Origin: a virus
Length of the DNA stretch: 59,721 nt
Virus record (IMG/VR): IMGVR_UViG_3300033153_014453
Location: 1 to 59,721 of that record
Direction: 5' to 3' (one strand)
The position numbers were made by a program, and so were the translations under genes. The notes under the pieces were generated by a model. The model was not told where the DNA came from, ran no database searches, and saw only the letters and a list, made by a program, of their open reading frames with translations. Position 1 is the stretch's first letter; every line of letters begins with the position of its first letter. Of the stretch, positions 1 through 59,721 are shown in pieces.

Positions 1-240
<240 letters not shown>

Positions 241-263
241 TTTTGTTCTCCTTTTGGCACTTC

Positions 264-698
264 TTATGATTTAACCCGAACCATTCGGGCATAAAAATGT
301 TTCCCTATTAATAATTCGATTGGATAAAAAGGACGATTTCGATGCAATACTCCTACTTCGAGTTTAAAGTTATTTTCATCAAACCATTTGAGCCATTCAT
401 ATAATTGAGCTTCAGCTTTTTCTCCACGGCCAAGAACGGCAACACAAGGATGTTTGTGATAGGCATCCGGTGGTATCCAAACATCTCCATTCTTATCCAA
501 TCGATCCCATGTTTCTTCATCATACCATTCATAATCAGGGTAACATCCATTATATGCAATTACTCCTACACATTCTCGCCCAAATCCAACTTCTCCATTA
601 AGTTCTAAGCGAAGGTTATTTTTATTACACCAATCTATCATCCATTTGATTTTTTCTTCGTGATCCATATCTCTCCCAGATCGCTTCTCGGTGTTCAT
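264..698 (-). CDS. Hypothetical protein, 144 aa
   Basis: Soluble, Trp- and acidic-rich protein with no recognised motif. Two repeated-looking elements (WMIDWCNKNNLRLELNGEVG and LKWFDENNFKLEVGV) suggest an internal duplication of an about 20-residue helix-strand unit. ATG at 668 has a better ribosome site (GGGAG, 4 bases away) and would give 134 residues. It sits in the leftward operon of small genes. Confidence 0.7.
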   Translation of the reverse strand: MNTEKRSGRDMDHEEKIKWMIDWCNKNNLRLELNGEVGFGRECVGVIAYNGCYPDYEWYDEETWDRLDKNGDVWIPPDAYHKHPCVAVLGRGEKAEAQLYEWLKWFDENNFKLEVGVLHRNRPFYPIELLIGKHFYARMVRVKS

Positions 699-721
699 TC
701 CCTATTCCTCATATTTTTTGT

Positions 722-973
722 TTAAAACCTCAAATCAGGGTAATCTTTCATTCCATTTTCGAACCATCTTTTCCATTCTTTAGCCCAATCAGGGCGATAT
801 TCAGAAGGATGAAGTAAAACCATTTCCGGGTTCTCGTCATAACAATTGAAGATAGGACATCTATAACATAGACCACCTTGGAAGGGAGGTTCTTTTTTGC
901 CTGGGCAATCTTTTGGGCATTTAGTAGGAAATTCTTCTCCGCCGATTATTATGGTTTCTTTTTTAGATCTCAT
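722..973 (-). CDS. Cys-rich small protein, 83 aa
   Basis: Contains CPKDC, then CYRCP and FNC, a five-Cys cluster typical of short phage proteins with a structural metal site. Function unknown. Its 3' end is near 698 and its start overlaps the end of the upstream gene by 11 bases, so the two are probably translationally coupled. A short remnant resembling its N-terminus (ETIIIGGE) recurs at 5149-5178. Confidence 0.75.
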   Translation of the reverse strand: MRSKKETIIIGGEEFPTKCPKDCPGKKEPPFQGGLCYRCPIFNCYDENPEMVLLHPSEYRPDWAKEWKRWFENGMKDYPDLRF

Positions 974-1307
974 CTTGTAGCCTCTTCATAACACTTATTA
1001 CTTTCTTGCCCTCTAACGGTGAAGGCAACTTATTATATCTCTCCCAAAATTCTTTTTGTTCTGTTTCATTCATCGGTTCAATATCGAATTCTCCTATGTG
1101 GGTTTTATCTTTATCATATTTATCGTCCCAAAAACGTGGATCCGTGCATTTTTTCATGAGATATGGTTTTAATGCTTTAAGAGCATTAGGGATCATGTGA
1201 GTCATTATGCCTTTTATTCCTACCAAGTATTCAATGTCTAGGTAAACATGAGACATATCTGTGTGAAGAATTCCAGTTGTGAGATTGCGTAATCTTTGAA
1301 TGTCCAT
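963..1307 (-). CDS. Hypothetical phage protein, DUF7736-like pattern
   Basis: The N-terminal half has LTTGILHT followed by a Tyr-rich segment, a Gly, THMIPNALKAL and KPYL. This matches my recollection of a widespread phage family of unknown function (TTG...THQLP-type, DUF7736). The C-terminal half is charged and continues to residue 114. The family assignment is from memory of the pattern and needs a profile search. It overlaps the downstream Cys-rich gene by 11 bases. Confidence 0.65.
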   Translation of the reverse strand: MDIQRLRNLTTGILHTDMSHVYLDIEYLVGIKGIMTHMIPNALKALKPYLMKKCTDPRFWDDKYDKDKTHIGEFDIEPMNETEQKEFWERYNKLPSPLEGKKVISVMKRLQDEI

Positions 1308-1412
1308 TTTGGTTTCCTTCTTTTTTATCTAAGATTATTGTAATGCCTACGAAGCGTTATTAATTGTTTCTTTTTCTTTATTTATCACTTTCCCCTTATT
1401 TTTATTTAGGAA

Positions 1413-1796
1413 CTAAACAATATATTCCTCAAGTATTATCACATTTTCCATACTTTTTTCTAATCCTTCTTCCCAACCCTCCCATTTTTCTGCCCATTCT
1501 TTTAATGCAAAGTGGATTTCTGCTATTATTCTTTTTGCTTCTGGTTCTGAGGGTGTTTTGGTTATTACTATTCTGTTATCTTTTTCGCTTTCCATTCCTT
1601 GTAGGTATATGCTTTTATCTTCATAAGACAACCACGGGCCAATTGTGCTATATATACTCCACCCGTTTGAGGCTAGGAATTGTTTATACCCACTGTATTC
1701 ATTGTTACGTCTAAATCTTTCATCCATTTCTAGGATTTTAAACAGGATACGGTTGTTGTAGTTAACTAAATGATAACGTAATTTTGGAGTTTTCAT
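1413..1796 (-). CDS. Hypothetical protein, 127 aa
   Basis: Soluble protein rich in aromatic and charged residues. The C-terminal half is an amphipathic helix rich in Glu and Trp (FALKEWAEKWEGWEEGL). No known motif. The start follows a TAAGGATTTATAAA leader in the leftward operon. Function unknown. Confidence 0.7.
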   Translation of the reverse strand: MKTPKLRYHLVNYNNRILFKILEMDERFRRNNEYSGYKQFLASNGWSIYSTIGPWLSYEDKSIYLQGMESEKDNRIVITKTPSEPEAKRIIAEIHFALKEWAEKWEGWEEGLEKSMENVIILEEYIV

Positions 1797-1819
1797 TTTA
1801 TAAATCCTTAAAGAGTAAT

Positions 1820-2071
1820 TTACTTTATTTTAAAATCTCTCCAAAGTTTCTCAAGTTTAGATACTAGTTCACTTGGAATATAACCATGACCATAACCATC
1901 TTGGGTAAAATAATGACATAAAGTAGGCTGTTCATTTTCGTCGTTTATCATATAAACAATATTTCCATGGTATTCCTTTTTGTATTTTCCTGTTTTTGGA
2001 TCGGGGTCTAGGTTTATTCCGTCTAGTGAACAGATTAATTTTAGTACCTTTAAATCTTTTATAAAATTCAT
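1820..2071 (-). CDS. Hypothetical protein, 83 aa
   Basis: Short soluble protein containing a Gly/Tyr-rich centre (FTQDGYGHGYIPSEL) between two helices. It starts 8 bases after the exonuclease gene stops, behind a GGAGGATTAG ribosome site, so it is likely co-translated with it. No family recognised. Confidence 0.7.
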   Translation of the reverse strand: MNFIKDLKVLKLICSLDGINLDPDPKTGKYKKEYHGNIVYMINDENEQPTLCHYFTQDGYGHGYIPSELVSKLEKLWRDFKIK

Positions 2072-2079
2072 TTCTAATT

Positions 2080-2979
2080 CTAATCCTCCATAAAAGGATC
2101 CCAGGATTTTACTTCATAAAGTGTGTTTCTTAAATCTTCTACTAATTGCTCATTATTAGCAGTACACAAAGGCATATAAGAGCAATCTTTAAAATAAGCT
2201 CTACAATTCCAATCCTTGCGCCAAAAGGAGTTTTTTCTACAAGAGTTTATTTGATTTATTATATCTATGGTAGATTTTTTCCATTCATTAAGAGCAAAAG
2301 TAGGATAGCTTCCTTGAAGTTTTATTAAATGCTTCCCAGGATCAAAACGTTTGCTTATGCCTAGGATGTCTAGGGATACTTTTATTTTATCTAATGTCCT
2401 TCCAGTAAAGGCTTGGATTAAGAAAGTATAACCCATAAGTTGAGGATTAGGGTTTATTGTGAAGTTATTAACATATTGAGAAGTTTTGTGGTCTGTGATT
2501 ATTATGTAATCATTGTTTTCAGTTACTAGGTCTATTTTTCCTGCAAAGAAAACTCCAGGTGCGAGTTCTTCCATTAAAGGGAGTTCTACATAAGAAATTT
2601 TTTCATTTAAAGTATGATATTTGTCAAAATAAGCAGTTAAAAGAGAAGAACCGAAGATTAAAGTATAGATAGGATTTTTGTTCCTATCAGTTGGCTGTTC
2701 TTCAAAAGGAGCAAAGTTAGATTGGAATATTTGTATTGATTTTTCATTTTTGTTAGGATCATTTGAAGAATACCAAAATTCTAATGCTTTATGAATTGCT
2801 CGACCGAATTCTAGTTTGTAGGTTTCTTCGCTTTTTCTTGTTAAGCCTAGTTCATGGCGGTTGTAGTAATAAAACTGACATCTTCTGAAGTTGTTAAGCA
2901 TTGAGTTATCATAGACGTAGATGTTTTGTTCACGAAGCTTTTTGAGAACTTCTTTTTTTGAGGCTTTTTCTAAGAGCAT
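2080..2979 (-). CDS. PD-(D/E)XK exonuclease, RecB/Cas4-like with Fe-S cysteines
   Basis: A 299-residue nuclease of the RecB/Cas4 class, expected to resect DNA ends with Mg2+. Visible are the helix FGRAIHKALEFWY (His63), the catalytic pattern AGKIDLV (Asp150) and ITDHKTS (Asp163, Lys165). Four cysteines, Cys34, Cys259, Cys266 and Cys272, are spaced as in Cas4/AddB proteins that hold a 4Fe-4S cluster. With the Sak4-like ATPase and DUF669-like SSB elsewhere in the leftward block it makes a plausible phage recombination set. There are no cas1/cas2 neighbours, so a CRISPR role is not supported. Confidence 0.88.
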   Translation of the reverse strand: MLLEKASKKEVLKKLREQNIYVYDNSMLNNFRRCQFYYYNRHELGLTRKSEETYKLEFGRAIHKALEFWYSSNDPNKNEKSIQIFQSNFAPFEEQPTDRNKNPIYTLIFGSSLLTAYFDKYHTLNEKISYVELPLMEELAPGVFFAGKIDLVTENNDYIIITDHKTSQYVNNFTINPNPQLMGYTFLIQAFTGRTLDKIKVSLDILGISKRFDPGKHLIKLQGSYPTFALNEWKKSTIDIINQINSCRKNSFWRKDWNCRAYFKDCSYMPLCTANNEQLVEDLRNTLYEVKSWDPFMED

Positions 2980-3007
2980 TTAGATACCTTTCTAAGTTTA
3001 AGTTTAA

Positions 3008-3859
3008 TTATATTTTAAAAGGAAGCTCTTCACATTGAAAACCAGCAGCTCCTTTATGACCTCCACCGCCGAAAGATTTAGCTATTTTACCACAATCTAT
3101 GTTTTCTTTTGTAGAATACAAAGAAACAGTCCATTTGTTAGCTGGAAGTCTTAAGCGAACAAAAGTAATCATAAGATCGTGCTTTTCCGGATCGTAAACT
3201 GAATTGAAGAGTTTAGAATTAGCAAGACCTTTATTTGCACAAATTGCTTTTAGACCATTTAATTCTGTTTCAAAAGCGTAACGGTTACAGAATTTTTCAT
3301 TTTGTGTTTCTTCGTACTCTATGAGTAATTTACCATTTTTCATTATTTTATTATAAAGTGTTGGATTATTGTCAAATAAATCATGCCATAACGCTTGGTT
3401 ATCAGGAAGCGTATTTTTAATGTTCCTCATTCCGTATTGAAAGGGAAGTACATAAGGACTACTATGATCCCAAACATCATATCTTCCAAGCAGATAAATT
3501 ACATCTGGTGTTAAGGCATATTTGCTATGAACATATTCCCAGGTAAGTTCACATCCAGCTTTGTCTATAGCAAGTAGTTGGCCACCAGAAGCCAAAAAAC
3601 CTCTTTTATGTGCTTCATCTAAAGCTGTTTTATGATGGTCAATCCAATGTAGTTTACATATGTTATTAAGTTTTTCCATATCTTCAAATGGTTGTAAAGT
3701 AAAATCAACCATGAAAACTTTTTCATCCTTTACAATTCTATTCCATGGAAATTTATCTCCATAATTAATTCCGAACATTTCACAATCTGGATATGCGTGT
3801 TTTATAATAGCTCCTGAACAGTGACCATCAAGATCTGCTGAATGATAGAAGCATTTCAT
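3008..3859 (-). CDS. DHH/DHHA1 phosphoesterase (NrnA/NrnB-like)
   Basis: The 283-residue protein has the full DHH layout: HSADLDG (His6, Asp9, Asp11), VDFT (Asp52), WIDHHKT (Asp74-His75-His76), a further Asp in GRYDVWDH, and a C-terminal DHHA1 signature FGGGGHKGAAGF near residue 263. Such enzymes are Mn2+ phosphodiesterases acting on short RNAs, pAp or cyclic dinucleotide products. No fused DHHA2 or RecJ DNA-binding domain is present, so nanoRNA or linear dinucleotide is the likelier substrate. It overlaps the upstream gene by 4 bases (ATGA type). Confidence 0.9.
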   Translation of the reverse strand: MKCFYHSADLDGHCSGAIIKHAYPDCEMFGINYGDKFPWNRIVKDEKVFMVDFTLQPFEDMEKLNNICKLHWIDHHKTALDEAHKRGFLASGGQLLAIDKAGCELTWEYVHSKYALTPDVIYLLGRYDVWDHSSPYVLPFQYGMRNIKNTLPDNQALWHDLFDNNPTLYNKIMKNGKLLIEYEETQNEKFCNRYAFETELNGLKAICANKGLANSKLFNSVYDPEKHDLMITFVRLRLPANKWTVSLYSTKENIDCGKIAKSFGGGGHKGAAGFQCEELPFKI

Positions 3860-4260
3860 TTTTTATTCTCCCTTCTGTTGTTTTCTGACTTTGGACGTTC
3901 GTCTATTAGATTCTTTGGATCTATTGAGATGATTCCATTACATAAGTAAAGATCGTATGAAATAATAATTGGTTCTACTGGTGTTTCATTAATATATTTA
4001 ATCTTTTCCGGTTCTATGTAAAAATTAGGACACCAATCTCCGCAAGGAGCAAGAGAATAAAATGGAGAGGTATAAACAACGGAATAAGTATAAGTATGGG
4101 GATCTTGAACATAAACATGGGAATAATCCTGGTTTTGACACTCGAAATAGTCCCCACAGTAAAGATTTGTTATTTTTATTCCCTGCTTACATAATTGAAG
4201 TTTGAATTTCCCCGCCCGCTCTATGTGAAGAAAGCCATTTTTATCTATTTTTATTTTCAT
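3856..4260 (-). CDS. Hypothetical protein, tandem paralogue A
   Basis: 134 residues, starting MKIKIDKNGFLHIERAGKFK. The same opening recurs in the gene directly upstream (4266-4580), and both share a CGDWCP motif in the middle and LIDER near the C-terminus. A tandem duplication is therefore visible. The Cys pair in CGDWC may bind metal or form a disulfide. Function unknown. Confidence 0.75.
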   Translation of the reverse strand: MKIKIDKNGFLHIERAGKFKLQLCKQGIKITNLYCGDYFECQNQDYSHVYVQDPHTYTYSVVYTSPFYSLAPCGDWCPNFYIEPEKIKYINETPVEPIIISYDLYLCNGIISIDPKNLIDERPKSENNRRENKK

Positions 4261-4265
4261 TTTAA

Positions 4266-4580
4266 TTATCCTTCTAAACGTTCATCTATAAGTTCTTCGG
4301 GCTTAAGAATATACAAAATGTTGCATATATTTACTATGATACAATCATCTTCAGTTTTATTTGGCTCTATAAAACTAGGACACCAATCTCCGCATTGTTT
4401 AAAGTCAAATGATAGCACAAGTGTAGAATCTGATGGTTGTGTTGAGTTATTAGTTGCTGAATAAAAAACTTTACCCAGTGGATTTATAGCATTTATTATT
4501 CCATTTTTACAAAATTGAGCTTTAAACTTCCCTGCTCGTTCTATAAAAAGAAAGCCATTTTTATCTATTTTTATTTTCAT
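4266..4580 (-). CDS. Hypothetical protein, tandem paralogue B
   Basis: 104-residue paralogue of the adjacent gene, with MKIKIDKNGFLFIERAGKFK at the start, CGDWCPS in the middle and ELIDER near the end. It is shorter in the central loop. Its start lies 20 bases inside the end of the SPOUT methyltransferase gene, so translation is probably coupled. Function unknown. Confidence 0.75.
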   Translation of the reverse strand: MKIKIDKNGFLFIERAGKFKAQFCKNGIINAINPLGKVFYSATNNSTQPSDSTLVLSFDFKQCGDWCPSFIEPNKTEDDCIIVNICNILYILKPEELIDERLEG

Positions 4581-4998
4581 TTTTTACCATCCTATCATAA
4601 AGCACAACATTAACGGTAGCGGCTAAGTTCATGCACCCATTAGTGGGAATATAAACAATATCCCTACACCAGGGCAAAATCCTGTTTCCTAAGGTTGCAT
4701 CTTCAGCCCCGAATACATAAAAAGCTCTTTTGGGGTGCTCATATTCGGGCAGCGGGATACCTTCATCAATTAATTCAATAGCGACGGGAACACAATCATA
4801 GGGCAAAACCGAATGGAGGTCATCAACACGCAAGAAAGGAATACGTTGATAGTGTTTCATTGCATCAGTAAGGGTCCATCCGATACGTCTACCACTAATT
4901 ACTAACATTGCAGCATTGAAAACACCAACCGCTCGCATTGCTGCGCCAACGTTGTTTTTATTTTTTGGATTGTCTAATGCTATTATTGCGTAGCCCAT
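4561..4998 (-). CDS. SPOUT-fold RNA 2'-O-methyltransferase (SpoU/TrmH family)
   Basis: 145 residues, the size of a minimal TrmH/TrmL-type catalytic domain without an extra RNA-binding domain. Motif 1 is NPKNKNNVGAAMRA (residues 10-23), motif 2 is FYVFGAED (93-100) and motif 3 is IPTNGCMNLAATVNVVLYD (117-135), which forms the SAM-binding knot in this family. It would methylate a ribose in tRNA or rRNA. The motif 3 residue usually Ser before Leu-Asn is replaced by MNL here, so activity is not certain. TrmL-like wobble methylation is one option. Confidence 0.88.
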   Translation of the reverse strand: MGYAIIALDNPKNKNNVGAAMRAVGVFNAAMLVISGRRIGWTLTDAMKHYQRIPFLRVDDLHSVLPYDCVPVAIELIDEGIPLPEYEHPKRAFYVFGAEDATLGNRILPWCRDIVYIPTNGCMNLAATVNVVLYDRMVKNENKNR

Positions 4999-5033
4999 TT
5001 TGAATCTTAGTTAATGATTATCATTTAGATATT

Positions 5034-5159
5034 TTATTTTTGTTTTTCATTTTTCTTGATCCATCTTCCTTTCTTATCTCTTGGCCAGTTTTTTCTTTCA
5101 TCTTTCATTATTTTGTATAGATATTCTTTATATCCATTTAGCTGAAAATTATTCTCCAC
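5034..5159 (-). CDS. Possible 41-aa small gene (GTG start) or 24-aa gene from ATG 5108
   Basis: The 206-base gap between two genes holds an open frame that ends at 5034. From ATG 5108 it encodes MKDERKNWPRDKKGRWIKKN and a short basic tail. The RD-KKGRWIK pattern is common in short phage proteins and NUMOD-like modules. Extension to a GTG at 5159 would give 41 residues. There is no strong ribosome site, so this could be a gene remnant. Confidence 0.35.
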   Translation of the reverse strand: MENNFQLNGYKEYLYKIMKDERKNWPRDKKGRWIKKNEKQK

Positions 5160-5178
5160 CAATTATTATAGTTTCCAT
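5149..5178 (-). pseudogene. Remnant of the Cys-rich gene N-terminus
   Basis: ATG at 5178 opens METIIIGGE and then stops. The same ETIIIGGEE string begins the mature gene at 722-973 (MRSKKETIIIGGEE). The match is short but also visible in the DNA (TCTCCRCCRATTATTATRG). It looks like a broken duplicate. Confidence 0.4.
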
Positions 5179-5205
5179 TTTAATTCCCTTTCCTTCTGAA
5201 GAAAG

Positions 5206-5475
5206 TTAATACTCCAACATCTCCCTTGCCCTTTTCTTCACGGTTCGCAGTTGGTAAACCGTGCAAGGACAAGATTCAAGTTTTTTAGATCTCGGGAACC
5301 ATGAAAAACAAACATTGCATTGGACACTCGCCCCGAATCCAAGGCTTGTATTTAAAGGACATTTACGACGCTGGATCTCTGGCGGTTGTTTGAGCCACTT
5401 TTTTACTGCTCTTTTTTCTCCTTCACTGAGCCCAACTTTATCCAAGCCCAATGTCTTCAAAGTTCTCCGTCCCAT
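5206..5475 (-). CDS. Cys-containing hypothetical protein, 89 aa
   Basis: Basic protein with KCPLN, CNVC and CPC cysteines (residues 39-72), probably one zinc site, preceded by a Lys/Arg helix. The codon use is more GC-rich than in its neighbours, with cgg/cgc-type codons. No family recognised. Confidence 0.65.
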   Translation of the reverse strand: MGRRTLKTLGLDKVGLSEGEKRAVKKWLKQPPEIQRRKCPLNTSLGFGASVQCNVCFSWFPRSKKLESCPCTVYQLRTVKKRAREMLEY

Positions 5476-5548
5476 TTGAGGGCCTCTATGTTATTTTCAT
5501 TTTTTAACTCCTAGATTATTCTAAGGTTATTCTAAAACCTCTTATAAT

Positions 5549-5743
5549 CTAAGCCAACGAGACCATAAATAATCCATTACGCATCCACCACCAAGAGTAA
5601 AGATCCCACCAAAATACTCCCTGATACCATTTTCCACCTATTAAACAAGTATCCTTTTCGCACCAACCGAGATGTATTAATTGAATCTCGAAAGTGGAAG
5701 GATGCTCTCCTTCGGTTTTCATCTCGAATGGAATAATTTTCAT
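5549..5743 (-). CDS. Trp-rich hypothetical protein, 64 aa
   Basis: Contains seven tryptophans, six of them in residues 39-53 (KWYQGVFWWDLYSWWWM), and two cysteines. The start has an AGGAGAACTAGC leader. It is not long or hydrophobic enough to call a membrane protein with confidence. Function unknown. Confidence 0.6.
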   Translation of the reverse strand: MKIIPFEMKTEGEHPSTFEIQLIHLGWCEKDTCLIGGKWYQGVFWWDLYSWWWMRNGLFMVSLA

Positions 5744-5788
5744 GCTAGTTCTCCTAGTTATTATTATATTATATAGTTATTTACTACT

Positions 5789-6223
5789 TTAGCGCATAAC
5801 TCCTCGTTTTTCTCGTAAAAGTTCTAAAATAACTTTCCTCATAAGTTCTTTTTCTAAGGCTTTTTTCTTAGAAGAAGATCTTTTTTTCTTTTTAACATTT
5901 AAATGCTCGAAATCTGTTGTACGTTCTTTTTCTAAAGCCGCATCAAGAGAAGAAGAAGTTAAAGGATAAAGATTAATTAAATCCTCAGGAGTTTTTCCTG
6001 TAGGGATTACATGATTCTTTGGAGCAAGAAAAGAATTATCTTCATCTGAGTCTAGGAATTTTAGCTTGTAGTTATTGTTTATTTCTTCAATTACAAGAAC
6101 ACAATAACCTCTTTTTTCAGGTGGGTCTAGTAAAATGCCTAATTCTCCTTTTCTAGCAAAGCGTTTTATAGGAGAATAAAGCAAAGGATTGTAAGGTTTT
6201 AGTCTTGTTTTTGATTTTTGCAT
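5789..6223 (-). CDS. Hypothetical protein with basic C-terminus, 144 aa
   Basis: N-terminal half predicted beta-rich (RKGELGILLDPPEKRGYCVL, an SH3-like pattern). The C-terminal half is highly Lys/Ser/Arg-rich (NVKKKKRSSSKKKALEKE), consistent with nucleic-acid contact. No known family. It is spaced 13 bases from the membrane-protein gene upstream. Confidence 0.7.
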   Translation of the reverse strand: MQKSKTRLKPYNPLLYSPIKRFARKGELGILLDPPEKRGYCVLVIEEINNNYKLKFLDSDEDNSFLAPKNHVIPTGKTPEDLINLYPLTSSSLDAALEKERTTDFEHLNVKKKKRSSSKKKALEKELMRKVILELLREKRGVMR

Positions 6224-6236
6224 TTTAGTTAGGATT

Positions 6237-6437
6237 CTAATTAGGGTTAAAGAATTTTTCTATTAAGATATTTTTAATAATATGATAAGCAAGAAAAAGA
6301 AATAATCCAAGAGAAAAAAATTTGAGAAAAAGAATAAAATCAAGCTCGTGGTTTGTTAAAAGCATAATTAGTAAAGAAGCTAAAGCTATGTCTAAGATCC
6401 ATAGGCATTGAGATAGGAGCTTAAATAAGAGTTTCAT
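6237..6437 (-). CDS. Small membrane protein, two predicted TM segments
   Basis: 66 residues. Residues 5-27 and about 33-55 are hydrophobic (LSQCLWILDIALASLLIMLL and FILFLKFFSLGLFLFLAYHI). A short basic tail follows. Size and topology fit a small phage inner-membrane protein, but no lysis genes are nearby, so a holin role is not supported. It follows the non-coding 6438-6665 region. Confidence 0.65.
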   Translation of the reverse strand: MKLLFKLLSQCLWILDIALASLLIMLLTNHELDFILFLKFFSLGLFLFLAYHIIKNILIEKFFNPN

Positions 6438-6503
6438 TTATTGAGTTGTTCCTTTCATAGTAATTGATAATGTGTATGATAAGTTATTTCTTGTTAAAAT
6501 CCT

Positions 6504-6668
6504 TCTTAAGAACAAACCCCTTCCAGGCTATGGAATGCTTAGATAAGTATCTTAAAATAAGCACTAGGCCTTTCATCAAGAGTTTGTTCCAGGTGTCTCT
6601 CCAAGCGGGCGCTACTTATCATAGAGACTACCCAGGGGAGCAAAAAGTAGAAAACCAAGCAAGGTTTA
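6504..6668. ncRNA. Candidate structured RNA or regulatory RNA element
   Basis: This 228-base gap in a tightly packed gene region is more GC-rich than its surroundings and holds nested stems. GAACAAAC (6510-6517) pairs with 6582-6589 and encloses hairpin TTCCA/TGGAA (6521-6535) and hairpin GCTTA/TAAGC (6537-6562). A second domain pairs 6592-6600 with 6623-6632 (GGTGTCTCT with AGAGAC-T-ACC). A final AAACC/GGTTT hairpin lies at 6652-6666. The loop AGGCTA (6525-6530) can pair, with one bulge, with TAGGCCT (6565-6571), a possible pseudoknot. The strand is undecided. The family is not recognised. Confidence 0.5.
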
Positions 6669-7019
6669 AGATTTAGATCTTATTCTTATTTCTGGAATAT
6701 CTTTTGTTATTTCCATAACAGCAGTTTCTATTCCTTTTAACAAAAGCGTTGATAACACATTACTTATTGCTTGATACATTCTTTTTATGCTAGTTTTATT
6801 CAGAAGTTTTTCCATTTTTTCTATTTCTTCTGTTATATACTTAGGAATAGATACTTCTAAAAGGATCTTCTCTTGTTCATTAAGTTTAGAAGAGTTTTCT
6901 TTTGTTAATCTTAAAGCATCACTTACTATGAAAGCTAGGAAACTTATTTCTAAATTTTCAGTAGAGAAGTTTATATCTTTAAGCAAGGTTTTTGTATCTT
7001 TAGGAGTGATTTTTTTCAC
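6666..7019 (-). CDS. Helical hypothetical protein, 117 aa
   Basis: Predominantly alpha-helical, rich in Leu/Lys/Glu with alternating hydrophobics, no Cys or catalytic pattern. Starts 12 bases downstream of the 242-residue gene. Ends at the edge of the structured 6504-6668 region. Function unknown. Confidence 0.7.
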   Translation of the reverse strand: MKKITPKDTKTLLKDINFSTENLEISFLAFIVSDALRLTKENSSKLNEQEKILLEVSIPKYITEEIEKMEKLLNKTSIKRMYQAISNVLSTLLLKGIETAVMEITKDIPEIRIRSKS

Positions 7020-7030
7020 TGAGAGCTCCT

Positions 7031-7759
7031 TTAGGAAAAAGATAATTGTTTTATGAAATATTCTAAGTGATTTATTTTTTCTTTAAAAGGCTTAAGGTGC
7101 ATAGTTTCAGGAGAGGTTTTGAAGATTTTTACTACAGGCAAGAGTAAGTTTAGCTTATTTACTCCTGTTTGGGAGATTTTTAAATAAGCCCGAGTTGAGG
7201 TAAGGAAAGGAGTTAAGAGTAGTAAGAACTCATAACTTAGTTTAGAAATTAAATATTTAATTGTAGTATTTATCGGAGGATGGAAATTCATACAATTTCT
7301 ACAAAATAATGGATAAGTCATATAATTAAGACAATCTTTGTTTTTGTGAATATTAATAAGCTCGTCAAAAAATAAAGTTTTAAGATCTTCTAAAGATTTA
7401 CCTAAAAATGGCAAGGTGGAAGTTAAGTTTTTATTTAAGTTTTCTCTTTTTGGAAGTTTTATTATAAGATCATTTGCTTGATTCAAAAGGCCTGCTAAGT
7501 TTGTAAAGGTTTTTCTTTGTGTTTGAGCTATTTCTTCTAGTTCAATTAGAGTTAAATTATAACTAGGATCAAAGGATTTTTTCTTCATGCAATCATCAAG
7601 AATTGAGTACATAAAGCTAAAAACTATTTCAAGATATATTTTAGAAGTTTTATTAGCTCTTGCTTTTAGGATTTCTTCTTGAAGAGAGAGGTTAGATTTA
7701 AATACTTCTATGGTTTCTATTATTTCTTTTTGCTCTTTTTCCATTTTTTGTTCTTTCAT
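7031..7759 (-). CDS. Helical hypothetical protein, 242 aa
   Basis: Long alpha-helical protein; a Cys pair is seen in FCRNCMNFH (about residues 150-158), which might be half of a metal site. ATG at 7759 follows GAGGAAAAAA and was chosen over the internal ATG. It overlaps the acidic upstream gene by 62 bases in a different frame. No recognised family. Confidence 0.7.
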   Translation of the reverse strand: MKEQKMEKEQKEIIETIEVFKSNLSLQEEILKARANKTSKIYLEIVFSFMYSILDDCMKKKSFDPSYNLTLIELEEIAQTQRKTFTNLAGLLNQANDLIIKLPKRENLNKNLTSTLPFLGKSLEDLKTLFFDELINIHKNKDCLNYMTYPLFCRNCMNFHPPINTTIKYLISKLSYEFLLLLTPFLTSTRAYLKISQTGVNKLNLLLPVVKIFKTSPETMHLKPFKEKINHLEYFIKQLSFS

Positions 7760-7943
7760 TTTTTTCCTCTTTTTCTTCTTCTTCTTCCATTACATCTTCA
7801 GGATCGGTTAAATAAAACCAATCTTCTTGTTCTTCTTCATTGAAACAAATATCCAATGGGTCTTTTGGTTCTAAGGTAGCAAAAAAGGATTTTCCATTTT
7901 GAGTGAAGAAGTTAAAAAGACTTAGCATTTGCGCCCCTTTCAT
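7698..7943 (-). CDS. Acidic hypothetical protein, 81 aa
   Basis: The first half is ordinary, the middle is strongly acidic (EDVMEEEEEKEEKNE) and the end is basic. Such low-complexity acidic stretches occur in DNA-mimic proteins, but the evidence is weak. A GGGGCGCAAATG leader serves as ribosome site. Its last 62 bases are shared with the next gene. Confidence 0.6.
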   Translation of the reverse strand: MKGAQMLSLFNFFTQNGKSFFATLEPKDPLDICFNEEEQEDWFYLTDPEDVMEEEEEKEEKNERTKNGKRAKRNNRNHRSI

Positions 7944-8036
7944 TAGATTTAAGGTTAAGGTTAAGATTGGAATCTAAAAAAGAAAGGTTTTTTTATTTTT
8001 TATTTTTTAGCTTTTTAACTTTTTCTTACTTCTTAG

Positions 8037-8390
8037 CTAAACTTCTTGCTCCAAGATCCCAAGCTCTGCTAGCTTAGCAACAACCTTAGGATCGTTTTTT
8101 ATTTTTTCTTCTATTTTTTTGAGAAAACTCTCAGGAGAGGATTTTTCAAGAGGAGCTTTTTTATAGGAAGGTTTTTTCTTTAGCTTTATTATCTGATCTG
8201 GAATAGCATTAGCAACAAGAGTTGAGAACTCTTCATCTAGGGAATTTAATTTTTCCCTGTAGGCTTCTATTTTTTTGAAGCAATTTTTTATTGCTTCTTT
8301 TAATTCTTGTTTTTCTTTAAGGATCTCATTCATCCTTGTGCGTTGTTGTTTTATTATTAAGTGTTCTTTTTGATTTAGTGTAAGAGGCAT
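8037..8390 (-). CDS. Coiled-coil hypothetical protein, 117 aa
   Basis: Residues 1-60 form a heptad-rich coiled coil (LKEKQELKEAIKNCFKKIEA). A Lys/Pro linker and a second helix follow. It is the first gene downstream of the strong leftward promoter at 8472-8500, about 75 bases from the predicted start site, so it is probably made early and abundantly. Function unknown. Confidence 0.7.
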   Translation of the reverse strand: MPLTLNQKEHLIIKQQRTRMNEILKEKQELKEAIKNCFKKIEAYREKLNSLDEEFSTLVANAIPDQIIKLKKKPSYKKAPLEKSSPESFLKKIEEKIKNDPKVVAKLAELGILEQEV

Positions 8391-8436
8391 TTTTCTTACC
8401 TTTTGTTAAGAGGTTTTAGAAGGGGAGTTTTCGTTT

Positions 8437-8490
8437 TTCCATTTTATGCTACAAGGTGTAAAGTTTGGCGTATTATAGCATGAAATGGAA
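8437..8490. promoter_or_regulatory. 15-bp inverted repeat over promoter (putative operator)
   Basis: TTCCATTTTATGCTA (8437-8451) and TAGCATGAAATGGAA (8476-8490) are inverted copies matching at 14 of 15 positions, centre to centre 39 bp. The right arm covers the -10 edge and spacer of the leftward promoter; the left arm lies just downstream of the start site. This arrangement fits a dimeric repressor or a looped operator. Confidence 0.7.
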
Positions 8491-8500
8491 TAAATGTCAA
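8472..8500 (-). promoter_or_regulatory. Consensus sigma70 promoter, leftward
   Basis: On the minus strand TTGACA (8500-8495), a 17-base spacer, and TATAAT (8477-8472): a perfect match to the sigma70 consensus. It drives the gene at 8037-8390 and those to its left. Confidence 0.85.
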
Positions 8501-8560
8501 GTGGGAAATTCATTAAGGATTCTAATAAGTTAGGGAGAAGACTATAGGTCATAACTACTT

Positions 8561-8592
8561 AATAGCTACATTATAGTTACATTATAGCTATT
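8561..8592. repeat. ACATTATAG direct repeat within AATAGCTA inverted repeat
   Basis: ACATTATAG occurs at 8568-8576 and 8579-8587 (11-bp period), flanked by AATAGCTA (8561-8568) and TAGCTATT (8585-8592). A third copy of TAGCTACATTATA is at 9125-9137, between two of the paralogous genes. On the minus strand each contains TATAAT, so these may be -10 elements or binding sites. Confidence 0.6.
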
Positions 8593-8601
8593 AATTTATG
8601 T

Positions 8602-9072
8602 TTAAATTCTCAAATAAATAGGCATATCCTTCTTGTTTAATTGCTTAACCTTCCCATTCGGATAACAAATAACTACTTCAGTTATAACCTCAACTTCTTC
8701 TGCACATACAGTTGAGATACATTCCCCCATAGATATAGTAGCTTTACTTCTTTCATAAAACACGGAATAATTGTTATAAAAATCATCTAACAATGCTGGA
8801 TTACCTATTGCTAACGGTCGAATTATTTTTCCTTTTAGTTTTACAAGAAGTATCTTAACAGGGGAATTATGACGTTTTGCGTAACGTTTGGCTATGCCTG
8901 TGGTTGTAAACGGATCATTATAACAAAAAATCCCCATAGTTCCTTTGAGTGCTTTTGTTGTTTTTCCTTTTAAATAACGCTTGACATACTTTTTCGGCAT
9001 GCAGTCCTTTAGTAATGAATAATGGCCTTTTGAGACTAATTTGTAAGCATAAATTTCTTGTTCTTTTTTCAT
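8602..9072 (-). CDS. Paralogous family member 1, 156 aa
   Basis: First of three adjacent relatives. The shared N-terminus is AYKLVSKGHYSL, then a Cys, PKKYVKRYLKGKTTKA, then MGIF. The middle keeps a VKLLVKL-type strand and FYN; the C-terminus has CYPNGK where the others have FENGKE. The conserved K-S-H-Y-S and KRYL residues imply a common binding or catalytic surface. I do not recognise the family. It is the most divergent copy. Confidence 0.75.
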   Translation of the reverse strand: MKKEQEIYAYKLVSKGHYSLLKDCMPKKYVKRYLKGKTTKALKGTMGIFCYNDPFTTTGIAKRYAKRHNSPVKILLVKLKGKIIRPLAIGNPALLDDFYNNYSVFYERSKATISMGECISTVCAEEVEVITEVVICYPNGKVKQLNKKDMPIYLRI

Positions 9073-9169
9073 TTTTAGTTCTCCTTTGTTATTTCAAGAG
9101 GTTAGCAAGATACCTATTTAGGCGTAGCTACATTATAACTATTTTTTCGAGTTTTTAATTTTTCACCTA

Positions 9170-9613
9170 TTATCTTATTACCTCTTTACCATTCCTAAAC
9201 ACTTTAACAATTTCAACTGGCCTAACTGCATCTACTACATAAGTCCCAGTAAAACTTTGAAAATCTTTTATTGGGTATCTTATGTTGGAACATTGGCATG
9301 TAAGTAGTTTCTTTATATGATCAGTGTAGAATTGTTCAACCTTATCAACAGGGCCAATACTTATTGGTATGTAAATATTTCCTATTATTTCTACCATTAG
9401 AATTTTAGTTATCTTACTATCTGCTAAACTCCATAACTTAGCTGGTTGGATTGCTTGTTTTTCTGTAGCATAAATAAAAGTCCCAAGGGTATTTTTAGGA
9501 GCCCTAGTTATTTTGTTTAATAAGTATCTTTTTCTGTAGTTTTTTGGATAACATTTCTTATATAGAGAATAATGTCCTGCCGAAACTACTTTATAAGCTA
9601 TTTTACCTTTCAT
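9170..9613 (-). CDS. Paralogous family member 2, 147 aa
   Basis: Shares AYKVVSAGHYSL, YPKNYRKRYLLNKITRA, LGTFIY and a final VFRNGKE with the genes on either side. Starts three bases after the gap from member 3 and has AAGGAAGATAAAA as ribosome site. Function unknown. The three copies with different middles suggest diversification after tandem duplication. Confidence 0.75.
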   Translation of the reverse strand: MKGKIAYKVVSAGHYSLYKKCYPKNYRKRYLLNKITRAPKNTLGTFIYATEKQAIQPAKLWSLADSKITKILMVEIIGNIYIPISIGPVDKVEQFYTDHIKKLLTCQCSNIRYPIKDFQSFTGTYVVDAVRPVEIVKVFRNGKEVIR

Positions 9614-9616
9614 TTT

Positions 9617-10048
9617 TTATCTTCCTTTCTTTTTTGTTTCTTTTCCATTTTCAAATACATGTAAAACTTCAATAGGTTTAATCACATCTGCCAAGTGGGT
9701 ATCCAAGCGAGAAGAAAAATCATTAACCCAAAATCTTACATATTTGATTTTATATTTTTTGTAAAATTCTTCTAAATCATCAACAAACCCAACCCTAATT
9801 GGTATGTAAATATCACCAAGCACTTCTACTCTTAGGACTTTTGTTATTGTATTTTCGGTAGACGATCTTACTTTAGCTTTATGGATTGCTTCCTTTAATG
9901 TTTTATGGATAAAAATTCCCATACTATTTTTAGGTGCTTTTGTTATTTTATTTAATAAATACCTTTTTCTATACTTTTTAGGATAAGAACAATTGCGTAT
10001 TGAATAATGGCCCTTAGATACTACCTTATAAGCTATTTTTCTTTCCAT
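9617..10048 (-). CDS. Paralogous family member 3, 143 aa
   Basis: Shares AYKVVSKGHYSI, YPKKYRKRYLLNKITKA, MGIFIH and VFENGKE with members 1 and 2. Closest to member 2. Its start overlaps the end of the basic zinc-finger-like gene by 23 bases. Function unknown. Confidence 0.75.
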   Translation of the reverse strand: MERKIAYKVVSKGHYSIRNCSYPKKYRKRYLLNKITKAPKNSMGIFIHKTLKEAIHKAKVRSSTENTITKVLRVEVLGDIYIPIRVGFVDDLEEFYKKYKIKYVRFWVNDFSSRLDTHLADVIKPIEVLHVFENGKETKKKGR

Positions 10049-10715
10049 TTCTTATTTTCCTTTCTTCAAAAAGTAACTCACTAAGAACAAAATTTTCTCG
10101 ACTATTTAATGGCTTTGAGTTTTTATATCTATTTAATCTTCTTTTAAGAATAAAAATTCTTAACTTTCTAAAACCTTCTTCAAAAGATTTATTAGGTAAG
10201 AAAAAGTTTTTTTGTGTCCAACATTTATTACATTCAGGACATACTAAAATGCCACTTATTTCACTTAAAGGAATCTTTTCACTTCTAGGAAAGACATTTT
10301 TTATGTAAGGTTTCTTGTAAATATAACTTTCACATATTTGACATTTATTAGCATCTCTTAGTTTTATTAATGCTTCTATGGCCCATTTAGGTTTAGCTAG
10401 GGATCTAGACGTGAAAAGATAAATACTTACTCTTCTATCACAAGCGAATCTTCCGAAGGTTTTTAGCTTGTAGATAGAAGCAAATTCCAGAGAAGTTTTA
10501 TCTTTTTCTTTTTCATATTGGATTTTGTTATAAGCTGATTTGTTTTTGGTTGAGATTATGGAAGGTTTTAATGGTTTAGGTTTTTGCTTATTTTCATTTT
10601 TAGTAAGGTTTTTAGGTTTTTTTTCTTTTTCTTTTTCTTTTAAGACTTGTTTTATAGATTTTTTAGGTTTTAGCAAGTTTAGAAGATCGTCTTGGTTGTT
10701 ATTAGTTGTGTTCAT
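10026..10715 (-). CDS. Basic protein with CxxC pairs, possible degenerate HNH
   Basis: 229 residues. The N-terminal 70 are Lys-rich and disordered. Around residues 123-167 comes LRDANKCQICES, a stretch of about 30 residues and LVCPECNKCW. The layout (Arg-Asp, CxxC, hydrophobic middle, CxxC) recalls HNH endonucleases, but the central His pair is missing. It may be a zinc-binding DNA protein or an inactive nuclease. Confidence 0.6.
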   Translation of the reverse strand: MNTTNNNQDDLLNLLKPKKSIKQVLKEKEKEKKPKNLTKNENKQKPKPLKPSIISTKNKSAYNKIQYEKEKDKTSLEFASIYKLKTFGRFACDRRVSIYLFTSRSLAKPKWAIEALIKLRDANKCQICESYIYKKPYIKNVFPRSEKIPLSEISGILVCPECNKCWTQKNFFLPNKSFEEGFRKLRIFILKRRLNRYKNSKPLNSRENFVLSELLFEERKIRNGKKNSL

Positions 10716-10751
10716 TTTAAGGGCTCCTTTGATGAAGTAATAAATAGTTAT

Positions 10752-11144
10752 TTAATTATAAGTATAAGGCTCAATAAAGTCTTTGTAATATTCTTTTTGT
10801 ATTTCATATTCTGGCAAAGAAGTAAAAAATTCTCTTAAATAAGGAGTTAAAAGTTTAAATGTTCTATTGTCAAGTTTTAAATTTATGGGCTCAAAGAAAA
10901 AATCCCCATCTGGTAAAGGAATTACTTTTACTGAACCGAGATAAAAATCATGGAAATTTCTTAACCAAAAAGGCACATTTTTTGCTAAAGGTGAATTTAT
11001 AAAAACACCTATTTCATAAAAATGTGTTTCTGGATATGGGTTTTTTAGCTTTTCTTCTTTGAAGTTTTTTCTATTAGATATGAATCTTATCTTGAAATGG
11101 CAATTTTTTACTTCTTCTTTTGTTAAGGAAAAGAATGTTATCAT
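10752..11144 (-). CDS. Hypothetical protein, 130 aa
   Basis: Soluble mixed alpha/beta protein, Phe- and Tyr-rich (PYPETHFYEIGVFINS). No known motif. Its leader carries the AAGGAGCC site that recurs throughout this gene block. Function unknown. Confidence 0.7.
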   Translation of the reverse strand: MITFFSLTKEEVKNCHFKIRFISNRKNFKEEKLKNPYPETHFYEIGVFINSPLAKNVPFWLRNFHDFYLGSVKVIPLPDGDFFFEPINLKLDNRTFKLLTPYLREFFTSLPEYEIQKEYYKDFIEPYTYN

Positions 11145-11171
11145 TTTTAGGCTCCTTTCTTAATCAAGATC

Positions 11172-11684
11172 TTAATTAAGATTTGTCAAAATTATTTCCC
11201 CTGATTTTATTTTTTCTTTTGCTTCTTTATTGGTTAAGTTTAGGAAAAGGTTTCTTATTTTGGAAGTTGTTTTTGAGTAGTTATAGTAATACTTATCTAA
11301 GAATATTTTACCCTCATAAATGGCACTTATTATTTTTCCATAGTGTAACAAATAAGTAGTTTCATTTGTTGTTATTATGAAAGCATTTTTTATAGGGTTT
11401 CCTTTTTTATTATAAAGAAAAGAAATTTGCATGTTTAATCTAGGTGGAATTTCTCTTCTTATTTCAGTTGGTCCTTTTGTTGTCATTCCTACAGGCATAG
11501 TCCAATAATCAGAGCCTTCACTTGAGAATCTAATAACCACGGTTTCATTACACAAATAAACATTCATCGGAGGTTTATCTGCAAAAGGTGTAAACCATCC
11601 TACCCATTTACAGATTGGACAGTCATGTTTATAAGGTTCCAGGACTTCTATTTTACAGGTTGTTTTTTCGTTTTTATTTTTCAT
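11172..11684 (-). CDS. Hypothetical protein with CPIC motif, 170 aa
   Basis: Near the N-terminus EPYKHDCPICKWVGWF suggests half of a zinc-binding knuckle; the remainder is beta-rich. No further paired Cys is seen apart from a lone Cys at about residue 46, so metal binding is uncertain. Function unknown. Confidence 0.7.
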   Translation of the reverse strand: MKNKNEKTTCKIEVLEPYKHDCPICKWVGWFTPFADKPPMNVYLCNETVVIRFSSEGSDYWTMPVGMTTKGPTEIRREIPPRLNMQISFLYNKKGNPIKNAFIITTNETTYLLHYGKIISAIYEGKIFLDKYYYNYSKTTSKIRNLFLNLTNKEAKEKIKSGEIILTNLN

Positions 11685-11699
11685 TCTTTTTGCTCCTTT

Positions 11700-11732
11700 C
11701 TTTTAGTTTTCTTTTAGTTTTCTTTTAGTTTA
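11700..11732. repeat. 11-bp tandem repeat, three copies
   Basis: CTTTTAGTTTT or close variants repeat three times in the gap between two minus-strand genes; the last copy includes the stop codon of the 11725-12186 gene. The period is one helical turn. It could be simple slippage. Confidence 0.6.
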
Positions 11733-12186
11733 TAATTTCCAAAATGGTAAATTCTTCACAAATGCCTATATCTAATTTACATTTAGGACCAAAAATGATC
11801 TCTGCTTGGCATAGACGATAAATGCAGTTTTTGTATTTTATTTTAGTAATCACTCTTTCTTTGCTTAGCTTTGGAAAAAGTTCATTCCATCTTTTAAATG
11901 CTTTCCAAGTATCGGAAAGATTAAAGAAAAAAGACAATCCTTGGTCTTGAGGCGGGTAATAATCGTATAAATCATCAACAGTTTCTAGATTTAGAATTTT
12001 TGCTCTATGTTCTTTATCAAAGGTTATTTTTATATTTTTGTAACCTAATTGGCATTTACGTTTGTTGGTTACTTTATTTATTCTTAAATCAACCGAAAGT
12101 AAGGGTCTTATATTTAGCGTGGAGAAAATCTTATAGCCATATCCTGATTTTTTGTACGGATTTTTTAGAGAGCCTTTTATTTCCAT
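11725..12186 (-). CDS. Hypothetical protein, 153 aa
   Basis: Opens MEIKGSLKNPYKKSGYG. Mixed fold with scattered Cys (residues 45, 120, 127, 136, 142) but no clean metal motif. Codes in the same direction and with the same AAGGAGCCAAAG leader as its neighbours. Function unknown. Confidence 0.7.
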   Translation of the reverse strand: MEIKGSLKNPYKKSGYGYKIFSTLNIRPLLSVDLRINKVTNKRKCQLGYKNIKITFDKEHRAKILNLETVDDLYDYYPPQDQGLSFFFNLSDTWKAFKRWNELFPKLSKERVITKIKYKNCIYRLCQAEIIFGPKCKLDIGICEEFTILEIIN

Positions 12187-12220
12187 TTTTTCTTTGGCTC
12201 CTTTCTTTTTATTTTTAATT

Positions 12221-12880
12221 TTATTTTTCTATAATTTCACGCCTAATAGGCATAACAAATCCTATTGTTCCATAACTGCCATGAAATACTTCAATCATAG
12301 CATTAGGATCTTTTTCTTGTTGTAAAAAAGAGACATTTTTTCTAGTCAGTTTTTTAAATAAATAATAAAATAACTGGAAGTATTTTTCCTGAAGATAAGT
12401 TTTCTGTAAAATGGAAGATTGCAGGATTCTAAGCGGACGATATTCTTGACTTGGATTATCTAAATCAGGTTCTTGATATAAGCAAGAAGTAACAACAAGG
12501 GTTTTTCTCTTTGAGTGCATTATTTTCCAGTTCAAAATTGTATTATCATTTACTTTAGGTATGAATTTGCATTCATAGTGCCTTTCTGGTAATTGTTTCC
12601 ATGAAAAAACGGTATTTCTAAAAAATGGTTTCAAAGCAAAATTAAAATCAGGATTATCGTTTTTGTTTTCTAGAACTTTAATTAGATTTTTTCTTACATT
12701 GTAGTTATTCCTTCTATCAGTAGAATCAATGGAAAGTATTTTGTTTTTTATTGCTTCTTTTATGATCCATCTTTTGATTATAAACTTTTTATCTGAAACC
12801 CATTCAGAGTAAATAAAAAGTTCATCTTCATACGTAATTTTCATCCTAAGATGATTTTTTCTTGTTTTCGTAATTTCCAT
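12221..12880 (-). CDS. Hypothetical protein, 219 aa
   Basis: The largest gene of this small-gene group. Charged, aromatic-rich protein, no Walker, HTH or nuclease motif seen. The upstream site is AAGGAGCCAAAAAATG. Function unknown. Confidence 0.7.
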   Translation of the reverse strand: MEITKTRKNHLRMKITYEDELFIYSEWVSDKKFIIKRWIIKEAIKNKILSIDSTDRRNNYNVRKNLIKVLENKNDNPDFNFALKPFFRNTVFSWKQLPERHYECKFIPKVNDNTILNWKIMHSKRKTLVVTSCLYQEPDLDNPSQEYRPLRILQSSILQKTYLQEKYFQLFYYLFKKLTRKNVSFLQQEKDPNAMIEVFHGSYGTIGFVMPIRREIIEK

Positions 12881-12922
12881 TTTTTGGCTCCTTTCTTTTT
12901 TTCTTTTGGTTTTTAAAAATAC

Positions 12923-13291
12923 TTAACTTGTAATGTGCATAAGAATTTCTTTTTTTATTTTTTCTATTTCCTTTTTTGTAGTGCTTAAGGGTCCGTTTCC
13001 AGCAGAAAGAAAATTTTCTAAATAATCTTTTGCACAATTATGCTCTCCTAAGATGGAGCAGTCAAAAATTATTTCCAATGCTTCACACATTTGATCAAGG
13101 CCAATGCATTTATATACTAATTCCCGTGATGAAACGATCTTTTCTAAGAGTGTAATTTCATCTTCTGATAGGTCTCTTATGTCACATTTTACGACAATTC
13201 CTCTATTTTTAAGGTCTTTCAAAAACAGTAAAGGTTCTGCAATAGGATCATTTTTTGCGTCTTTTTGGTAAATGAAATTTACTTTTTTCAT
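12923..13291 (-). CDS. Hypothetical protein, 122 aa
   Basis: Mixed alpha/beta, with Cys in VVKCDIRDL, YKCIGLDQMCEAL and DCSILGEHNCAKDYL. The C-terminal 30 residues form a Lys/Glu helix. Function unknown. Uses a GAAAGGAATAAATCC leader. Confidence 0.7.
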   Translation of the reverse strand: MKKVNFIYQKDAKNDPIAEPLLFLKDLKNRGIVVKCDIRDLSEDEITLLEKIVSSRELVYKCIGLDQMCEALEIIFDCSILGEHNCAKDYLENFLSAGNGPLSTTKKEIEKIKKEILMHITS

Positions 13292-13325
13292 GGATTTATT
13301 CCTTTCTTTTCTTATAAAGTAAAGT

Positions 13326-13649
13326 TTAAAAACTTTTTTCTATCCACCAACAAAAGAACTCTTCTAAATAATTTCTCAAATCATATTTATAATTTAAGTA
13401 TTGTGAATACTTTCCGTGAAAGTGTAATTTAAAATCTAAAGGTTTCTTCTTTGGAATTATAAGAGAAAAATCTGCATAGCCTTCATAAAAACCATACTCG
13501 TCTATGCAGTGGAAGCTATTTTCGCATTTAAAATATTTCCCCTTGTCAGTAATTTCCCAATTACAATCAATGCCACTCCCATGAGGAATGTCAGTAAAAA
13601 GTTTCTTATCCTTTTCTTTTACATTGTGAAAATTTAAGTAATTACTCAT
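13326..13649 (-). CDS. Hypothetical protein, 107 aa
   Basis: Beta-rich with two Cys (HGSGIDCNWEI and FKCENSFHCI). Its ATG overlaps the stop of the upstream gene as ATGA, so the pair is translationally coupled. Function unknown. Confidence 0.7.
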   Translation of the reverse strand: MSNYLNFHNVKEKDKKLFTDIPHGSGIDCNWEITDKGKYFKCENSFHCIDEYGFYEGYADFSLIIPKKKPLDFKLHFHGKYSQYLNYKYDLRNYLEEFFCWWIEKSF

Positions 13650-13957
13650 TTTTCTTTACTCCTTTCTGATTTTTTCTTAGCTTGGGTTTTTTCCATTTTT
13701 ATGGTTTGCAGGTAAGAAAAATTTTCCTGTATGCCCAAAATGCCATTTTTATCAAAAATTACTATATTACCACGACTTCTATCATAAATAGTATATCTTA
13801 CATGTCCACCGAATTCATATTCACCAATAGGAACCCATAAATGAGGTTCTTTTGCTTTTTTCCATTCTTCATAGGTCATTTTTATTGCTTCCAGGCCATA
13901 AATATGCTCATGGCCTGGAAAAAGCATTTCTAGTTTATAACTTAAAGATTCGTCCAT
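13646..13957 (-). CDS. Hypothetical protein, paralogue of 14615-14938
   Basis: 103 residues. Shares with 14615-14938 an N-terminal FPGHEH/FGKEHEH element, EWKKAKEPHLWV versus EWEKQKRPYLWV, and YDRSRGN versus YDDLSRGY. A duplicated small-gene pair separated by two other genes. Function unknown. Confidence 0.7.
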   Translation of the reverse strand: MDESLSYKLEMLFPGHEHIYGLEAIKMTYEEWKKAKEPHLWVPIGEYEFGGHVRYTIYDRSRGNIVIFDKNGILGIQENFSYLQTIKMEKTQAKKKSERSKEK

Positions 13958-13977
13958 TTTTATTTCCTTTCTAAAGT

Positions 13978-14024
13978 AAAAAACCTCTTAGCAGTTTTTA
14001 GAAAAATTAACTGCTAAGAGGTTT
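13978..14024 (-). terminator. Rho-independent terminator, leftward
   Basis: A perfect 16-bp stem (13981-13996 with 14009-14024) followed on the minus strand by a T run. It lies immediately past the stop of 14069-14377. Confidence 0.8.
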
Positions 14025-14068
14025 AAGGGTAAGATTAAATTTTTATACATTAAGAAAAATAAGAAAAA

Positions 14069-14377
14069 CTAGATCTCAATCGTGTAGGATTCCGGAACTT
14101 GAATGTTCCGCCACTCGTTGAGTTTTTGTTTTAACGCTTTTACTTCATTCTCCGCCCAAGCAATAGCTTCTTGCGGACGGTTAAACAGAGGCGATGTTAT
14201 GCAATCGTATCTCCTATTATTGTATCCAAGTCTAAAACTCGGATCTGAAGGCGGGATGGTTTCACCTAGAATGCGTGGAAAAATAAATGCGTCTGGATAA
14301 TCGCCTTGGTCAACAACAGTAATTTTGGCCATGATTTGGCCGGTGGCTTTCTTTTCAAATTCTATTTTCAATTTCAT
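14069..14377 (-). CDS. Hypothetical protein, paralogue of 14956-15228
   Basis: 102 residues from ATG 14377, chosen because AAAGGAG sits 8 bases upstream; the longer frame starting at 14416 lacks a site. Ends AEN-EVKALKQKL and VPESYTIEI, like 14956-15228 (VPEDYTINL). The C-terminal helix plus VPE-YTI tail defines a small family. More GC-rich than genes further left. Confidence 0.7.
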   Translation of the reverse strand: MKLKIEFEKKATGQIMAKITVVDQGDYPDAFIFPRILGETIPPSDPSFRLGYNNRRYDCITSPLFNRPQEAIAWAENEVKALKQKLNEWRNIQVPESYTIEI

Positions 14378-14403
14378 CTTTTGTTCTCCTTTCTTTCTTA
14401 AGG

Positions 14404-14595
14404 TTAAAATGTCCAAACCCGGCCGATGGGATTGTGTGATACTGGGATGCAGTTAATCTGAGAAGTAATACGTTTGTTGTCGATTTTTTCAATCAAATCG
14501 TTTTCCCTTTGCTTGGAAGCAACATATTTACTCCCAGCAAAGTTCATTCTGATTGTTTTGAAGCTAGTTTTTGGTTTGCGCCCGAATGTTTTCAT
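14404..14595 (-). CDS. Small basic protein, 63 aa
   Basis: From ATG 14595 (AAAGGAGCAAAGAAA leader; the ATG at 14613 is inside this ribosome site) it reads MKTFGRKPKTSFKTIRMNFA. Basic, short, no motif. Function unknown. Confidence 0.6.
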   Translation of the reverse strand: MKTFGRKPKTSFKTIRMNFAGSKYVASKQRENDLIEKIDNKRITSQINCIPVSHNPIGRVWTF

Positions 14596-14614
14596 TTTCT
14601 TTGCTCCTTTCATT

Positions 14615-14938
14615 TTAAGGTTTTTCTGGTAGGATAAACAATTTTGGTTGTGCTCTAGTGTAACACGGTCCTAGTCCTACTATAGTTGCTGTCTCATTTG
14701 AGACAAAATCTTTACCTATGTTAACTATTTTGTTGTCCCTAATAAGCAAAAGGTATCCCCTGCTTAAATCGTCATATAATGTATATTCTTTGTACTTTTC
14801 TGTTTCCACCCACAAGTAGGGCCTTTTTTGCTTCTCCCACTCTTGGGGAGGCATTGAAATGGTGGTCCCTTCAAAAAAAAGATGCTCATGTTCTTTGCCG
14901 AAATGTTTTTCCAATTCTCTTATAATTTCGTTTTGCAT
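14615..14938 (-). CDS. Hypothetical protein, paralogue of 13646-13957
   Basis: 107 residues with the same HEHLFF, EWEKQKRPYLWV and YDDLSRGY landmarks as 13646-13957. The C-terminal third is unrelated. Function unknown. Confidence 0.7.
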   Translation of the reverse strand: MQNEIIRELEKHFGKEHEHLFFEGTTISMPPQEWEKQKRPYLWVETEKYKEYTLYDDLSRGYLLLIRDNKIVNIGKDFVSNETATIVGLGPCYTRAQPKLFILPEKP

Positions 14939-14955
14939 TTTTTACTCCTTTCTTT

Positions 14956-15228
14956 TTAAAGATTAATTGTATAATCCTCTGGAACCTTCGGCGATCTCGA
15001 TTCAATCGCCCGTTTGATCTCATTTATTCTTTCTTTCGCCCATGCTTCCGCTTCTTCAGAGGTTAAAAAAAATCCTGAATTTATGTAATACTTTTTATTA
15101 TGTTTCGTTAATTCGTTAATCCCATTTTTTCGCCAACCTAACCTTTTCAGCCAAACGGCTGTCTCATCAGTTGCAAGTTTACAATAAAGTTTTCTTCCGC
15201 ATGACCTAAATGTTACGTGAATTTTCAT
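14956..15228 (-). CDS. Hypothetical protein, paralogue of 14069-14377
   Basis: 90 residues. Shares the C-terminal helix (AEAWAKERINEIKRAI) and VPEDYTINL ending with 14069-14377. The N-terminus is a beta hairpin with CGRKLYCKL. Function unknown. Confidence 0.7.
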   Translation of the reverse strand: MKIHVTFRSCGRKLYCKLATDETAVWLKRLGWRKNGINELTKHNKKYYINSGFFLTSEEAEAWAKERINEIKRAIESRSPKVPEDYTINL

Positions 15229-15259
15229 TTTCTTTGCTCCCTTCTTTTTAAGATTAACA

Positions 15260-15317
15260 AATAATCCCTCATTCCTACTAGCAAACGAAATGCTTGCTAG
15301 TAGGATGAAAGATTATT
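15260..15317 (-). terminator. Long hairpin after 15313-15588 (terminator or processing site)
   Basis: TCCTACTAGCAA (15273-15284) pairs with 15294-15305, a 12-bp stem with 9-base loop; an outer AATAATC/GATTATT pair (15260-15266 with 15311-15317) extends it. No long T run follows, so it may protect or process the mRNA rather than end it. Confidence 0.55.
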
Positions 15318-15588
15318 CTTTTTTCTTAGCTTGTTTGAAGGCTATGGAAATAGTAACTTCCACGCCTTCGATGATTTCACTCTTTGAAAAACTTTTCCCT
15401 CGCTCATTGATAGATTCAATAAGCGGGGAAATTTTATTTTCTTCCTGATTAAACTTCTCCCATGCAGCAGAGAGAATCTCTTCCGCTGCATGAGCGCTTT
15501 TCTCCAGGATGGTTTTTTTCTCATCCTGGAGAAGTTTTAACAATTCCAACTTTTCTTTTGCTGAAAGTTTTTCTAAGTTAATTCCCAT
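15313..15588 (-). CDS. Helical hypothetical protein, 91 aa
   Basis: Almost entirely helical (LSAKEKLELLKLLQDEKKTI, then EEILSAAWEKFNQEE), probable coiled coil. It follows the terminator at 15621-15668, so it must have its own promoter or rely on readthrough. Function unknown. Confidence 0.65.
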   Translation of the reverse strand: MGINLEKLSAKEKLELLKLLQDEKKTILEKSAHAAEEILSAAWEKFNQEENKISPLIESINERGKSFSKSEIIEGVEVTISIAFKQAKKKE

Positions 15589-15620
15589 TTTTTGCTCCTT
15601 TCTTTCTTGAGGTTAATAAA

Positions 15621-15668
15621 AACAAAAAGGCCCTTAGCAGTTATTAACTAATAACTACTAAGAACCTT
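15621..15668 (-). terminator. Terminator-like hairpin, leftward
   Basis: Stem of AAGG/CCTT, CTTAG/CTAAG and AGTTATTA/TAATAACT (15627-15668) followed on the minus strand by TTTTTGTTTTT. It shares the CTTAGCAGTT core with the terminator at 13978-14024. It separates 15313-15588 from the gene-free region to the right. Confidence 0.75.
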
Positions 15669-16394
15669 ACCTTGTTGCTTATTTGATGAATTAAATTTAA
15701 AATACATTCGACTTCTCTTTTCTGGATTTTTCTGTATCTTATCTTTTCTTTTTCCAAAAGTCAAGCATTTTTTCAGTTTTTTCTTAGATTCCGGGAAAAA
15801 ACTGAGCAATTTTTTGTTCGAGGATTCTTAATGATTTCAAGAGGTTACTGACCTAAAGTGTAAAAGTGTGCTTTTTAAGGACTAATAGGGGGTTTATGGC
15901 AAAGGGAGTGAGGTAGGGTATGGAAGACTTAGGTATGATTGGGAAGGCTTAAGAAGGAACATAATGGGCTATAAAGGATTAGGAAGGCTCCCTAAGAGTG
16001 GAACAAAGCGGCAATAGTGGAATATGAGTAGTAAGTGTACTAATACATACTATATATATATTATTATTATTATTTATTAGTATATATTAGTATTTATTAG
16101 TATTCTTACCCTTTCCTCCCTTTAACCCAATCTTCCTAAGTTTAACTAACCCTTCCTAACCCATGACCCTTCTAGTCCTTAAAAAGCAAGGTTTCGCATT
16201 TTACCTCGATAACCTATTGATTTCACTCATGATCCAGGTTTACAAAAATGCTCACTTTTCCAGCGATAGAAAAAAGAAAGAATTCTAAGATTTAGAGCAA
16301 AGTAAAGGAAAGAAAAAATTAAAGAAAAGAAAAATAAGCAAGGAAAATAAGAAAAAAGAAAAATAAGAAAAAGAAAAATTAAGAATAAAGGAAT
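15669..16394. other. Gene-free region with long imperfect inverted repeat
   Basis: No convincing gene here. The stretch holds an imperfect inverted repeat (15797-16259) centred on an AT-rich TATATATATTATTATTATT core; the left arm is purine/G-rich and the right arm pyrimidine-rich. The flanks at 15669-15790 and 16262-16394 are low-complexity A/T. It may be an origin, a long hairpin RNA or a protein-binding region. Confidence 0.6.
15797..16259. repeat. Imperfect inverted repeat, about 460 bp in total
   Basis: Three matched segments nest in order: AAAACTGAGCA (15798-15808) with 16249-16259 (10 of 11), GCTTTTTAAGGACTA (15870-15884) with 16173-16187 (15 of 15), and 16031-16052 with 16088-16109 (19 of 22). 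The first two have identical 61-base separations on each arm. The left arm carries about 83 extra bases between core and centre. Confidence 0.75.
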
Positions 16395-16428
16395 AAAAAA
16401 TCTCCCAGGTAAAAATAACCTGGGAGAT
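16395..16428 (-). terminator. Rho-independent terminator, leftward
   Basis: ATCTCCCAGGT (16400-16410) pairs with ACCTGGGAGAT (16418-16428); TTTTTT follows on the minus strand. It closes the two-gene unit at 16447-17048. Confidence 0.85.
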
Positions 16429-16446
16429 AAGAAAAGAGAAAAATTA

Positions 16447-16692
16447 CTAGATCCGAAGTTTCTTTCTAGCCCATGCGTGGGCTAGACTTATAATATCTCC
16501 CTCCGTGCCAGTGTCGGCATCGAAGGGATCCAATTCTTGGCACCACTCTACGTCACCGGCCTCTATATGTCGGATGACAGAGCGACCAAATTGAATCAGA
16601 TCAGCGGCGGCCATAGTCAAACCGCCATCCGAGGCCACCCAATTCTCCTGGACGGCCTCAATAATTTCTTTAATTTCTTTGATCTCTTCCAT
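16447..16692 (-). CDS. Acidic hypothetical protein, 81 aa
   Basis: Acidic protein with a central helix (GLTMAAADLIQFGRSVIRHI) and a C-terminal helix after EGDIISLAHAW. GC-rich codons compared with the genes to its left. It follows the GNAT-like gene by 38 bases in one short operon bounded by the 17081-17109 promoter and 16395-16428 terminator. Function unknown. Confidence 0.7.
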   Translation of the reverse strand: MEEIKEIKEIIEAVQENWVASDGGLTMAAADLIQFGRSVIRHIEAGDVEWCQELDPFDADTGTEGDIISLAHAWARKKLRI

Positions 16693-16730
16693 AATTTACA
16701 CTCCTTTCTATTTTTTCTATGATTAATAAA

Positions 16731-17048
16731 CTACAGGACCGCACACTCCATGAACGCATGATCCTGCGTTTGAGAGACTATTTTAAAACCCGCTCGTTTG
16801 TATACAGCAATACGGGTTTTTCCTCGTCCATCCGCAAGCGTCGGCTCACAATAGAGCTTTTTAATCCCTGCTTGACGAGCCGAAGCTAAAATAATGCCCC
16901 ATGCTAGACGTAGGGCATTTAGGTTTCCATGACCTTTCCCGGATACGCTAGTCAAACCATCCTCGCCTCGGCGGGACAATTCGACCTCTCCATCGGCGCC
17001 AAGGTACGCTTCAATTGAGCCGATGAAATATCTCCGAGGTTTGGTCAT
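16731..17048 (-). CDS. GNAT-like N-acetyltransferase, short
   Basis: 105 residues. The centre GKGHGNLNALRLAWGIILAS resembles GNAT motif A (acetyl-CoA loop plus helix) and VYKRAGFKI near the C-terminus is the typical motif B ending (Y-R-GF). The N-terminal strands usual in GNATs are shortened. Substrate unknown; a protein or small molecule could be modified at infection. First gene after the leftward promoter, so an early gene. Markedly more GC-rich than the surrounding region. Confidence 0.65.
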   Translation of the reverse strand: MTKPRRYFIGSIEAYLGADGEVELSRRGEDGLTSVSGKGHGNLNALRLAWGIILASARQAGIKKLYCEPTLADGRGKTRIAVYKRAGFKIVSQTQDHAFMECAVL

Positions 17049-17080
17049 GATTTTCCTTCTTTCTATTCTTATTTTCTCTC

Positions 17081-17109
17081 ATAATCTCATATCTTCCCTT
17101 GAATGTCAA
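17081..17109 (-). promoter_or_regulatory. Leftward promoter for 16731-17048
   Basis: On the minus strand TTGACA (17109-17104), 17-base spacer, GATTAT (17086-17081; 4 of 6). The gene starts at 17048, about 25 bases from the predicted start site. Confidence 0.65.
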
Positions 17110-17350
17110 GAAAAAAATCCTCTTTTCTAAACTTTTCTATTTGTTTTTTCCGCCTATTACTTTTTCACTTCTCTTTTTTCTCCCAGGAGTATTTTTCACT
17201 CTTGTCTTCTTTTGCTTAGCTTCTACTTCCTGGCTCTTTTTCTAAAAAGCATGCTTCTAAAAATAAGCATTCTTTTTTTCTTTCCTTGGCCTTCCGATCA
17301 ACCGGATTTTTGAAAGCGGACGCACAAACCCGGGAAGTGTACCCAAATAT

Positions 17351-17392
17351 AAATTTTATAAAATTTTAATTTTTTAATTTTATAAAATTAAA
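17351..17392. repeat. Two AT palindromes sharing AATTTTATAAAATT
   Basis: AAATTTTATAAAATTT (17351-17366) and TTTAATTTTATAAAATTAAA (17373-17392) are perfect palindromes with centres 24 bp apart. They could be operators, DNA-unwinding element parts or cruciform sites. Confidence 0.75.
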
Positions 17393-17500
17393 TTTTTATT
17401 TTTTCTATAATTTTTTCTAGAAATTAAAAGTGGAAATTAGGGAAAAAGAAGAAAAAAAGGAAAAAAGGAAAAACCTTCCATTTAGCACGCTTAAAATACC

Positions 17501-17552
17501 AACTTCCACTAAAGGTAATAACTTTCACTAAAACTAACAACTTCCACTAAAA
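17501..17552. repeat. Three iterons of AACTTYCACTAAAR, 19-bp period
   Basis: AACTTCCACTAAAG (17501), AACTTTCACTAAAA (17520) and AACTTCCACTAAAA (17539). A partial inverted copy, AGTGGAA, is at 17429-17435. Exact 19-bp spacing puts the sites nearly two helical turns apart, as for replication-initiator or cooperative repressor sites. Confidence 0.75.
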
Positions 17553-17598
17553 TACCTAAAAACCTAGAAAACTTCTCACACAAGTTACCATAAAAAAC

Positions 17599-17627
17599 TT
17601 GACAAACCCATAAAAAGCATTCATAAT
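17599..17627 (+). promoter_or_regulatory. Rightward promoter for virion operon
   Basis: TTGACA (17599-17604), 17-base spacer, CATAAT (17622-17627). It lies 96 bases upstream of the small terminase gene. Confidence 0.8.
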
Positions 17628-17648
17628 GGGTTTAAGGATAGTCCTTAA
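17604..17648. promoter_or_regulatory. Inverted repeats overlapping the rightward promoter
   Basis: AAACCCAT (17604-17611) and ATGGGTTT (17626-17633) bracket the spacer and -10 element. TTAAGGA-TAG-TCCTTAA (17632-17648) follows at the expected start site. Both are plausible operator or leader-hairpin elements controlling late gene expression. Confidence 0.6.
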
Positions 17649-17722
17649 GTAAGGAAAGAAGAAAAATAGGAAAATAAGAAATAAAAATAAAAAATAAGAA
17701 AAATTTCTAAATCTTACTCCTT

Positions 17723-18322
17723 ATGCGCTTATCAGATACTCATAAAGAAATAGCTAGACTAATGGCCAGTGGGCTTAAGAATAAAGAAATAAGCCAACTA
17801 GTAGGAATGACTCCTCAGAGGATTAGTATTTTAAGGCATAATCCTTTAATGAGAGCAGAAATTGAGAAAGTTAGAAAACTAAGAGATGAAGGTTACGTTA
17901 AGGTTATAGAGGTTTTTACCAAGAATAGTGAAAAGATAGCTAATGAGCTAGTGAAAATGGTAGATGATCCTAATGTTCCACATGTGGTTAGGAAACAAGC
18001 AGCGGAGGTTATTATAAGTAAGTTAGAAAGTAAATTAATGGAAAGAGAAAGAAGAAGTGAGAGGGTAGAAGAAAGCAATGAAGAAGAATGGACATTTGAA
18101 CAAGTGCTAAGAGTTAGTAAGAAAGAAAGAAAAAAAGAAGAAAAAGAAGAAAAAGAAATAGATGAAAGTGATGTAACTGATGTTGAGTTTTTTGTAGAAG
18201 AAAAAAAAGAAAAGAAAAAAGAAAAAGAAAAAAAAGAAAAAATTTCCTTACCTGATATAAAACAAGATAACAGGGAAGTTTTTATAAATCCTAAGCTAAA
18301 AGAAGTCTTAGGCTTAGGTTAG
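17723..18322 (+). CDS. Small terminase subunit (putative)
   Basis: 199 residues. The N-terminus is a helix-turn-helix (HKEIARLMASGLKNKEISQL, then VGMTPQRIS), as in small terminases that recognise the packaging site. The middle is helical (oligomerisation) and the C-terminal third is a Lys/Glu-rich low-complexity tail that could bind the large subunit. Position two genes before the large terminase supports the call. The ATG lacks a clear Shine-Dalgarno; its leader is pyrimidine-rich. Confidence 0.75.
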   Translation: MRLSDTHKEIARLMASGLKNKEISQLVGMTPQRISILRHNPLMRAEIEKVRKLRDEGYVKVIEVFTKNSEKIANELVKMVDDPNVPHVVRKQAAEVIISKLESKLMERERRSERVEESNEEEWTFEQVLRVSKKERKKEEKEEKEIDESDVTDVEFFVEEKKEKKKEKEKKEKISLPDIKQDNREVFINPKLKEVLGLG

Positions 18323-18353
18323 GAAAAAATTAAAAATTTCTTAGAAAATCCTT

Positions 18354-18539
18354 ATGCCAGAACCAAGAAAAGGCGAAAAAAGGTCAGAATATATCTCAAG
18401 ATGCGTGGAGTTTCTTATTAAAAAAGAAGGCCTTGAGAGAGATCATGCTTTAGGTAAGTGTTATGGAATGTGGAGAAGTAAAGATAAGAAAAAGAAAATA
18501 AGAAAAGTTGCTAAGAGGAAAATAAGAAAAAAGAAATAA
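18354..18539 (+). CDS. Small basic phage protein, 61 aa
   Basis: N-terminus MPEPRKGEKRSEYISRCVEF, then CYGMW, then a Lys/Arg tail. A short phage family with the pattern P-KG-E-YI-RC...G-CYW is widespread next to head and terminase genes; its function is unknown. It may bind nucleic acid. The stop overlaps a heptad repeat (AAATAAG). Confidence 0.65.
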   Translation: MPEPRKGEKRSEYISRCVEFLIKKEGLERDHALGKCYGMWRSKDKKKKIRKVAKRKIRKKK

Positions 18540-18562
18540 GAAATAAGAAATAAGAAATAAAA
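18533..18562 (+). repeat. AAATAAG heptad repeat, about four copies
   Basis: Tandem 7-base units containing TAA. Because 7 is one more than a multiple of 3, successive units put TAA in all three frames, a translation block before the terminase gene. Related AAATAAG or AAGTAAG strings recur in other rightward spacers (25388, 26811, 28953, 40307). Confidence 0.6.
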
Positions 18563-18581
18563 TTTTAAATTCTTCTCTTAA

Positions 18582-20366
18582 ATGAACTCAACTACTATAA
18601 AAAACCTAGCAAAAATCTTCGCAGATTATGAACTCTACGCTAGAACTTTGCTTAAAATAAGAACAAAAAAACAAAAACTCACAAATCTTGCTTTTAACAA
18701 TCCTCAAAAACGCTTACATCAAGCAATAGAATCTCACATAAAAAAAGCCCCTGATACTTTACCAAGAGTAATAGTCTTAAAAGCTCGCCAAGAAGGGATT
18801 TCTACCTATGCAGAAGGTAGAATCTTTTGGTATACTCACACAAATGAAAACACTGAAAGCAGAATAATCGCTCATGAAAATGAAGCAGGTGAGAATATTT
18901 TCAAAATGTGTAGGCTTTTTTATGAAGAACTACCTGCTAAACTAAGACCTATGCTTAAATATTCGACAAAAAAAGAACTTACTTTTGAAAATCCTAATAA
19001 AAAAACCTATCTTTCTAACCCAGGTCTTAGAAGTAAGCTCTCAGTTCTAACTGCTGGAAAAAAAGAAGCAGGTAGAAGTCAAGCCTTACATCATTTGCAT
19101 GCCTCAGAATTAGCTTCCTGGCAATTTCCTGAAAACATCGTTCCTGCACTTTTACCTACCATTCCGCTTACAAAAAATAATTTCATAATTTATGAATCCA
19201 CCGCTAAAGGCGTTGGTAATTTTTTTCACAAAGAATGGCTAGCAGCCGAACAAGGAGAAAGTAATTTTTTTCCTCATTTTATTCCTTGGTTCGAGCTTCC
19301 TGAGTATAGCGCTCAGTTCAACACCGAAAAAGATAAGGCTATTTTTATAGAAGCCTTAACAGAAGAAGAAAAGGAACTGATAGCTCTATACTCCCTTACA
19401 CCGGAACAACTTCTGTGGCGTAGGCTAGAGATTAGAAATCTCAGCGGCGATGTGGAATTGTTCCGGCAGGAATTTCCATGCTCTCCTGAAGAGGCTTTTA
19501 TAGTAACTGGATCGCCTATTTTTGACAGAATAGCCTTAAGAGAAATGTCCAGAGCAGTAAAAAAGCCTATTTGGAGAGGGTTTGTAGATATAAGGCAAAA
19601 ACTAGTAGCAGATGAAAAAGGAGAATTAAAAATATGGGAGTTTCCTAAGAGAAATTCAGAATATGTAATAGGCGCTGATATAGCAGATGGTGGTGAGGAT
19701 GGAGATTATTCTTGTGCTATTGTTTGGAAAAAAGCAAAATTCCCTTTCATAGCTCACCAAGTAGCAGAATGGCATGGAAGAGTAGATCCTTATTCTTTTG
19801 CTAAGATTTTAGACAAGCTAGGAAATTATTACAACATAGCACTTATAGCTCCAGAAACTAATTCCTTTGGCCAAGGAACTGCTTATGAGCTTAGCAAAAC
19901 TTATGGAAGACTTTTCAGACCAGTAAGAGTTGATAAACTAGGAGCTACTTATAAAGATATCCTAGGCTGGCAAACTACTTTGCATTCTAAAAAGCTCCTA
20001 GTAGCTTATATGTCTCATTGTGTTGCTAAGAAGCTAATTTTCATAAACTCAATAGACCTAATCCGTGAATGTATGACATTCGTGAGAGATAGCTTAAACA
20101 CTGCTGGAAGCGCTGCTGGAAAAGGTCATGATGACAGAGTAATGGCTGCTATGATAGGGCTTTATGCTTTACAGCAAGAAATGCTAAACTTAGATGAATC
20201 AGATGTTAGTATCATGTTCTCCTCAACTGCTGATCCTGTTCCTAAGGAAAAAATACTCTCTAAAGTTAAACTCATGAATGAGATGCAATATAGAATAGAT
20301 CCAGATTTAGAACAGATAATAGAAGAGCCTTATGAAAGTTATGGTAATTCTTGGCTTAATTTATAA
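18582..20366 (+). CDS. terL: Terminase large subunit
   Basis: 594 residues. The ATPase has KARQEGIST (Walker A, residues 67-75), a Walker B-like segment ending ASELASW (174-180), and coupling motif ESTAKG (205-210). The RNase H-like nuclease has YVIGADIADGGEDGDYS (Asp366), APETN (Glu425) and GHDDRVMAA (Asp517/518). It packages concatemeric DNA into the prohead with the upstream small subunit and portal. The start has no visible Shine-Dalgarno. Confidence 0.95.
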   Translation: MNSTTIKNLAKIFADYELYARTLLKIRTKKQKLTNLAFNNPQKRLHQAIESHIKKAPDTLPRVIVLKARQEGISTYAEGRIFWYTHTNENTESRIIAHENEAGENIFKMCRLFYEELPAKLRPMLKYSTKKELTFENPNKKTYLSNPGLRSKLSVLTAGKKEAGRSQALHHLHASELASWQFPENIVPALLPTIPLTKNNFIIYESTAKGVGNFFHKEWLAAEQGESNFFPHFIPWFELPEYSAQFNTEKDKAIFIEALTEEEKELIALYSLTPEQLLWRRLEIRNLSGDVELFRQEFPCSPEEAFIVTGSPIFDRIALREMSRAVKKPIWRGFVDIRQKLVADEKGELKIWEFPKRNSEYVIGADIADGGEDGDYSCAIVWKKAKFPFIAHQVAEWHGRVDPYSFAKILDKLGNYYNIALIAPETNSFGQGTAYELSKTYGRLFRPVRVDKLGATYKDILGWQTTLHSKKLLVAYMSHCVAKKLIFINSIDLIRECMTFVRDSLNTAGSAAGKGHDDRVMAAMIGLYALQQEMLNLDESDVSIMFSSTADPVPKEKILSKVKLMNEMQYRIDPDLEQIIEEPYESYGNSWLNL

Positions 20367-20379
20367 GCAGAGGTAAGTC

Positions 20380-20931
20380 ATGGTAGAAAAAGAAAAAGAA
20401 AAAAACCTAACAAAAGAAGACCTAAACAAAGCAGCAGAGTTAATTGCACTTCAACTACCTGATAGAGCAATAGAACTCTTAAAAAGCATCCAAAAAGATC
20501 ATAAAATAGAATTCTGGCAGCTAATTTGTGGGATTTTACTAGAAGTAGAAACCGAAGGTAGGCTAAGTGCTTTCACGCTTGATCCTTCTTGGGAAAAAGG
20601 TTTAAAACAAGAAGAGCTTATTTGTAAAAGGTGTGGAAAAAAATTTAAACCTAGATGCATAGGCCAGCCTTATTGTAGTAATGAATGTGGGTTAGCTGCT
20701 GAGGAAGAAAAAAGAAAAAATCAAGAAAAAGAAAAAAAAGAAAAAGAAGAAAAAAACCCTCTTAAAGAAAAAGAACCCTTAGAGGAATCAAATGAACCAA
20801 TTAATACAAATAACCCTACTAACAAGTTCAATAATCTCAATGATAACAATCCTCCTAGTTCTAAGCCTAAACCTAATATTATGGAGGAGCTTTCTAAACT
20901 CGGAGCAAAGAAAAAATCAAGAAAAAAATAA
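20380..20931 (+). CDS. Zinc-ribbon hypothetical protein, 183 aa
   Basis: Helical N-terminus, then CKRCGKKFKP...QPYCSNEC (residues 87-108), a CxxC...CxxxC zinc knuckle. The rest is a charged, Asn/Pro-rich disordered tail. A GAGGTAA ribosome site is close. Located between the terminase and head genes, it may be a packaging accessory. Its last 140 bases overlap the next gene in another frame. Confidence 0.7.
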   Translation: MVEKEKEKNLTKEDLNKAAELIALQLPDRAIELLKSIQKDHKIEFWQLICGILLEVETEGRLSAFTLDPSWEKGLKQEELICKRCGKKFKPRCIGQPYCSNECGLAAEEEKRKNQEKEKKEKEEKNPLKEKEPLEESNEPINTNNPTNKFNNLNDNNPPSSKPKPNIMEELSKLGAKKKSRKK

Positions 20932-21148
20932 CCAAAAAACCAAAAAATCTTTCTTAAAAAATATTTTTTCTCCTAACCTTGACTCAACTACTGATGTGAT
21001 AATAAGAAAAGAATCAGACCTAGTAGATCAATTTTCAGATAACTCAATAACTCATGAACAATTAGAGTGGGCTTACGAAATGGGAGCTAAAACTGAAGAA
21101 GAAGCTAAAGATTTAATATCCCAAGTAACCAAGGAATTAAATCCTTAA
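20792..21148 (+). CDS. Membrane-anchored protein overlapping previous gene
   Basis: 118 residues in the +1 frame relative to the zinc-ribbon gene, sharing 140 bases. Residues 1-33 are hydrophobic (QITLLTSSIISMITILLVLS); a charged, helical domain follows. The non-overlapped part (20932-21148) is clearly coding in composition. The true start may be the first or a later ATG (residue 18). Possible lysis-accessory or head-tail membrane protein; unproven. Confidence 0.6.
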   Translation: MNQLIQITLLTSSIISMITILLVLSLNLILWRSFLNSEQRKNQEKNNQKTKKSFLKNIFSPNLDSTTDVIIRKESDLVDQFSDNSITHEQLEWAYEMGAKTEEEAKDLISQVTKELNP

Positions 21149-21169
21149 CAAGGAGTTAAATCCTTAAAA

Positions 21170-22336
21170 ATGACTATAATAGAAAACGAAGTAGATCTAA
21201 TAGGCAAAGAAGACATCGCTTTTGGTGATTCCTCACAAACCTGGGATCGTAAAGGTTACACAGGTACTACTGTTCCTGTTCATTACATAGATGCATCTGT
21301 AATTCCTGCTCCTACTTCTTTAGGAGGTTTCATAGGAGATCACTTACATGCTCAAAACACAGATACATCTACTACTGCGAGTTCTTACGTAATAGGTTCT
21401 AAACTAGAACTTTCTTCTAGTGGTCTTACTGCTAAGAGAACTTTTACTTTCCCTGATTCAGGAAATCAACAATTAGTAGGCTCTAATGACTTAGCTTCTA
21501 CTTCTAACTCAAAAGGAGCTTCTTTAGTAGGTTTAGAAGACAGTGGAAGTTATTACTCAAGTGATAACATAGAAGATGCTTTACAAGAAGTAGGTTATTC
21601 TATTTACACTTTAGAAAGCTCTACTTTTAACCGAGGAATGAAAATAGGCTTCAAGCTAGGTTATTCTTCTTCCGATACCATCACCATCGGAGGTGGAATC
21701 TGGGCTCATGCAGGTACTACTAACCAACATGTAAAACTTACTTCTCAAATAACCTTTACCCTAGGACCAAGTGGTTCTAATAGTGCTTCTTCTAACTTAG
21801 GAGCAAATGAAATTCATTACATCTACATAGATGACTCTGCTGTAGTAGCTCTTGCTTCTAGTACATTAACTGAAAATGAGTTTTTAAATTCTACCATAGC
21901 TCCTACCTACAACCATGCAAAAGTAGGTTTCTATAATGGTAATGATAGATGTATAGGAGCAATAAGAACAGATGATTCTGGAAATATATTACAATTCTCA
22001 GTTTTTGGAGATAACTTCTATCGCTATGCTTCTCCTTTAGCTGAATTCACAACTGCTGCTGCTCCTGTTGCTTATAGCTCTCTTGATGTCTCAAGCTCGG
22101 TTCCTAGATTTGCAACCAGGGTTCGTATAAGAATAACAAACGTAACAGGTGGAACTAGTTTGTTTTTTGATACTTCTTCTACAAGTGTAACTCCTGAGGC
22201 TTATACTATGGACTCTGCTAATAAAGCCTATACTTTTGATGTTCCTACCAACAACACTCAGTCAATCTACTGGTATGCAAGTGCTGCTAATAATGTAGAC
22301 ATAGACGTTGTTGGTTATTATATGGATGAGTTATAA
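21170..22336 (+). CDS. Fibre-like virion protein
   Basis: 388 residues, beta-rich and Ser/Thr/Gly-rich. The segment SKGASLVGLEDSGSYYSSDN, followed by IEDALQEVGYS, is a recurrent motif of phage tail and head fibre proteins. No catalytic residues. Its location before portal suggests a head or connector fibre. The stop is immediately followed by the portal ATG. Confidence 0.7.
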   Translation: MTIIENEVDLIGKEDIAFGDSSQTWDRKGYTGTTVPVHYIDASVIPAPTSLGGFIGDHLHAQNTDTSTTASSYVIGSKLELSSSGLTAKRTFTFPDSGNQQLVGSNDLASTSNSKGASLVGLEDSGSYYSSDNIEDALQEVGYSIYTLESSTFNRGMKIGFKLGYSSSDTITIGGGIWAHAGTTNQHVKLTSQITFTLGPSGSNSASSNLGANEIHYIYIDDSAVVALASSTLTENEFLNSTIAPTYNHAKVGFYNGNDRCIGAIRTDDSGNILQFSVFGDNFYRYASPLAEFTTAAAPVAYSSLDVSSSVPRFATRVRIRITNVTGGTSLFFDTSSTSVTPEAYTMDSANKAYTFDVPTNNTQSIYWYASAANNVDIDVVGYYMDEL

Positions 22337-24175
22337 ATGAAAGATAAACCAGATAAGAAAACACTTAGTTCTAGTTCTAGTTCTAGTTCTAGTTCCAAAA
22401 CTCCTACCAAAGAACAACTAGAAGAAATAGCTCGTTTAGAAAAAGTAAAAACTAACTTAGAAAAACTAGAAGAACTAAAACTAGTAAACAAACTTAATAC
22501 TATGTTCCTAGAAGCTGCTACCTTTAAGGAGCAGATTTCTAAAAACTGGGAAAAGTTTGTTTCCTTCCTACGAGGCGAAGGACAATGGCCTAAGTTAAGA
22601 CCTTCTCATAAAGTAAGTGCTGTTTTTAATTTCTTACTAGAAAACATCGAGCGCAAAACTGCTCTTTTATCTGATGCTAAACCTATTCCAAAAGTAACTC
22701 CTCGTGCAGATGCTTATCAAGACACAGCTGATTTGCTTAATATTGTTTTTGAGCTTATTTTTCAAGATTCCAGCTTCCTAGAAGCAAACAAAGACTTAAT
22801 AGAAAACGCTCAAGTTTTTGGAACAGGTTTCTTAGGTACTTACTATGACAAAGAAGCAGATTTTGGATCAGGTGAAATAATAATCCCTGCTCATGATCCA
22901 AGGGCTTGTTATTTTGATCCTATGGTTTTGAAATCTTATCTCCTAACCAAAGGAGAATTCTTCATCACAGAAGATGTTTGGAGCTTAGAAAAAGCTCGTG
23001 ATGTTTTTCCAGATAGAGCAGATGAGATAAAGCCTAACAACAAAATAAATATCCTTACAAATGATCAAAGACAAAATCCTTTGCTAAAAGTCTTTCGTCA
23101 AGTATGGAGGCCTAATTATCAACAAACCCAGCAATCTTTGCTTCCAAGAGTAAGTATAAAAGAATTCTGGTGGCGAGATAGAAGCAAGGATTCTAATGGA
23201 AATTATAAGTTTAGAAATGCTTCCAGGAAAACTATCCTTATAAATGATTCCATAGTAGTAGACGATGGAGATAACCCTTATTATGATTCAGAATTCCCAG
23301 TAGAAATGCTCGTCTGGCATACAGATTTCGAATCTGGTTGGGGATGGGGTGATGTTGAGCTTTTAAAATCTCCGCAAGAAGTACATAATAAGCTAATTGC
23401 TACTATCCTAGAAAACCTTCTTCTTATGAGCAATGCAATCTGGATAGGAGATGAAAATGCACTTAGCAAAGAAAACTGGCGGCGCTTAACAAACGCTCCT
23501 GGAAGTATCATAAAAAAGCGCCCTGGAACTGAGCTTAGACGTGAACAGGGAGTAGCTATTCCTGAGCATATCTTCAAAATGGTCGAATACATAGAGCGTG
23601 CTGATGAGAAGATCTCAGGCCTAGTAGACGTTCTTCGTGGAATAAGAACAGGCCAAGTTTCTAGTGGCGTAGGAATAGAAAGCCTTCAATTAATGGCTCA
23701 AGCTCTTATTAGATTAAGATCTCGCTCAATAGAAGCCTTACACGAGCGTTTAGGAAGAAAAATAATCTCAAGAATCTTCCAATACTATGAACCAAAAAAG
23801 ATCTTTGAAATCTTAAAACTAAAATCCGATTCAGAGCCAGATATAAAAGCAATAGAATCAGAGCTCTTAAAACAAACATCCAAGCGTAGAAGAACTGCTT
23901 GGAAAGATGTTATTTTCAAAGTAGAACCTGGAAGCATGCTTTCTATTACAAAGACTCAAAGACAAGTAGTTAGTTTTAAGTTAAGAGAAATAGGCGCCAT
24001 AGATGACAAAGCCTTGCTTGATGATCTTGAGTATCCTAACAGGGAAAAAGTCCTAGCAAGAGTAGAAAAAAAGCGCCAAGATGCAGCTAATAAAGAAATA
24101 GAATCCCAACAAGGAAGTGCTAGTACGCAGTTTCCGCATCAAAAAGGAGGTTCTCCTGCTGGGAGATTCATGTAA
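22337..24175 (+). CDS. Portal protein
   Basis: 612 residues, the size of podovirus portals. Long helical crown and stem regions (KISGLVDVLRGIRTGQVSSG; LMAQALIRLRSRSIEAL) with the LxxxG-type portal layout, between terminase and scaffold genes. It forms the dodecameric DNA gate. The N-terminus carries ten serines (residues 11-20) encoded by a hexanucleotide repeat. Assignment is by context and overall pattern. Confidence 0.8.
   Translation: MKDKPDKKTLSSSSSSSSSSKTPTKEQLEEIARLEKVKTNLEKLEELKLVNKLNTMFLEAATFKEQISKNWEKFVSFLRGEGQWPKLRPSHKVSAVFNFLLENIERKTALLSDAKPIPKVTPRADAYQDTADLLNIVFELIFQDSSFLEANKDLIENAQVFGTGFLGTYYDKEADFGSGEIIIPAHDPRACYFDPMVLKSYLLTKGEFFITEDVWSLEKARDVFPDRADEIKPNNKINILTNDQRQNPLLKVFRQVWRPNYQQTQQSLLPRVSIKEFWWRDRSKDSNGNYKFRNASRKTILINDSIVVDDGDNPYYDSEFPVEMLVWHTDFESGWGWGDVELLKSPQEVHNKLIATILENLLLMSNAIWIGDENALSKENWRRLTNAPGSIIKKRPGTELRREQGVAIPEHIFKMVEYIERADEKISGLVDVLRGIRTGQVSSGVGIESLQLMAQALIRLRSRSIEALHERLGRKIISRIFQYYEPKKIFEILKLKSDSEPDIKAIESELLKQTSKRRRTAWKDVIFKVEPGSMLSITKTQRQVVSFKLREIGAIDDKALLDDLEYPNREKVLARVEKKRQDAANKEIESQQGSASTQFPHQKGGSPAGRFM
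22367..22396 (+). repeat. (AGTTCT)4-AGTTCC hexanucleotide repeat in portal gene
   Basis: Five consecutive 6-base units encode Ser11-Ser20 of the portal. Slippage would keep the frame and change tract length by two serines per unit. Confidence 0.9.
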
Positions 24176-24178
24176 GCA

Positions 24179-24547
24179 ATGGAACTAGAAGTCCTACCAC
24201 CTGAAGAGATTTTTGCTTATTTGGATGAAATAAAAAAAGTAAACTACCAACTAAATCATTGGTTAGATATTATAAAACTTGTTCTTAATAATAAAGCTAG
24301 GCTTATTCTTTGTAGAAAAAATGCCAAACCTATTGGTGTACTTATAGCTGAAACTACTACTGAGAATTTTTTCATAATCTTAGTTATCTCAAAAAACAAA
24401 GCTAAGGTTAATTTTCAAGAATTTTACAAAGAGTTAAAAAGGCTAAATTATAAAAAAATAGCCTTCTACTCTGCACGTAATAGTAAAGCAATAGAAAGAG
24501 CTTTCAAGGTAAATCACATAACAAGCGTTTTCGAAAAGGAGCTTTAA
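24179..24547 (+). CDS. GNAT-fold virion-associated protein (putative)
   Basis: 122 residues with strand-helix order like GNAT: KPIGVLIAE, FFIILVIS, a helix, then KKIAFYSARNSKAIERAF. Small GNAT-like genes next to the portal occur in several podovirus groups, where they are virion components rather than proven enzymes. No clear acetyl-CoA loop is present here. Confidence 0.55.
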   Translation: MELEVLPPEEIFAYLDEIKKVNYQLNHWLDIIKLVLNNKARLILCRKNAKPIGVLIAETTTENFFIILVISKNKAKVNFQEFYKELKRLNYKKIAFYSARNSKAIERAFKVNHITSVFEKEL

Positions 24548-24548
24548 A

Positions 24549-25388
24549 ATGGGAGGTTTTGGTGGAGGCAGCGAAGGAACAGCAAGAGGAGCAAGTGTAG
24601 CTGTTGGAGATATAGATGTTAGTCCTAGAGCAGAAATAAGTACTGAAATAGAAGGTGGTGGTAATATAAGTAGCTCTGCTGAAGTAGGACTAGGTATAGG
24701 AGCTGATTACTCTTCTATGCCTGATTATCATTCGCCTGCTGAAGTAGGAAGAGCTGATATGAGTAGAGAAACAGCAGTTACAGGAGGAGGTCCAGAAATA
24801 GGTTCTCCCTTGAATGAAAAACTTATAAATACGGCATTCTCTTTAGCAGGCCCAGCAGGTTGGTTAGCTAAAGGTATATATCATGCAGCTAAAAAAAGCG
24901 GAAAACTAGGTGAAGGAATTGGAGAAGATGGTGGTTTTTCTCCTGAGCCTGGAGAACACGTAAGAGAAGGTCAAGGAACTAAACTCCCAGTCGCTCCTGA
25001 ACCTAGTCCTACTTATGCTCCTGTTCAAACAATAGCTGAAAAACCAACTGAACCTGATTCTATTTTTGGTCCACTTACTGGGGAACTTCCCGTTACATCA
25101 GAAGAAACAGTGGCTCCTATAGAACCTGAAGTAATCTCTGCTCCTCCTAGTTATCAGGCTAAAATTCCACTTACTCCTGAACAAATTGATATAGCTAACA
25201 AACGAAAACAAGCAGAAGCATTAAGAAAACAAGCAGATCTCGCAGAAGAAGAAGCTAATCTTTTAGAACTCTTATCAGCAAGAGATGTTGCTTATACAAG
25301 AGGAAGAAGAATAGTACCTAGAACTGCTCTTGAACGTAGATTAGGTGTGCCTCCAGTGTTAGGAGCAGCTAAGCATAGGACGGCATAA
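24549..25388 (+). CDS. Gly/Pro-rich structural protein
   Basis: 279 residues: N-terminal Gly/Ser/Ala-rich (GGFGGGSEGTARGASVAV), a hydrophobic helix (FSLAGPAGWLAKGIYHAA), then a Pro/Glu-rich disordered stretch and a final helical Arg-rich tail. This make-up resembles small ejection or internal virion proteins. No homologue recognised. Confidence 0.65.
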   Translation: MGGFGGGSEGTARGASVAVGDIDVSPRAEISTEIEGGGNISSSAEVGLGIGADYSSMPDYHSPAEVGRADMSRETAVTGGGPEIGSPLNEKLINTAFSLAGPAGWLAKGIYHAAKKSGKLGEGIGEDGGFSPEPGEHVREGQGTKLPVAPEPSPTYAPVQTIAEKPTEPDSIFGPLTGELPVTSEETVAPIEPEVISAPPSYQAKIPLTPEQIDIANKRKQAEALRKQADLAEEEANLLELLSARDVAYTRGRRIVPRTALERRLGVPPVLGAAKHRTA

Positions 25389-25460
25389 GAAATAAGAAAT
25401 AAACAATAAGCAAAAATAAAAATATCTACCTTTTAACTTTCTACCCTTAAGGAGAAAAAA

Positions 25461-25859
25461 ATGCCAGTTGATGAAATAAACTACATGAATGAAATAGCTG
25501 CTATGCCAGGAGAAAACACTGCTGAAATGCCTCCTGCTGAAATGCCAATGGAAGAACCTTCCGTTGATACTACTACTCCTCCTACTAGCGAAGGCTCTCA
25601 ACTAGGAGGTCCTGGAATAGATACTCCTCAAGAAAAAGCAGCTATAGCTAAACTAATCCAAGGTGGAATCTTTATGCGTCAAGCAACTCAACATGATCCA
25701 TCTATTCGTTACATCTTGGATCAACACTTAGAAAAAATGTTCTTAGACATTGCTAATCACTATGGCGTTGCTGAAGAAGGAAAACTTGCCCTTAAGCAAG
25801 CGAAAATGCGAGTAGCTGAAAAACGCCGAAATAGGTTAGCAGGTCCTCCTATTGGCTAA
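25461..25859 (+). CDS. Hypothetical structural protein, 132 aa
   Basis: Met/Pro/Glu-rich first half (AEMPPAEMPMEEP), helical second half. Preceded by AAGGAGAAAAAA. Between the internal protein and scaffold, so likely a head assembly component. Function unknown. Confidence 0.65.
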   Translation: MPVDEINYMNEIAAMPGENTAEMPPAEMPMEEPSVDTTTPPTSEGSQLGGPGIDTPQEKAAIAKLIQGGIFMRQATQHDPSIRYILDQHLEKMFLDIANHYGVAEEGKLALKQAKMRVAEKRRNRLAGPPIG

Positions 25860-25864
25860 GGCTA

Positions 25865-25898
25865 GAAAGCTAGAAGAAAATTAAATTTTCTAGCTTTC
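25865..25898 (+). terminator. Hairpin (terminator-like), rightward
   Basis: GAAAGCTAGAA (25865-25875) pairs with TTCTAGCTTTC (25888-25898), a perfect 11-bp stem just after the stop at 25859. A pyrimidine run follows without a strict T tract, so it may be a partial terminator. Confidence 0.55.
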
Positions 25899-25976
25899 CT
25901 TCTTACTAACTTCTAACCTCTGGAGATTCTATGGACTCTAAATAGAGCAACCAGAGAACAACGAAGGAGCTAAAAG

Positions 25977-26801
25977 ATGACTGAGAAAGATAAGGAAACA
26001 AGAAATGACGACCAAACTGAAAACTTTACAAAAGTTGATCCTAATTCTCTTCCCGATGAGCTGAAAGACATTTATAAAAGTCTTCAAGCTGATTACACTA
26101 AAAAAACTCAATCTCTTGCCGAGATGAGAAAGGAATGGGAAAAAGAAAAAAACCAACTAATGGATCAACTAAAAGTCCTCGGTGCTTATGAAAATGAAAT
26201 CCAGCGCTGGCGAACATGGTACGAGGAATTGGAAAAAGAAGCTAATGCAGGAGAGATAACTGATCCTAACAGAAGCAACGATCTAGATAATCTTTTAGAT
26301 GATGCTACAAATTCTAACTCTGATCCTGGTTCTACTTCTGATGCTACTAAACAAATTGCTGCTCTTAAAAAAGAAATCGAAGCTCTAACAGGTCAGCTCT
26401 CTTCCTTGCATGAAGCTATCAAAACAACAGATGACAGAACTGCTCGTATGTTTACTTATCAATCACAGTTATCCGATCTTGAAAAAGAATATGCTGAACT
26501 TGCAAAGAGCTTAGGCAAAGATAACTTGGAACTTGATAGAGTGAAACTTCTCCAGTATGCAAAAGAACACGGAATAACTGATCTCAAGCGTGCTTATCAG
26601 GAAGTCTATGCTGATGATATTATAGAAAAGCGTGCAAGAGATAGGCTCCGTGAACTTGAACAAGAACGCAGAACTAGAGGCATTCATTCTACAGGTAGAA
26701 AAGTAGTCTTCAAGCCTAGCTCTGAGAAACCGAGGTCTTTTTCTGAAGCAACTGAACAAGTTTTAAATGAACTATCAAAAGATGGGATGCTTGGGATGTA
26801 G
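25977..26801 (+). CDS. Scaffolding protein
   Basis: 274 residues, highly charged and helical, with long coiled coil (KKTQSLAEMRKEWEKEKNQL; LKKEIEALTGQLSSLHEAI). A Lys/Arg-rich C-terminal region would bind capsid protein. It lies directly before the capsid gene, as scaffolds do. It guides prohead assembly and then exits. No protease domain is seen. Confidence 0.85.
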   Translation: MTEKDKETRNDDQTENFTKVDPNSLPDELKDIYKSLQADYTKKTQSLAEMRKEWEKEKNQLMDQLKVLGAYENEIQRWRTWYEELEKEANAGEITDPNRSNDLDNLLDDATNSNSDPGSTSDATKQIAALKKEIEALTGQLSSLHEAIKTTDDRTARMFTYQSQLSDLEKEYAELAKSLGKDNLELDRVKLLQYAKEHGITDLKRAYQEVYADDIIEKRARDRLRELEQERRTRGIHSTGRKVVFKPSSEKPRSFSEATEQVLNELSKDGMLGM

Positions 26802-26810
26802 GAAAAAAGA

Positions 26811-26838
26811 AAATAAGAAAAAGTTTTATTTCTTATTT
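26811..26838 (+). promoter_or_regulatory. AT hairpin before the capsid gene
   Basis: AAATAAGAAA (26811-26820) pairs with TTTCTTATTT (26829-26838), 8-base loop, between the scaffold and capsid genes. It could stabilise or process the capsid mRNA. Confidence 0.4.
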
Positions 26839-26880
26839 ACTTGCTTATTTTCCTCTCCTAAGCACAAGGAGGTTTAAAAA

Positions 26881-27801
26881 ATGGCTCTTACCTATGATCA
26901 AATTGATGCTCATGTACGTAAAAAGTACATTCCTGTTCTTCAGGATGCTTTCTATTACTCTAATCCTCTTGTTAGTATTCTCACTGACAAATCCAAGGTA
27001 ACTTTCGATTCTGGTAAAACTATTGACATTCCTATCCTGTATGGAGAGGAAAATTCTGGATGGTATACTGGGCTTGATACCTTTAACATTGACACCAAAG
27101 AAGTTACCACTCTTGCTGAATTTGATTGGTATAACTTCTATGTCAATGTTACCCTCACTGGTGAAGATATGCTCAAGGTAGAAGGTGATGAAAAAATCAT
27201 CTCCCTTGTAGAAACCAGGATGGAGAATGCAAGCAAGACGGCTAACCGAAAACTCAATATGGCCATGTACACTTCTGGTGGGAGTAAAGCAATTAAAACT
27301 CTCACTGATGCTATAGGTATTTCTGGTACTTATGGTGGGATCTCTAAGGATGACTACTCCTGGTGGCAAGGAAATGTGAATGCCACTGGAGGAGCATTTA
27401 CTATGCAAATGCTCATGGATGTCTATGGAGATTGCTGTGACGGGCCTATTCAGCCGGATTTGATTATCACAACGCAGAATATTTATAATGAAATCTGGTC
27501 TCGTGTACAGCCTGCTCAGAGGGGAAATCTCGAAAATACACCTACTCTTGCTCGTATTGGTTATACCGGGATTTCTTTTAACAATGCTACTATTGTAGTA
27601 GACAAATATTGTCCCGCTGGGCATATTTTTGTTCTTAATACCGAATTCTGGAAACTTGTTGTACATAAGAAACGCAATATGTATTGGACCGAACCTAAGG
27701 TTCCCATCAACCAAGATGCTTATGTCCGGCAACTCTTGTGGCGAGGAGCACTTATTTGTGCTGCACCTAGATGGCAAGGGTATGTTGCTAATGTTTCTTA
27801 G
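26881..27801 (+). CDS. Major capsid protein (HK97 fold)
   Basis: 306 residues. Features of HK97-type capsid proteins: N-terminal helix, central spine helix (KIISLVETRMENASKTANRK) and a beta-rich P-domain. Next to scaffold, with an excellent AAGGAGG ribosome site. Uses CGT/CGC Arg and ATT/ATC Ile codons while its neighbours prefer AGA and ATA, as expected for the most highly expressed gene. Confidence 0.88.
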   Translation: MALTYDQIDAHVRKKYIPVLQDAFYYSNPLVSILTDKSKVTFDSGKTIDIPILYGEENSGWYTGLDTFNIDTKEVTTLAEFDWYNFYVNVTLTGEDMLKVEGDEKIISLVETRMENASKTANRKLNMAMYTSGGSKAIKTLTDAIGISGTYGGISKDDYSWWQGNVNATGGAFTMQMLMDVYGDCCDGPIQPDLIITTQNIYNEIWSRVQPAQRGNLENTPTLARIGYTGISFNNATIVVDKYCPAGHIFVLNTEFWKLVVHKKRNMYWTEPKVPINQDAYVRQLLWRGALICAAPRWQGYVANVS

Positions 27802-27876
27802 CTGATGTTTTTTGGAAATTTAAAACTTAACCTTAGAATGGTTTTTCTTTCTCTTAACTTCTTCCTGTTGTCTCCT

Positions 27877-27898
27877 GGGGCTCAAGCCAATGAGCCCC
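27877..27898 (+). terminator. Hairpin after the capsid gene
   Basis: GGGGCTCA (27877-27884) pairs with TGAGCCCC (27891-27898), loop AGCCAA. It lies 75 bases past the capsid stop, where phages often attenuate transcription. No T run follows. Confidence 0.6.
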
Positions 27899-27934
27899 TA
27901 GAGATAGCCTAAAAATCGAAAGGAGACTTTACAA

Positions 27935-28687
27935 ATGGCTAATGAGTATTCCGAATATCAAACTACTCCTGGTTACATCATCAAACCCCAGCAGGGGATT
28001 TATGAAATTTCTGCTACTCAGAAAGCTACCCTTGGAACTCGTATTGAGTTCAACGATGGAAGAGTTTTCTACTATGCAAAAGCAGGAAGTTCTAATCTCT
28101 CAGCAGGAAAACTCGTAATGAGCGAAGGTGTGGCTCAGGTAAATAAAAGCGTAAGTGCTGCTGTTAGTGTAGGAGAGTATTCCGTAACTGTAGCTACTTC
28201 TAGTGCTATCACTACTGCCCAAGAGGGTTTCTTGCAGGTAAACGACTCTGATGGAGAAGGTTTGCAATATAAGATCAAAACTTGCGCAGCTAATAGTACT
28301 ACTTCTACCTATACTGATTTTACTCTTTATGATCCTGTTTCCAAGGCTCTTACTACTAACAGCCAGGTAACTGTTGTTTACAATCCTTTCAAGAATCTTG
28401 TTGTAACTGGAACTACCAAGATAGGCAAAGTAGTAGGCGTTCCTCCTGTAGATGTTACTGCTGATTACTACTTCTGGTGTCAAACCTGGGGATTGGCTAA
28501 TATTCTCTGTGATGGCACTCCTGCTGCTGATACTTTGGTAACTCTTGGTTCCGTTGCGGGTTCTTTTGGAGCTTTAGATGTAGCTACTGGTTCTGCTGGA
28601 GTAACTAATGTTCCTATTGGTAGAACTTATGGAACTGTAGGAGTAGATACTGAATACAAGCCTGTGTGGCTTTCTCTTATTAGGTAG
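27935..28687 (+). CDS. Head decoration-like protein, 250 aa
   Basis: Beta-rich, Val/Thr/Ser-rich protein just after the capsid gene, preceded by GAAAGGAGAC. Length and position suit a capsid decoration or stabilising protein. It shares the relaxed codon choice of the capsid gene. No family recognised. Confidence 0.65.
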   Translation: MANEYSEYQTTPGYIIKPQQGIYEISATQKATLGTRIEFNDGRVFYYAKAGSSNLSAGKLVMSEGVAQVNKSVSAAVSVGEYSVTVATSSAITTAQEGFLQVNDSDGEGLQYKIKTCAANSTTSTYTDFTLYDPVSKALTTNSQVTVVYNPFKNLVVTGTTKIGKVVGVPPVDVTADYYFWCQTWGLANILCDGTPAADTLVTLGSVAGSFGALDVATGSAGVTNVPIGRTYGTVGVDTEYKPVWLSLIR

Positions 28688-28697
28688 GAGGTTCTAA

Positions 28698-28952
28698 ATG
28701 GCTATTACAAGATCTACCAAATTCTTCACCTATAGTTCCAACAAAGTAATGGGCCTAGATCTCGTTACTCATGATGGGAGTTCTACTACTGTAAATCTCC
28801 CAGTAGGGACTATAGAAATGGCTTTTGTTCTCCAGCAAGTAGGGACTAATTCTACGGGTACTACTGTTTCATGGAGCGATTCTACTGTTACTTTCTCTGC
28901 TGCTGGAGCCGATGGTTCAACTGATTATGTTCTTTATGTAGGGACTGCATAG
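28698..28952 (+). CDS. Small beta-rich virion protein, 84 aa
   Basis: Short all-beta protein (ITRSTKFFTYSSNKVMGLDL at the start, GSTDYVLYVG near the end), separated by 10 bases from the previous gene with an AGGAGG site. Possibly a decoration trimer. Function inferred from context only. Confidence 0.6.
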   Translation: MAITRSTKFFTYSSNKVMGLDLVTHDGSSTTVNLPVGTIEMAFVLQQVGTNSTGTTVSWSDSTVTFSAAGADGSTDYVLYVGTA

Positions 28953-28996
28953 AAGTAAGAAGTAAGAACAAAAAGTAAACCTAGGAGCTCAACCTT

Positions 28997-30601
28997 ATGC
29001 AATCGCTGGCATCATATAGCTTAATAGCACTAAGTGCAGTTTTTATCTTAGGCTGGTTAGTTTTTGAAACTTACCAAATACCAAGGAGGTTTTTTATAGC
29101 CGTTGGAAGTTTTTTGCTATTGCTATCTGGAGCGCTATTTGGTGCCAGCGATTTTTTAAATTTTCATCCCTTGATAGGATGGTTGTTAGTTAGTTATATT
29201 ATTTGGTGTTTTGTTAGTAATTTCATCTCATCCAGACCTGATATTGGAGTAAGTGGTTTAGCAAGTATTATAATTCCTGTTTTTGTTTGTTTGTTTTTTA
29301 GCCAAGAAAATATAACTCTTGGAATGCAGTTAGTAGTTCTTAGTTCTATTCCTAATTGTGTTTATGCTATTATTCAGAAAAACTTCAAATATGAACCATT
29401 AAAGTATAGCACTAACAAAACTCATTGGTATCCCATAGGATTTCTTGGTAATACTAACATGCTAGGTGTATGGCTAGTTCCTCAGTTTTTCCTAGCTATT
29501 TGGCTTTCAGAAAATATAAATTTGAATTATTTCTTTCTTAGCTTGCTTATTGTTTATGTTATTTACTTAACAAAATGTAGATCTGCTTTAGTAGGATTGA
29601 CAGTAGGTATTATCTACTTAGCAATCCAATCAAAAGTTTTATTCTCCATTGGAGCTTTGATGTTAGTTGTTATTCTTTGCATAGCTGCCTTGGAAGATAA
29701 AAACAGGATAAAAAATATTTTTAACTTCCTTACAGATAAAAAAACCTTAAAAGAAAGACTTAACTACTGGAAAATAGCTCTCCTTGGAATAAAGCTAAAT
29801 CCTATTTTTGGCTATGGAACAGGAGTTTTTAAAATTTTTATTCCTTACATCCAAAGAGAGTTGAATGATAAAACAAATGGTAAGTTTTTAAAAAAAGAAA
29901 ACTACGCATGTCCTTATCCACGATATGTGCATAATGATTTCTTACAAGAAGCTCTTAATCATGGAATCATAGGTCTTAGTTTATTTCTTGCTTTGAATGT
30001 TATTACTATAATCTTTTGCAAATCTTCTATTCTAAGTGCTTGTTTGATAAGTTTACTTACTACTGGTTTGTTTTTTCATGGATTTTCTATCATAGGAATA
30101 AACATCCTTTACTGGTTTGTGTTTTTTACTTGTAATGTTTTCTCTTTTCAAGTATGTGAGTTTTCTACTACTTGGATTTATTTAAGCATTCCTATTAGTT
30201 TTGCATTTTGTATTCTTAGCTTAAAAGAACTTCTTTCAAGTTACTACTTCCAACAATTCATGCTTAAATCCAAACCAGAAGGCTTAGTAAAAGCTCTTAA
30301 ACTATTTCCTTTCTCTGGCACGTTTAATACTTTTCTCTTAGTAACTGCAATGCAGAAGAATAAAATCTTACTCTCTCTAAAAGCCTGTATGAGAACTCTT
30401 GGTACTTATGACGGAGACCAACGCTTATGGGAGCTTTGGTATAATTTAGGATATGTTTTTCTTAGATCAAACAATCTTGACCTTGCAGAAGCATGTTATA
30501 AAGAATCTCTCTCCTTCTGGCCTGAGTATGAAGGCGCAAAGAACGGTTTAGAAATAATCTCCGCAATAAGAAACCGCATGATAAGTGAATCTCAGGGGTA
30601 A
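28997..30601 (+). CDS. O-antigen ligase/polymerase-like membrane protein with TPR tail
   Basis: 534 residues with about ten membrane segments and the Wzy_C/WaaL pattern: FLGNTNMLG (149-157), KCRSALVG (193-200), ERLNYWKIALLG (253-264), NPIFGYGTG (268-276) and HNDFLQEALNHGIIGL (312-327). After the last membrane segment comes a helical TPR-like region (LGYVFLRSNNLDLAEACYKE). These proteins join or polymerise lipid-linked polysaccharide in the periplasm of Gram-negative bacteria. Its place in the virion operon between head and tail genes suggests late-made surface alteration, but the substrate is unknown. Confidence 0.9.
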   Translation: MQSLASYSLIALSAVFILGWLVFETYQIPRRFFIAVGSFLLLLSGALFGASDFLNFHPLIGWLLVSYIIWCFVSNFISSRPDIGVSGLASIIIPVFVCLFFSQENITLGMQLVVLSSIPNCVYAIIQKNFKYEPLKYSTNKTHWYPIGFLGNTNMLGVWLVPQFFLAIWLSENINLNYFFLSLLIVYVIYLTKCRSALVGLTVGIIYLAIQSKVLFSIGALMLVVILCIAALEDKNRIKNIFNFLTDKKTLKERLNYWKIALLGIKLNPIFGYGTGVFKIFIPYIQRELNDKTNGKFLKKENYACPYPRYVHNDFLQEALNHGIIGLSLFLALNVITIIFCKSSILSACLISLLTTGLFFHGFSIIGINILYWFVFFTCNVFSFQVCEFSTTWIYLSIPISFAFCILSLKELLSSYYFQQFMLKSKPEGLVKALKLFPFSGTFNTFLLVTAMQKNKILLSLKACMRTLGTYDGDQRLWELWYNLGYVFLRSNNLDLAEACYKESLSFWPEYEGAKNGLEIISAIRNRMISESQG

Positions 30602-30605
30602 CTAA

Positions 30606-30995
30606 ATGTCTCGTCCTGGATTTTGGTTAGGAAAAATAATCTCAGATGAAAAGAAAGTAAGAAAATATCTCTCTTTTTACGTTCATCATAGAAACCTCTA
30701 CAACATGGGCGAAGGTGAGATTGCTTTTCTTAGACGCTTACCTGGATTTCAAACAAGCGCTATTGCTTGGTTGTTTATAAAAGAGCTCTTTCCTACTGCT
30801 TCTAATTGGTGGATGCTTGTTTTGCCTGTAGTTATAATAATAAAAGTCTTAGCTAACTGGTCGTTAGGTAAATGGCTTTATAAACAAAAATTTCCAGACG
30901 TTCAAAGCGATTGGCATAATCATGTAGATCCAGTTGCTAGAACGCTTAGTAAAAAACTCTTAAACAACGAGGGGATTACTTATGAGCGGTTATAG
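30606..30995 (+). CDS. Membrane protein, 129 aa
   Basis: Basic N-terminus, then a hydrophobic region (AIAWLFIKELF; WWMLVLPVVIIIKVLANW), then a cytoplasmic tail with His residues. Follows the O-antigen ligase-like gene by 4 bases, so they are probably co-translated partners. Function unknown. Confidence 0.65.
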   Translation: MSRPGFWLGKIISDEKKVRKYLSFYVHHRNLYNMGEGEIAFLRRLPGFQTSAIAWLFIKELFPTASNWWMLVLPVVIIIKVLANWSLGKWLYKQKFPDVQSDWHNHVDPVARTLSKKLLNNEGITYERL

Positions 30996-31371
30996 AGACA
31001 TTCACGTACATCAACTTTGGTTAGCAACAACCATTCCTGCTGGGACTACTGTTACTTCTAATGCAATTGATCTAGGAACTTATGGGCAGAATTATGATTT
31101 CTCTATCCAAGTAGCAATCTCTGGTGCAGGAACAAGTGTTTGTATGGGTTATTTGCTTTCTAATGATGGAATAAACTTTGTAAGATCTACCAATAGTAAT
31201 AACATAGTAGCAGGATCTACTGCTTTTCATGATAAGTGTGGAGTAAATAAAAATGGAAAAGATCTAGTTAGATTTACTCCTGTACCTTTAGCTAGATTTA
31301 TGAAAATCGAAGCCTGGGAATCATTAGGAGCAAGTGATGCTACACTGACTGCTTATCTTGCTACTCAATAA
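30982..31371 (+). CDS. Small virion-like protein, 129 aa
   Basis: Beta-rich, Thr/Ser/Gly-rich; opens MSGYRDIHVHQLWL. Overlaps the membrane protein gene by 14 bases. A jelly-roll or fibre-connector type is plausible. It may decorate the head or fibre base. No family recognised. Confidence 0.6.
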   Translation: MSGYRDIHVHQLWLATTIPAGTTVTSNAIDLGTYGQNYDFSIQVAISGAGTSVCMGYLLSNDGINFVRSTNSNNIVAGSTAFHDKCGVNKNGKDLVRFTPVPLARFMKIEAWESLGASDATLTAYLATQ

Positions 31372-31381
31372 GAGGTTCATA

Positions 31382-32422
31382 ATGAAAAAAATAATCTGGC
31401 TAGTTAGTTTTTTTCTTATCTTTTTCTTAGCAACTAGTTCTCACGCTAGAAGAGCAGTGCTTCCACAAGATTTAGTATCAGATAACAAAATCTCAGGTGG
31501 AAAAACAGTAAGTATTTCTTCTGATGGTAAGAAGTTTAGCTTTACTACTCCTACTAGTGCAAATGTAGATCAAGATGCTGATTACACTTGGAGTGGATTT
31601 AATACCTTCAACGGAACTGTTTATATAGACGTTTCTGCTACTAGTCCATTTGTTATAAGAACTGGTGGTGGTACTATATTTCAGATTGATAATAACGGAG
31701 CTTATACTGCTTATCCTAGTGATAATTATCATGTTGCTACTAAGAAATATGTTGATGATCATGCTGGAGGGTTAAATACTGATAATGACTATACCTGGAG
31801 CGGTGCTCAGACTTTTAATGGAACGGTCTACATAGATGTTTCATCCGCCAGTCCTTTCGTAATAAGAGCCAGCGGAAATACAATGTTCCAAAGCGATGAC
31901 TCCGGAACTACTGTATACGACAAAAACGGAGACTGGGTTTATTCTACAATAAGTGGAATCCAGGGCTTATCTACTGCCAGCGGCTTTGATGAAATGGAAG
32001 CCGAAAAAGGTATTTTTGGAATCAACACTACTGAAATAAGCTCTGATACTACGCTTACACTTGATCAGACCAGGGGTATTAGATTTTTAGTCACCTCAAC
32101 TTCCACGGTAACAGGTCCTCCGCTTAGTTGTTCGCCTATTTCTGGTAACACGGTTCCTCCTATGAGATTTCATCTTGTAGGTAATTCTGGCCTTACGCTT
32201 TTTGCTAATAGTTCTACTATTCCTATTTATTACTCAGCAGGAACAGATTTCAAATCCGCTGATGCTGTTTGGATAAACCCAGGTAGTTATGGAACCGTTT
32301 TAGGAATGGATACTGTAGTAACTGGATCTACGGCTTATTATGTGGTTTATTACATATCTTTCCCGTTTGATGGAACAAGAAAAAGCGGTTGTACACTTTA
32401 TGCAGTGGGAGATGGGAGCTAA
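31382..32422 (+). CDS. Secreted fibre-like protein with internal repeat
   Basis: ATG at 31382 (AAGAGG site) begins MKKIIWLVSFFLIFFLATSSHA, a clear Sec signal peptide ending at a small-X-small cleavage site. The body has two repeats of DYTWSG-TFNGTVYIDVS-SPFVIR and a HVATKKYVDDH motif common in phage tail fibres. A signal peptide on a fibre-type protein is odd: it may be an exported surface protein, not a virion part. The second repeat has more GC-rich codons than the first. Confidence 0.75.
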   Translation: MKKIIWLVSFFLIFFLATSSHARRAVLPQDLVSDNKISGGKTVSISSDGKKFSFTTPTSANVDQDADYTWSGFNTFNGTVYIDVSATSPFVIRTGGGTIFQIDNNGAYTAYPSDNYHVATKKYVDDHAGGLNTDNDYTWSGAQTFNGTVYIDVSSASPFVIRASGNTMFQSDDSGTTVYDKNGDWVYSTISGIQGLSTASGFDEMEAEKGIFGINTTEISSDTTLTLDQTRGIRFLVTSTSTVTGPPLSCSPISGNTVPPMRFHLVGNSGLTLFANSSTIPIYYSAGTDFKSADAVWINPGSYGTVLGMDTVVTGSTAYYVVYYISFPFDGTRKSGCTLYAVGDGS

Positions 32423-32423
32423 A

Positions 32424-32522
32424 ATGAAACAAAAAACCAAAGAACTAATCTCAATCTTTGTTTGGTCTTTTTGTTTATGTGTTAGCTTGTTTTTCTTGTG
32501 TTTTATTATTTCTAGCACTTAA
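32424..32522 (+). CDS. 32-aa single-TM peptide
   Basis: MKQKTKELISIFVWSFCLCV continues into a hydrophobic stretch to residue 30. It starts two bases after the previous stop and ends just before an AAGGAGG site for the next gene. Could be a small membrane regulator. Coding is inferred from spacing and the Lys-Thr-Lys start. Confidence 0.45.
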   Translation: MKQKTKELISIFVWSFCLCVSLFFLCFIISST

Positions 32523-32537
32523 GGAGGAAAAAGAAAG

Positions 32538-32975
32538 ATGGGAGAAGTAACCTGGACTAGCTATGGTTCATGGCAGACGGCTATTAGTTCTGATCTTGAT
32601 AGTTTGGCTGGTGGTGGCTTGGCTATCAGCTCGGCGATTGATAATAGTAGTAATAAAGATCTTTTCATAGACATTGAAGTGTATCTTGCAACAGTGGATC
32701 TTTCCGCCCAAACCAATCCAGCAATCTACATTTGGTTGATTGCCAGGACGGATGGAACCAATTTTGAAGATGGCGGATCTAGTGTGGAACCCGCCCGTGC
32801 TCCTGATGCAATAGTACCTCTGCGAGAAGTTAACGCTGCACAACGTGTATTTGCTCGAATGCTTATGGCTACCCCGGACCAGTTCAAGATTCTCGTACGG
32901 AACAAGACTGGCGTTACACTTGCGGCAAGTGGAAATACAGTAAAATACAACCTCTATGGAGAGACGGTGGCATAG
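32538..32975 (+). CDS. Small virion protein, 145 aa
   Basis: Beta-rich, mostly hydrophilic, with DLFIDIEVYLATVDLS and AIYIWLIAR strands. Balanced codon use (ccg, gcg, cgg) unlike the A/T-rich neighbours suggests recent acquisition. Strong AAGGAGGAAAAAG site. Possible fibre head or baseplate protein. Confidence 0.65.
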   Translation: MGEVTWTSYGSWQTAISSDLDSLAGGGLAISSAIDNSSNKDLFIDIEVYLATVDLSAQTNPAIYIWLIARTDGTNFEDGGSSVEPARAPDAIVPLREVNAAQRVFARMLMATPDQFKILVRNKTGVTLAASGNTVKYNLYGETVA

Positions 32976-32977
32976 TT

Positions 32978-33799
32978 ATGTTTAAATTCATTAGAAATCC
33001 TAATCCTCACAAAAAACCTCCCTATGGTAGCAGGATTGATCCTACACATCCACTGGCTCAAGGATTAGTGGGGTGTTGGTTGATGAATGAAGGTGGTGGG
33101 AGTAAGATTTTTGATTTAATGTTAGGCATAGGAGGAGTTGCTGGATCAGGATCTCCCTCTCCTAGTTGGGACAGCAAAGGTATTTATTTTCCTGGGGTTA
33201 ATTCTTCATGTTTCTATTATACTTCTCATCCGATTCAGGATATAGTCAACCAATGCTCTGTTGTCTTTTGTTTCAGGACCATTGATACGAGTTATGCTAA
33301 GAATGGAAGAATCATTTCGACAAAAGATAGTTGGAGTTCTGCAAGTGGTTTTGAAGTCTCATACAACCCTGATACAAACAAACTCGAAGTGATTGGAAGT
33401 GGCTCGTCAGCTCACAGTATTTATGAGGCTGCTCTGAATGATGGTCTTTGTCATAATATTGAGATTATTTTTGATGGTACAAGTGATAAAGTATTCATAG
33501 ATGGCATAGAAAATTCCACTGGTTCAATAGATACACTTACTGTATCCACTGAGGATCTTGGTATAGGAGATAGAGGCCCTAGTGCTAATTCAATAGAGCC
33601 ATTTAAAGGAATACTTCATTATTTGTATGTTTTTCGGAGGGCTTTGGCTGAATCAGAAATCGCTCATCTCTCCGCCGAACCCTACTCCTTCATTCTCGTT
33701 CCCCAATACTGGTACATGGTAGATTTTGGAGTTGTTTCTTCACCACCCGGACCACCTGATCCTGGACCTACCGGGTTTCAAGGATTAAGGATATTTTGA
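32978..33799 (+). CDS. LamG/concanavalin A-like lectin domain protein
   Basis: 273 residues. The pattern HPLAQGLVGCWLMNEGGG (25-42), a central IEIIFDGTSDKVFIDGIEN and LHYLYVFRRALAESEIAHL is the LamG jelly-roll sandwich widely seen in phage receptor-binding and decoration proteins. The C-terminal SPPGPPDPGPTGF stretch is a collagen-like linker, perhaps for fibre trimerisation. Probably contacts host glycans. Confidence 0.85.
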   Translation: MFKFIRNPNPHKKPPYGSRIDPTHPLAQGLVGCWLMNEGGGSKIFDLMLGIGGVAGSGSPSPSWDSKGIYFPGVNSSCFYYTSHPIQDIVNQCSVVFCFRTIDTSYAKNGRIISTKDSWSSASGFEVSYNPDTNKLEVIGSGSSAHSIYEAALNDGLCHNIEIIFDGTSDKVFIDGIENSTGSIDTLTVSTEDLGIGDRGPSANSIEPFKGILHYLYVFRRALAESEIAHLSAEPYSFILVPQYWYMVDFGVVSSPPGPPDPGPTGFQGLRIF

Positions 33800-34188
33800 T
33801 GAATAAACGGGTACAGATTTTAAGTATTACTTTTATTGTATTTTTCATTATGTCATCGCCAGTTCTAAGCAGCCCATTCTTAGTTTGTGATCCGCAAAGC
33901 GGTGTTACAAGTTATATTGTTTATATTGATGATTACAACACAGAAGTTCCTGCACGAATACTTTCAGATGGAAAAGGGCAGCTTTATTTTGACCTTGAAC
34001 CTTTAAATCTTTCAAACGGATGGCATAGAGCAAGAGTAGCAGCTAAAAATAATTATGGAACTAGCAACTTTGTAATATTTGATTTTAAATGGCCACGTGT
34101 TAGCAATGGGAAATTAAGAATAAGGATAGATAATAATAAATCTTTCCCGAAAATAAGTATTAACGGAAATGGAAGATTTAGAAAATAA
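33799..34188 (+). CDS. Secreted small protein with beta-sandwich domain
   Basis: 129 residues from ATG at 33799, which overlaps the preceding TGA. N-terminal Sec signal (ILSITFIVFFIMSSPVLSS), then a fibronectin-like beta domain (GVTSYIVYIDDYNTEVPAR). Another exported protein in the tail block. Might act in the periplasm near lysis genes that follow. Function unknown. Confidence 0.7.
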   Translation: MNKRVQILSITFIVFFIMSSPVLSSPFLVCDPQSGVTSYIVYIDDYNTEVPARILSDGKGQLYFDLEPLNLSNGWHRARVAAKNNYGTSNFVIFDFKWPRVSNGKLRIRIDNNKSFPKISINGNGRFRK

Positions 34189-34208
34189 AAAAGAAAGGCT
34201 ATTCTAAA

Positions 34209-34505
34209 ATGACTCTTGATCCTCAGGTTTTGGGTAATATTTGTGGAGCCTTAATAGTAGGAGGTTACAGTGGGTTGAAAGTAGTTGCATATTTTAAAAA
34301 ACGAAATCAAAATGGAGTAATAAGCAATACAGAAAACAAATGCCCAGATCCTACTTGTCATGCAAGTGTCGAATCAATGGCAGAAAATATGAAAGAAATA
34401 AGAAACTCAATTCAAAACGAGATTTTTCCTAAAATAAACAAAACAGCTGAAGATGTAGCTACAATAAAAGGATGGATAAGAGGAATAAAAGGAAGTAAGA
34501 TCTAA
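34209..34505 (+). CDS. Membrane protein with coiled coil, holin-like
   Basis: 98 residues: a short hydrophobic N-terminal segment (VLGNICGALIVGGYSGLKVV), then CPDPTCHASVESMAENM and a coiled-coil end. The topology resembles small phage holin/spanin-like proteins and it directly precedes the endolysin. It may form the holin or anchor the lysis complex. No family confirmed. Confidence 0.55.
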   Translation: MTLDPQVLGNICGALIVGGYSGLKVVAYFKKRNQNGVISNTENKCPDPTCHASVESMAENMKEIRNSIQNEIFPKINKTAEDVATIKGWIRGIKGSKI

Positions 34506-34519
34506 AAAGAGAGCCAGTT

Positions 34520-35113
34520 ATGACTAAGTGTAAAGAAATAAAAACTGGGAATAAGCTCATAGAATGTACTTCTAATATTTGGATACTTGCTAAGGAGAGT
34601 GATTACTTAAATGGCAGAGATAAAAATGCCATAAAAGGTTTTCTTAGAAGCATAGAAGATACCTTTAGGCATGCTTACAGAAAAAAGCATAAACTTTTTC
34701 TTAATCCTACTGGTTTAGGAATAAGAAATGATTGCTTAGGAAGAGGTTATTTCGGAGCTAAGCGAGGAAATAGATTACACAAAGGACTTGATATTTTATG
34801 CTTTCCAGGGCAATATGTAGGTGCTATAATAGATGGTAGAATAGAAAGAAATGGTTTAGTTTATAATGATACTCAGAAATATAAACTTATAGTAATAAAA
34901 TCCGGCCTTTGGGAAGTTAAACAAATGTATTGTGAGCTTAAAGATAGGTTAATAGGCAAATCAGTAAATGCAGGAGAAGAAATAGCTATAGCTCAGGATA
35001 TAACTGAAAGAAAAGATTACAAAGAAAAAGGAATGCTTCCTCATTTGCATATAGAAGTAAGATTCGAAGGCAAGTTAGTAGACCCAGAGCCTTTGATTTT
35101 TGGAGGTTTTTAA
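34520..35113 (+). CDS. M23 family endopeptidase (endolysin)
   Basis: 197 residues. Zinc-binding H-x-x-x-D in HKGLD (His87, Asp91) and H-x-H in PHLHIEV (His175, His177) define LytM/M23 metallopeptidases that cut peptidoglycan cross-links. The N-terminal 70 residues are unrelated and may set specificity. No signal peptide is visible, so release depends on the holin-like gene just upstream. Confidence 0.88.
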   Translation: MTKCKEIKTGNKLIECTSNIWILAKESDYLNGRDKNAIKGFLRSIEDTFRHAYRKKHKLFLNPTGLGIRNDCLGRGYFGAKRGNRLHKGLDILCFPGQYVGAIIDGRIERNGLVYNDTQKYKLIVIKSGLWEVKQMYCELKDRLIGKSVNAGEEIAIAQDITERKDYKEKGMLPHLHIEVRFEGKLVDPEPLIFGGF

Positions 35114-35116
35114 GTT

Positions 35117-35668
35117 ATGGATGAGAAGTTAAAATTATATAATCTTAGCAAGCCTTATATTAATACCGGAGATTGTATTATTTGGAGATCTTATTCTACT
35201 ATAGGAAGTTTAATTAGGTTTTTCTCTAAAGCAGATGTAAATCATGCTTCTTTAGTTATAAAACCAAAAGAATATGTAGGGTTAGTAGATAGGAGATTTC
35301 TACTAGAAGCTCTTGAATTCGGAGTAGTTCCTAGATTGCTTTCTGAAAGGTTGAAAAATTTTAAAGGAAAAGTGTGGTGGTTGCCTTTAAAGAAGAAATA
35401 CGAAGATAAAAGAAATTCAATAGCTGAATGGGCTATTCAAGAAATAGCTAAAGGAAAAGGTTATGATTATAAAAGCCTTTTCAAGCAAATCTTAGGAAGA
35501 GTCTCAATAGAAACTGGAAAATATTTTTGTTCAGAATTCGTGCATGCTTCTTTAGTTTTTGGTGCTAGTATTGCGCTACCTATGAAAGCAGCTAGACCTG
35601 GAGATTTAGAAAATTTAGGAGTTTATGAAAAAAGAATTCTTATTTATGATAACATAGGAGAAAGCTAA
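35117..35668 (+). CDS. YiiX-like permuted NlpC/P60 hydrolase
   Basis: 183 residues with the permuted papain-like layout: VNHASLVI (His43), ALEFGV (Glu64 or 67) and KYFCSEFVHASL (Cys138, Ser139). Such proteins are thiol hydrolases of peptide or acyl bonds. Overlap-free and directly after the M23 gene, so probably a second wall-active enzyme. N-terminal GDCII is typical of the family. Confidence 0.85.
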   Translation: MDEKLKLYNLSKPYINTGDCIIWRSYSTIGSLIRFFSKADVNHASLVIKPKEYVGLVDRRFLLEALEFGVVPRLLSERLKNFKGKVWWLPLKKKYEDKRNSIAEWAIQEIAKGKGYDYKSLFKQILGRVSIETGKYFCSEFVHASLVFGASIALPMKAARPGDLENLGVYEKRILIYDNIGES

Positions 35669-36469
35669 ATGCCAACTCATGTAACAGAATCTACAGGTGC
35701 AAGTGTAACTGCTACTTGGCAATTTGAATCAGGGAGCAAGGCAGAGTTTAAATCTGGTAGTACATTAGAAACAAAATCTGGAAGCACATTGGCTTGTGGT
35801 GGAGATTTTGATTTAACAGGAGATTTTATAGAAATCTCAGAAGGCGGAACTGGAGCTACTACTGCTGCTGGTGCTAGAAGTAATTTAGAAGCGGCTAAGA
35901 GCGGAAGTAATAGTGATATAACTGAACTTAGTGGCTTGACTACTCCTTTATCTGTAGCTCAAGGTGGAACTGGGGCAACTATACTTACTTCAGGTGGGAT
36001 TCTAATAGGTAATGATACAAGTGCAATTTCTACGGCAAGTACTTCTACCAGCAATGCTGAATTGGTTACTGATATTAACGGAACGCCTAAATGGGTAGAG
36101 CATAAAGAATACATAGGTGTAATGTGTGTAGACCCGGATACTTCTATAACTGCTACAAGTAACGTAGCTCAGTTTCATTTTCCTTTTGATGGTTATGTAA
36201 CAAATACTTTTGCTGGTGTGAATGTAGCCGGTACAGGAACGACTATTCCTATAATAAATATAGAAATTGAAGGTAGTAGTATTTTTACTACTAAACTAAC
36301 AATAGATTCTGGTGAAACTAAATCTTCTACTGCTAGTACGCCAGCTGTTATTAATACTGGAACAAGTAATTTTTCCAAATGGGATCTTTGTAGTATTCAT
36401 GTAGATTGTACTGGGACAACTCCGCCTGAAGGATTAGTTGTGACACTTACTACAGTAAAAACGGGTTAA
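35669..36469 (+). CDS. Tail fibre protein
   Basis: 266 residues. Two copies of the classic phage fibre element GGTGATTAAGARSNLEAA and VAQGGTGATILTSGG, preceded by a beta-helix-like repeat (SGSKAEFKSGSTLETKSGST). These mark a tail-fibre shaft leading to a beta-rich C-terminal tip (residues 150-266). Confidence 0.88.
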   Translation: MPTHVTESTGASVTATWQFESGSKAEFKSGSTLETKSGSTLACGGDFDLTGDFIEISEGGTGATTAAGARSNLEAAKSGSNSDITELSGLTTPLSVAQGGTGATILTSGGILIGNDTSAISTASTSTSNAELVTDINGTPKWVEHKEYIGVMCVDPDTSITATSNVAQFHFPFDGYVTNTFAGVNVAGTGTTIPIINIEIEGSSIFTTKLTIDSGETKSSTASTPAVINTGTSNFSKWDLCSIHVDCTGTTPPEGLVVTLTTVKTG

Positions 36470-36472
36470 GAA

Positions 36473-37192
36473 ATGATAATAATAAATGCTGCACGTAAAG
36501 TGACATATAGTCCCTGGGAGGCTTGGGATGAGACATCTGAAAGTGGTCTTGCTTCTGATGACACTTTTGTCTGTCTTTTTGAGAACCCCAGTGCGGGGGG
36601 AGATGAGACTGGGCAAGGCCTAGGTCTAAGCGGATCCGATCTTGTGCTTACCCAGTCTGGTAATGTAGCCGGGGCAACGGGAAGTCCTCCGTATCGAAGC
36701 CTTGATGGTAGTGATGATTACTTCACTGCTACGGATAATTTATTTTTGCAGATAGGTCCTGGTGATTATGATGGAGTATTTTCCATAATTCTGAAATTGG
36801 CAAATGTGAACTTCGCTGATGGTGATTATTTTATCTATATCATAGGAGATGGTAATAATTACTTCTACCTCAAAAGTGATGCGGGCAAGTTACATTTTTA
36901 TTGGGAGGATAATAGCTATGTTCATACCAATGCTACTACTACAAATAGTTTTCCCACTTCTGGACCTTTGTATTTGTACATAATTGGTGAGGGTGGTTCG
37001 AGTAATACAGCGGCTTTTTCTACACAGAAGGAGACAAGTTTATCCAATATTCCTGCTGGTAACAAGGTAAGTGGTAGTGGTGCATGGAGCAACATTTCCC
37101 AACTTGGAGCCAACTATATCGTGGGGTATTCAACGAGCGGTCAGATGGATGCCTATTACGTTGTGTTATCTAAGCTGAACTTGCTTGCATAG
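36473..37192 (+). CDS. Lectin-like fibre tip protein
   Basis: 239 residues, beta-sandwich character (RSLDGSDDYFTATDNLF; FSIILKLANVNFADGDYF; KLHFYWEDN), similar in layout to LamG domains. More GC-rich than the shaft gene before it, including gcg, cgg and ccg codons; likely an exchanged receptor-binding module. Starts two bases past the fibre stop. Confidence 0.7.
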   Translation: MIIINAARKVTYSPWEAWDETSESGLASDDTFVCLFENPSAGGDETGQGLGLSGSDLVLTQSGNVAGATGSPPYRSLDGSDDYFTATDNLFLQIGPGDYDGVFSIILKLANVNFADGDYFIYIIGDGNNYFYLKSDAGKLHFYWEDNSYVHTNATTTNSFPTSGPLYLYIIGEGGSSNTAAFSTQKETSLSNIPAGNKVSGSGAWSNISQLGANYIVGYSTSGQMDAYYVVLSKLNLLA

Positions 37193-37204
37193 GAGCCTAA
37201 GAAG

Positions 37205-37603
37205 ATGCCTCAATGGATAAAATTTCAGCTCAAGGAAAGACCTTTCTACGATCCTCGAACAGGCGAGATCCTGCAATCTATTGAGGGCCGAAAAAATCAT
37301 CCCCGGAAAGATCCCTTTGAGGGCGGAGGTAAGATTTACCCTGAGATTCACGGCAAGATCCTGGAACGATACGAAAGTGGGGACACTTTGCTTATACAGA
37401 TAGATAACGAGATTCCGTGGGAAGTTATAAACGAAAAGGAAGAAATTCTCACATATAAAAAGGTGAAAGAAAATAGAATTCCTGTGAAAAGGTTACGAGT
37501 AACTCATGAATCCAATTTTGTAAAGGAAGAGCAAGTTAAGGAATTAATTGATGTACTAAAGCCAATCGATAAAGAAGGTATTGTAGAAGGAGAAACAAAG
37601 TGA
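37205..37603 (+). CDS. Hypothetical protein, 132 aa
   Basis: Basic and beta-rich N-terminal half (MPQWIKFQLKERPFYDPRT), Lys/Glu-rich end. GC-rich like the fibre-tip gene. It ends in GTGA with the next gene's start. May be a fibre chaperone or connector; no family recognised. Confidence 0.6.
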   Translation: MPQWIKFQLKERPFYDPRTGEILQSIEGRKNHPRKDPFEGGGKIYPEIHGKILERYESGDTLLIQIDNEIPWEVINEKEEILTYKKVKENRIPVKRLRVTHESNFVKEEQVKELIDVLKPIDKEGIVEGETK

Positions 37604-38502
37604 ATCTCCATTTAATGAGCTTAAATATAAGACAATTCTGTCCTGATTTGAGTATTCCTGTTATTAGACAGAGAATAAATATAAGATACAAACAGCTTTT
37701 AAGAGCTGAAGATTGGGAGTTTTTAAGTGATAATACTACGGTAATTCTTAAGGCTAGATATGATTCAGCAGATGGAGAAACAGTAGCTATAGATCAATAT
37801 GGAACTAATGTTACAGGAACTAGTACGGTTTTTTCTAGTTTAGAATCAGGTTACTTCTTTCGCTTTGGGACTGAAAGCCAGGCTTATGAAGTTTCTACCA
37901 TAAATAGCGATACTAGCCTAACCTTAGCTACTTCCTATGGTGGAACTACTCAAACAGCTAGTAGTTTTTCTTATTTTAAGTCTATTTATTCTCCACCTGT
38001 AGGAGATGTAGCAGAGATTGTTGATATAGTTTATCAACAACCCTTGAGAGAAGTTACTCTTAGCTACTTAGATTCCATAGATCCAGAAAGATCTACTACT
38101 GGTTCTCCTAGGTATTATAGAATAGTAGACAAAACAAAATCAAGTGGAGTTGTTAGATTCGAAATCTGGCCTATTCCTGATCAGGATTATGTTGTTAGGG
38201 TTTTTTATAAGAAACTAGTCTCAGAACTAACCTCTAACAACGATGAACCAGTTTTTGATCCTGAAGTTTTAGAAGCAGGTGCTTTATGGGATTGTTATAG
38301 GATAGAATTTACACTTACTAAAAATCCTGCTTACATAGGCTTAGCTCGTGATGCTCAAAAGGAGTTTACAATTTTGTATCATAAACTCTTACAAGAAGAC
38401 TCCAGAACTTCGTCTTTGCCTAGTAGAGTTATAGATGTAAGTAGCGGAACTAGGTATGATGATAATTTCTTACTAAGCCATGATGTAGAGGTTCTTGAGT
38501 AA
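37600..38502 (+). CDS. Head-tail adaptor-like protein 1
   Basis: 300 residues, start GTG with AAGGAG 7 bases away (GTGA overlap). N-terminal helical YKQLLRAEDWEFL pattern and central beta domain with IPDQDYVVRVFYKKL, as in podovirus adaptor (gp4/gp11-type) proteins. Followed by two genes of similar layout. Confidence 0.65.
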   Translation: MNLHLMSLNIRQFCPDLSIPVIRQRINIRYKQLLRAEDWEFLSDNTTVILKARYDSADGETVAIDQYGTNVTGTSTVFSSLESGYFFRFGTESQAYEVSTINSDTSLTLATSYGGTTQTASSFSYFKSIYSPPVGDVAEIVDIVYQQPLREVTLSYLDSIDPERSTTGSPRYYRIVDKTKSSGVVRFEIWPIPDQDYVVRVFYKKLVSELTSNNDEPVFDPEVLEAGALWDCYRIEFTLTKNPAYIGLARDAQKEFTILYHKLLQEDSRTSSLPSRVIDVSSGTRYDDNFLLSHDVEVLE

Positions 38503-39215
38503 TGAGAGTTTCAGAGATATTAGACATAGTTCAAAATAAACTAACCGAGGATGGAGTTTATAGAAGTAGGAGTTTTCTTCTAACTGGTTTGAATGATGGT
38601 TACAGATTATCTGCTGTTTTTGCATTATTTAATGAGAAAAGTGCAATAATAGATGTAAATGGAAGCAGAAATTATAATCTGCTTCCAAATGATGCTCAAG
38701 GTGAGTGTTTTGCTCCTTTGTATGTAGCCAATGCTAATACTGGTAAAAAAGTAAACCCAGTTTCAGTTGATGAATTTCCTTTTTATTCTACGCCTTGGTT
38801 AGGAAAATTAAATGAAACTGATGGAGAGAGCTTGTATTATACTTTACTAAGCCCTTATCATAGCGCATTTGTAACTCTTGTACTTTGTCCTATACAAAAC
38901 ATAGGACGAACGCAGCTAAAAATAATCGGCGCTTATGTTCCTAAAACATTAACTGAAGACAGCACTCCAGAAATTCCAGAAGAATTTACTGATGTTTTGA
39001 TTTATTATACGCTTTTTTATGCTTTTTCTAACGAACCTGGTAGAAGTAGCCAGATGTTAGAAAATTACAAACTCTTTGGTGAAAGACTTAGTGAGATGAC
39101 TACTTTCATGAGAGCTAGATTTCCGGGTGGTAGAGATTACGAACCAAGGCCTATTGAGTTTACTTTTAGTTATACTCCTACTAAAGAGCAACAATATCAA
39201 GAAGGCGAAATGTAA
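38502..39215 (+). CDS. Head-tail adaptor-like protein 2
   Basis: 237 residues, overlaps the previous gene by one base. Helical ends around a beta core (LKIIGAYVPKTL), and a helical C-terminus (FTDVLIYYTLFYAFSNEPGR). Layout resembles neighbouring adaptor-like genes, suggesting the connector rings of a short tail. Confidence 0.65.
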   Translation: MRVSEILDIVQNKLTEDGVYRSRSFLLTGLNDGYRLSAVFALFNEKSAIIDVNGSRNYNLLPNDAQGECFAPLYVANANTGKKVNPVSVDEFPFYSTPWLGKLNETDGESLYYTLLSPYHSAFVTLVLCPIQNIGRTQLKIIGAYVPKTLTEDSTPEIPEEFTDVLIYYTLFYAFSNEPGRSSQMLENYKLFGERLSEMTTFMRARFPGGRDYEPRPIEFTFSYTPTKEQQYQEGEM

Positions 39216-39229
39216 AAGAGAATCAGCTT

Positions 39230-40306
39230 ATGAATGTCTATGATCTTATAACACAAATAGGAGAAGAACTTAACGAAGATTTTACTAATGCTCCTGTATG
39301 GACTAGGGATGAGATTTTAGGTTATATAAGAGAGATTGTAAGAGTTTTTTCTTCGCTTACTAGAATAGTAGATAAGCAAGCAATTCTTCAAGTTGATGCA
39401 ACTACTGGAGAATGTTCAGTTCCTAGTGATTTTAATGAGGCTTTTTATTTAGAGTTTAACGGAATTCCCTTAGATATAGTAAAACCAAATGAGCTAGATT
39501 TTATAGATACTGCTTGGGGGCTTAATTCAACTGCTGCTAGTCCAAGTGCAGCCACAGTTTATAACTCTGGTAAGGATGCAAAAGTAAAACTAGTTCCAGT
39601 TCCTAGTGTAGTTGCAGGAGTTATTGGATCTAGTGTTTTATATGAGATTTATTTAAGCAGTCCTAATAGTAATGTTTGGAAAGTTGAGTCTAGGAATGGA
39701 AGATTAGTAACAAGTATATCTTCTGGTACAGTTGGAAGTTATACATTGCCAGGAGATGGAAATTATTGGGATCTTAGCATAGATAACGATGGAAGATTGA
39801 TAACTACTATTACTGCCAGTAGTGATTATGATGTTATTACACTTAGTGATAGTGGTGATAATAATATATATAGATTAACATGTAACATAGATGGAGAATT
39901 AGTACTAAGGTCTATTTCTTATGGTAAAGTTGTAAGAATGACAATAGATGGAATTGATCAGTATTTTAGTTCTAATTATGGAATAATAGTTGATTCACAT
40001 GCTACAGGGGTTACTACTAATTTACAGCATGTAATAAATCAAAATTATCCTTTTGGTACTACGATTTATAATAGGATAGGCGATGACGCTTGTATTTGTT
40101 TTTATAAAGGAAACATTCAAGATACACCAACGGGAATGAGCGAGTTGTTTGTTTCTGATGCTTATATTCCTATAATAAAGCATGGAGTCCTTTCAAAGGC
40201 TTATTCTCATGATGGACCGGGAAGAGATGAGAATAAGTCTAAGATTTTATGGGCTATTTTTCTTTCTGAGTGTAGAACTTTAAAAAATCTCTTCCAGAGG
40301 CAGTAG
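39230..40306 (+). CDS. Head-tail adaptor-like protein 3 with insertion
   Basis: 358 residues. N-terminal helical part (DEILGYIREIVRVFSSLTR), then a strand VPSDFNEAF as in the relatives, and a large beta-rich insertion (about residues 130-280) before the helical end (GRDENKSKILWAIFLSECRT). The insertion may be an exposed adaptor domain contacting the nozzle. Confidence 0.6.
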   Translation: MNVYDLITQIGEELNEDFTNAPVWTRDEILGYIREIVRVFSSLTRIVDKQAILQVDATTGECSVPSDFNEAFYLEFNGIPLDIVKPNELDFIDTAWGLNSTAASPSAATVYNSGKDAKVKLVPVPSVVAGVIGSSVLYEIYLSSPNSNVWKVESRNGRLVTSISSGTVGSYTLPGDGNYWDLSIDNDGRLITTITASSDYDVITLSDSGDNNIYRLTCNIDGELVLRSISYGKVVRMTIDGIDQYFSSNYGIIVDSHATGVTTNLQHVINQNYPFGTTIYNRIGDDACICFYKGNIQDTPTGMSELFVSDAYIPIIKHGVLSKAYSHDGPGRDENKSKILWAIFLSECRTLKNLFQRQ

Positions 40307-40339
40307 AAATAAGAATAGAAATAAGAAAAAGCAAGAAAA

Positions 40340-42166
40340 ATGAGTTTACTAATAAACGCATTTGAAGGTGGTTGGCAAAACAAAGCTCGTCATGAAAGAA
40401 TGAAAGACGATGCTGTTTATATGATAAAGGATATATCTTTTCATATAACAGGAAGGCTTACGTGTAGAGATCTACATGGAAGGAATAGTTATTTTTCTTC
40501 TATGTCTTACACTGAGCCGATAAGTAATGTTTTTCAGGTAGATGTAGAGGGAAGAAATAAAAGGTTAATTTACTACACAGTAGGAAACACTTTATATTGT
40601 TGGAACTCTGTTACTAATGATACTAGAATTATTTCTTCAAATATAACTCCAGGGACGCATTTTAGCTACACTGCACTAAAACCAGAGCTTAGTGATTATA
40701 CTTATATCTTCATGACTGATGGTATAAGTATGCTATCTGATAATGGTACTTCAACTAAAACCTGGGGAATAGATCCCCCTAATGGAGTACCTACTGTTGG
40801 ATTAAGTGCGGAAAGTGGTTATTTAACTGTTGGGAGTTATAGATATGTTTACACTTTCTATGATGCAAACACTGGAACTGAAAGTGATCCATCTCCTGCT
40901 AGTGCTAGTTTTAGCGTTAATAACAATGAAGCTATTCTAGTTTCTGATATACAAACATCTGATAATGAGAGAGTTACTTCCAGAAGATTATATAGAACTC
41001 TAGCCGATGGTGGGAGTTATTACTTAGTAGCTACAATTCCTGATAATGTTACTACTTCTTTTACAGATAGAATGGCTGATTCTGAACTTTCAGTAAAAGC
41101 TACTACTGATCAAGGAGTTCCTCCTATAGGTGATATTGTTGTTACTTATATGAATATTATCTTACTAAGTGGCGATCCTAATTACCCTAACAGGCTTTAT
41201 TTTTCCATTCCTACTAAGCCTGATAATTTTCCTAGTTCTTATTATGTAGATGTAGGAACCTCTGATGATAGGATTGTGAACTTAGTAAAGTTTTCTAATA
41301 CTGTTTTTATAATAAAAGAAGGCGGAATTGAGAGGCTTTATGGCACTGATCCGGATTCTTTTATATCTTATCCTACTAGATCAGATGTAGGAACCTACGC
41401 TCGTTGGAGTGCAGCAGTAGGAACTGATGGGATTTATTTCCTTGGTTATGATGGGATTTATAGATTTAACGGAGAGCGGTCAGTTAAGATAAGCACGGCT
41501 ATAGATAGTATATTTGGAAAAAAACCTGATAGTTTGTATGATATAATAGATAAAGATTCTGCTGGTGATATTGCTAGAGGATGTTTTTTGAATGGAGTTT
41601 ATTATTTGCTTGTTCCTATGAAAAGTGTAGATGGCAGTGTTGAGAATAAGATAATAGCTTTTAATACTGTAGACAATGTTTGGAATTTGTTTGATATAAA
41701 TGCTAATTATATAACAGCAGATCAAGGAAGAGGAATTTTGTATGGTTGTATGAGTGATTTAGAAAATGATGGTTTTTATACTGTTTATGAACTAATGAGT
41801 GAGTCTTCTAGTTCTTTTGATGATCCTAATCCTATGTTTGTTACTAAGAGTTTTGACATAAGAAACATAGGTGATTATAGCACTGAGACTAAGCAAGTAG
41901 GTGGTGGGATAGTAGTAAAAGGTAATCAAGACATAGGATGGTTGAGAGAATTTAGAGTAGATGGCAAAGGTGATTGGAAGTTTGAGTTTTATTTAGACAG
42001 GGAGTTAAGACATACTAGAACTATTACTGGGTTGAATAATAGTAATATAAACACTTGGTATGATTTTGAGCCTAAATTAAAAGGAAGATATTTGTATATA
42101 AAAGCCACTGCTCAAGGAACTAAGCAACCTGATAGTTGTTATATAAATGAAATAGAAGTTAAGTAA
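40340..42166 (+). CDS. Tail nozzle beta-propeller protein (gp12/gp10-like)
   Basis: 608 residues, opens INAFEGGWQNKARHERM, a common start of podovirus tail tubular B/stabilisation proteins. The body has repeated propeller blades: LIYYTVGNTLYCWN, GSYRYVYTFYDANTGTESDP, IFVIKEGGIERLYG-type and DGIYFLGYDGIYRFNGE. It forms the hexameric nozzle below the adaptors. Confidence 0.85.
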   Translation: MSLLINAFEGGWQNKARHERMKDDAVYMIKDISFHITGRLTCRDLHGRNSYFSSMSYTEPISNVFQVDVEGRNKRLIYYTVGNTLYCWNSVTNDTRIISSNITPGTHFSYTALKPELSDYTYIFMTDGISMLSDNGTSTKTWGIDPPNGVPTVGLSAESGYLTVGSYRYVYTFYDANTGTESDPSPASASFSVNNNEAILVSDIQTSDNERVTSRRLYRTLADGGSYYLVATIPDNVTTSFTDRMADSELSVKATTDQGVPPIGDIVVTYMNIILLSGDPNYPNRLYFSIPTKPDNFPSSYYVDVGTSDDRIVNLVKFSNTVFIIKEGGIERLYGTDPDSFISYPTRSDVGTYARWSAAVGTDGIYFLGYDGIYRFNGERSVKISTAIDSIFGKKPDSLYDIIDKDSAGDIARGCFLNGVYYLLVPMKSVDGSVENKIIAFNTVDNVWNLFDINANYITADQGRGILYGCMSDLENDGFYTVYELMSESSSSFDDPNPMFVTKSFDIRNIGDYSTETKQVGGGIVVKGNQDIGWLREFRVDGKGDWKFEFYLDRELRHTRTITGLNNSNINTWYDFEPKLKGRYLYIKATAQGTKQPDSCYINEIEVK

Positions 42167-42194
42167 TAAAAAGTAATAAATAGGAGTTTTCTAA

Positions 42195-42488
42195 ATGCCA
42201 GGCGATGCTCCTTATAGAATAGAAAGCGATGATCCAAGAGATTGGAAAGTAGAGATAAATAACATCTTTGCTTTTATTTATACTAGAATCAGCAAACTAG
42301 AAGGAAGACAAGGAGATAGTAAGTTTTATGGAAACATAATAACAGAAAATGATTTAATAATAGATGAAAACTCAAAAGGAGTTATTTTCAAAGATAACCA
42401 AGACCCAGCCAGATATTGGCGTTTAAATATAACAGCTACAGGAACTAGTCCTACAATAAATTTAACTTACTTAGGTCCTTCGTACTAA
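42195..42488 (+). CDS. Small virion protein, 97 aa
   Basis: Starts MPGDAPYRIESDDPRDWKVE and has a central coiled helix (FIYTRISKLEGRQ), then a beta end. Precedes the ejection genes; could link nozzle and fibre (a short fibre N-terminal domain is plausible). No family confirmed. Confidence 0.6.
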   Translation: MPGDAPYRIESDDPRDWKVEINNIFAFIYTRISKLEGRQGDSKFYGNIITENDLIIDENSKGVIFKDNQDPARYWRLNITATGTSPTINLTYLGPSY

Positions 42489-42502
42489 GGAGGTAAACAA
42501 CT

Positions 42503-43450
42503 ATGGCTTTTGATTGGGGTATGATTAAAACTTTCGCTGATGTAGCAATAGGTGCTTATGGTTTGTATGAAAATAGAAAAGCACTTAAAGATGCTGAAAG
42601 ATTAGAACAACAAGCTATTGCTCAAGGAGCTAGTAGAATAGAACTAAGCAAGGATTTATATAATCTTGAACTAGCAAAAACAAGAGAGCAGTTAGCTACT
42701 AGGAGAGATTTGAAGGAAATAGCTAGAAGAAACTTGCAGCTAGCTGAAAGCATGTATGATGATGAAAGTGCTAGAAGAGTAACTGGTTTAATGAGAGCCT
42801 TGCTAGAAGGAGCAGAGCCTAAAGAGTTAAATGTTTTTCAGCCTTATTTTAGACAAGTGGATGAGAGCTTGATGGAAGAGCTTAGAGGAATAGATAGTGA
42901 TTATAGAAAGGCTAAAGAACAAATAGCCTTAAACACTCCTCCTGGTGGCGTTAGGACTAGATTACTTGCAGAGCTTACCACTAAAGCTATGGATTTGAAA
43001 GGAAAAGCTCAAAGAGAGGCGTTGCAAAGAAAGGAAAAACTTAATCTTAGTCTAAAAAATGAATGGCTAAATAAAGCTATGACATTTGGTGAAATGCAGC
43101 CTAGTAAGTTAGCTTCTGCTAGAACATCTGTAGGTAGTTTACTAGCTGGAAGTCCTTTACCTGATTATGCTGGAGCTAGAAGTTCTCTTAGTGGAGTTGG
43201 TCCTACGAGTAGTGAGTTATTAGCAGATGCACTTAGTAGAAGAAAAGACGCTGAAAGTTCTATAAAAGACATTTCTGGATTACTTCATGATATTTGGGGG
43301 ACAGAGCAAAAGACTAATAAAGATGAGCCTGTTATAAATGTTATCTTAGGAAGTTCTTCTAATGAACCTATTAAAAGTACAGAATTAGTAGAACCTAAAA
43401 GGAAGGCAAAGACAACTACTTTATTTAGTGATCTAACTATGTTCGACTAA
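42503..43450 (+). CDS. Ejection (internal virion) protein 1
   Basis: 315 residues, helical, with N-terminal amphipathic helix (FADVAIGAYGLYENRKAL), long coiled coil and small-residue-rich middle. The position and make-up resemble podovirus ejection proteins (T7 gp14/P22 gp7 role). Strong AAGGAGG site at 42486-42492. Confidence 0.7.
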   Translation: MAFDWGMIKTFADVAIGAYGLYENRKALKDAERLEQQAIAQGASRIELSKDLYNLELAKTREQLATRRDLKEIARRNLQLAESMYDDESARRVTGLMRALLEGAEPKELNVFQPYFRQVDESLMEELRGIDSDYRKAKEQIALNTPPGGVRTRLLAELTTKAMDLKGKAQREALQRKEKLNLSLKNEWLNKAMTFGEMQPSKLASARTSVGSLLAGSPLPDYAGARSSLSGVGPTSSELLADALSRRKDAESSIKDISGLLHDIWGTEQKTNKDEPVINVILGSSSNEPIKSTELVEPKRKAKTTTLFSDLTMFD

Positions 43451-43466
43451 TGATTAGGAGTAAAAA

Positions 43467-44504
43467 ATGACATTCGCTGGTGCATTTGCAGAAGGATGGT
43501 TAGGTGCAGAAAAAGCTACCAGAGAAAAAGCACAAAAGCAAGAGACTGAGAGAGATAAACAAGCTCTTAGTGTTTATACTAAACTTCTACAAGGGGGCTG
43601 GAAACCTATTGATCCAAGTAAAGGATCTTCTGAGGGAAGTGTTGTTCAAGTAGGTAAACTTGGATTTTTAGAAGAGCCTCCTGGTAGGGAAGGTGAACTA
43701 GCTGTTAGAATGAGAGAGCTTGCTCTTAAGGAAAAAACTGCTGAGCTTAATCATATTTTGGCGCAATTGAAGGTAAAAGGTGCTATAGATGAAGCTGAGT
43801 TTAGAGCATTAAAACAAAAATGGGAAGCTGATTTATATAAACAAAGAGTAGAAGGCAACAAAATAGGTCTTTCGAGGGATGAAATAAGAAGGGATATAGA
43901 GAGTATAAAAAGAGAAACAGAAAAAATAAAACAAAAACGTGCAGCTGAAGGTGGGGGTTACAGAAAGCCATTTAAGGTTAGAATCGGAAATAAAGATGTT
44001 TTTGTCAGACCTGTTCCAGTAAGGGATGAAATAACTGGAGAAGAATATTATACTCCAATTGAAGTAGAAGGTAAACCTGCTATTGGTGAGCCTAAGCCTG
44101 AGACTGAACGAGAAATAGAAGCTAGAAAAGCTAGGGTTCAAGTTACGTTGCAGAAGTTAGAAAGTATCATAAATAGTGAAAAAGGCACTATTGAAGATAA
44201 GATAGGCAGCATTGAAACATTTAATAGACTAGCACCTAGGTATTATATGTATGTACCAGAAAAAACAGTAGGTAAAGGCAGAGCAAGACGTGTTGTAATT
44301 CCTAAAATTCCAGGAAGTAAGAGATTATCAGTTAAAGAACTAAGTGATAAAGCCTTTTCTTTACAAATGCGTCCAGAAGAAGCGTTGTTGAAATTACTCT
44401 TAGCTGCTCCAGGACCTATGACTGAGCGAAGAAAAGAAGATATAAAAGCCTTAGCTAAACATCTTGGGATTGATATTAAGAATGTTTTGAAGGGAAGAGA
44501 ATAA
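43467..44504 (+). CDS. Ejection (internal virion) protein 2
   Basis: 345 residues, opens TFAGAFAEGWLGAEKATREK. Charged coiled coil (ELALKEKTAELNHILAQLKV) then a beta-rich part and a helical C-terminus. Overlaps the giant ejection gene by one base. Probably delivered into the cell with DNA. Confidence 0.7.
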   Translation: MTFAGAFAEGWLGAEKATREKAQKQETERDKQALSVYTKLLQGGWKPIDPSKGSSEGSVVQVGKLGFLEEPPGREGELAVRMRELALKEKTAELNHILAQLKVKGAIDEAEFRALKQKWEADLYKQRVEGNKIGLSRDEIRRDIESIKRETEKIKQKRAAEGGGYRKPFKVRIGNKDVFVRPVPVRDEITGEEYYTPIEVEGKPAIGEPKPETEREIEARKARVQVTLQKLESIINSEKGTIEDKIGSIETFNRLAPRYYMYVPEKTVGKGRARRVVIPKIPGSKRLSVKELSDKAFSLQMRPEEALLKLLLAAPGPMTERRKEDIKALAKHLGIDIKNVLKGRE

Positions 44505-47500
44505 TGGAAGATATTCTTAGTCAGCCTTTAGAAGAGCTTATTGTTAAGAGGTTTTCTAAAAAAGAAGATACTAGTGATGAAACTACAAGAAAACAGAAAG
44601 ATCATTCTGTTGTTGATGATATTTTATCTAAGCCTCTTGGAGAACTTATTAGCAAAGAAGAACCAGAAGTTAAAGGCCAGCAAATAAAAGAGCCAATAGA
44701 AAAGCCTGAGGTAAAAAAACCTGAAACAAAAGAACAAATAATCCAAGGACCTAGGCTTTCTGAACTTGATGTTGATAAATATCCTGTTTTTATTGCAGGA
44801 GCTGGAGAGAAGTTTATTGCTTCCAAAAAGCCCGAGTTAGCCAGTAAAAAGATGGAAAAGCTAGTAGCTGAATTAGCTACTGCTGCTAGTTTGTATGATT
44901 ATGCAGAGTATCTTAGGAGCTTAGGTTATGATGAAGAAAAGGTAAAAGAATTAGCTTCTGGTTTCAAAACAGAGGCTATTGAACCGGATCCTTGGTTTGA
45001 TCCTGTAGATGCAGCACTTGTAGCTTTTACTAGTGGTGGTTATTTAGCTGCTAAAGGTGCAAAAGCAGCCGGAAAAGAATTAAGTTCTCGTTTGTTGAGC
45101 GCTCTGAAATCAGGTAGCAAAGCTGCTGTTGGTAGTGTTATTTCTGAGTTTCCTACAGGATTAATAGCTGATAAACTAGCTAGCGAACATCATCCGACAC
45201 TCGCCTTTTTAACATCTATTGGTATAGGTTTAGCTAGTGGATTGCTTAGTCCTAAGAAGATACTTAAACTAGGCTTGAAAGAAGAAGTAAGAAAAGCTGT
45301 AGAAGAATTTCCAGACGAGACTAAGAAGCTTATTTCTAAAGATGATCTAGGCATAATAATCGGCGAAGATGCTGAGGTCTATCTTAGCAAATTGCCTCGC
45401 AAGAGAGAGCCTGGAGAAGTTATAAGTGGAATTCCTAAAAGACAAGAAGCTACAATTGTGCCTTTACCTGGTCAGAAGGAAGTTAGCAAACATATAGTAC
45501 CTGAAGCAGAAAAAATAAAACAAGCTGCTCTTAAAACTCCTCTTCCATCTAAAGAGCCATTAGATTCTGGAAAAAGTGTTCTTGAGAATATAAATAAAAT
45601 AAGAAAAGCTGCTGGGTTGCCTACTTATAAGCTACCAGAAACACCTAGTAGCACGATAGAAAAACTTGCAACTAAAGGAAGAAACACTGAAGAAATAGTT
45701 GATGATATTTTAATGAAAGATAATAGTATTAAAATAACCGATCCTAATGCTACTAGGATAAAAATAAACAAAATTTATGAAGGTGGAAGAGCTAAGGAAA
45801 TCATAAAAACAAAAACTGGAATTTGGTTAAATGTTGTTAATAAGAATGGGAAAAATATTTTAAAACCTATTACTGAGAAAGATATTGAAAAGTTAACTAG
45901 ATCAGATCCTAGCGTTACTACTGATTTTCTAGGCGCTTCTACGCTTTATAATTTCATAGCCAAGAATCTAACTAAGCCTTTTAAGGCTTATAAAAAACCT
46001 CCAATAGAACTAAGCGGGGATTATATTAGAAAATACGGCAAATCAGGGATGCATGTAATAGTAAAGCAATCTACTAGAAAAGTTCGAGATCCAGTTACTA
46101 AGCGAACAATTGAACTAAAACGCCCTGCTGTTACTGCTTTAATGAGAGATGTTGTAGAAGATATAGAAGATCCTAAGTATCGCACGGAAGCAGGAGCACT
46201 TATTAGTGAGTTTTGGCAGAATCCTGATAGGTTATTTGAAAGAATGGGAAAAGGAGTTAGAGAGCTTTTCTGGAGGCCATTTAAGAGAGCTGATAAGTTA
46301 ATAAGTGTTGAGAGAAAAAGAATTGAGAAGTGGTTAGGTGGGTTAAGAAGAAAGCTAGGAATCAGAAGCGCAAAAAGGGTAGGAATCTATGGAATAGCCC
46401 AACAAACAGGTGGAATGGCTAGATTGAAAGCTATGGGTGTAAAAGAAATTCCTAAACTTACTAAACGAGAAATGAAAGTTTACCAAGAGTTTAGGAATGC
46501 TTTTGAAGATTTTCATAAAAGACTATCTTATGCTAGAGTTCTAAGCGGAGAACCTCCTTTACCTGAGGTGGAGAATTATTTTACCTTTGTTATAGATATG
46601 GCCAGAATGGAAAAAGCTGGATTGAATGTACTTACGGCTAAGCAAAATGATATTTTGAGGTATATTCTTCCTAGCACAACTGGATTTAGATTTGCTAAGA
46701 CAAGAGATTTGAGAAAACTTTATCCTTTAGAACTAGATGCTTTTGAGATTTTTAGAAAATATTACCCTAGTGCTTTAAGGCATATTCATTATTCTCCAGT
46801 TATTGCTATGGGAAAAGAACTACTAGGAAAACTTCCTAGTGGGAAAAATCCTGGAGAGTTTTTCAGACTACAAGACAAGGCTCCTTGGGCACATAAGTAT
46901 CTTTCTGAGTATTTAACTGCCATGGCTGGTGTTAAGCCTAAGTGGATGATGAGTAATACTGTAGCTGATAGAGCATTGACTAAGTTAAACAAAAACATCC
47001 CAGGTGCTTTGTTAGTGTTAAATTTAAGAACTTTTCTTCTACAGCCAACAGCTGTAGTAGGAGCTATAGGTTATTTAGGACCTAAGTATATGACTGAAGG
47101 TATTGCAGGTCTTATGCAAGAAGGTGCTTTTAGAATTATGAAAAAACGCATGAAAGCATTAGGAGGTGCAAAAGGAGCAAGTGAACTTGCTGATACATTA
47201 GATCCTAGATCAATGGATGCTAATGTAACGGCATTATTAGAAGCTATTGGACAAGGAAAATTTGCTAATATAAAAAGACAAGCGACAAAAATAGGTATGT
47301 TATTTACTACGGTTTTAGACAAAATAACTGCAACCGCTGTATGGCATGCTGCTTTTAAGAAAGCTAGAAATTTCTATGGAATAACTGATTTGCAAGAAGC
47401 TGCCGAATTTGCAGATGATGTAGTTACCAGAACTCAAGCCTCGGGGGCTCTTGCTGATTTGCCCAAGATAATGCGTTATACGCCTGGAAAAAGTTTGATG

Positions 47501-48082
47501 CTTCTACAGACGTTTGTTAATAACCATTGGAACATGATGTGGCATGATATTGCAGGATTTAAAAGTCCAGCTGCAAAAGGAATTAGTAAAAAAATAGTTT
47601 CGTCTAAACGAGTGTTGGATTTTTTAATAGCTGCTACACTTACGAATATTCTTTATGAAGATTATCTTGATATGAATTCTCCTTACCCTACACCTATAAG
47701 AGCATTTCAAGAAGCACGTGAAGAAGGAGCGGAGATTCCTAGTGCATTGTGGAAAGCTGCATTGGAAAATTTAGAACTAGTACCTGGCATTGGAAGTAGC
47801 ATGAAATATGGATCAGGTATGTTGGGAGTTTATAGTAGTTTAGGAGAAAATATTATAGATTTTACAAGAGATCCTTCTTTATTAGGAGCTGGAGAATTAG
47901 TAGGAACGCTTAGAGGAATACCAGGAACTATGCCGGTGTTTAGGTATTATGAGCGTTACGAACAAGGACAACCTTTGTGGAGTAGACTAGGTGGCAAGAG
48001 AGTAGAGCCATTAGATACAAATATCTCTGGCGGAATAGGCGGAATAGAAGGCTTAGGTGGGTTGGAAGGGATAGAAAAATAA
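44504..48082 (+). CDS. Ejection (internal virion) protein 3, 1192 aa
   Basis: The largest gene. Opens with two copies of a DILS-PLGELI motif (residues 3-13 and 37-47), as though short linear motifs repeated; then a disordered Lys/Glu region, an Ala/Gly-rich helix (FLTSIGIGLASGLLSP) and a long helical body (about 500-1192) with amphipathic membrane-like helices. Podovirus gp16-like ejection proteins form a trans-envelope channel. No transglycosylase Glu motif was recognised. Confidence 0.7.
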   Translation: MEDILSQPLEELIVKRFSKKEDTSDETTRKQKDHSVVDDILSKPLGELISKEEPEVKGQQIKEPIEKPEVKKPETKEQIIQGPRLSELDVDKYPVFIAGAGEKFIASKKPELASKKMEKLVAELATAASLYDYAEYLRSLGYDEEKVKELASGFKTEAIEPDPWFDPVDAALVAFTSGGYLAAKGAKAAGKELSSRLLSALKSGSKAAVGSVISEFPTGLIADKLASEHHPTLAFLTSIGIGLASGLLSPKKILKLGLKEEVRKAVEEFPDETKKLISKDDLGIIIGEDAEVYLSKLPRKREPGEVISGIPKRQEATIVPLPGQKEVSKHIVPEAEKIKQAALKTPLPSKEPLDSGKSVLENINKIRKAAGLPTYKLPETPSSTIEKLATKGRNTEEIVDDILMKDNSIKITDPNATRIKINKIYEGGRAKEIIKTKTGIWLNVVNKNGKNILKPITEKDIEKLTRSDPSVTTDFLGASTLYNFIAKNLTKPFKAYKKPPIELSGDYIRKYGKSGMHVIVKQSTRKVRDPVTKRTIELKRPAVTALMRDVVEDIEDPKYRTEAGALISEFWQNPDRLFERMGKGVRELFWRPFKRADKLISVERKRIEKWLGGLRRKLGIRSAKRVGIYGIAQQTGGMARLKAMGVKEIPKLTKREMKVYQEFRNAFEDFHKRLSYARVLSGEPPLPEVENYFTFVIDMARMEKAGLNVLTAKQNDILRYILPSTTGFRFAKTRDLRKLYPLELDAFEIFRKYYPSALRHIHYSPVIAMGKELLGKLPSGKNPGEFFRLQDKAPWAHKYLSEYLTAMAGVKPKWMMSNTVADRALTKLNKNIPGALLVLNLRTFLLQPTAVVGAIGYLGPKYMTEGIAGLMQEGAFRIMKKRMKALGGAKGASELADTLDPRSMDANVTALLEAIGQGKFANIKRQATKIGMLFTTVLDKITATAVWHAAFKKARNFYGITDLQEAAEFADDVVTRTQASGALADLPKIMRYTPGKSLMLLQTFVNNHWNMMWHDIAGFKSPAAKGISKKIVSSKRVLDFLIAATLTNILYEDYLDMNSPYPTPIRAFQEAREEGAEIPSALWKAALENLELVPGIGSSMKYGSGMLGVYSSLGENIIDFTRDPSLLGAGELVGTLRGIPGTMPVFRYYERYEQGQPLWSRLGGKRVEPLDTNISGGIGGIEGLGGLEGIEK

Positions 48083-48090
48083 ACTAAGAA

Positions 48091-48342
48091 TTATTTATAT
48101 TTTACAGAAATATAACCATTATTATCAAGAACTAGGGTTAGATATTTATGTGACTGATGTCTAGTCCTAGTTTTTGTTTTCTTTTTTATAGGCAATCTAG
48201 TATTTATTAGAATAACATCTTCTATGCTAGTAGTTAAAATATAAGTTTCTATCTTAGTTTTTGTCAAAATATCTGCAATAGGTTCTAGTTTGTTGTAGAG
48301 GTTTTTTATTATTAAGTCCTTTTTATAACTCCTACTCATCAA
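48091..48342 (-). CDS. Basic hypothetical protein, 83 aa
   Basis: Lys/Thr/Arg-rich with a C-terminal strand (KYLTLVLDNNGYISVKYK). First leftward gene at the convergence, only 8 bases from the stop of the rightward block. Start overlaps the helicase gene's stop by 4 bases. Function unknown. Confidence 0.65.
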   Translation of the reverse strand: MMSRSYKKDLIIKNLYNKLEPIADILTKTKIETYILTTSIEDVILINTRLPIKKKTKTRTRHQSHKYLTLVLDNNGYISVKYK

Positions 48343-49535
48343 AAACCCTCTGTAGGTTTGAAAATAAAATCCCTAGCTTTCTGATCATAAACAGGCGTGT
48401 CGATAAGTTTAGCTGCTGATAGGTCTTCTATTATTGTTTTTAGATTATTACTAGAAATCTTAGAACCATATTTTCTAAGCAAGGCACTTTTAGTTATTCC
48501 TTGTTTTCCTGCTTTTATTATCTCTGCGAGGATTGTGTCTTTGTATTTAAGAGTAGGATCTTCTACTACTCCTCTAAATGCTCCTGCCATAGAAGGTTCT
48601 ATTGTTTCTAGAAGTTTTTTACTTGTTTTCAAAGTAGCTTCATCTATTACTTTAGAATCATCTTTTGCAACTGATAGGATCATAGCTATTTTTAAAATAA
48701 GCTCTGCTTTTCTTGCATAGTAGCCTCTTAATCTTTCATCTTGCCATTCTTCTTTTCTTTTATTATACCAAACAATATAATCAGCCTTAGCTTGGTCAGT
48801 AAGGACGAATTTACCTTTTATTTTTGTTCCTATATGAATGAGATCATCTAAGAGATCTTCTTTTAATTTTTGTACTTCTTTTGTGATGAAATCTTCAGGA
48901 AAAGGAATTGATTTTTCATCTTCTTCTTCGTAGATATAAGTAAACCTACCTGTAAAACCGCCATCTATATCGTTAAGAGAAGTCCCAGTTACTAACCATT
49001 CAGGAGTTGAGCATAAAAGGACATTTATACATACATTTTTAAAAACAAACCTACCACCTGTTTTTGTGTAGTAATCTGTTTCATCCTTGCAAGTGTAAAG
49101 GTCTGTAAGCATAGTTACTAGTTCGCTTTTATTCAAATCTCCCATTAAGTTTTTCATCTCATCTGCATAAATAGTACAACAACAATCTCGGTTTTTGTTA
49201 GCAAGTGCAGAGAACCAGTCATAGATATACCAAGAAGTTCCTTTTCCTATAAGAACTTCAAGATCAGGAATTGCTTTTTTTAGTTTTTTATTTTTCAAAA
49301 ACTCAAAAACTCCTATGTTAGTAGCAGTTGATTTAGTAATACCTGTAGGGCCTACTATGCAAATGTAAAGATTAGGAAATGTTTTAAAATAGCCTCTGTC
49401 TAGATAGACATTTCTTCTAAGAACTGAAGCTATTAAAGACATAGCTGTCCAAACGTGGAAGGTAGTAGGCGCTTGTTGATATTGAGAGAATTTTACATAA
49501 GATTGAATCCAGTTAGGTTTGCATTTTCGAGGCAT
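48339..49535 (-). CDS. DUF3987-type helicase/ATPase
   Basis: 398 residues. Walker A GPTGITKST (residues 62-70), Walker B CCTIYADEM (119-126), a sensor-like NVCINVLLCSTPEW, and a C-terminal winged-helix region (GITKSALLRKYG). Phage DUF3987 proteins are helicase or primase-helicase-like replication ATPases. It lies downstream of the polymerase in the same operon. No primase domain is fused here. Confidence 0.8.
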   Translation of the reverse strand: MPRKCKPNWIQSYVKFSQYQQAPTTFHVWTAMSLIASVLRRNVYLDRGYFKTFPNLYICIVGPTGITKSTATNIGVFEFLKNKKLKKAIPDLEVLIGKGTSWYIYDWFSALANKNRDCCCTIYADEMKNLMGDLNKSELVTMLTDLYTCKDETDYYTKTGGRFVFKNVCINVLLCSTPEWLVTGTSLNDIDGGFTGRFTYIYEEEDEKSIPFPEDFITKEVQKLKEDLLDDLIHIGTKIKGKFVLTDQAKADYIVWYNKRKEEWQDERLRGYYARKAELILKIAMILSVAKDDSKVIDEATLKTSKKLLETIEPSMAGAFRGVVEDPTLKYKDTILAEIIKAGKQGITKSALLRKYGSKISSNNLKTIIEDLSAAKLIDTPVYDQKARDFIFKPTEGF

Positions 49536-49552
49536 AAGTAAGAACTCCGGGT

Positions 49553-49837
49553 TTAGTTTAGTAAGGTAGAAATAGTTTTATTTGTGGTAGATTGAAGTTT
49601 TTCTAGTATAGCTTCTACTAGAGTTTCTTTGGATTTAGGAATTGGTTTATTTAATTTTGATAGAAGGTTTTTTTCTTGATGTTTTGTTCTTCTAATAAAA
49701 CAAATATGTCTCCATACGTAGTGGGCTATTTCGAGAATTTGCATAGCTTCAACTTGGAGCTCATCAAACAAAGCTAAGGCTTGTTCTTCAGATAAAGAAT
49801 AAATGTCTTCTTTAGAAGGTAAATAATTTGGTTTCAT
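49553..49837 (-). CDS. Helical hypothetical protein, 94 aa
   Basis: Helical, with a Glu-rich start (KEDIYSLSEEQALALFDELQ) and one His/Cys pair (ICFIRRTKH). Between the helicase and a zinc-finger gene in the replication operon. Function unknown. Confidence 0.65.
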   Translation of the reverse strand: MKPNYLPSKEDIYSLSEEQALALFDELQVEAMQILEIAHYVWRHICFIRRTKHQEKNLLSKLNKPIPKSKETLVEAILEKLQSTTNKTISTLLN

Positions 49838-49840
49838 TTT

Positions 49841-50413
49841 TTACCTTTTAGTAGAAGTTTTATTTACAGTATAAGAATCAATTCCTAGTTTGCTTAACTC
49901 TTTACTACATTTCTCACAGTATTCTTTATTTATAGGAATCTTTTTCCCACATTTTAAACAATATACTTTTGTGCTTTTGTAGAATTTCTTATATTGCTTT
50001 CTATGGTTTTCTTTATTTAACCGCTTTGTTCTCTCTTTAGCACATTCAGGCGAGCAAGTTAGTTTATTAACTCTTCCTGTAAATAACTTCCCACACTCGG
50101 AGCATTTTTTTACTTTAATAGCATGAGCACCTGGTTTTATTTTCCCTTCTTTTATTAAAGAAACTAGTTTTCCTATGTATTTTCCACTTATTTCTGATTT
50201 CAAACATCCGCAGCTTTTTACTTTTTCTTGCATCAAATCATGTGTGGATGCGTAAGTTATATTTCCACAATCACATTTACATTTCCATGCAGCATATTTG
50301 TATGGGTTTTTTTCATGGTCTTTAGATACACGCTCAAGGATTGTTAGTCTGTTAAATCTCATTCCTGGTTTTAGATTTTTTGGGTTACGTATTACTGAGA
50401 GTTTTCTTCCCAT
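49841..50413 (-). CDS. Multi-zinc-finger DNA-binding protein
   Basis: 190 residues. WKCKCDCGN with SCGCLK (Cys45-Cys70) matches the module that precedes many HNH/AP2 homing endonucleases. Then two more metal sites: KKCSECGKLFTGR with TCSPECA, and YCLKCGKKIP with YCEKC. No HNH or GIY-YIG catalytic domain follows, so it is more likely a binding or regulatory protein than a homing nuclease. Ends 12 bases after the polymerase stop. Confidence 0.7.
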   Translation of the reverse strand: MGRKLSVIRNPKNLKPGMRFNRLTILERVSKDHEKNPYKYAAWKCKCDCGNITYASTHDLMQEKVKSCGCLKSEISGKYIGKLVSLIKEGKIKPGAHAIKVKKCSECGKLFTGRVNKLTCSPECAKERTKRLNKENHRKQYKKFYKSTKVYCLKCGKKIPINKEYCEKCSKELSKLGIDSYTVNKTSTKR

Positions 50414-50425
50414 TTAGTGCTCCTT

Positions 50426-52837
50426 TTATTTTCCATACCAATTAGTTTTTGTTTTTCCCATATCTACAGGAATTGCTAGAATATCATCATGGATTGTTAT
50501 TTCTCTTAGTGTTTGCATATGGTAGATTATATAAGGTTTAAAGAATTCTACCTTATCAGGAGGTAGAGAAATAAGCAACTCATCATGCACTTGGGCTCTT
50601 AGTTTTACATAAGAAGGCTTTATGAGCCATATTCCTAGAAGGGCTAAGTTAATAGTATCAGCTACCGTAGATTGAGGAATTTGAGCATAGAAAGAATAAA
50701 GAGTTTTTGAATCTATTTTTCCAGTTATTATTCGTTTTCTTCCATAAAAGGTTGTTATTTGTCTTTCTTTTCTTATGGTATTTTCTACCCATTGATGATA
50801 AGCTGGAAGTTGAGGGACTACTCTAAAATAATCACTCATTAGTTTTCTGGCTTGTTCTACGGGTTTTTTTACTTGTTTGGCAAATTTTCTAATGCCCATC
50901 CGATAATTCGAACCATATACTGTGGCCTTTATATCTCTATACTGACTATCAGTAAGTTCGCTTATTTTCTTATGATGAACCCATTCTGCAACTACAGCAT
51001 GGATTTTTTCTCCTTTATTCATCCGGGCTTTTAGTTTTTCAGCTTTCATCTGATAAACAATCACAAAAGCCTCTGCTTGAGCTAGGTCTGGATCTAAGAA
51101 AACATCTCCATCATCTGGAATGAAGATTGTTCTTAGATATTTTGGAATATTTTGGATATTAGTACCTTCGTCTTTTTCATTAGCTTTTGAGCTTAGTCTG
51201 CCTGTGTTTGTTAAGCCATAAGAGGTTTTCATCCTTCCATCAGGAGAAAGTTTAGCAGATAGATAAGTTCCTAGGTCTTTTGATTTTAAAGTTCTAACAC
51301 AAAGAATTTGAGCTAAGAGTTTTCTAAATCTTGGAAACCTAGCCTCGAAATCTTCTAAGGTTTCTTCGTTTACTTTGAAATTTCCTTTTTCTGTTAACGG
51401 AACAGGTAAGCCTAGGTCTGCTAATAATTGGCCTACTTGTTTTGAAGAATTAGGATTTATTTCCCTTTTTGCCATTTTGTTAAGAATATCTTGAGCTATA
51501 GGAAGTTGTTCTTTTTCTATAAATTCTCGCCATTCAGACATTAGTTTAGTATCTACTTTAATACCTTCATGTTCCATTTGGAAAAGCGCTCTTCTTAGAG
51601 GCATTATATAACCAGTGAAGAAATCATAAAGGTTATAATCTTTTAGATCTCTTTTTAAGTTTAAGTAAGATCTATGAGTGCCTATTGCGTCTTTGCAGTT
51701 ATAGGTCCATAAAACTTGGTCTTTAGGTAGGTTTTTCTTCGACCAATCTTTTACGTCTTCTTTGTGATAGTTCATATCGGTATAGACTGACATTATAAAC
51801 CCAAGATCATGTCTAGCGTCTGGATGAATGAGTGCATGGGCATACATAGTGTCAAAATGAGGATGAGAAGGATAACCTAAGAGTGGAAGCAAAAAGTGCA
51901 TATCATAGTGCATATTTTGAGCTATTTTAGTAATGCTTGATTTTTGATAGATTTTACGCATTAAGTTTAAGAGCATTAATTGCTCTGGTTTTGTCCAGCG
52001 ATTTTTTAAGCCCTTGTAACGAAAGGGAATGCAAATTGCAGAATTTTCATTCTTAGTCCAACCAATGCAGGTTATTATTTGTTTATTAAAAGTTTCTATA
52101 TCAAAACAAGTTGAAGTAGAAGATTCATAGATGCTTGTTAAGAAATTCATACACTCAGTAAAAGTAGGATCTACAAGCATTTGGAGTTCGTCTTCTAGTG
52201 AGTTAGTTTTTAAACCAAAACCTATTTCAGCAAAGCGTTTTATATCATGGCGAACGTAAGGATAGAGGTTCATATTTCCACGTTGAAGATAAGAAGGATG
52301 TAAGGTAAGCATTACTTTTGCACTTACGCCTGGGATTTTGCAATCAACTACTGATCCTCTTTGGTTTAGGATTCCTTTTAGATTAGTAAGTGCTTCCATA
52401 GCATATTTGCCAAGGGCTAGGATTATGTAAGGGTTTACTTTTTTTAATTCTTCTTCTAAGTAAGGAATGAAATCATTTATTGTTAGGCCTAATTCTTCTA
52501 AGCGTTCTACTTTATTTCCTGGAGGTTGGATTTTTATTACATTTGTTATATACATAGTAGAACGAATTAAGCCTACTTCTGAGAGAAGTTTATCTAAAAG
52601 CATTCCTGCTTTGCCTATGAAATAAGCACAATTTTCGTTTTCTTCTTTTCCTAGGGATTCACCTACGATGCAGAGTTTAGTAGGTTTTACACAAGAGGGA
52701 AGAACTAAGTTAGTATTTGCTTTTTGACATTTTTCAGAAAGCAGGTTATAAGAAGAGAGATTTCTAGGATCATAAGCTAGATTAGTAGTTGAGTCGTTTA
52801 TATTATCTTGTATTGTATTTTGGATTTCTATTTCCAT
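50426..52837 (-). CDS. Fusion: family 4 uracil-DNA glycosylase and family A DNA polymerase
   Basis: 803 residues. N-terminal UDG has CIVGESLGKEE (residues 56-66) and TLHPSYL (His180). The 3'-5' exonuclease has CFDIET (Asp246, Glu248), MHYDM (Asp312) and YNCKDA (Tyr379, Asp383). The polymerase has motif A DLAQAEA (Asp584), motif B RDIKATVYG (Lys637, Tyr641) and motif C VHDE (His751-Asp752). It is the replicative polymerase. A UDG-PolA fusion is known in SPO1-type phages. A Tyr at the 641 position, the equivalent of T7 Tyr526, suggests tolerance of dideoxynucleotides. Confidence 0.95.
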   Translation of the reverse strand: MEIEIQNTIQDNINDSTTNLAYDPRNLSSYNLLSEKCQKANTNLVLPSCVKPTKLCIVGESLGKEENENCAYFIGKAGMLLDKLLSEVGLIRSTMYITNVIKIQPPGNKVERLEELGLTINDFIPYLEEELKKVNPYIILALGKYAMEALTNLKGILNQRGSVVDCKIPGVSAKVMLTLHPSYLQRGNMNLYPYVRHDIKRFAEIGFGLKTNSLEDELQMLVDPTFTECMNFLTSIYESSTSTCFDIETFNKQIITCIGWTKNENSAICIPFRYKGLKNRWTKPEQLMLLNLMRKIYQKSSITKIAQNMHYDMHFLLPLLGYPSHPHFDTMYAHALIHPDARHDLGFIMSVYTDMNYHKEDVKDWSKKNLPKDQVLWTYNCKDAIGTHRSYLNLKRDLKDYNLYDFFTGYIMPLRRALFQMEHEGIKVDTKLMSEWREFIEKEQLPIAQDILNKMAKREINPNSSKQVGQLLADLGLPVPLTEKGNFKVNEETLEDFEARFPRFRKLLAQILCVRTLKSKDLGTYLSAKLSPDGRMKTSYGLTNTGRLSSKANEKDEGTNIQNIPKYLRTIFIPDDGDVFLDPDLAQAEAFVIVYQMKAEKLKARMNKGEKIHAVVAEWVHHKKISELTDSQYRDIKATVYGSNYRMGIRKFAKQVKKPVEQARKLMSDYFRVVPQLPAYHQWVENTIRKERQITTFYGRKRIITGKIDSKTLYSFYAQIPQSTVADTINLALLGIWLIKPSYVKLRAQVHDELLISLPPDKVEFFKPYIIYHMQTLREITIHDDILAIPVDMGKTKTNWYGK

Positions 52838-52947
52838 TTTTTATTCCTAAAGAAAATGAGTTCTAGTAAAAGACCTATTTTGTCTAGGATGAAGATTATT
52901 ATTAAATGACCAGTTGGTAGTTTGAAGTCTTCTGATGAGAAACGCAT
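52828..52947 (-). CDS. 39-aa small membrane protein overlapping the polymerase start
   Basis: ATG at 52947 reads MRFSSEDFKLPTGHLIIIFI and a further hydrophobic stretch with basic tail. It stops at 52828, ten bases inside the polymerase gene start at 52837, a coupling arrangement. Ribosome site weak. Small membrane proteins also lie just upstream. Moderate support only. Confidence 0.45.
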   Translation of the reverse strand: MRFSSEDFKLPTGHLIIIFILDKIGLLLELIFFRNKKWK

Positions 52948-52955
52948 TTTTAAGT

Positions 52956-53111
52956 TTATCTTTCTATGGTAGTAAAAGTTAAGATTCCAAGAAAAAGCAA
53001 GAAGCTATAGGCTAGTTTTTCTCCTGGAGAAGTAAAAGAAAAAATTGCATGGTTAAAAGCTACAAAAATTGCAATGGGTAAACAGATACTTATTACTTTT
53101 GATAATCCCAT
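52956..53111 (-). CDS. Small two-TM membrane protein, 51 aa
   Basis: ATG 53111 with AAGGAGC site (the longer frame to 53150 has none). Two hydrophobic segments (ICLPIAIFVAFNHAIF and YSFLLFLGILTF). Part of a run of three or four small membrane proteins at 52828-53553. Function unknown. Confidence 0.6.
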   Translation of the reverse strand: MGLSKVISICLPIAIFVAFNHAIFSFTSPGEKLAYSFLLFLGILTFTTIER

Positions 53112-53122
53112 TTTTATGCTCC

Positions 53123-53329
53123 TTAATTTGCAAGTAGTAAAAGAAAGCATCCAATTGAGTATAGCATAAGGCCAACTATTACAGAAGAGTTTTTAACGCC
53201 TAGAATACAAATAAAAACACCTGTTAGCATTAACAAAACAGCAATTGCTACAATTACTTTGTCATCATATTTTGTTTTTGTAATTTCCTTTTTACATAAG
53301 CCTTTGAGCTTTTTGTAAAAACCTTGCAT
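53123..53329 (-). CDS. Small membrane protein, 68 aa, two TM
   Basis: Basic N-terminus (YKKLKGLCKKEITKTKYDDK) then two hydrophobic spans (AIAVLLMLTGVFICILG; VGLMLYSIGCFLLLL). Overlaps the upstream gene by 76 bases in another frame, with a GAGGAGG site. Function unknown. Confidence 0.6.
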   Translation of the reverse strand: MQGFYKKLKGLCKKEITKTKYDDKVIVAIAVLLMLTGVFICILGVKNSSVIVGLMLYSIGCFLLLLAN

Positions 53330-53553
53330 TTTTTTCCTCCTCTTATAAAGAAGAAATCTTTTTGGTTATAAGAAAAAACATCTATTCTTGCTCCTTTAAT
53401 AGTTGTTAAGCCATGGTATTGGAGAGCTAGTTTTAATTCTAAAGGAGCTAGTTCAGCAATACCTATAGGCTTAGGTAGAGGAGTTAATAAGATTAGATTC
53501 ATAAGAGCCAAGTTGCAAAGAATTAAAACTTGGATTATGAATCTAATTATCAT
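53254..53553 (-). CDS. Membrane-anchored or exported protein, 99 aa
   Basis: N-terminal hydrophobic segment (IIQVLILCNLALMNLILL), then a small beta/basic domain. Start overlaps the end of the RHH-like gene (stop at 53543). Could be a lipoprotein or exported protein but lacks a lipobox Cys. Function unknown. Confidence 0.6.
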   Translation of the reverse strand: MIIRFIIQVLILCNLALMNLILLTPLPKPIGIAELAPLELKLALQYHGLTTIKGARIDVFSYNQKDFFFIRGGKKCKVFTKSSKAYVKRKLQKQNMMTK

Positions 53554-53794
53554 AGTTATTTTTAGCCTTACTTAAAATGTCTTCAAGAAAAGTTATATTA
53601 TTAGATTCTAAATAGTCCATATAAAACTCAATTGATTTTCGCAAAAAATGCGCCATCATTCCATGGTAGCCCTGGGTGTAATTGACTATTTTGTTATAAA
53701 CTTCTTTGGTGACTTTTACTCTTACTTCTTTTTGCTTCCTGGAAGGCTTTTTTTGTGTTTGGGTTTCTTGTACTTGGGTTTCGTCTTTTGACAT
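53543..53794 (-). CDS. Ribbon-helix-helix-like protein (putative regulator)
   Basis: 83 residues. KEVRVKVTKEVYNKIVNYTQ then HGMMAHFLRKSIEFYM gives strand-helix-helix order of Arc/MetJ proteins, with a disordered Gln/Thr-rich N-terminus. Likely a small DNA-binding regulator, perhaps of one of the inverted-repeat operators. No direct proof. Confidence 0.55.
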   Translation of the reverse strand: MSKDETQVQETQTQKKPSRKQKEVRVKVTKEVYNKIVNYTQGYHGMMAHFLRKSIEFYMDYLESNNITFLEDILSKAKNNYDN

Positions 53795-53854
53795 TTTTTG
53801 CTCCTTTCTTGGTTAGTAATTAAGTTAAGATTAAAATTAAAATAAAATCTAAAA

Positions 53855-54349
53855 CTAAGATAATTTCTTTGCTCCTGTTTCGGGATTTATATTATGAGTC
53901 TTTAAAATAGAAAGCAATCGGTTAATTTCTGTATGCAGTTTTGAGATTATTATTTCTTGTGTTTTTATTCCTAGATTTTGATTTTCATTATTAGTTGGAA
54001 ACAAGCCTTCTACTTTTGTTCGTGTGGTCCAAGAGTCTAGGATTCTTATGTCCCTTGTGTAATCTGTTTCTGCATTATGAGAAGGAACCGCGATACGTAT
54101 TTCTGTATTACATCCGGGGCAAGTTAGATTTTTTGTTTCAAAACTTGCTTTAGTTATGTTGTTTGATGAAAATAAAGGTGTTGGTATATTAGCAGAATAT
54201 TCCATTTTAATTAAAGAAACAGCTCCACAAGAGCAATCGAGTAAGAAGAAGCTAATAATCATTTGATTACTCAAGCGCTCTTCTTGTAAATGAATCCATT
54301 CTGTGTTCATCATATATTGATTACAAGAGCTTATCTTGATTACTTTCAT
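53855..54349 (-). CDS. Zinc-ribbon hypothetical protein, 164 aa
   Basis: Two Cys pairs, CSCG (about residues 39-42) and CPGC (75-78), suggest a zinc ribbon; C-terminal coiled helix (QEIIISKLHTEINRLLSIL). No recognised family. Confidence 0.65.
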   Translation of the reverse strand: MKVIKISSCNQYMMNTEWIHLQEERLSNQMIISFFLLDCSCGAVSLIKMEYSANIPTPLFSSNNITKASFETKNLTCPGCNTEIRIAVPSHNAETDYTRDIRILDSWTTRTKVEGLFPTNNENQNLGIKTQEIIISKLHTEINRLLSILKTHNINPETGAKKLS

Positions 54350-54367
54350 AGCTCTCCTAAGGATAAG

Positions 54368-54571
54368 TTATAATTTTATAGTTTCGTTTTTAATATCTTC
54401 TAATGCGTGTAAGTAAAAATGCTTAGCTATTTGCTTATAAAGAGATACAAAACTAAAAACACGTTTAGGGTTATCTTCAAATGCTTGTATAACTGTATTG
54501 AAAAACTCGCTATGTTTATCTATTAGATCATACATGTATTTTGTTATTTTCTCATTTGTTTGAATACTCAT
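54368..54571 (-). CDS. Helical hypothetical protein, 67 aa
   Basis: Helical, charged (ITKYMYDLIDKHSEFFNTVI). Start is one base from the stop of the previous gene, so coupled. Function unknown. Confidence 0.6.
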   Translation of the reverse strand: MSIQTNEKITKYMYDLIDKHSEFFNTVIQAFEDNPKRVFSFVSLYKQIAKHFYLHALEDIKNETIKL

Positions 54572-54826
54572 TTATTTTTCCCCTATAAAATTAATTGGAT
54601 TATTAGTTACTTCAACTTCGCCTAAGTTAGTTACTATAATAGTTGCTTTTTCTATATCAATATAAGGATCATCTTTGTATTGTTGAATGATAGATTTTAT
54701 TACATCTTCTTTTGTTTTTGCGATTACATACTCACGCTTGGTTAGTTTATCAATTCCTTTCAAAACTCCAGTTAGAATTCCTCCACTTTCTAATATTATA
54801 ATAGGATGAAAAAGAAATGCTCGCAT
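54572..54826 (-). CDS. Hypothetical protein, 84 aa, paralogue-like pair A
   Basis: Layout strand-YVIA-helix-strand (REYVIAKTKEDVIKSIIQQY, then IEKATIIVTNLGEVEV). The next gene upstream has the same layout with IYVIASNVEEAYNLIY and KIEINEISKVA. A likely diverged tandem duplicate. Function unknown. Confidence 0.65.
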   Translation of the reverse strand: MRAFLFHPIIILESGGILTGVLKGIDKLTKREYVIAKTKEDVIKSIIQQYKDDPYIDIEKATIIVTNLGEVEVTNNPINFIGEK

Positions 54827-54828
54827 TT

Positions 54829-55074
54829 TTAGTTCCTTTCCTGGATTACTAACTGATAATAAACTCCTGATGACACGTCTCGATTTATTTCAGTAGTTGC
54901 TACTTTGGAGATTTCGTTTATTTCTATTTTAGTAGAAGATAAGTATGTATTTTTAAGTGTGGTATAAATTAAATTATATGCTTCTTCTACATTAGAAGCA
55001 ATCACATAAATTGATCTTAAATGTTCATTGTCTACCATGGAATGCGTTCTGTATAAGTTTCTAACTTCTGACAT
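54829..55074 (-). CDS. Hypothetical protein, 81 aa, paralogue-like pair B
   Basis: YVIASNVEEAYNLIY and KIEINEISKVATTEIN match the order of 54572-54826. Short, soluble, mixed alpha/beta. Function unknown. Its leader contains the 55110-55162 hairpin upstream. Confidence 0.65.
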   Translation of the reverse strand: MSEVRNLYRTHSMVDNEHLRSIYVIASNVEEAYNLIYTTLKNTYLSSTKIEINEISKVATTEINRDVSSGVYYQLVIQERN

Positions 55075-55109
55075 TTTTACGCTCCTAAGTATTGTTTTGT
55101 TATTTAGTT

Positions 55110-55162
55110 TATCTAGCAGACCCTAGCTTAGGTGCGGCATTCTAAGTAAGGCCTGCTAGATA
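55110..55162 (-). promoter_or_regulatory. Conspicuous long hairpin between operon genes
   Basis: TATCTAGCAG (55110-55119) pairs with CTGCTAGATA (55153-55162); inside, CCT/AGG and CTTAG/CTAAG extend it around loop GTGCGGCATT. No T run on the minus strand, so it looks like an mRNA processing, stability or attenuation element rather than a simple terminator. Confidence 0.65.
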
Positions 55163-55204
55163 GTTAAAAGGTTAAGCTAAGAAGTTAACTAAGAAACAAG
55201 ACTA

Positions 55205-55465
55205 CTACAGCATGTTAAGAAGAGCTTCAAGTTCTTCTTCAGACTTGTCTTTGAGCTTTTCCTTGAGGATGGCCATAAGAGATTTGGGCTTTTGAGCAGC
55301 ACGGAAAGCATTAGTATACTTAGCCTTACGAGCTTTAAGATAAAGCTCAAAGATTTCAGCTTCGCCGTCTACTTGAAGAGCTTCTTCCATGGTTTCAGGA
55401 TACTCATAGTCGAAAGAGCCGATTTCTTTTCCTTGGGATTTTACGTTAATGGTCATAGTCTGCAT
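55205..55465 (-). CDS. Hypothetical protein, 86 aa, near SSB
   Basis: From ATG 55465 (AAGGAGAATTCAACT leader; the longer frame to 55489 lacks one): beta N-terminus (INVKSQGKEIGSFDYEYP), helical C-terminus ending in an acidic EEELEALLNML. The acidic tail is like that of SSB-interacting or SSB-like proteins. Next to a DUF669-like gene. Function not established. Confidence 0.6.
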   Translation of the reverse strand: MQTMTINVKSQGKEIGSFDYEYPETMEEALQVDGEAEIFELYLKARKAKYTNAFRAAQKPKSLMAILKEKLKDKSEEELEALLNML

Positions 55466-55522
55466 AGTTGAATTCTCCTTTCTTTTCATTTAGTTAAAGG
55501 TTAAGGGTTAAAGGTTAAAGAT

Positions 55523-55969
55523 TTAATAAACAAACTTATCCACTTCATTACGCTTTTTACCACTAGGATCATCCACATAGGTCCCAGTCTCATCAGCAAC
55601 TTGCCTCGGGACTTCTTTTATCCGAACAGTTCCACCAGAGCCAACATATTCGTCAGTGTTAATATTACCTCCATCCCAAGGCTTGCCTACTGACTTGCAC
55701 AATGAAACCAGAAACCCAAGTCCTGAAGTATTTACTTCTCCAGTATTAGGATCAATACTAGGCAGAGGAGTATTGTAAAAAACAACAACCTCTGCATTAT
55801 CTTCAGGATGGTTAATTGCAAGTTGCCAGGTAAGCATATCCCGGCCGCTTGAGGATTTCTTAGCCTCTACGCCCTTGATGTAGAAACTATAAGTCCCATC
55901 AGGAACTGTTTTAAACTCATCAAGGTGCTTTACGTCATCATAGTTGACGCCAAGATTGATTACAGGCAT
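55523..55969 (-). CDS. DUF669-like single-stranded DNA-binding protein
   Basis: 148 residues. FKTVPDGTYSFYIKGVEAKK, SSGRDMLTWQLAI, FYNTPLPSI and the central LVSLCKSVGKPW are the features of phage DUF669-type proteins, regarded as OB-fold SSBs. It would protect ssDNA in replication and recombination with the Sak4-like ATPase next upstream. Strong AAAGGAGTTTTG leader. Confidence 0.7.
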   Translation of the reverse strand: MPVINLGVNYDDVKHLDEFKTVPDGTYSFYIKGVEAKKSSSGRDMLTWQLAINHPEDNAEVVVFYNTPLPSIDPNTGEVNTSGLGFLVSLCKSVGKPWDGGNINTDEYVGSGGTVRIKEVPRQVADETGTYVDDPSGKKRNEVDKFVY

Positions 55970-56090
55970 TCAAAACTCCTTTCGTTTTGGTTAGAGGTTA
56001 GGTTGAAAAGTTAACTAAGAAACACGGTTTAGAGTTAAGCTAGAAGTTAAGCTGATAAATTACCTTTTTACTAAACTCTTGCCTATATGT

Positions 56091-56357
56091 TTAACCTTCT
56101 TCTGGCTCTGGCCAGGAAGGTTTAGGAAAATCTTCCAGCCAGTTAGAAGATTTAACATCTGAGATTATTTCCTTAATAGGTTTAGTTGATTCTTTTTTTC
56201 CTAGTTCTAAACAATCGTTTATTATTTTAGTAGTAACTTCTCTTGATGCTTTTATTACTACGGATTTCATTACTATGATAAAGTTATCATTTATTGATTT
56301 GGTTATTTTGATTTCCTCTGGGCTGGATATTATTTGCCAGTTGAAGTTGTTTTTCAT
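56091..56357 (-). CDS. Hypothetical protein, 88 aa, overlapping the ATPase gene
   Basis: Contains IKITKSINDNFIIVMKSVVI and KIINDCLELGKKESTK. Its first 71 bases overlap the end of the Sak4-like gene in another frame. Short tail rich in Pro/Glu. Function unknown. Confidence 0.6.
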   Translation of the reverse strand: MKNNFNWQIISSPEEIKITKSINDNFIIVMKSVVIKASREVTTKIINDCLELGKKESTKPIKEIISDVKSSNWLEDFPKPSWPEPEEG

Positions 56358-57150
56358 TTTTGTTTTCTTCCTCCTTTGTTTTTATATTATGTAATTTTTC
56401 AAATTCTTTTATAAGAATTTCTGCATCTGAAGGGATTTCTTCTTTGAAATCTAGTCTAGATTTAGCAGTTATCAAACCCGTGCCTTTCGTGCGTAGTAAG
56501 TATAGCTTGTTTTTTCCTTCTTGACGAATGAAAGAATGATAAACTTCATCAAAATAAAGCGAAAGACGATCGGCTAATTTGCCTGTAACTAGTGGTAAGC
56601 ACCAAGCATGATTTGAGATTTCATCTTTTCTATATTGTTCATGAGCTATACAAAGAAAATTTATGTTTAGGTTCTTAGCTGTAGTTATAAGTTCTACCAA
56701 CTTTGCCATTTGTTGTCCCCAATCAGGTTGAGTTGGTTGGCGACCTACATGTTTGTTTGTGAAGAGCACAAAATTAAGTACCAGTTCTGAAATAGTAGTA
56801 AGAGAATCAAAAACTATTGTTTTAGGTTCTAAGTTACCTAATTTTCCGGTTTTTTTGATTTCTTTGAGAATTCCATCTATTGTTAAGTAACCAACTGGTT
56901 GTGGAAGAGCTTTATACTTGTCTTGGATTTCTACTCTAAAGGTGTTATTTTTAATTTCTTCTGAAATTACTTTTGAGGATTTTATACTAAGCCATCCATC
57001 ATCGGTGTCTATGAGAAGAACAGGCCCTAGTTTTGCCCATGTGGAAGCAAAGATAGTTTTACCTGTTCCTGAAGGACCATAGACTAGGATGTTGTAATAT
57101 TCTTTTTTTAGTTTTCCTATTGGTACTGGATCCGGAATTTGGATTTGCAT
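56287..57150 (-). CDS. Sak4/AAA_24-like RecA-fold ATPase
   Basis: 287 residues. Walker A YGPSGTGKT (residues 24-32), DTDDGW (48-53), Walker B IVFDSLTT (about 116), and C-terminal AKSRLDF. Phage Sak4-type proteins are RecA-like recombinases or annealing ATPases that load onto ssDNA with an SSB. Consistent with the neighbouring DUF669-like SSB and distant RecB/Cas4-like exonuclease. C-terminal 30 residues are charged and disordered. Confidence 0.8.
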   Translation of the reverse strand: MQIQIPDPVPIGKLKKEYYNILVYGPSGTGKTIFASTWAKLGPVLLIDTDDGWLSIKSSKVISEEIKNNTFRVEIQDKYKALPQPVGYLTIDGILKEIKKTGKLGNLEPKTIVFDSLTTISELVLNFVLFTNKHVGRQPTQPDWGQQMAKLVELITTAKNLNINFLCIAHEQYRKDEISNHAWCLPLVTGKLADRLSLYFDEVYHSFIRQEGKNKLYLLRTKGTGLITAKSRLDFKEEIPSDAEILIKEFEKLHNIKTKEEENKNEKQLQLANNIQPRGNQNNQINK

Positions 57151-57193
57151 TTTTTCTCCTAAGGATAAGGATAGAAGTTAAAAAGTTAAAAAT

Positions 57194-57823
57194 CTAAAGA
57201 TTTATTGCTCCTTGATTTAGTAAGGAATTCTTATAATCAATTAAAAGTGTTTTTACTATTTGTGTAAGCTGCAAAGGCTCTCCACAATCAGTGAATTTTC
57301 CTCCGGTTATACGAGAAAGTTCTTTTAAAAAGTCTGGATTGTAGTCTCTATGTGAAGAAACATTATTACTTATTCCAATTGTGTCTATGGGAATTTCCCT
57401 ATGTAAAGGTTGAGAAGCTGCTATTAGGATTTCTTCTTCCGAACTATCAGTTGGGTGTCCATCAGTTATGAGAATTATATGTCCTGCATCAAAAGACCAA
57501 GCATAGTTTAGAGCTTCTTTCATGTGTGTGCCACCTAAGGCAGTTATAACATCTATTTCTGATTCGTTTATTTGCCATAGTTCACTTTCAAAGGCGATGC
57601 AATTTTTGGTATACTTAAAGCATTGTTTTAAGGCTAGTTTTAAGCCTTCTATTTTTGGTCCTCTCATAGAGCCACTTATGTCTGCTAAGATAAAGCTAGG
57701 TTTTTGTTTTTTACTTGAGCTAAGAGAAAAACTTTTAAGCTCACTTAGAGTTTTGAATTTTTTACTAGCTTTTATCTTAGCAAGAGTTTGTTTTCCATTT
57801 GTTGGAAGATTTTTACTTTGCAC
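57194..57823 (-). CDS. VWA-domain protein
   Basis: 209 residues with an intact MIDAS: ILADISGSM (Asp48, Ser50, Ser52), GGTHM (Thr99) and ITDGHP (Asp121). N-terminus is basic. VWA proteins usually act with AAA ATPases (MoxR/RavA-type) as substrate adaptors or in Mg2+-dependent binding. Here it sits next to the Sak4-like ATPase and near a J-domain gene. Its partner is not established. Confidence 0.88.
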   Translation of the reverse strand: MQSKNLPTNGKQTLAKIKASKKFKTLSELKSFSLSSSKKQKPSFILADISGSMRGPKIEGLKLALKQCFKYTKNCIAFESELWQINESEIDVITALGGTHMKEALNYAWSFDAGHIILITDGHPTDSSEEEILIAASQPLHREIPIDTIGISNNVSSHRDYNPDFLKELSRITGGKFTDCGEPLQLTQIVKTLLIDYKNSLLNQGAINL

Positions 57824-57860
57824 CCTTGAGACCTCCTTTAAGTATGTTAATTTAAGTATA

Positions 57861-58157
57861 TCAATTTAACAAGAACTCTTCGAGTTTATATATCAATTCT
57901 GCGATTTCATCTCTTAAGGTAAAAATTCTACTTGCTGAAGTGTTTAGAACATCAGAGAAAGTTGGAGGTGATTTTTCTGTCAAGTCTTTTTGTTTAGAAG
58001 GTGCTTCTGCTCTGGTTTTTTCATCTTTCATTAAACGTGTTGTTAATGTTTCCATTTGGTCTCTAAGTGCAACTAAGGCTTCTATGGCATTATGGATTCG
58101 AATGTACTTTGGTTCTGCTGGTTCTGTTGGAATTCCCATTGTTGTTTTGTTACTCAT
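57861..58157 (-). CDS. Coiled-coil hypothetical protein, 98 aa
   Basis: Two helical segments (HNAIEALVALRDQMETLTTR; ASRIFTLRDEIAELIYKLEE) joined by a Pro/Lys linker; likely a coiled-coil dimer. Between the VWA and J-domain genes. Function unknown; could be the link between those two. Confidence 0.65.
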   Translation of the reverse strand: MSNKTTMGIPTEPAEPKYIRIHNAIEALVALRDQMETLTTRLMKDEKTRAEAPSKQKDLTEKSPPTFSDVLNTSASRIFTLRDEIAELIYKLEEFLLN

Positions 58158-58182
58158 TTTATGCCTCCTTTAAAGTTAAAGA

Positions 58183-58659
58183 TTAGCTTTTACCAGAAGC
58201 AAGAATGTTTTTATAAGCTATATTTATTCTCTTCATTTCATCCTCGCTTCCGCCCTGGTCTGGATGATACAACCTAGCCAAAGTCTTATAAGCAGCTTTT
58301 ACTAACTCCAAAGGCGCCCCTTCAAGCAAGAAAAGATCAGCATAATCGGAGCTTTCTAGTTCTCTTTCTGGAAAATCAACTAGTTGAACTTCATCGAAGA
58401 ATTTATCTAAAATAAAAACAAGAGTTTCTAGCTCGGATTCTTTTATGTACCAGTATTTGTTGGTGAAATCAAAAAACCTACTACTAGCAGGAATTGATTT
58501 TTTAAGTGTTTCTATAAAAGAAGGATTATAACCAGTAGCTATTTGAAGGACTGGTTGGTTGGAAAAAGGTGCCAAGTAAGGGTCTTTTTTTAGATATTTA
58601 ATAGTAGCTATAGAAAGACCTTTAGCTTTTTGTTGTTTTTGTGCACCTAGTTTTTGCAT
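58183..58659 (-). CDS. J-domain protein with HARP-like N-terminal region
   Basis: 158 residues. C-terminal J-domain: VKAAYKTLARLYHPDQGG (His132-Pro133-Asp134) then an INIAYKNIL helix; the HPD is intact so it could stimulate DnaK. N-terminal YNPSFIETLKKSIPASSRFF and NKYWYI recall the HARP-type DNA-binding region of annealing helicases. No Zn or G/F domain. It may recruit host Hsp70 to phage replication proteins. Confidence 0.85.
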   Translation of the reverse strand: MQKLGAQKQQKAKGLSIATIKYLKKDPYLAPFSNQPVLQIATGYNPSFIETLKKSIPASSRFFDFTNKYWYIKESELETLVFILDKFFDEVQLVDFPERELESSDYADLFLLEGAPLELVKAAYKTLARLYHPDQGGSEDEMKRINIAYKNILASGKS

Positions 58660-58661
58660 CT

Positions 58662-59069
58662 TTATTCATCCCCTAATGGAAGGTTAAGAAAAGAAATACG
58701 TAAAGTATCACCGAAGGCTGGTGTTATTTCCAACAGGTTAGAGTCTCTAGGTACGTAATATCGTAAGAACATCGTTTTATGTTCTTCACACCATCCGCTC
58801 ATCCAATGTCTATGAGTATCTTCAACATACGAGTCTATATAGATGTGTATTATTTTTGAAGCTGCTGTTGGAAAACTTATCTTATAAGCCTCAGTAATTT
58901 CTTGCTGTAAAGGATCTATATAAAACTCAACTAATCTACCTCTCTTGAAAACTGGACAGAATGTAAACTCAGCTCTTCCTAGGTTTTCAGTAAATGGAAT
59001 GTATTTTAGTTTAAATGGTTTAATAGTTGCTGCATTTGGAAACATATTAAATGGTTTAAAGGTTTTCAT
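58662..59069 (-). CDS. Hypothetical protein, 135 aa
   Basis: Start at ATG 59069 (AGAAAGG site), not the longer frame to 59189. Mostly beta, Phe/Pro-rich (NAATIKPFKLKYIPFTENLG), with WMSGWCEEHKTMF near the C-terminus. Function unknown. Starts 14 bases inside the end of the basic upstream gene. Confidence 0.65.
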   Translation of the reverse strand: MKTFKPFNMFPNAATIKPFKLKYIPFTENLGRAEFTFCPVFKRGRLVEFYIDPLQQEITEAYKISFPTAASKIIHIYIDSYVEDTHRHWMSGWCEEHKTMFLRYYVPRDSNLLEITPAFGDTLRISFLNLPLGDE

Positions 59070-59319
59070 TTTTATAACCTTTCTGTTTGTAATTTTTACT
59101 TCTTCTTGTTTTATTTTTAAGCCATATAATTCTAGGATTAGAACGCTTAATTTTAAAAGGCTGTTTTTTTGATTTCTTAGGGTTATCAAAAATATAAATC
59201 CAGATGGTAGATTTCTTATTCCATTTTGTTATTTTTGCTTTATGAATGTTTCCATCATCAGTTTTGAATTTTATGTATTTTGGCTTATAAAGATGCTTAT
59301 GCTTGTAGCTCTTTGTCAT
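59056..59319 (-). CDS. Basic hypothetical protein, 87 aa
   Basis: Very Lys/Arg-rich (SYKHKHLYKPKYIKFKTDDG; KKSKKQPFKIKRSNPRI), so probably nucleic-acid or ribosome associated. An internal strand (STIWIYIF) suggests a small beta fold. Overlaps the next upstream gene by 23 bases. Function unknown. Confidence 0.6.
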   Translation of the reverse strand: MTKSYKHKHLYKPKYIKFKTDDGNIHKAKITKWNKKSTIWIYIFDNPKKSKKQPFKIKRSNPRIIWLKNKTRRSKNYKQKGYKNENL

Positions 59320-59586
59320 AATGATAGCTTTCTAAGAGATAGTTGGTTTCTTCTATTTCATAGTTTATTTCTGCAATTAAATCATTTATGAAATCTTCCC
59401 AGTTGTTTAGTTGAGGTATTACATTAGACGGAAATTCTTTATAAATAACTCCATTATGTTCTCGTACTATCCATTTTACATTTAAGATTGTTAAATTTTC
59501 TCTTTCTCCTGGAGAATTCCAAGTAGAAGGAATAAAAGGTTGATAGGAGAATTCTATTTCTACAATTCTACTAAAAAGAAGAGTTT

Positions 59587-59602
<16 letters not shown>
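59297..59602 (-). CDS. Hypothetical protein, 101 aa, downstream of the TTTC tract
   Basis: Soluble protein with acidic helical C-terminus (NDLIAEINYEIEETNYLLES). ATG 59602 is embedded in the 3' end of the 86-residue gene, which stops 16 bases inside. No conventional Shine-Dalgarno precedes it apart from the GAAA units of the repeat, so translation is probably coupled to the upstream frame. Function unknown. Confidence 0.6.

Positions 59603-59721
<119 letters not shown>

Follow-up and report, generated by a model that had tools for sequence, protein, structure and literature searches.

The window analyzed here, i.e., the whole stretch of DNA of 59,721 bases, is an IMG/VR record whose two ends are identical (positions 1-114 and 59608-59721), and thus likely represents a complete genome of about 59.6 kb. 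PHROGs recognize a terminase large subunit, a portal and a DNA polymerase, and the uncultivated phage is thus a tailed one. Its non-structural genes run leftward (0-17 kb and 48-60 kb) and the remainder, including terminase and portal, rightward (17.7-48 kb). Among the leftward genes lies an intercistronic gap of 228 nt (6438-6665, read on the minus strand, i.e., that of the leftward genes), flanked upstream by an ORF of 117 aa (6666-7019, minus strand) and downstream by an ORF for a hydrophobic protein of 66 aa (6237-6437, minus strand); no family was found for either. The following ORF (144 aa, 5789-6223, minus strand) has homologues in three related phages (G004, G002, and G017) and served as synteny anchor. 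The gap had been singled out as atypically long and GC-enriched, and it is both: the median distance between listed ORFs is 17 bases, at least 200 bases occur in only 9 of 89 spacings, and the G+C fraction is 0.43 at 6505-6632 vs 0.30 at 6001-7000. About 1.8 kb upstream, at 8472-8500 on the minus strand, there is a sigma-70-type promoter match (12/12, TTGACA-17-TATAAT with TG before the second hexamer; a match to the consensus only), itself situated in a 211-nt gap with a minus-strand z of -4.8.

Several other features of this genome deserve mention in their own right. A stretch of 858 nt without listed ORFs (15589-16446; z about -10 on both strands) holds a 93-nt inverted repeat (15798-15890 and 16167-16259, 71%) and is a candidate replication origin or regulatory region. 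Two pairs of direct repeats (9308-9607 and 9743-10042, 69% alike; 4173-4263 and 4493-4583, 84% alike) are, as read from their sequences, neighboring gene duplications. The phage also encodes a SpoU-type RNA methyltransferase (4561-4998, Pfam E 1.8e-16), whose relatives reside in nine viral contigs (50-68% identical) that have little else in common with it.

Protein-coding conservation within the gap, which the original prediction had named as evidence that would count against a structured RNA, was checked on an ORF of 70 codons that crosses the gap on the plus strand (6464-6676). Such a length is rare in shuffled sequences (0.0002), and this is what speaks for a small protein gene. However, its codon score (-0.16) lies close to the mean of shadow ORFs (-0.21), away from that of real short genes (+0.17), its third codon position is the richest in G+C whereas in the genes of this phage that position is the lowest, no ribosome-binding site is visible by eye and no homologues were found (best E 1 in phages, none in Pfam, best E 0.18 in PHROGs), so that a plus-strand protein appears very improbable. 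Given this shadow-like codon use, base composition and lack of homologues, the gap is very probably non-coding. Nor does it resemble a known RNA, as had been anticipated: ARAGORN reports 0 tRNA or tmRNA genes in the window, and Rfam (4227 families) gives 0 matches at the gathering threshold, a permissive search (E up to 10) adding only one weak chance match at the edge of the gap (6663-6698, 17.2 bits, E 1.9).

Relatives of the gap sequence itself were not recovered. Blastn against phages returned only short pieces of 29-39 nt (best E 0.7), plasmid records held no homologue, and exact patterns taken from the gap occurred nowhere but in the gap, both in viral contigs and in genomes. A covariance model built from the gap (R1) likewise matched only the gap itself when run on the window, G001 (a further related phage), G002, the nine SpoU loci and 16 related records; a 15-base match in G001 was judged to be chance. 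Since neither covariance-model nor sequence searches gave a homologue, the covariation expected for this element was not obtained. A limited literature search, at the level of titles and abstract beginnings, brought up no paper describing the element or these phages.

Pairing and strand of the gap

All of the pairings originally proposed are present in the sequence. The closing stem (GAACAAAC at 6510-6517 with GTTTGTTC at 6582-6589) is Watson-Crick in 8 of 8 positions and encloses two hairpins (TTCC 6521-6524 with GGAA 6532-6535, and 6536-6541 with 6558-6563); the loop AGGCTA (6525-6530) can form six pairs with TAGGCCT (6565-6571), leaving one bulged G; a second long hairpin (6592-6600 with 6623-6632, nine pairs, one bulge) and a third small one (6653-6657 with 6663-6667) follow. 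What does not hold as well is the strand, as the fold had been described on the plus strand and the minus strand is the likelier one, given that both neighbors are minus-strand genes. On the plus strand, the 147-nt element reaches a z of only -0.25 (79 of 200 shuffles at least as good) and its 80-nt core a z of -2.43 (2 of 200 as good), whereas the same core (6510-6589) on the minus strand has a z of -3.67, equaled by 0 of 200 shuffles; a repeat estimate gave -3.54 (minus) vs -2.60 (plus). The advantage of the minus strand arises from G-U pairs by which the 8-pair closing stem reaches 13 pairs on this strand only. If the fold matters, it would thus be that of a sense-strand RNA. An exceptional stability was not borne out: the whole 228-nt gap is unremarkable on either strand (z -0.77 plus, -1.00 minus), and a scan of the genome in 2984 windows of 80 nt, covering both strands, has 52 below a z of -3.5, so the structure is moderate rather than exceptional for this genome.

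Read on the minus strand, the predicted fold begins with stem A (6592-6632), in which GGUaGUCUCU (6632-6623) pairs with AGAGACACC (6600-6592) through 9 pairs with one bulge and a 22-nt loop. After a single base follows hairpin B (6509-6590), predicted identically from 6510-6589 and from 6509-6590. Its base is the 13-pair closing stem (6590-6578 with 6521-6509), followed inward by an asymmetric loop (6|3), the short helix AGGC/GCCU (6571-6568 with 6528-6525), a second loop (2|5), an eight-pair stem (6565-6558 with 6541-6534) and a four-pair apical stem (6554-6551 with 6547-6544). The loop segment AUGAUAAGU of stem A (6622-6614) could pair with ACUUAUCAU within 6484-6475; the latter stretch (6475-6484, minus strand) is a 10-base perfect complement of 6614-6623 (inverted repeat I12), a matter of complementarity only, and the loop together with the last base of the stem could in this way close a pseudoknot around everything.

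The Shine-Dalgarno-like GAAAGGA of the 66-aa ORF (6450-6456, minus strand) is predicted to be partly paired, and hiding of this ribosome-binding site is not significant (unpaired probability 0.17 vs 0.39 with shuffled upstream sequence; 11 of 60 shuffles as low). A 17-base complement (16/17) between the leader of this ORF, including part of the ribosome-binding site (6452-6468), and the upstream coding region (6918-6934) was also noticed; judged by hand, it is at about chance level in such an AT-rich stretch.

Folded RNA in related phages

Related phages were retrieved with individual genes of the window as bait: the DNA polymerase gave G001 (IMGVR_UViG_3300028840_002094) and G002 (IMGVR_UViG_3300033149_002333), the capsid 26 loci including G004 (IMGVR_UViG_3300033153_001808), and the PDDEXK gene G017 (IMGVR_UViG_3300028840_002839). 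The baits 7031-7759 and 21170-22336 found nothing, and the capsid found nothing in genomes. Gene content and order are common to the window, G002, and G004. The capsids of G002 and G004 are each 67% identical to that of the window, and the part in G001 is 59% identical. The terminase of the window is 49-51% identical to those of G002 and G004, which are 66% identical to each other; by this terminase comparison, the phage of the window is an outgroup to G002 and G004. G001 and G017, records of one sample, have 144 identical bases at their contig ends (G001 35393-35536, G017 1-144) and are therefore very probably one phage with a genome of about 53 kb.

These records contain curiosities of their own. 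In G001, a Group I intron (L006:17661-17900, minus strand; Rfam RF00028, 66.1 bits) directly precedes the rest of the capsid ORF, and the DNA polymerase (L003:11-3349) measures 1112 aa vs 803 aa in the window, with an insertion of ~330 aa that resembles an intein. In G017, the two halves of a tRNA occur in reversed order (L055:4218-4294), making it a candidate permuted tRNA gene in a phage: the 3′ half (~4218-4254) comprises an anticodon-stem strand, T arm, acceptor strand and CCA, and the 5′ half (from 4264) an acceptor strand, D arm and anticodon-stem strand. Joined in silico, the halves form a cloverleaf that ARAGORN calls a tRNA with an unclear anticodon, and the candidate adjoins a normal tRNA-Arg(tct) at 4348-4420. 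Among the papers listed on permuted tRNAs and phages, judged by titles and abstract beginnings, none was plainly on phages.

Three of the relatives each carry one copy of a folded RNA, situated between genes of the corresponding non-structural region. It is located at L048:2354-2424 (plus strand) in G004, within a folded gap (L048:2282-2452; 149 nt folded, z -4.2), at L010:12755-12848 (minus strand) in G002, also within a folded gap (L010:12728-12873; 112 nt folded, z -4.2), and at L055:3219-3291 (plus strand) in G017, where the gap (L055:3070-3353) has z values of -3.84 (coding strand) and -4.14 (opposite strand) and holds several further hairpins upstream of the element. In all three it lies on the coding strand of the surrounding genes and combines a long closing stem with a conserved inner core, about UCUCCUUaCCkCnGAG ... 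ACGAkGAyGmGGU. The gaps of G004 and G002 align with a score of 50 (shuffled 18.7±3.1, 0 of 200 as high) and those of G002 and G017 with 29 (19.5±2.7, 1 of 200), whereas G004 and G017 reach only 25 (20.2±3.1, 22 of 200). When only G004 and G002 were used to build a covariance model (R2), the gap of G017 came first among unseen sequences (24.8 bits, E 5.5e-4, in 256,417 bases from 18 sources). In an alignment of the three made by hand, closing stem by pairing and core by sequence, 98.5% of cells pair and both sides change in 16 of 23 pairs, compared with at most 57% pairing once the partners are slid; these figures lean towards structure owing to the way in which the closing stem was aligned. 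Rfam has no match for these RNAs at gathering thresholds, and in a permissive search of two of the three gaps matches were found only far below family thresholds. Judged from sequence and predicted pairing, this is a real folded RNA that is absent from Rfam.

The gene that follows the RNA differs among the three phages, being a 50-aa ORF in G004, a 126-aa ORF in G002 and one for a DUF7873 protein in G017, and this speaks against regulation of any single gene. Pairing of its loop with a ribosome-binding site was considered and rejected: it involves seven bases each in G004 (UCUCCUU) and G002 (CUCCUUU), but 128 of 2000 and 180 of 2000 shuffles, respectively, did equally well, and in G017 only four bases pair. 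Another structured-looking gap of G004 (L049:8800-8920) was dropped with a z of +1.08 on the coding strand. Among further related records, many of them fragments, 0 of 25 match R2 and 0 of 28 match R3 (a further model made from the relatives); a weak R3 match in L012 scored 14.7 bits (E 1.6).

Possible roles of the gap

Tentatively, we consider the gap to be a part of the leftward polycistronic messenger that is non-coding, structured and active in cis. Transcribed on the minus strand within the leftward operon, it would fold into the 9-pair stem A and, directly thereafter, hairpin B with its 13-pair base; such a segment would separate expression of the 117-aa ORF from that of the downstream 66-aa and 144-aa ORFs, could form a stable block that serves for processing or protection of the messenger, and might also keep the ribosome-binding site that follows within a long-range fold. 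The strand of both neighbors, the lack of coding signal (shadow-like codon use of the plus-strand ORF included) and the better minus-strand fold, with its 13-pair stem on that strand only, support this reading, as do the position downstream of the 12/12 promoter match, the unusual length of the gap, and the demonstrably conserved RNA that fills the same slot in G004. Against it stand the ordinary stability of the whole gap on both strands, the non-significant hiding of the ribosome-binding site, the missing homologue and hence covariation, and the different genes that follow the RNA in the relatives. The main rival, which we regard as possible but somewhat doubtful, is that the gap holds a diverged member of the family of G004, G002, and G017 with a function independent of the neighboring gene; such an RNA may be released from the operon transcript as a small RNA by cleavage, or may act on RNA polymerase or on the messenger in its entirety. 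In its favor, the order gap, small ORF, homologue of 5789-6223 is common to the window and G004, stem A sits directly before the long closing stem as a hairpin does in G004 and G017, the loop asymmetries look alike, with (6|3) P2 (2|5) P3 in the window, (7|3) P2 (2|5) P3 in G004 and (6|3) P2 (3|7) P3 in G017 (G002 departs from this layout by a 17-nt inner hairpin), and the outgroup position makes a faster loss of sequence likeness plausible. However, the alignment score with the family is 18 vs 18.8±2.9 for shuffled sequences, neither R2 nor R3 picks out the gap even with filters off (best score within it 1.8 bits), and the conserved core is absent. The greater distance of the phage could explain the loss of the core, without proving it. 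The loop layout, given a closing stem, is expected in shuffled interiors with ~5% chance for the window, ~5% for G004 and ~3% for G017, the ranges having been chosen after the sequences were seen (a first descriptor matched by chance too often, and a stricter one was used with controls). Tree distance between window and G004 is not significant (159/1000), a test that is uninformative for shared architecture as it also fails between true relatives. The window's gap does lie on the sense strand in the corresponding non-structural region, in a slot different from those of G002 and G017. With no sequence likeness, no core and silent models, we do not file it as a family member.

That the gap has no function, being an intergenic spacer with hairpins formed by chance or left from an old insertion, appears unlikely and ranks third, behind the cis-acting segment and the diverged copy. 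The moderate stability (52 of 2984 genome windows go beyond z -3.5, and the whole gap stays between -0.8 and -1.0) and the lack of conservation in any record searched agree with it; that none of 200 shuffles folds as well as the minus-strand core and that three relatives retain a folded RNA in comparable gaps do not, and unused stretches of 200 bases are rarely kept in phage genomes. A separate plus-strand RNA with the fold originally described is highly improbable: its pairings exist and its core reaches a z of -2.43, but the minus fold is stronger, no promoter-like site was found on the plus strand within the gap, and the RNA of the relatives is on the coding strand in 3 of 3 cases.

Taken alone, the window offers a plausible, not exceptional, folded spacer. 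It is conceivable, though we hold this with no great confidence, that each genome in this group of uncultivated phages holds a single copy of a new structured RNA, of which the window's gap is the most diverged known copy, with the layout kept and the core sequence lost; placed beside different genes in different phages, such an RNA would act independently of its neighbor. If the family is real and includes the window, a small RNA is kept despite strong sequence divergence and moves among genes, and such retention would suggest that the RNA serves infection in general, not the regulation of a single gene. A covariance model usable on larger collections is available from the three relatives.

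Comparison with known systems

The gap and the RNA of G004, G002, and G017 are alike in genome region and strand, appear alike in their long closing stem and loop asymmetry, and agree partly in the hairpin upstream of the closing stem (G004 and G017) and in the slot (G004); they are unlike in that the gap lacks the conserved core and is matched by neither R2 nor R3. Intercistronic hairpins of phage messengers, which serve as processing or stability sites, are stable sense-strand structures that separate genes belonging to one operon, and in this the gap resembles them; it differs by its greater length, its second stem and the asymmetry of its inner loops. A further comparison is offered by the put RNA of phage HK022, which, according to parts of a published account (PMC9378689), measures ~70 nt, forms two stem-loops downstream of the early promoters of this lambdoid phage, and is an antitermination RNA that suppresses termination by contacting RNA polymerase. 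In these parts put is placed at, or ~270 nt from, early promoters, unlike the gap, from which the closest strong promoter match is ~1.8 kb away. A search of the minus strand at 4900-8700 gave no terminator-like site, so a need for antitermination is not evident, and the two are likened by description of layout, Rfam having given no hit for the gap. Both put, which belongs to an early operon, and the gap have two stem-loops, lie outside coding sequence and are read on the operon strand, and by our comparison put would be the nearest described system in layout.

Follow-up and report, generated by a model that had tools for sequence, protein, structure and literature searches.

A putative Wzy_C/WaaL-type glycosyltransferase with a TPR tail among the capsid and tail genes of an integrase-less phage lineage

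The window, that is, the whole stretch of 59,721 nucleotides analysed here, carries a late block (positions 17723-48082) with its genes on the plus strand, where genes for terminase, portal and major capsid protein (MCP) lead into the region that concerns us (Table 1). There, after the MCP gene and two genes for proteins of 250 and 84 aa, lies a gene for a polytopic membrane protein of the Wzy_C/WaaL type, its ATG preceded at 9 nt by the ribosome-binding site GGAG. It is followed after 4 bp by a gene for a small membrane protein, which itself overlaps the next gene by 14 bp, and then by fibre-like genes, all in the same orientation. A first-pass annotation of this DNA had placed the Wzy_C gene between decoration and fibre genes. 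The position is correct, whereas 'decoration' is a positional label: the 84-aa protein has no Pfam match, and the 250-aa protein has neither a Pfam nor a PHROG match. The gene had also been described as cotranscribed with the small membrane protein. This is probable from the spacing, which fits; promoter-like sites in the record do not exceed the number expected from shuffled sequence, and terminator-like sites (8 against 4.3 expected) give a weak signal, the nearest ones being located inside open reading frames. An exact 114-bp direct terminal repeat (window positions 1-114 and 59608-59721) suggests that the record is a whole genome assembled as a circle, and the missing integrase, already remarked upon in the first-pass annotation, is therefore informative: neither PF00589 nor PF00239 was found in this record, nor in three of the relatives considered below (G022, G030 and G027). 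No tRNA was found in this phage. Its cultured relatives are distant, with a best terminase match at about 31% and a best MCP match at 31%.

Table 1. Genes, domains and active-site codons around the Wzy_C gene (window positions)
Feature	Position	Strand	Basis or remark
Major capsid protein, SU10-type	26881..27801	+	phrog_9953
250-aa late protein after MCP	27935..28687	+	kept clade-wide; decoration-type by position only
84-aa late protein	28698..28952	+	left border of insertion slot
Wzy_C/WaaL-type polytopic membrane glycosyltransferase gene with C-terminal TPR domain	28997..30601	+	ATG, 534 aa
Wzy_C domain, residues 181-331	29537..29989	+	Pfam PF04932
Codon of R195 (E. coli WaaL R215, D3 Wzy-beta R204)	29579..29581	+	alignment
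Codon of R254 (D3 Wzy-beta R270)	29756..29758	+	alignment; invariant in 8 phage homologues
Codon of H312 (E. coli WaaL H338, D3 Wzy-beta H300)	29930..29932	+	alignment; invariant in 8 phage homologues
C-terminal TPR-like domain, residues 427-533	30275..30595	+	Pfam, profile, model
129-aa membrane protein, partner gene	30606..30995	+	homologue 4 bp downstream of Wzy_C homologue in G075
129-aa late protein	30982..31371	+	right slot border in all seven slot-resolved phages
Fibre-like protein	31382..32422	+	predicted Sec signal peptide (MKKIIWLVSFFLIFFLATSSHA/RR)
Small protein	33799..34188	+	predicted Sec signal peptide

The product of 28997-30601 is a real Wzy_C membrane protein (PF04932, E 1.1e-18, 67.8 bits against a cut-off of 31.7) with a C-terminal TPR domain, so that the complete Wzy_C/WaaL pattern with a TPR tail, as first described, is borne out. 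The TPR_1 match covers residues 479-511 (E 5e-6), a profile of three homologues, compared with solved TPR proteins, widened the match to residues of about 424-525, and the AlphaFold2 model displays TPR-like helix pairs over the whole domain. Hydropathy shows 12 peaks and a single 87-residue loop (235-321) containing H312; with the fold match, this corresponds to the approximately 12 transmembrane helices and the large soluble His-bearing loop of the superfamily. A usable AlphaFold2 model was obtained only with eight phage homologues as input (pLDDT 77.1, pTM 0.75), three sequences giving a pLDDT of 46.6. When this model was compared with the PDB using Foldseek, the sole match below E 1e-3 was the WaaL O-antigen ligase 7tpg (E 1.1e-4, TM-score 0.59 on the target), lower-ranked matches being mostly TPR proteins; a viral fold library returned TPR-driven or weak matches only. 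The protein has no significant match in PHROGs, and a tblastn search of 50,697 phage records gave no match at the protein level, which leaves no tested close homologue. A tblastn search of plasmids and single-protein scans of viral and genome contigs likewise found none.

Members of the superfamily share arginines that bind diphosphate and a histidine that activates the acceptor. In E. coli WaaL, R215, R288 and H338 are named as important (PMC3643930), and in D3 Wzy-beta, with D3 numbering, R254, R270, R272 and H300 are essential (PMC4815439). The alignment supplies this set in the window protein with R195, R254 and H312. Absence of the Arg and His residues from homologues had been named at the outset as an observation that would count against the proposal; R254 and H312 are unchanged in 8/8 phage homologues. 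The alignment with WaaL and D3 Wzy-beta placed no arginine of the window protein on WaaL R288. We think, by our own reading of the motifs and not as the result of a tool, that R254-L-N-Y-W may answer R288-L-A-M-Y of WaaL. Conservation extends to the tail: 60 positions do not vary between the same-clade orthologues, four in all, and these take in much of the TPR motif DG.Q..WE.W..LG.

These orthologues came from a survey of related phages for the same position. A terminase scan led to L024, a 15-kb contig (terminase 51%) with a gene order that matches the window and a full-length Wzy_C homologue in the same position (31%, E 3e-68); searches with profiles of Wzy_C, portal and MCP brought in G022 (IMGVR_UViG_3300033149_002333, 67 kb), G030 (35.5 kb), G026, G027, G028 and G029. 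In four uncultivated phages (the window, L024, G022 and G030) a full-length gene thus lies between the 84-aa gene and the 129-aa gene of the 30982-31371 type, and each of the four products matches PF04932 and carries both Wzy_C and TPR_1. The slots of L024 and G030 hold one further gene, for a protein of 261 or 323 aa. In L039 (G026), L040 (G027) and L041 (G028) the slot is empty, with the border genes 113-139 bp apart and no Wzy_C found on these contigs; L042 stops before the slot, which is resolved in seven phages. Because three close relatives do without it, the Wzy_C gene is not essential to this virion type. G027, one of the phages lacking Wzy_C, has two copies of the 250-aa gene and three of the 84-aa gene (L040 10988-13275).

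The three phages without Wzy_C form one group, with 97% support, in a tree built from four core proteins; for the four carriers, the Wzy tree and this core-gene tree have the same shape. The GC contents of gene and contig in the four carriers (0.32/0.34, 0.36/0.40, 0.51/0.51 and 0.47/0.46) roughly track each other. For Wzy_C, pairwise identity ranges over 29-33%, compared with 35-45% in the scaffold, 39-48% in the 250-aa protein and 60-75% in the MCP, and on this ground we take the gene for an old, fast-evolving resident of the lineage and not a recent insertion. Inheritance, as read from the trees, is vertical within the clade, with one horizontal move. The same comparison disposes of an artefact, which the first-pass annotation had itself considered. 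Slot and flanking genes are repeated in independent metagenome assemblies, and this synteny rules out an assembly chimera; pattern scans of 84,980 bacterial and archaeal species genomes found no close match to the gene, and the chance that it is chimeric or contaminating host sequence is practically negligible.

The horizontal move concerns a phage of another lineage. G075 (61 kb), which has no match to the window MCP profile or to the phrog_2 terminase, encodes a 590-aa Wzy_C homologue (30%, E 1e-84) and, 4 bp later, a homologue of the small membrane protein (30%, E 5e-16), the one other phage where the latter recurs. The Wzy tree nests the G075 homologue beside that of G022 (93% support), which indicates that the two-gene unit has moved between phages. 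In G075 this unit lies 2.6 kb from an integrase, and among the phages searched for one, this homologue-bearing phage alone has the integrase expected of a lysogenic-conversion cassette on a temperate phage. Nested as it is inside the Wzy tree, the unit could be taken to mean that the gene served lysogenic conversion in a temperate ancestor and is now a passenger in the lineage. A passenger would be expected to decay, whereas this gene retains its full length and its site in each of four divergent phages, and its tree follows the core tree, and we hold this origin to be very unlikely. A Peptidase_C92 (YiiX-like) gene is also common to the window (35117-35668) and to the otherwise unrelated G075 (L100 13935-14558).

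Phage polymerases of the Wzy_C family have been studied as temperate-phage cargo that converts the serotype of the lysogen. The first-pass annotation had set the present gene against such cargo. The integrase is indeed absent here; the contrast is blurred because integrase-bearing G075 carries the same two-gene unit, and lytic phages with O-antigen-modifying genes, named gnarl, have already been reported (PMC12373910). Further lineages place Wzy_C near late genes. In G064 (MCP 28%), a shorter Wzy_C protein, lacking the TPR, is encoded two genes after the MCP gene (25.1 bits, under the cut-off). In G076 (51 kb), Wzy_C with TPR has a GP7-type MCP block on one side and, on the other, a gene resembling one for a tail tubular protein (our own reading, with no Pfam match), a GT2-like gene being nearby. 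The gene is thus downstream of a capsid gene in two further lineages, and in G077 it is found upstream of putative terminase and portal genes. Among records drawn by MCP similarity, 2/49 carry Wzy_C, and the trait is therefore uncommon overall but recurrent near late genes.

The neighbour at 30606-30995 is indeed a small membrane protein, with one predicted transmembrane helix in 129 aa, and is conserved in G075. It is missing from the three same-clade orthologous loci (L024, G022 and G030), which rules out a small partner always required by Wzy_C. It may assist the Wzy_C enzyme, or it could inhibit the enzyme of the host, in the way that the small Iap, encoded next to Wzy-beta, does in D3. 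The Wzy_C protein itself might be an interfering or competing subunit that disturbs the host's Wzy/WaaL/chain-length complex or depletes the lipid carrier, the envelope being weakened or the glycan shortened with no new polymer made. Late expression, as judged by position, and the small membrane partner would agree with this, and there are precedents in D3 Iap and the gnarl proteins, by which phages block or divert the O-antigen synthesis of their hosts (PMC12373910). A decoy would not need the active-site Arg and His residues, which are kept across about 30% identity, and we find such interference rather unlikely.

A surface-glycan role for the lineage is further supported by a sugar-biosynthesis block in G022 (L034 2287-15132, reverse strand), located between the DNA polymerase gene and shared downstream genes, so that both of its flanks are phage genes common to the window. 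The block comprises two asparagine-synthase-type genes, a DegT sugar aminotransferase, a radical SAM protein, a group-1 glycosyltransferase, three hexapeptide acetyltransferases, a Gfo/Idh/MocA oxidoreductase and a WbuX-type N-acetyl sugar amidotransferase, whose TIGR03573 match (E 4e-48) falls short of the cut-off. Among the genes examined in the window's phage, there is no comparable block.

We favour an enzyme because of the PF04932 match, the 7tpg fold, the Arg and His residues, the conserved slot, the GC content, the G075 unit and the G022 cassette. Specifically, we propose a late-expressed, inverting Wzy/WaaL-type enzyme that would alter a host glycan and so limit re-adsorption, with a probability of about 0.55. 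Family, fold, active-site residues, slot and lineage inheritance are directly supported here; activity, substrate, timing and the adsorption benefit we infer. Late action is suggested by the operon position: transcribed with the capsid and tail genes, the gene would act late. The enzyme, a GT-C protein of the inner membrane, would take a glycan linked to undecaprenyl diphosphate at the periplasmic face, R195 and R254 presumably holding the diphosphate and H312 activating the acceptor. The glycan would be passed by inversion to another glycan, making the protein a beta-type O-antigen or capsule polymerase, or a ligase. As for the TPR tail, docking of a partner or control of chain length is its probable role. 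With the surface polysaccharide changed just before lysis, virions may avoid the debris of their own host, and infected cells may escape re-infection. To be sure, some observations count against this explanation: neither E. coli WaaL nor D3 Wzy-beta has anything corresponding to the TPR tail, three close relatives lack Wzy_C, and three same-clade loci lack the partner.

As far as the sequence goes, it fits a ligase, a polymerase and a protein O-glycosyltransferase alike and does not separate the three. The last of these would be a PglL-like O-oligosaccharyltransferase with an exported protein as acceptor, possibly one of the phage's own signal-peptide-bearing fibre-like proteins encoded downstream. 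PglL genes frequently adjoin their targets (PMC3643930), PglL enzymes have PF04932 and the common Arg and His residues, and late proteins with a predicted signal peptide are encoded downstream of Wzy_C in all four clade carriers. No late-strand signal peptide was found in G026 (all) or in G027 (late region nearly whole), both without Wzy_C. The phages are few, the signal-peptide rule is home-made, and the correlation is not clean, L041 having one signal peptide but no Wzy_C. The PglL_A signature PF15864 was undetected at E<=1 in the four orthologues, which excludes membership in the PglL family proper; of its motif H-x3-E-x-P (H400, E404 and P406 in N. meningitidis PglL), the window protein retains only the histidine (H361, followed by I365 and G367). 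A PglL-like activity is a doubtful alternative, and it is quite unlikely that the lineage encodes a periplasmic oligosaccharyltransferase glycosylating its own late exported, signal-peptide-bearing fibre-like proteins.

The glycan-modifying enzyme that we prefer has several known counterparts. D3 Wzy-beta is also a phage-borne Wzy_C protein with aligned active-site residues and a small protein gene (iap) nearby. However, D3 is temperate, its wzy-beta runs in the opposite direction, close to genes for an integrase and an acetylase and outside the capsid operon, and the protein, with 19% identity to that of the window, has no TPR tail. D3 Wzy-beta, like the Wzy_C polymerase of epsilon15, acts on beta-linked O-antigens and converts serotype, and presence of Wzy_C accompanies a beta linkage in most tabulated cases (PMC4815439). 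WaaL (CAZy GT121; E. coli waaL, C. metallidurans 7tpg) resembles the window protein in fold and in the residues answering R195 and H312, whereas the latter is 18% identical to E. coli WaaL, has a TPR domain and is encoded outside an LPS core locus. The Variovorax phage VarioGold has a putative O-antigen ligase, VG_p25, which is likewise a Wzy_C membrane protein encoded beside small membrane protein genes, but the phage is temperate, the gene runs opposite to the late genes, and the 411-aa product has no TPR described (PMC9658991). The gnarl genes of coliphages, found in lytic phages too, alter the O-antigen, and their authors discuss progeny benefit and superinfection exclusion; in contrast to the present protein, their products, of 40-90 aa, are not glycosyltransferases and are believed to target host enzymes (PMC12373910). 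Residence in the virion operon of an integrase-less lineage, the TPR tail and recurrence near late genes of unrelated phages set the present family apart from known phage Wzy_C enzymes. An intact Wzy_C member has apparently stayed with capsid and tail genes over a long divergence. Late-gene residence and recurrence in unrelated phages point to surface-glycan remodelling as a part of the lytic programme itself, and these phages probably re-coat the cell late in infection. The TPR-tailed proteins would form a glycosyltransferase class missed by virus annotation, as the PHROGs and tblastn searches illustrate.

Several other features of these phages deserve mention. MCP genes are interrupted by LAGLIDADG-like open reading frames (L043 3019-4533; L024, reverse complement, 9243-10052), with a group I intron identified by Rfam at L043 4294-4533. 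Predicted Sec signal peptides occur on late-operon proteins, some of them fibre-like (L043 10386-18283, G030 reverse complement; L024 reverse complement, 14584-15137), and on a late protein like a capsid decoration protein (L077 8416-8880). In G027 (C1:58951-60639, L104), the terminase match crosses two in-frame TAG codons, representing an insertion, a frameshift or stop recoding. Finally, the late operon of G022 has a gene of the MotA/TolQ/ExbB proton-channel family (L025 14837-15280, PF01618, E 2e-8), followed by a MotB/ExbD-looking gene with no Pfam match (L025 15234-15896).
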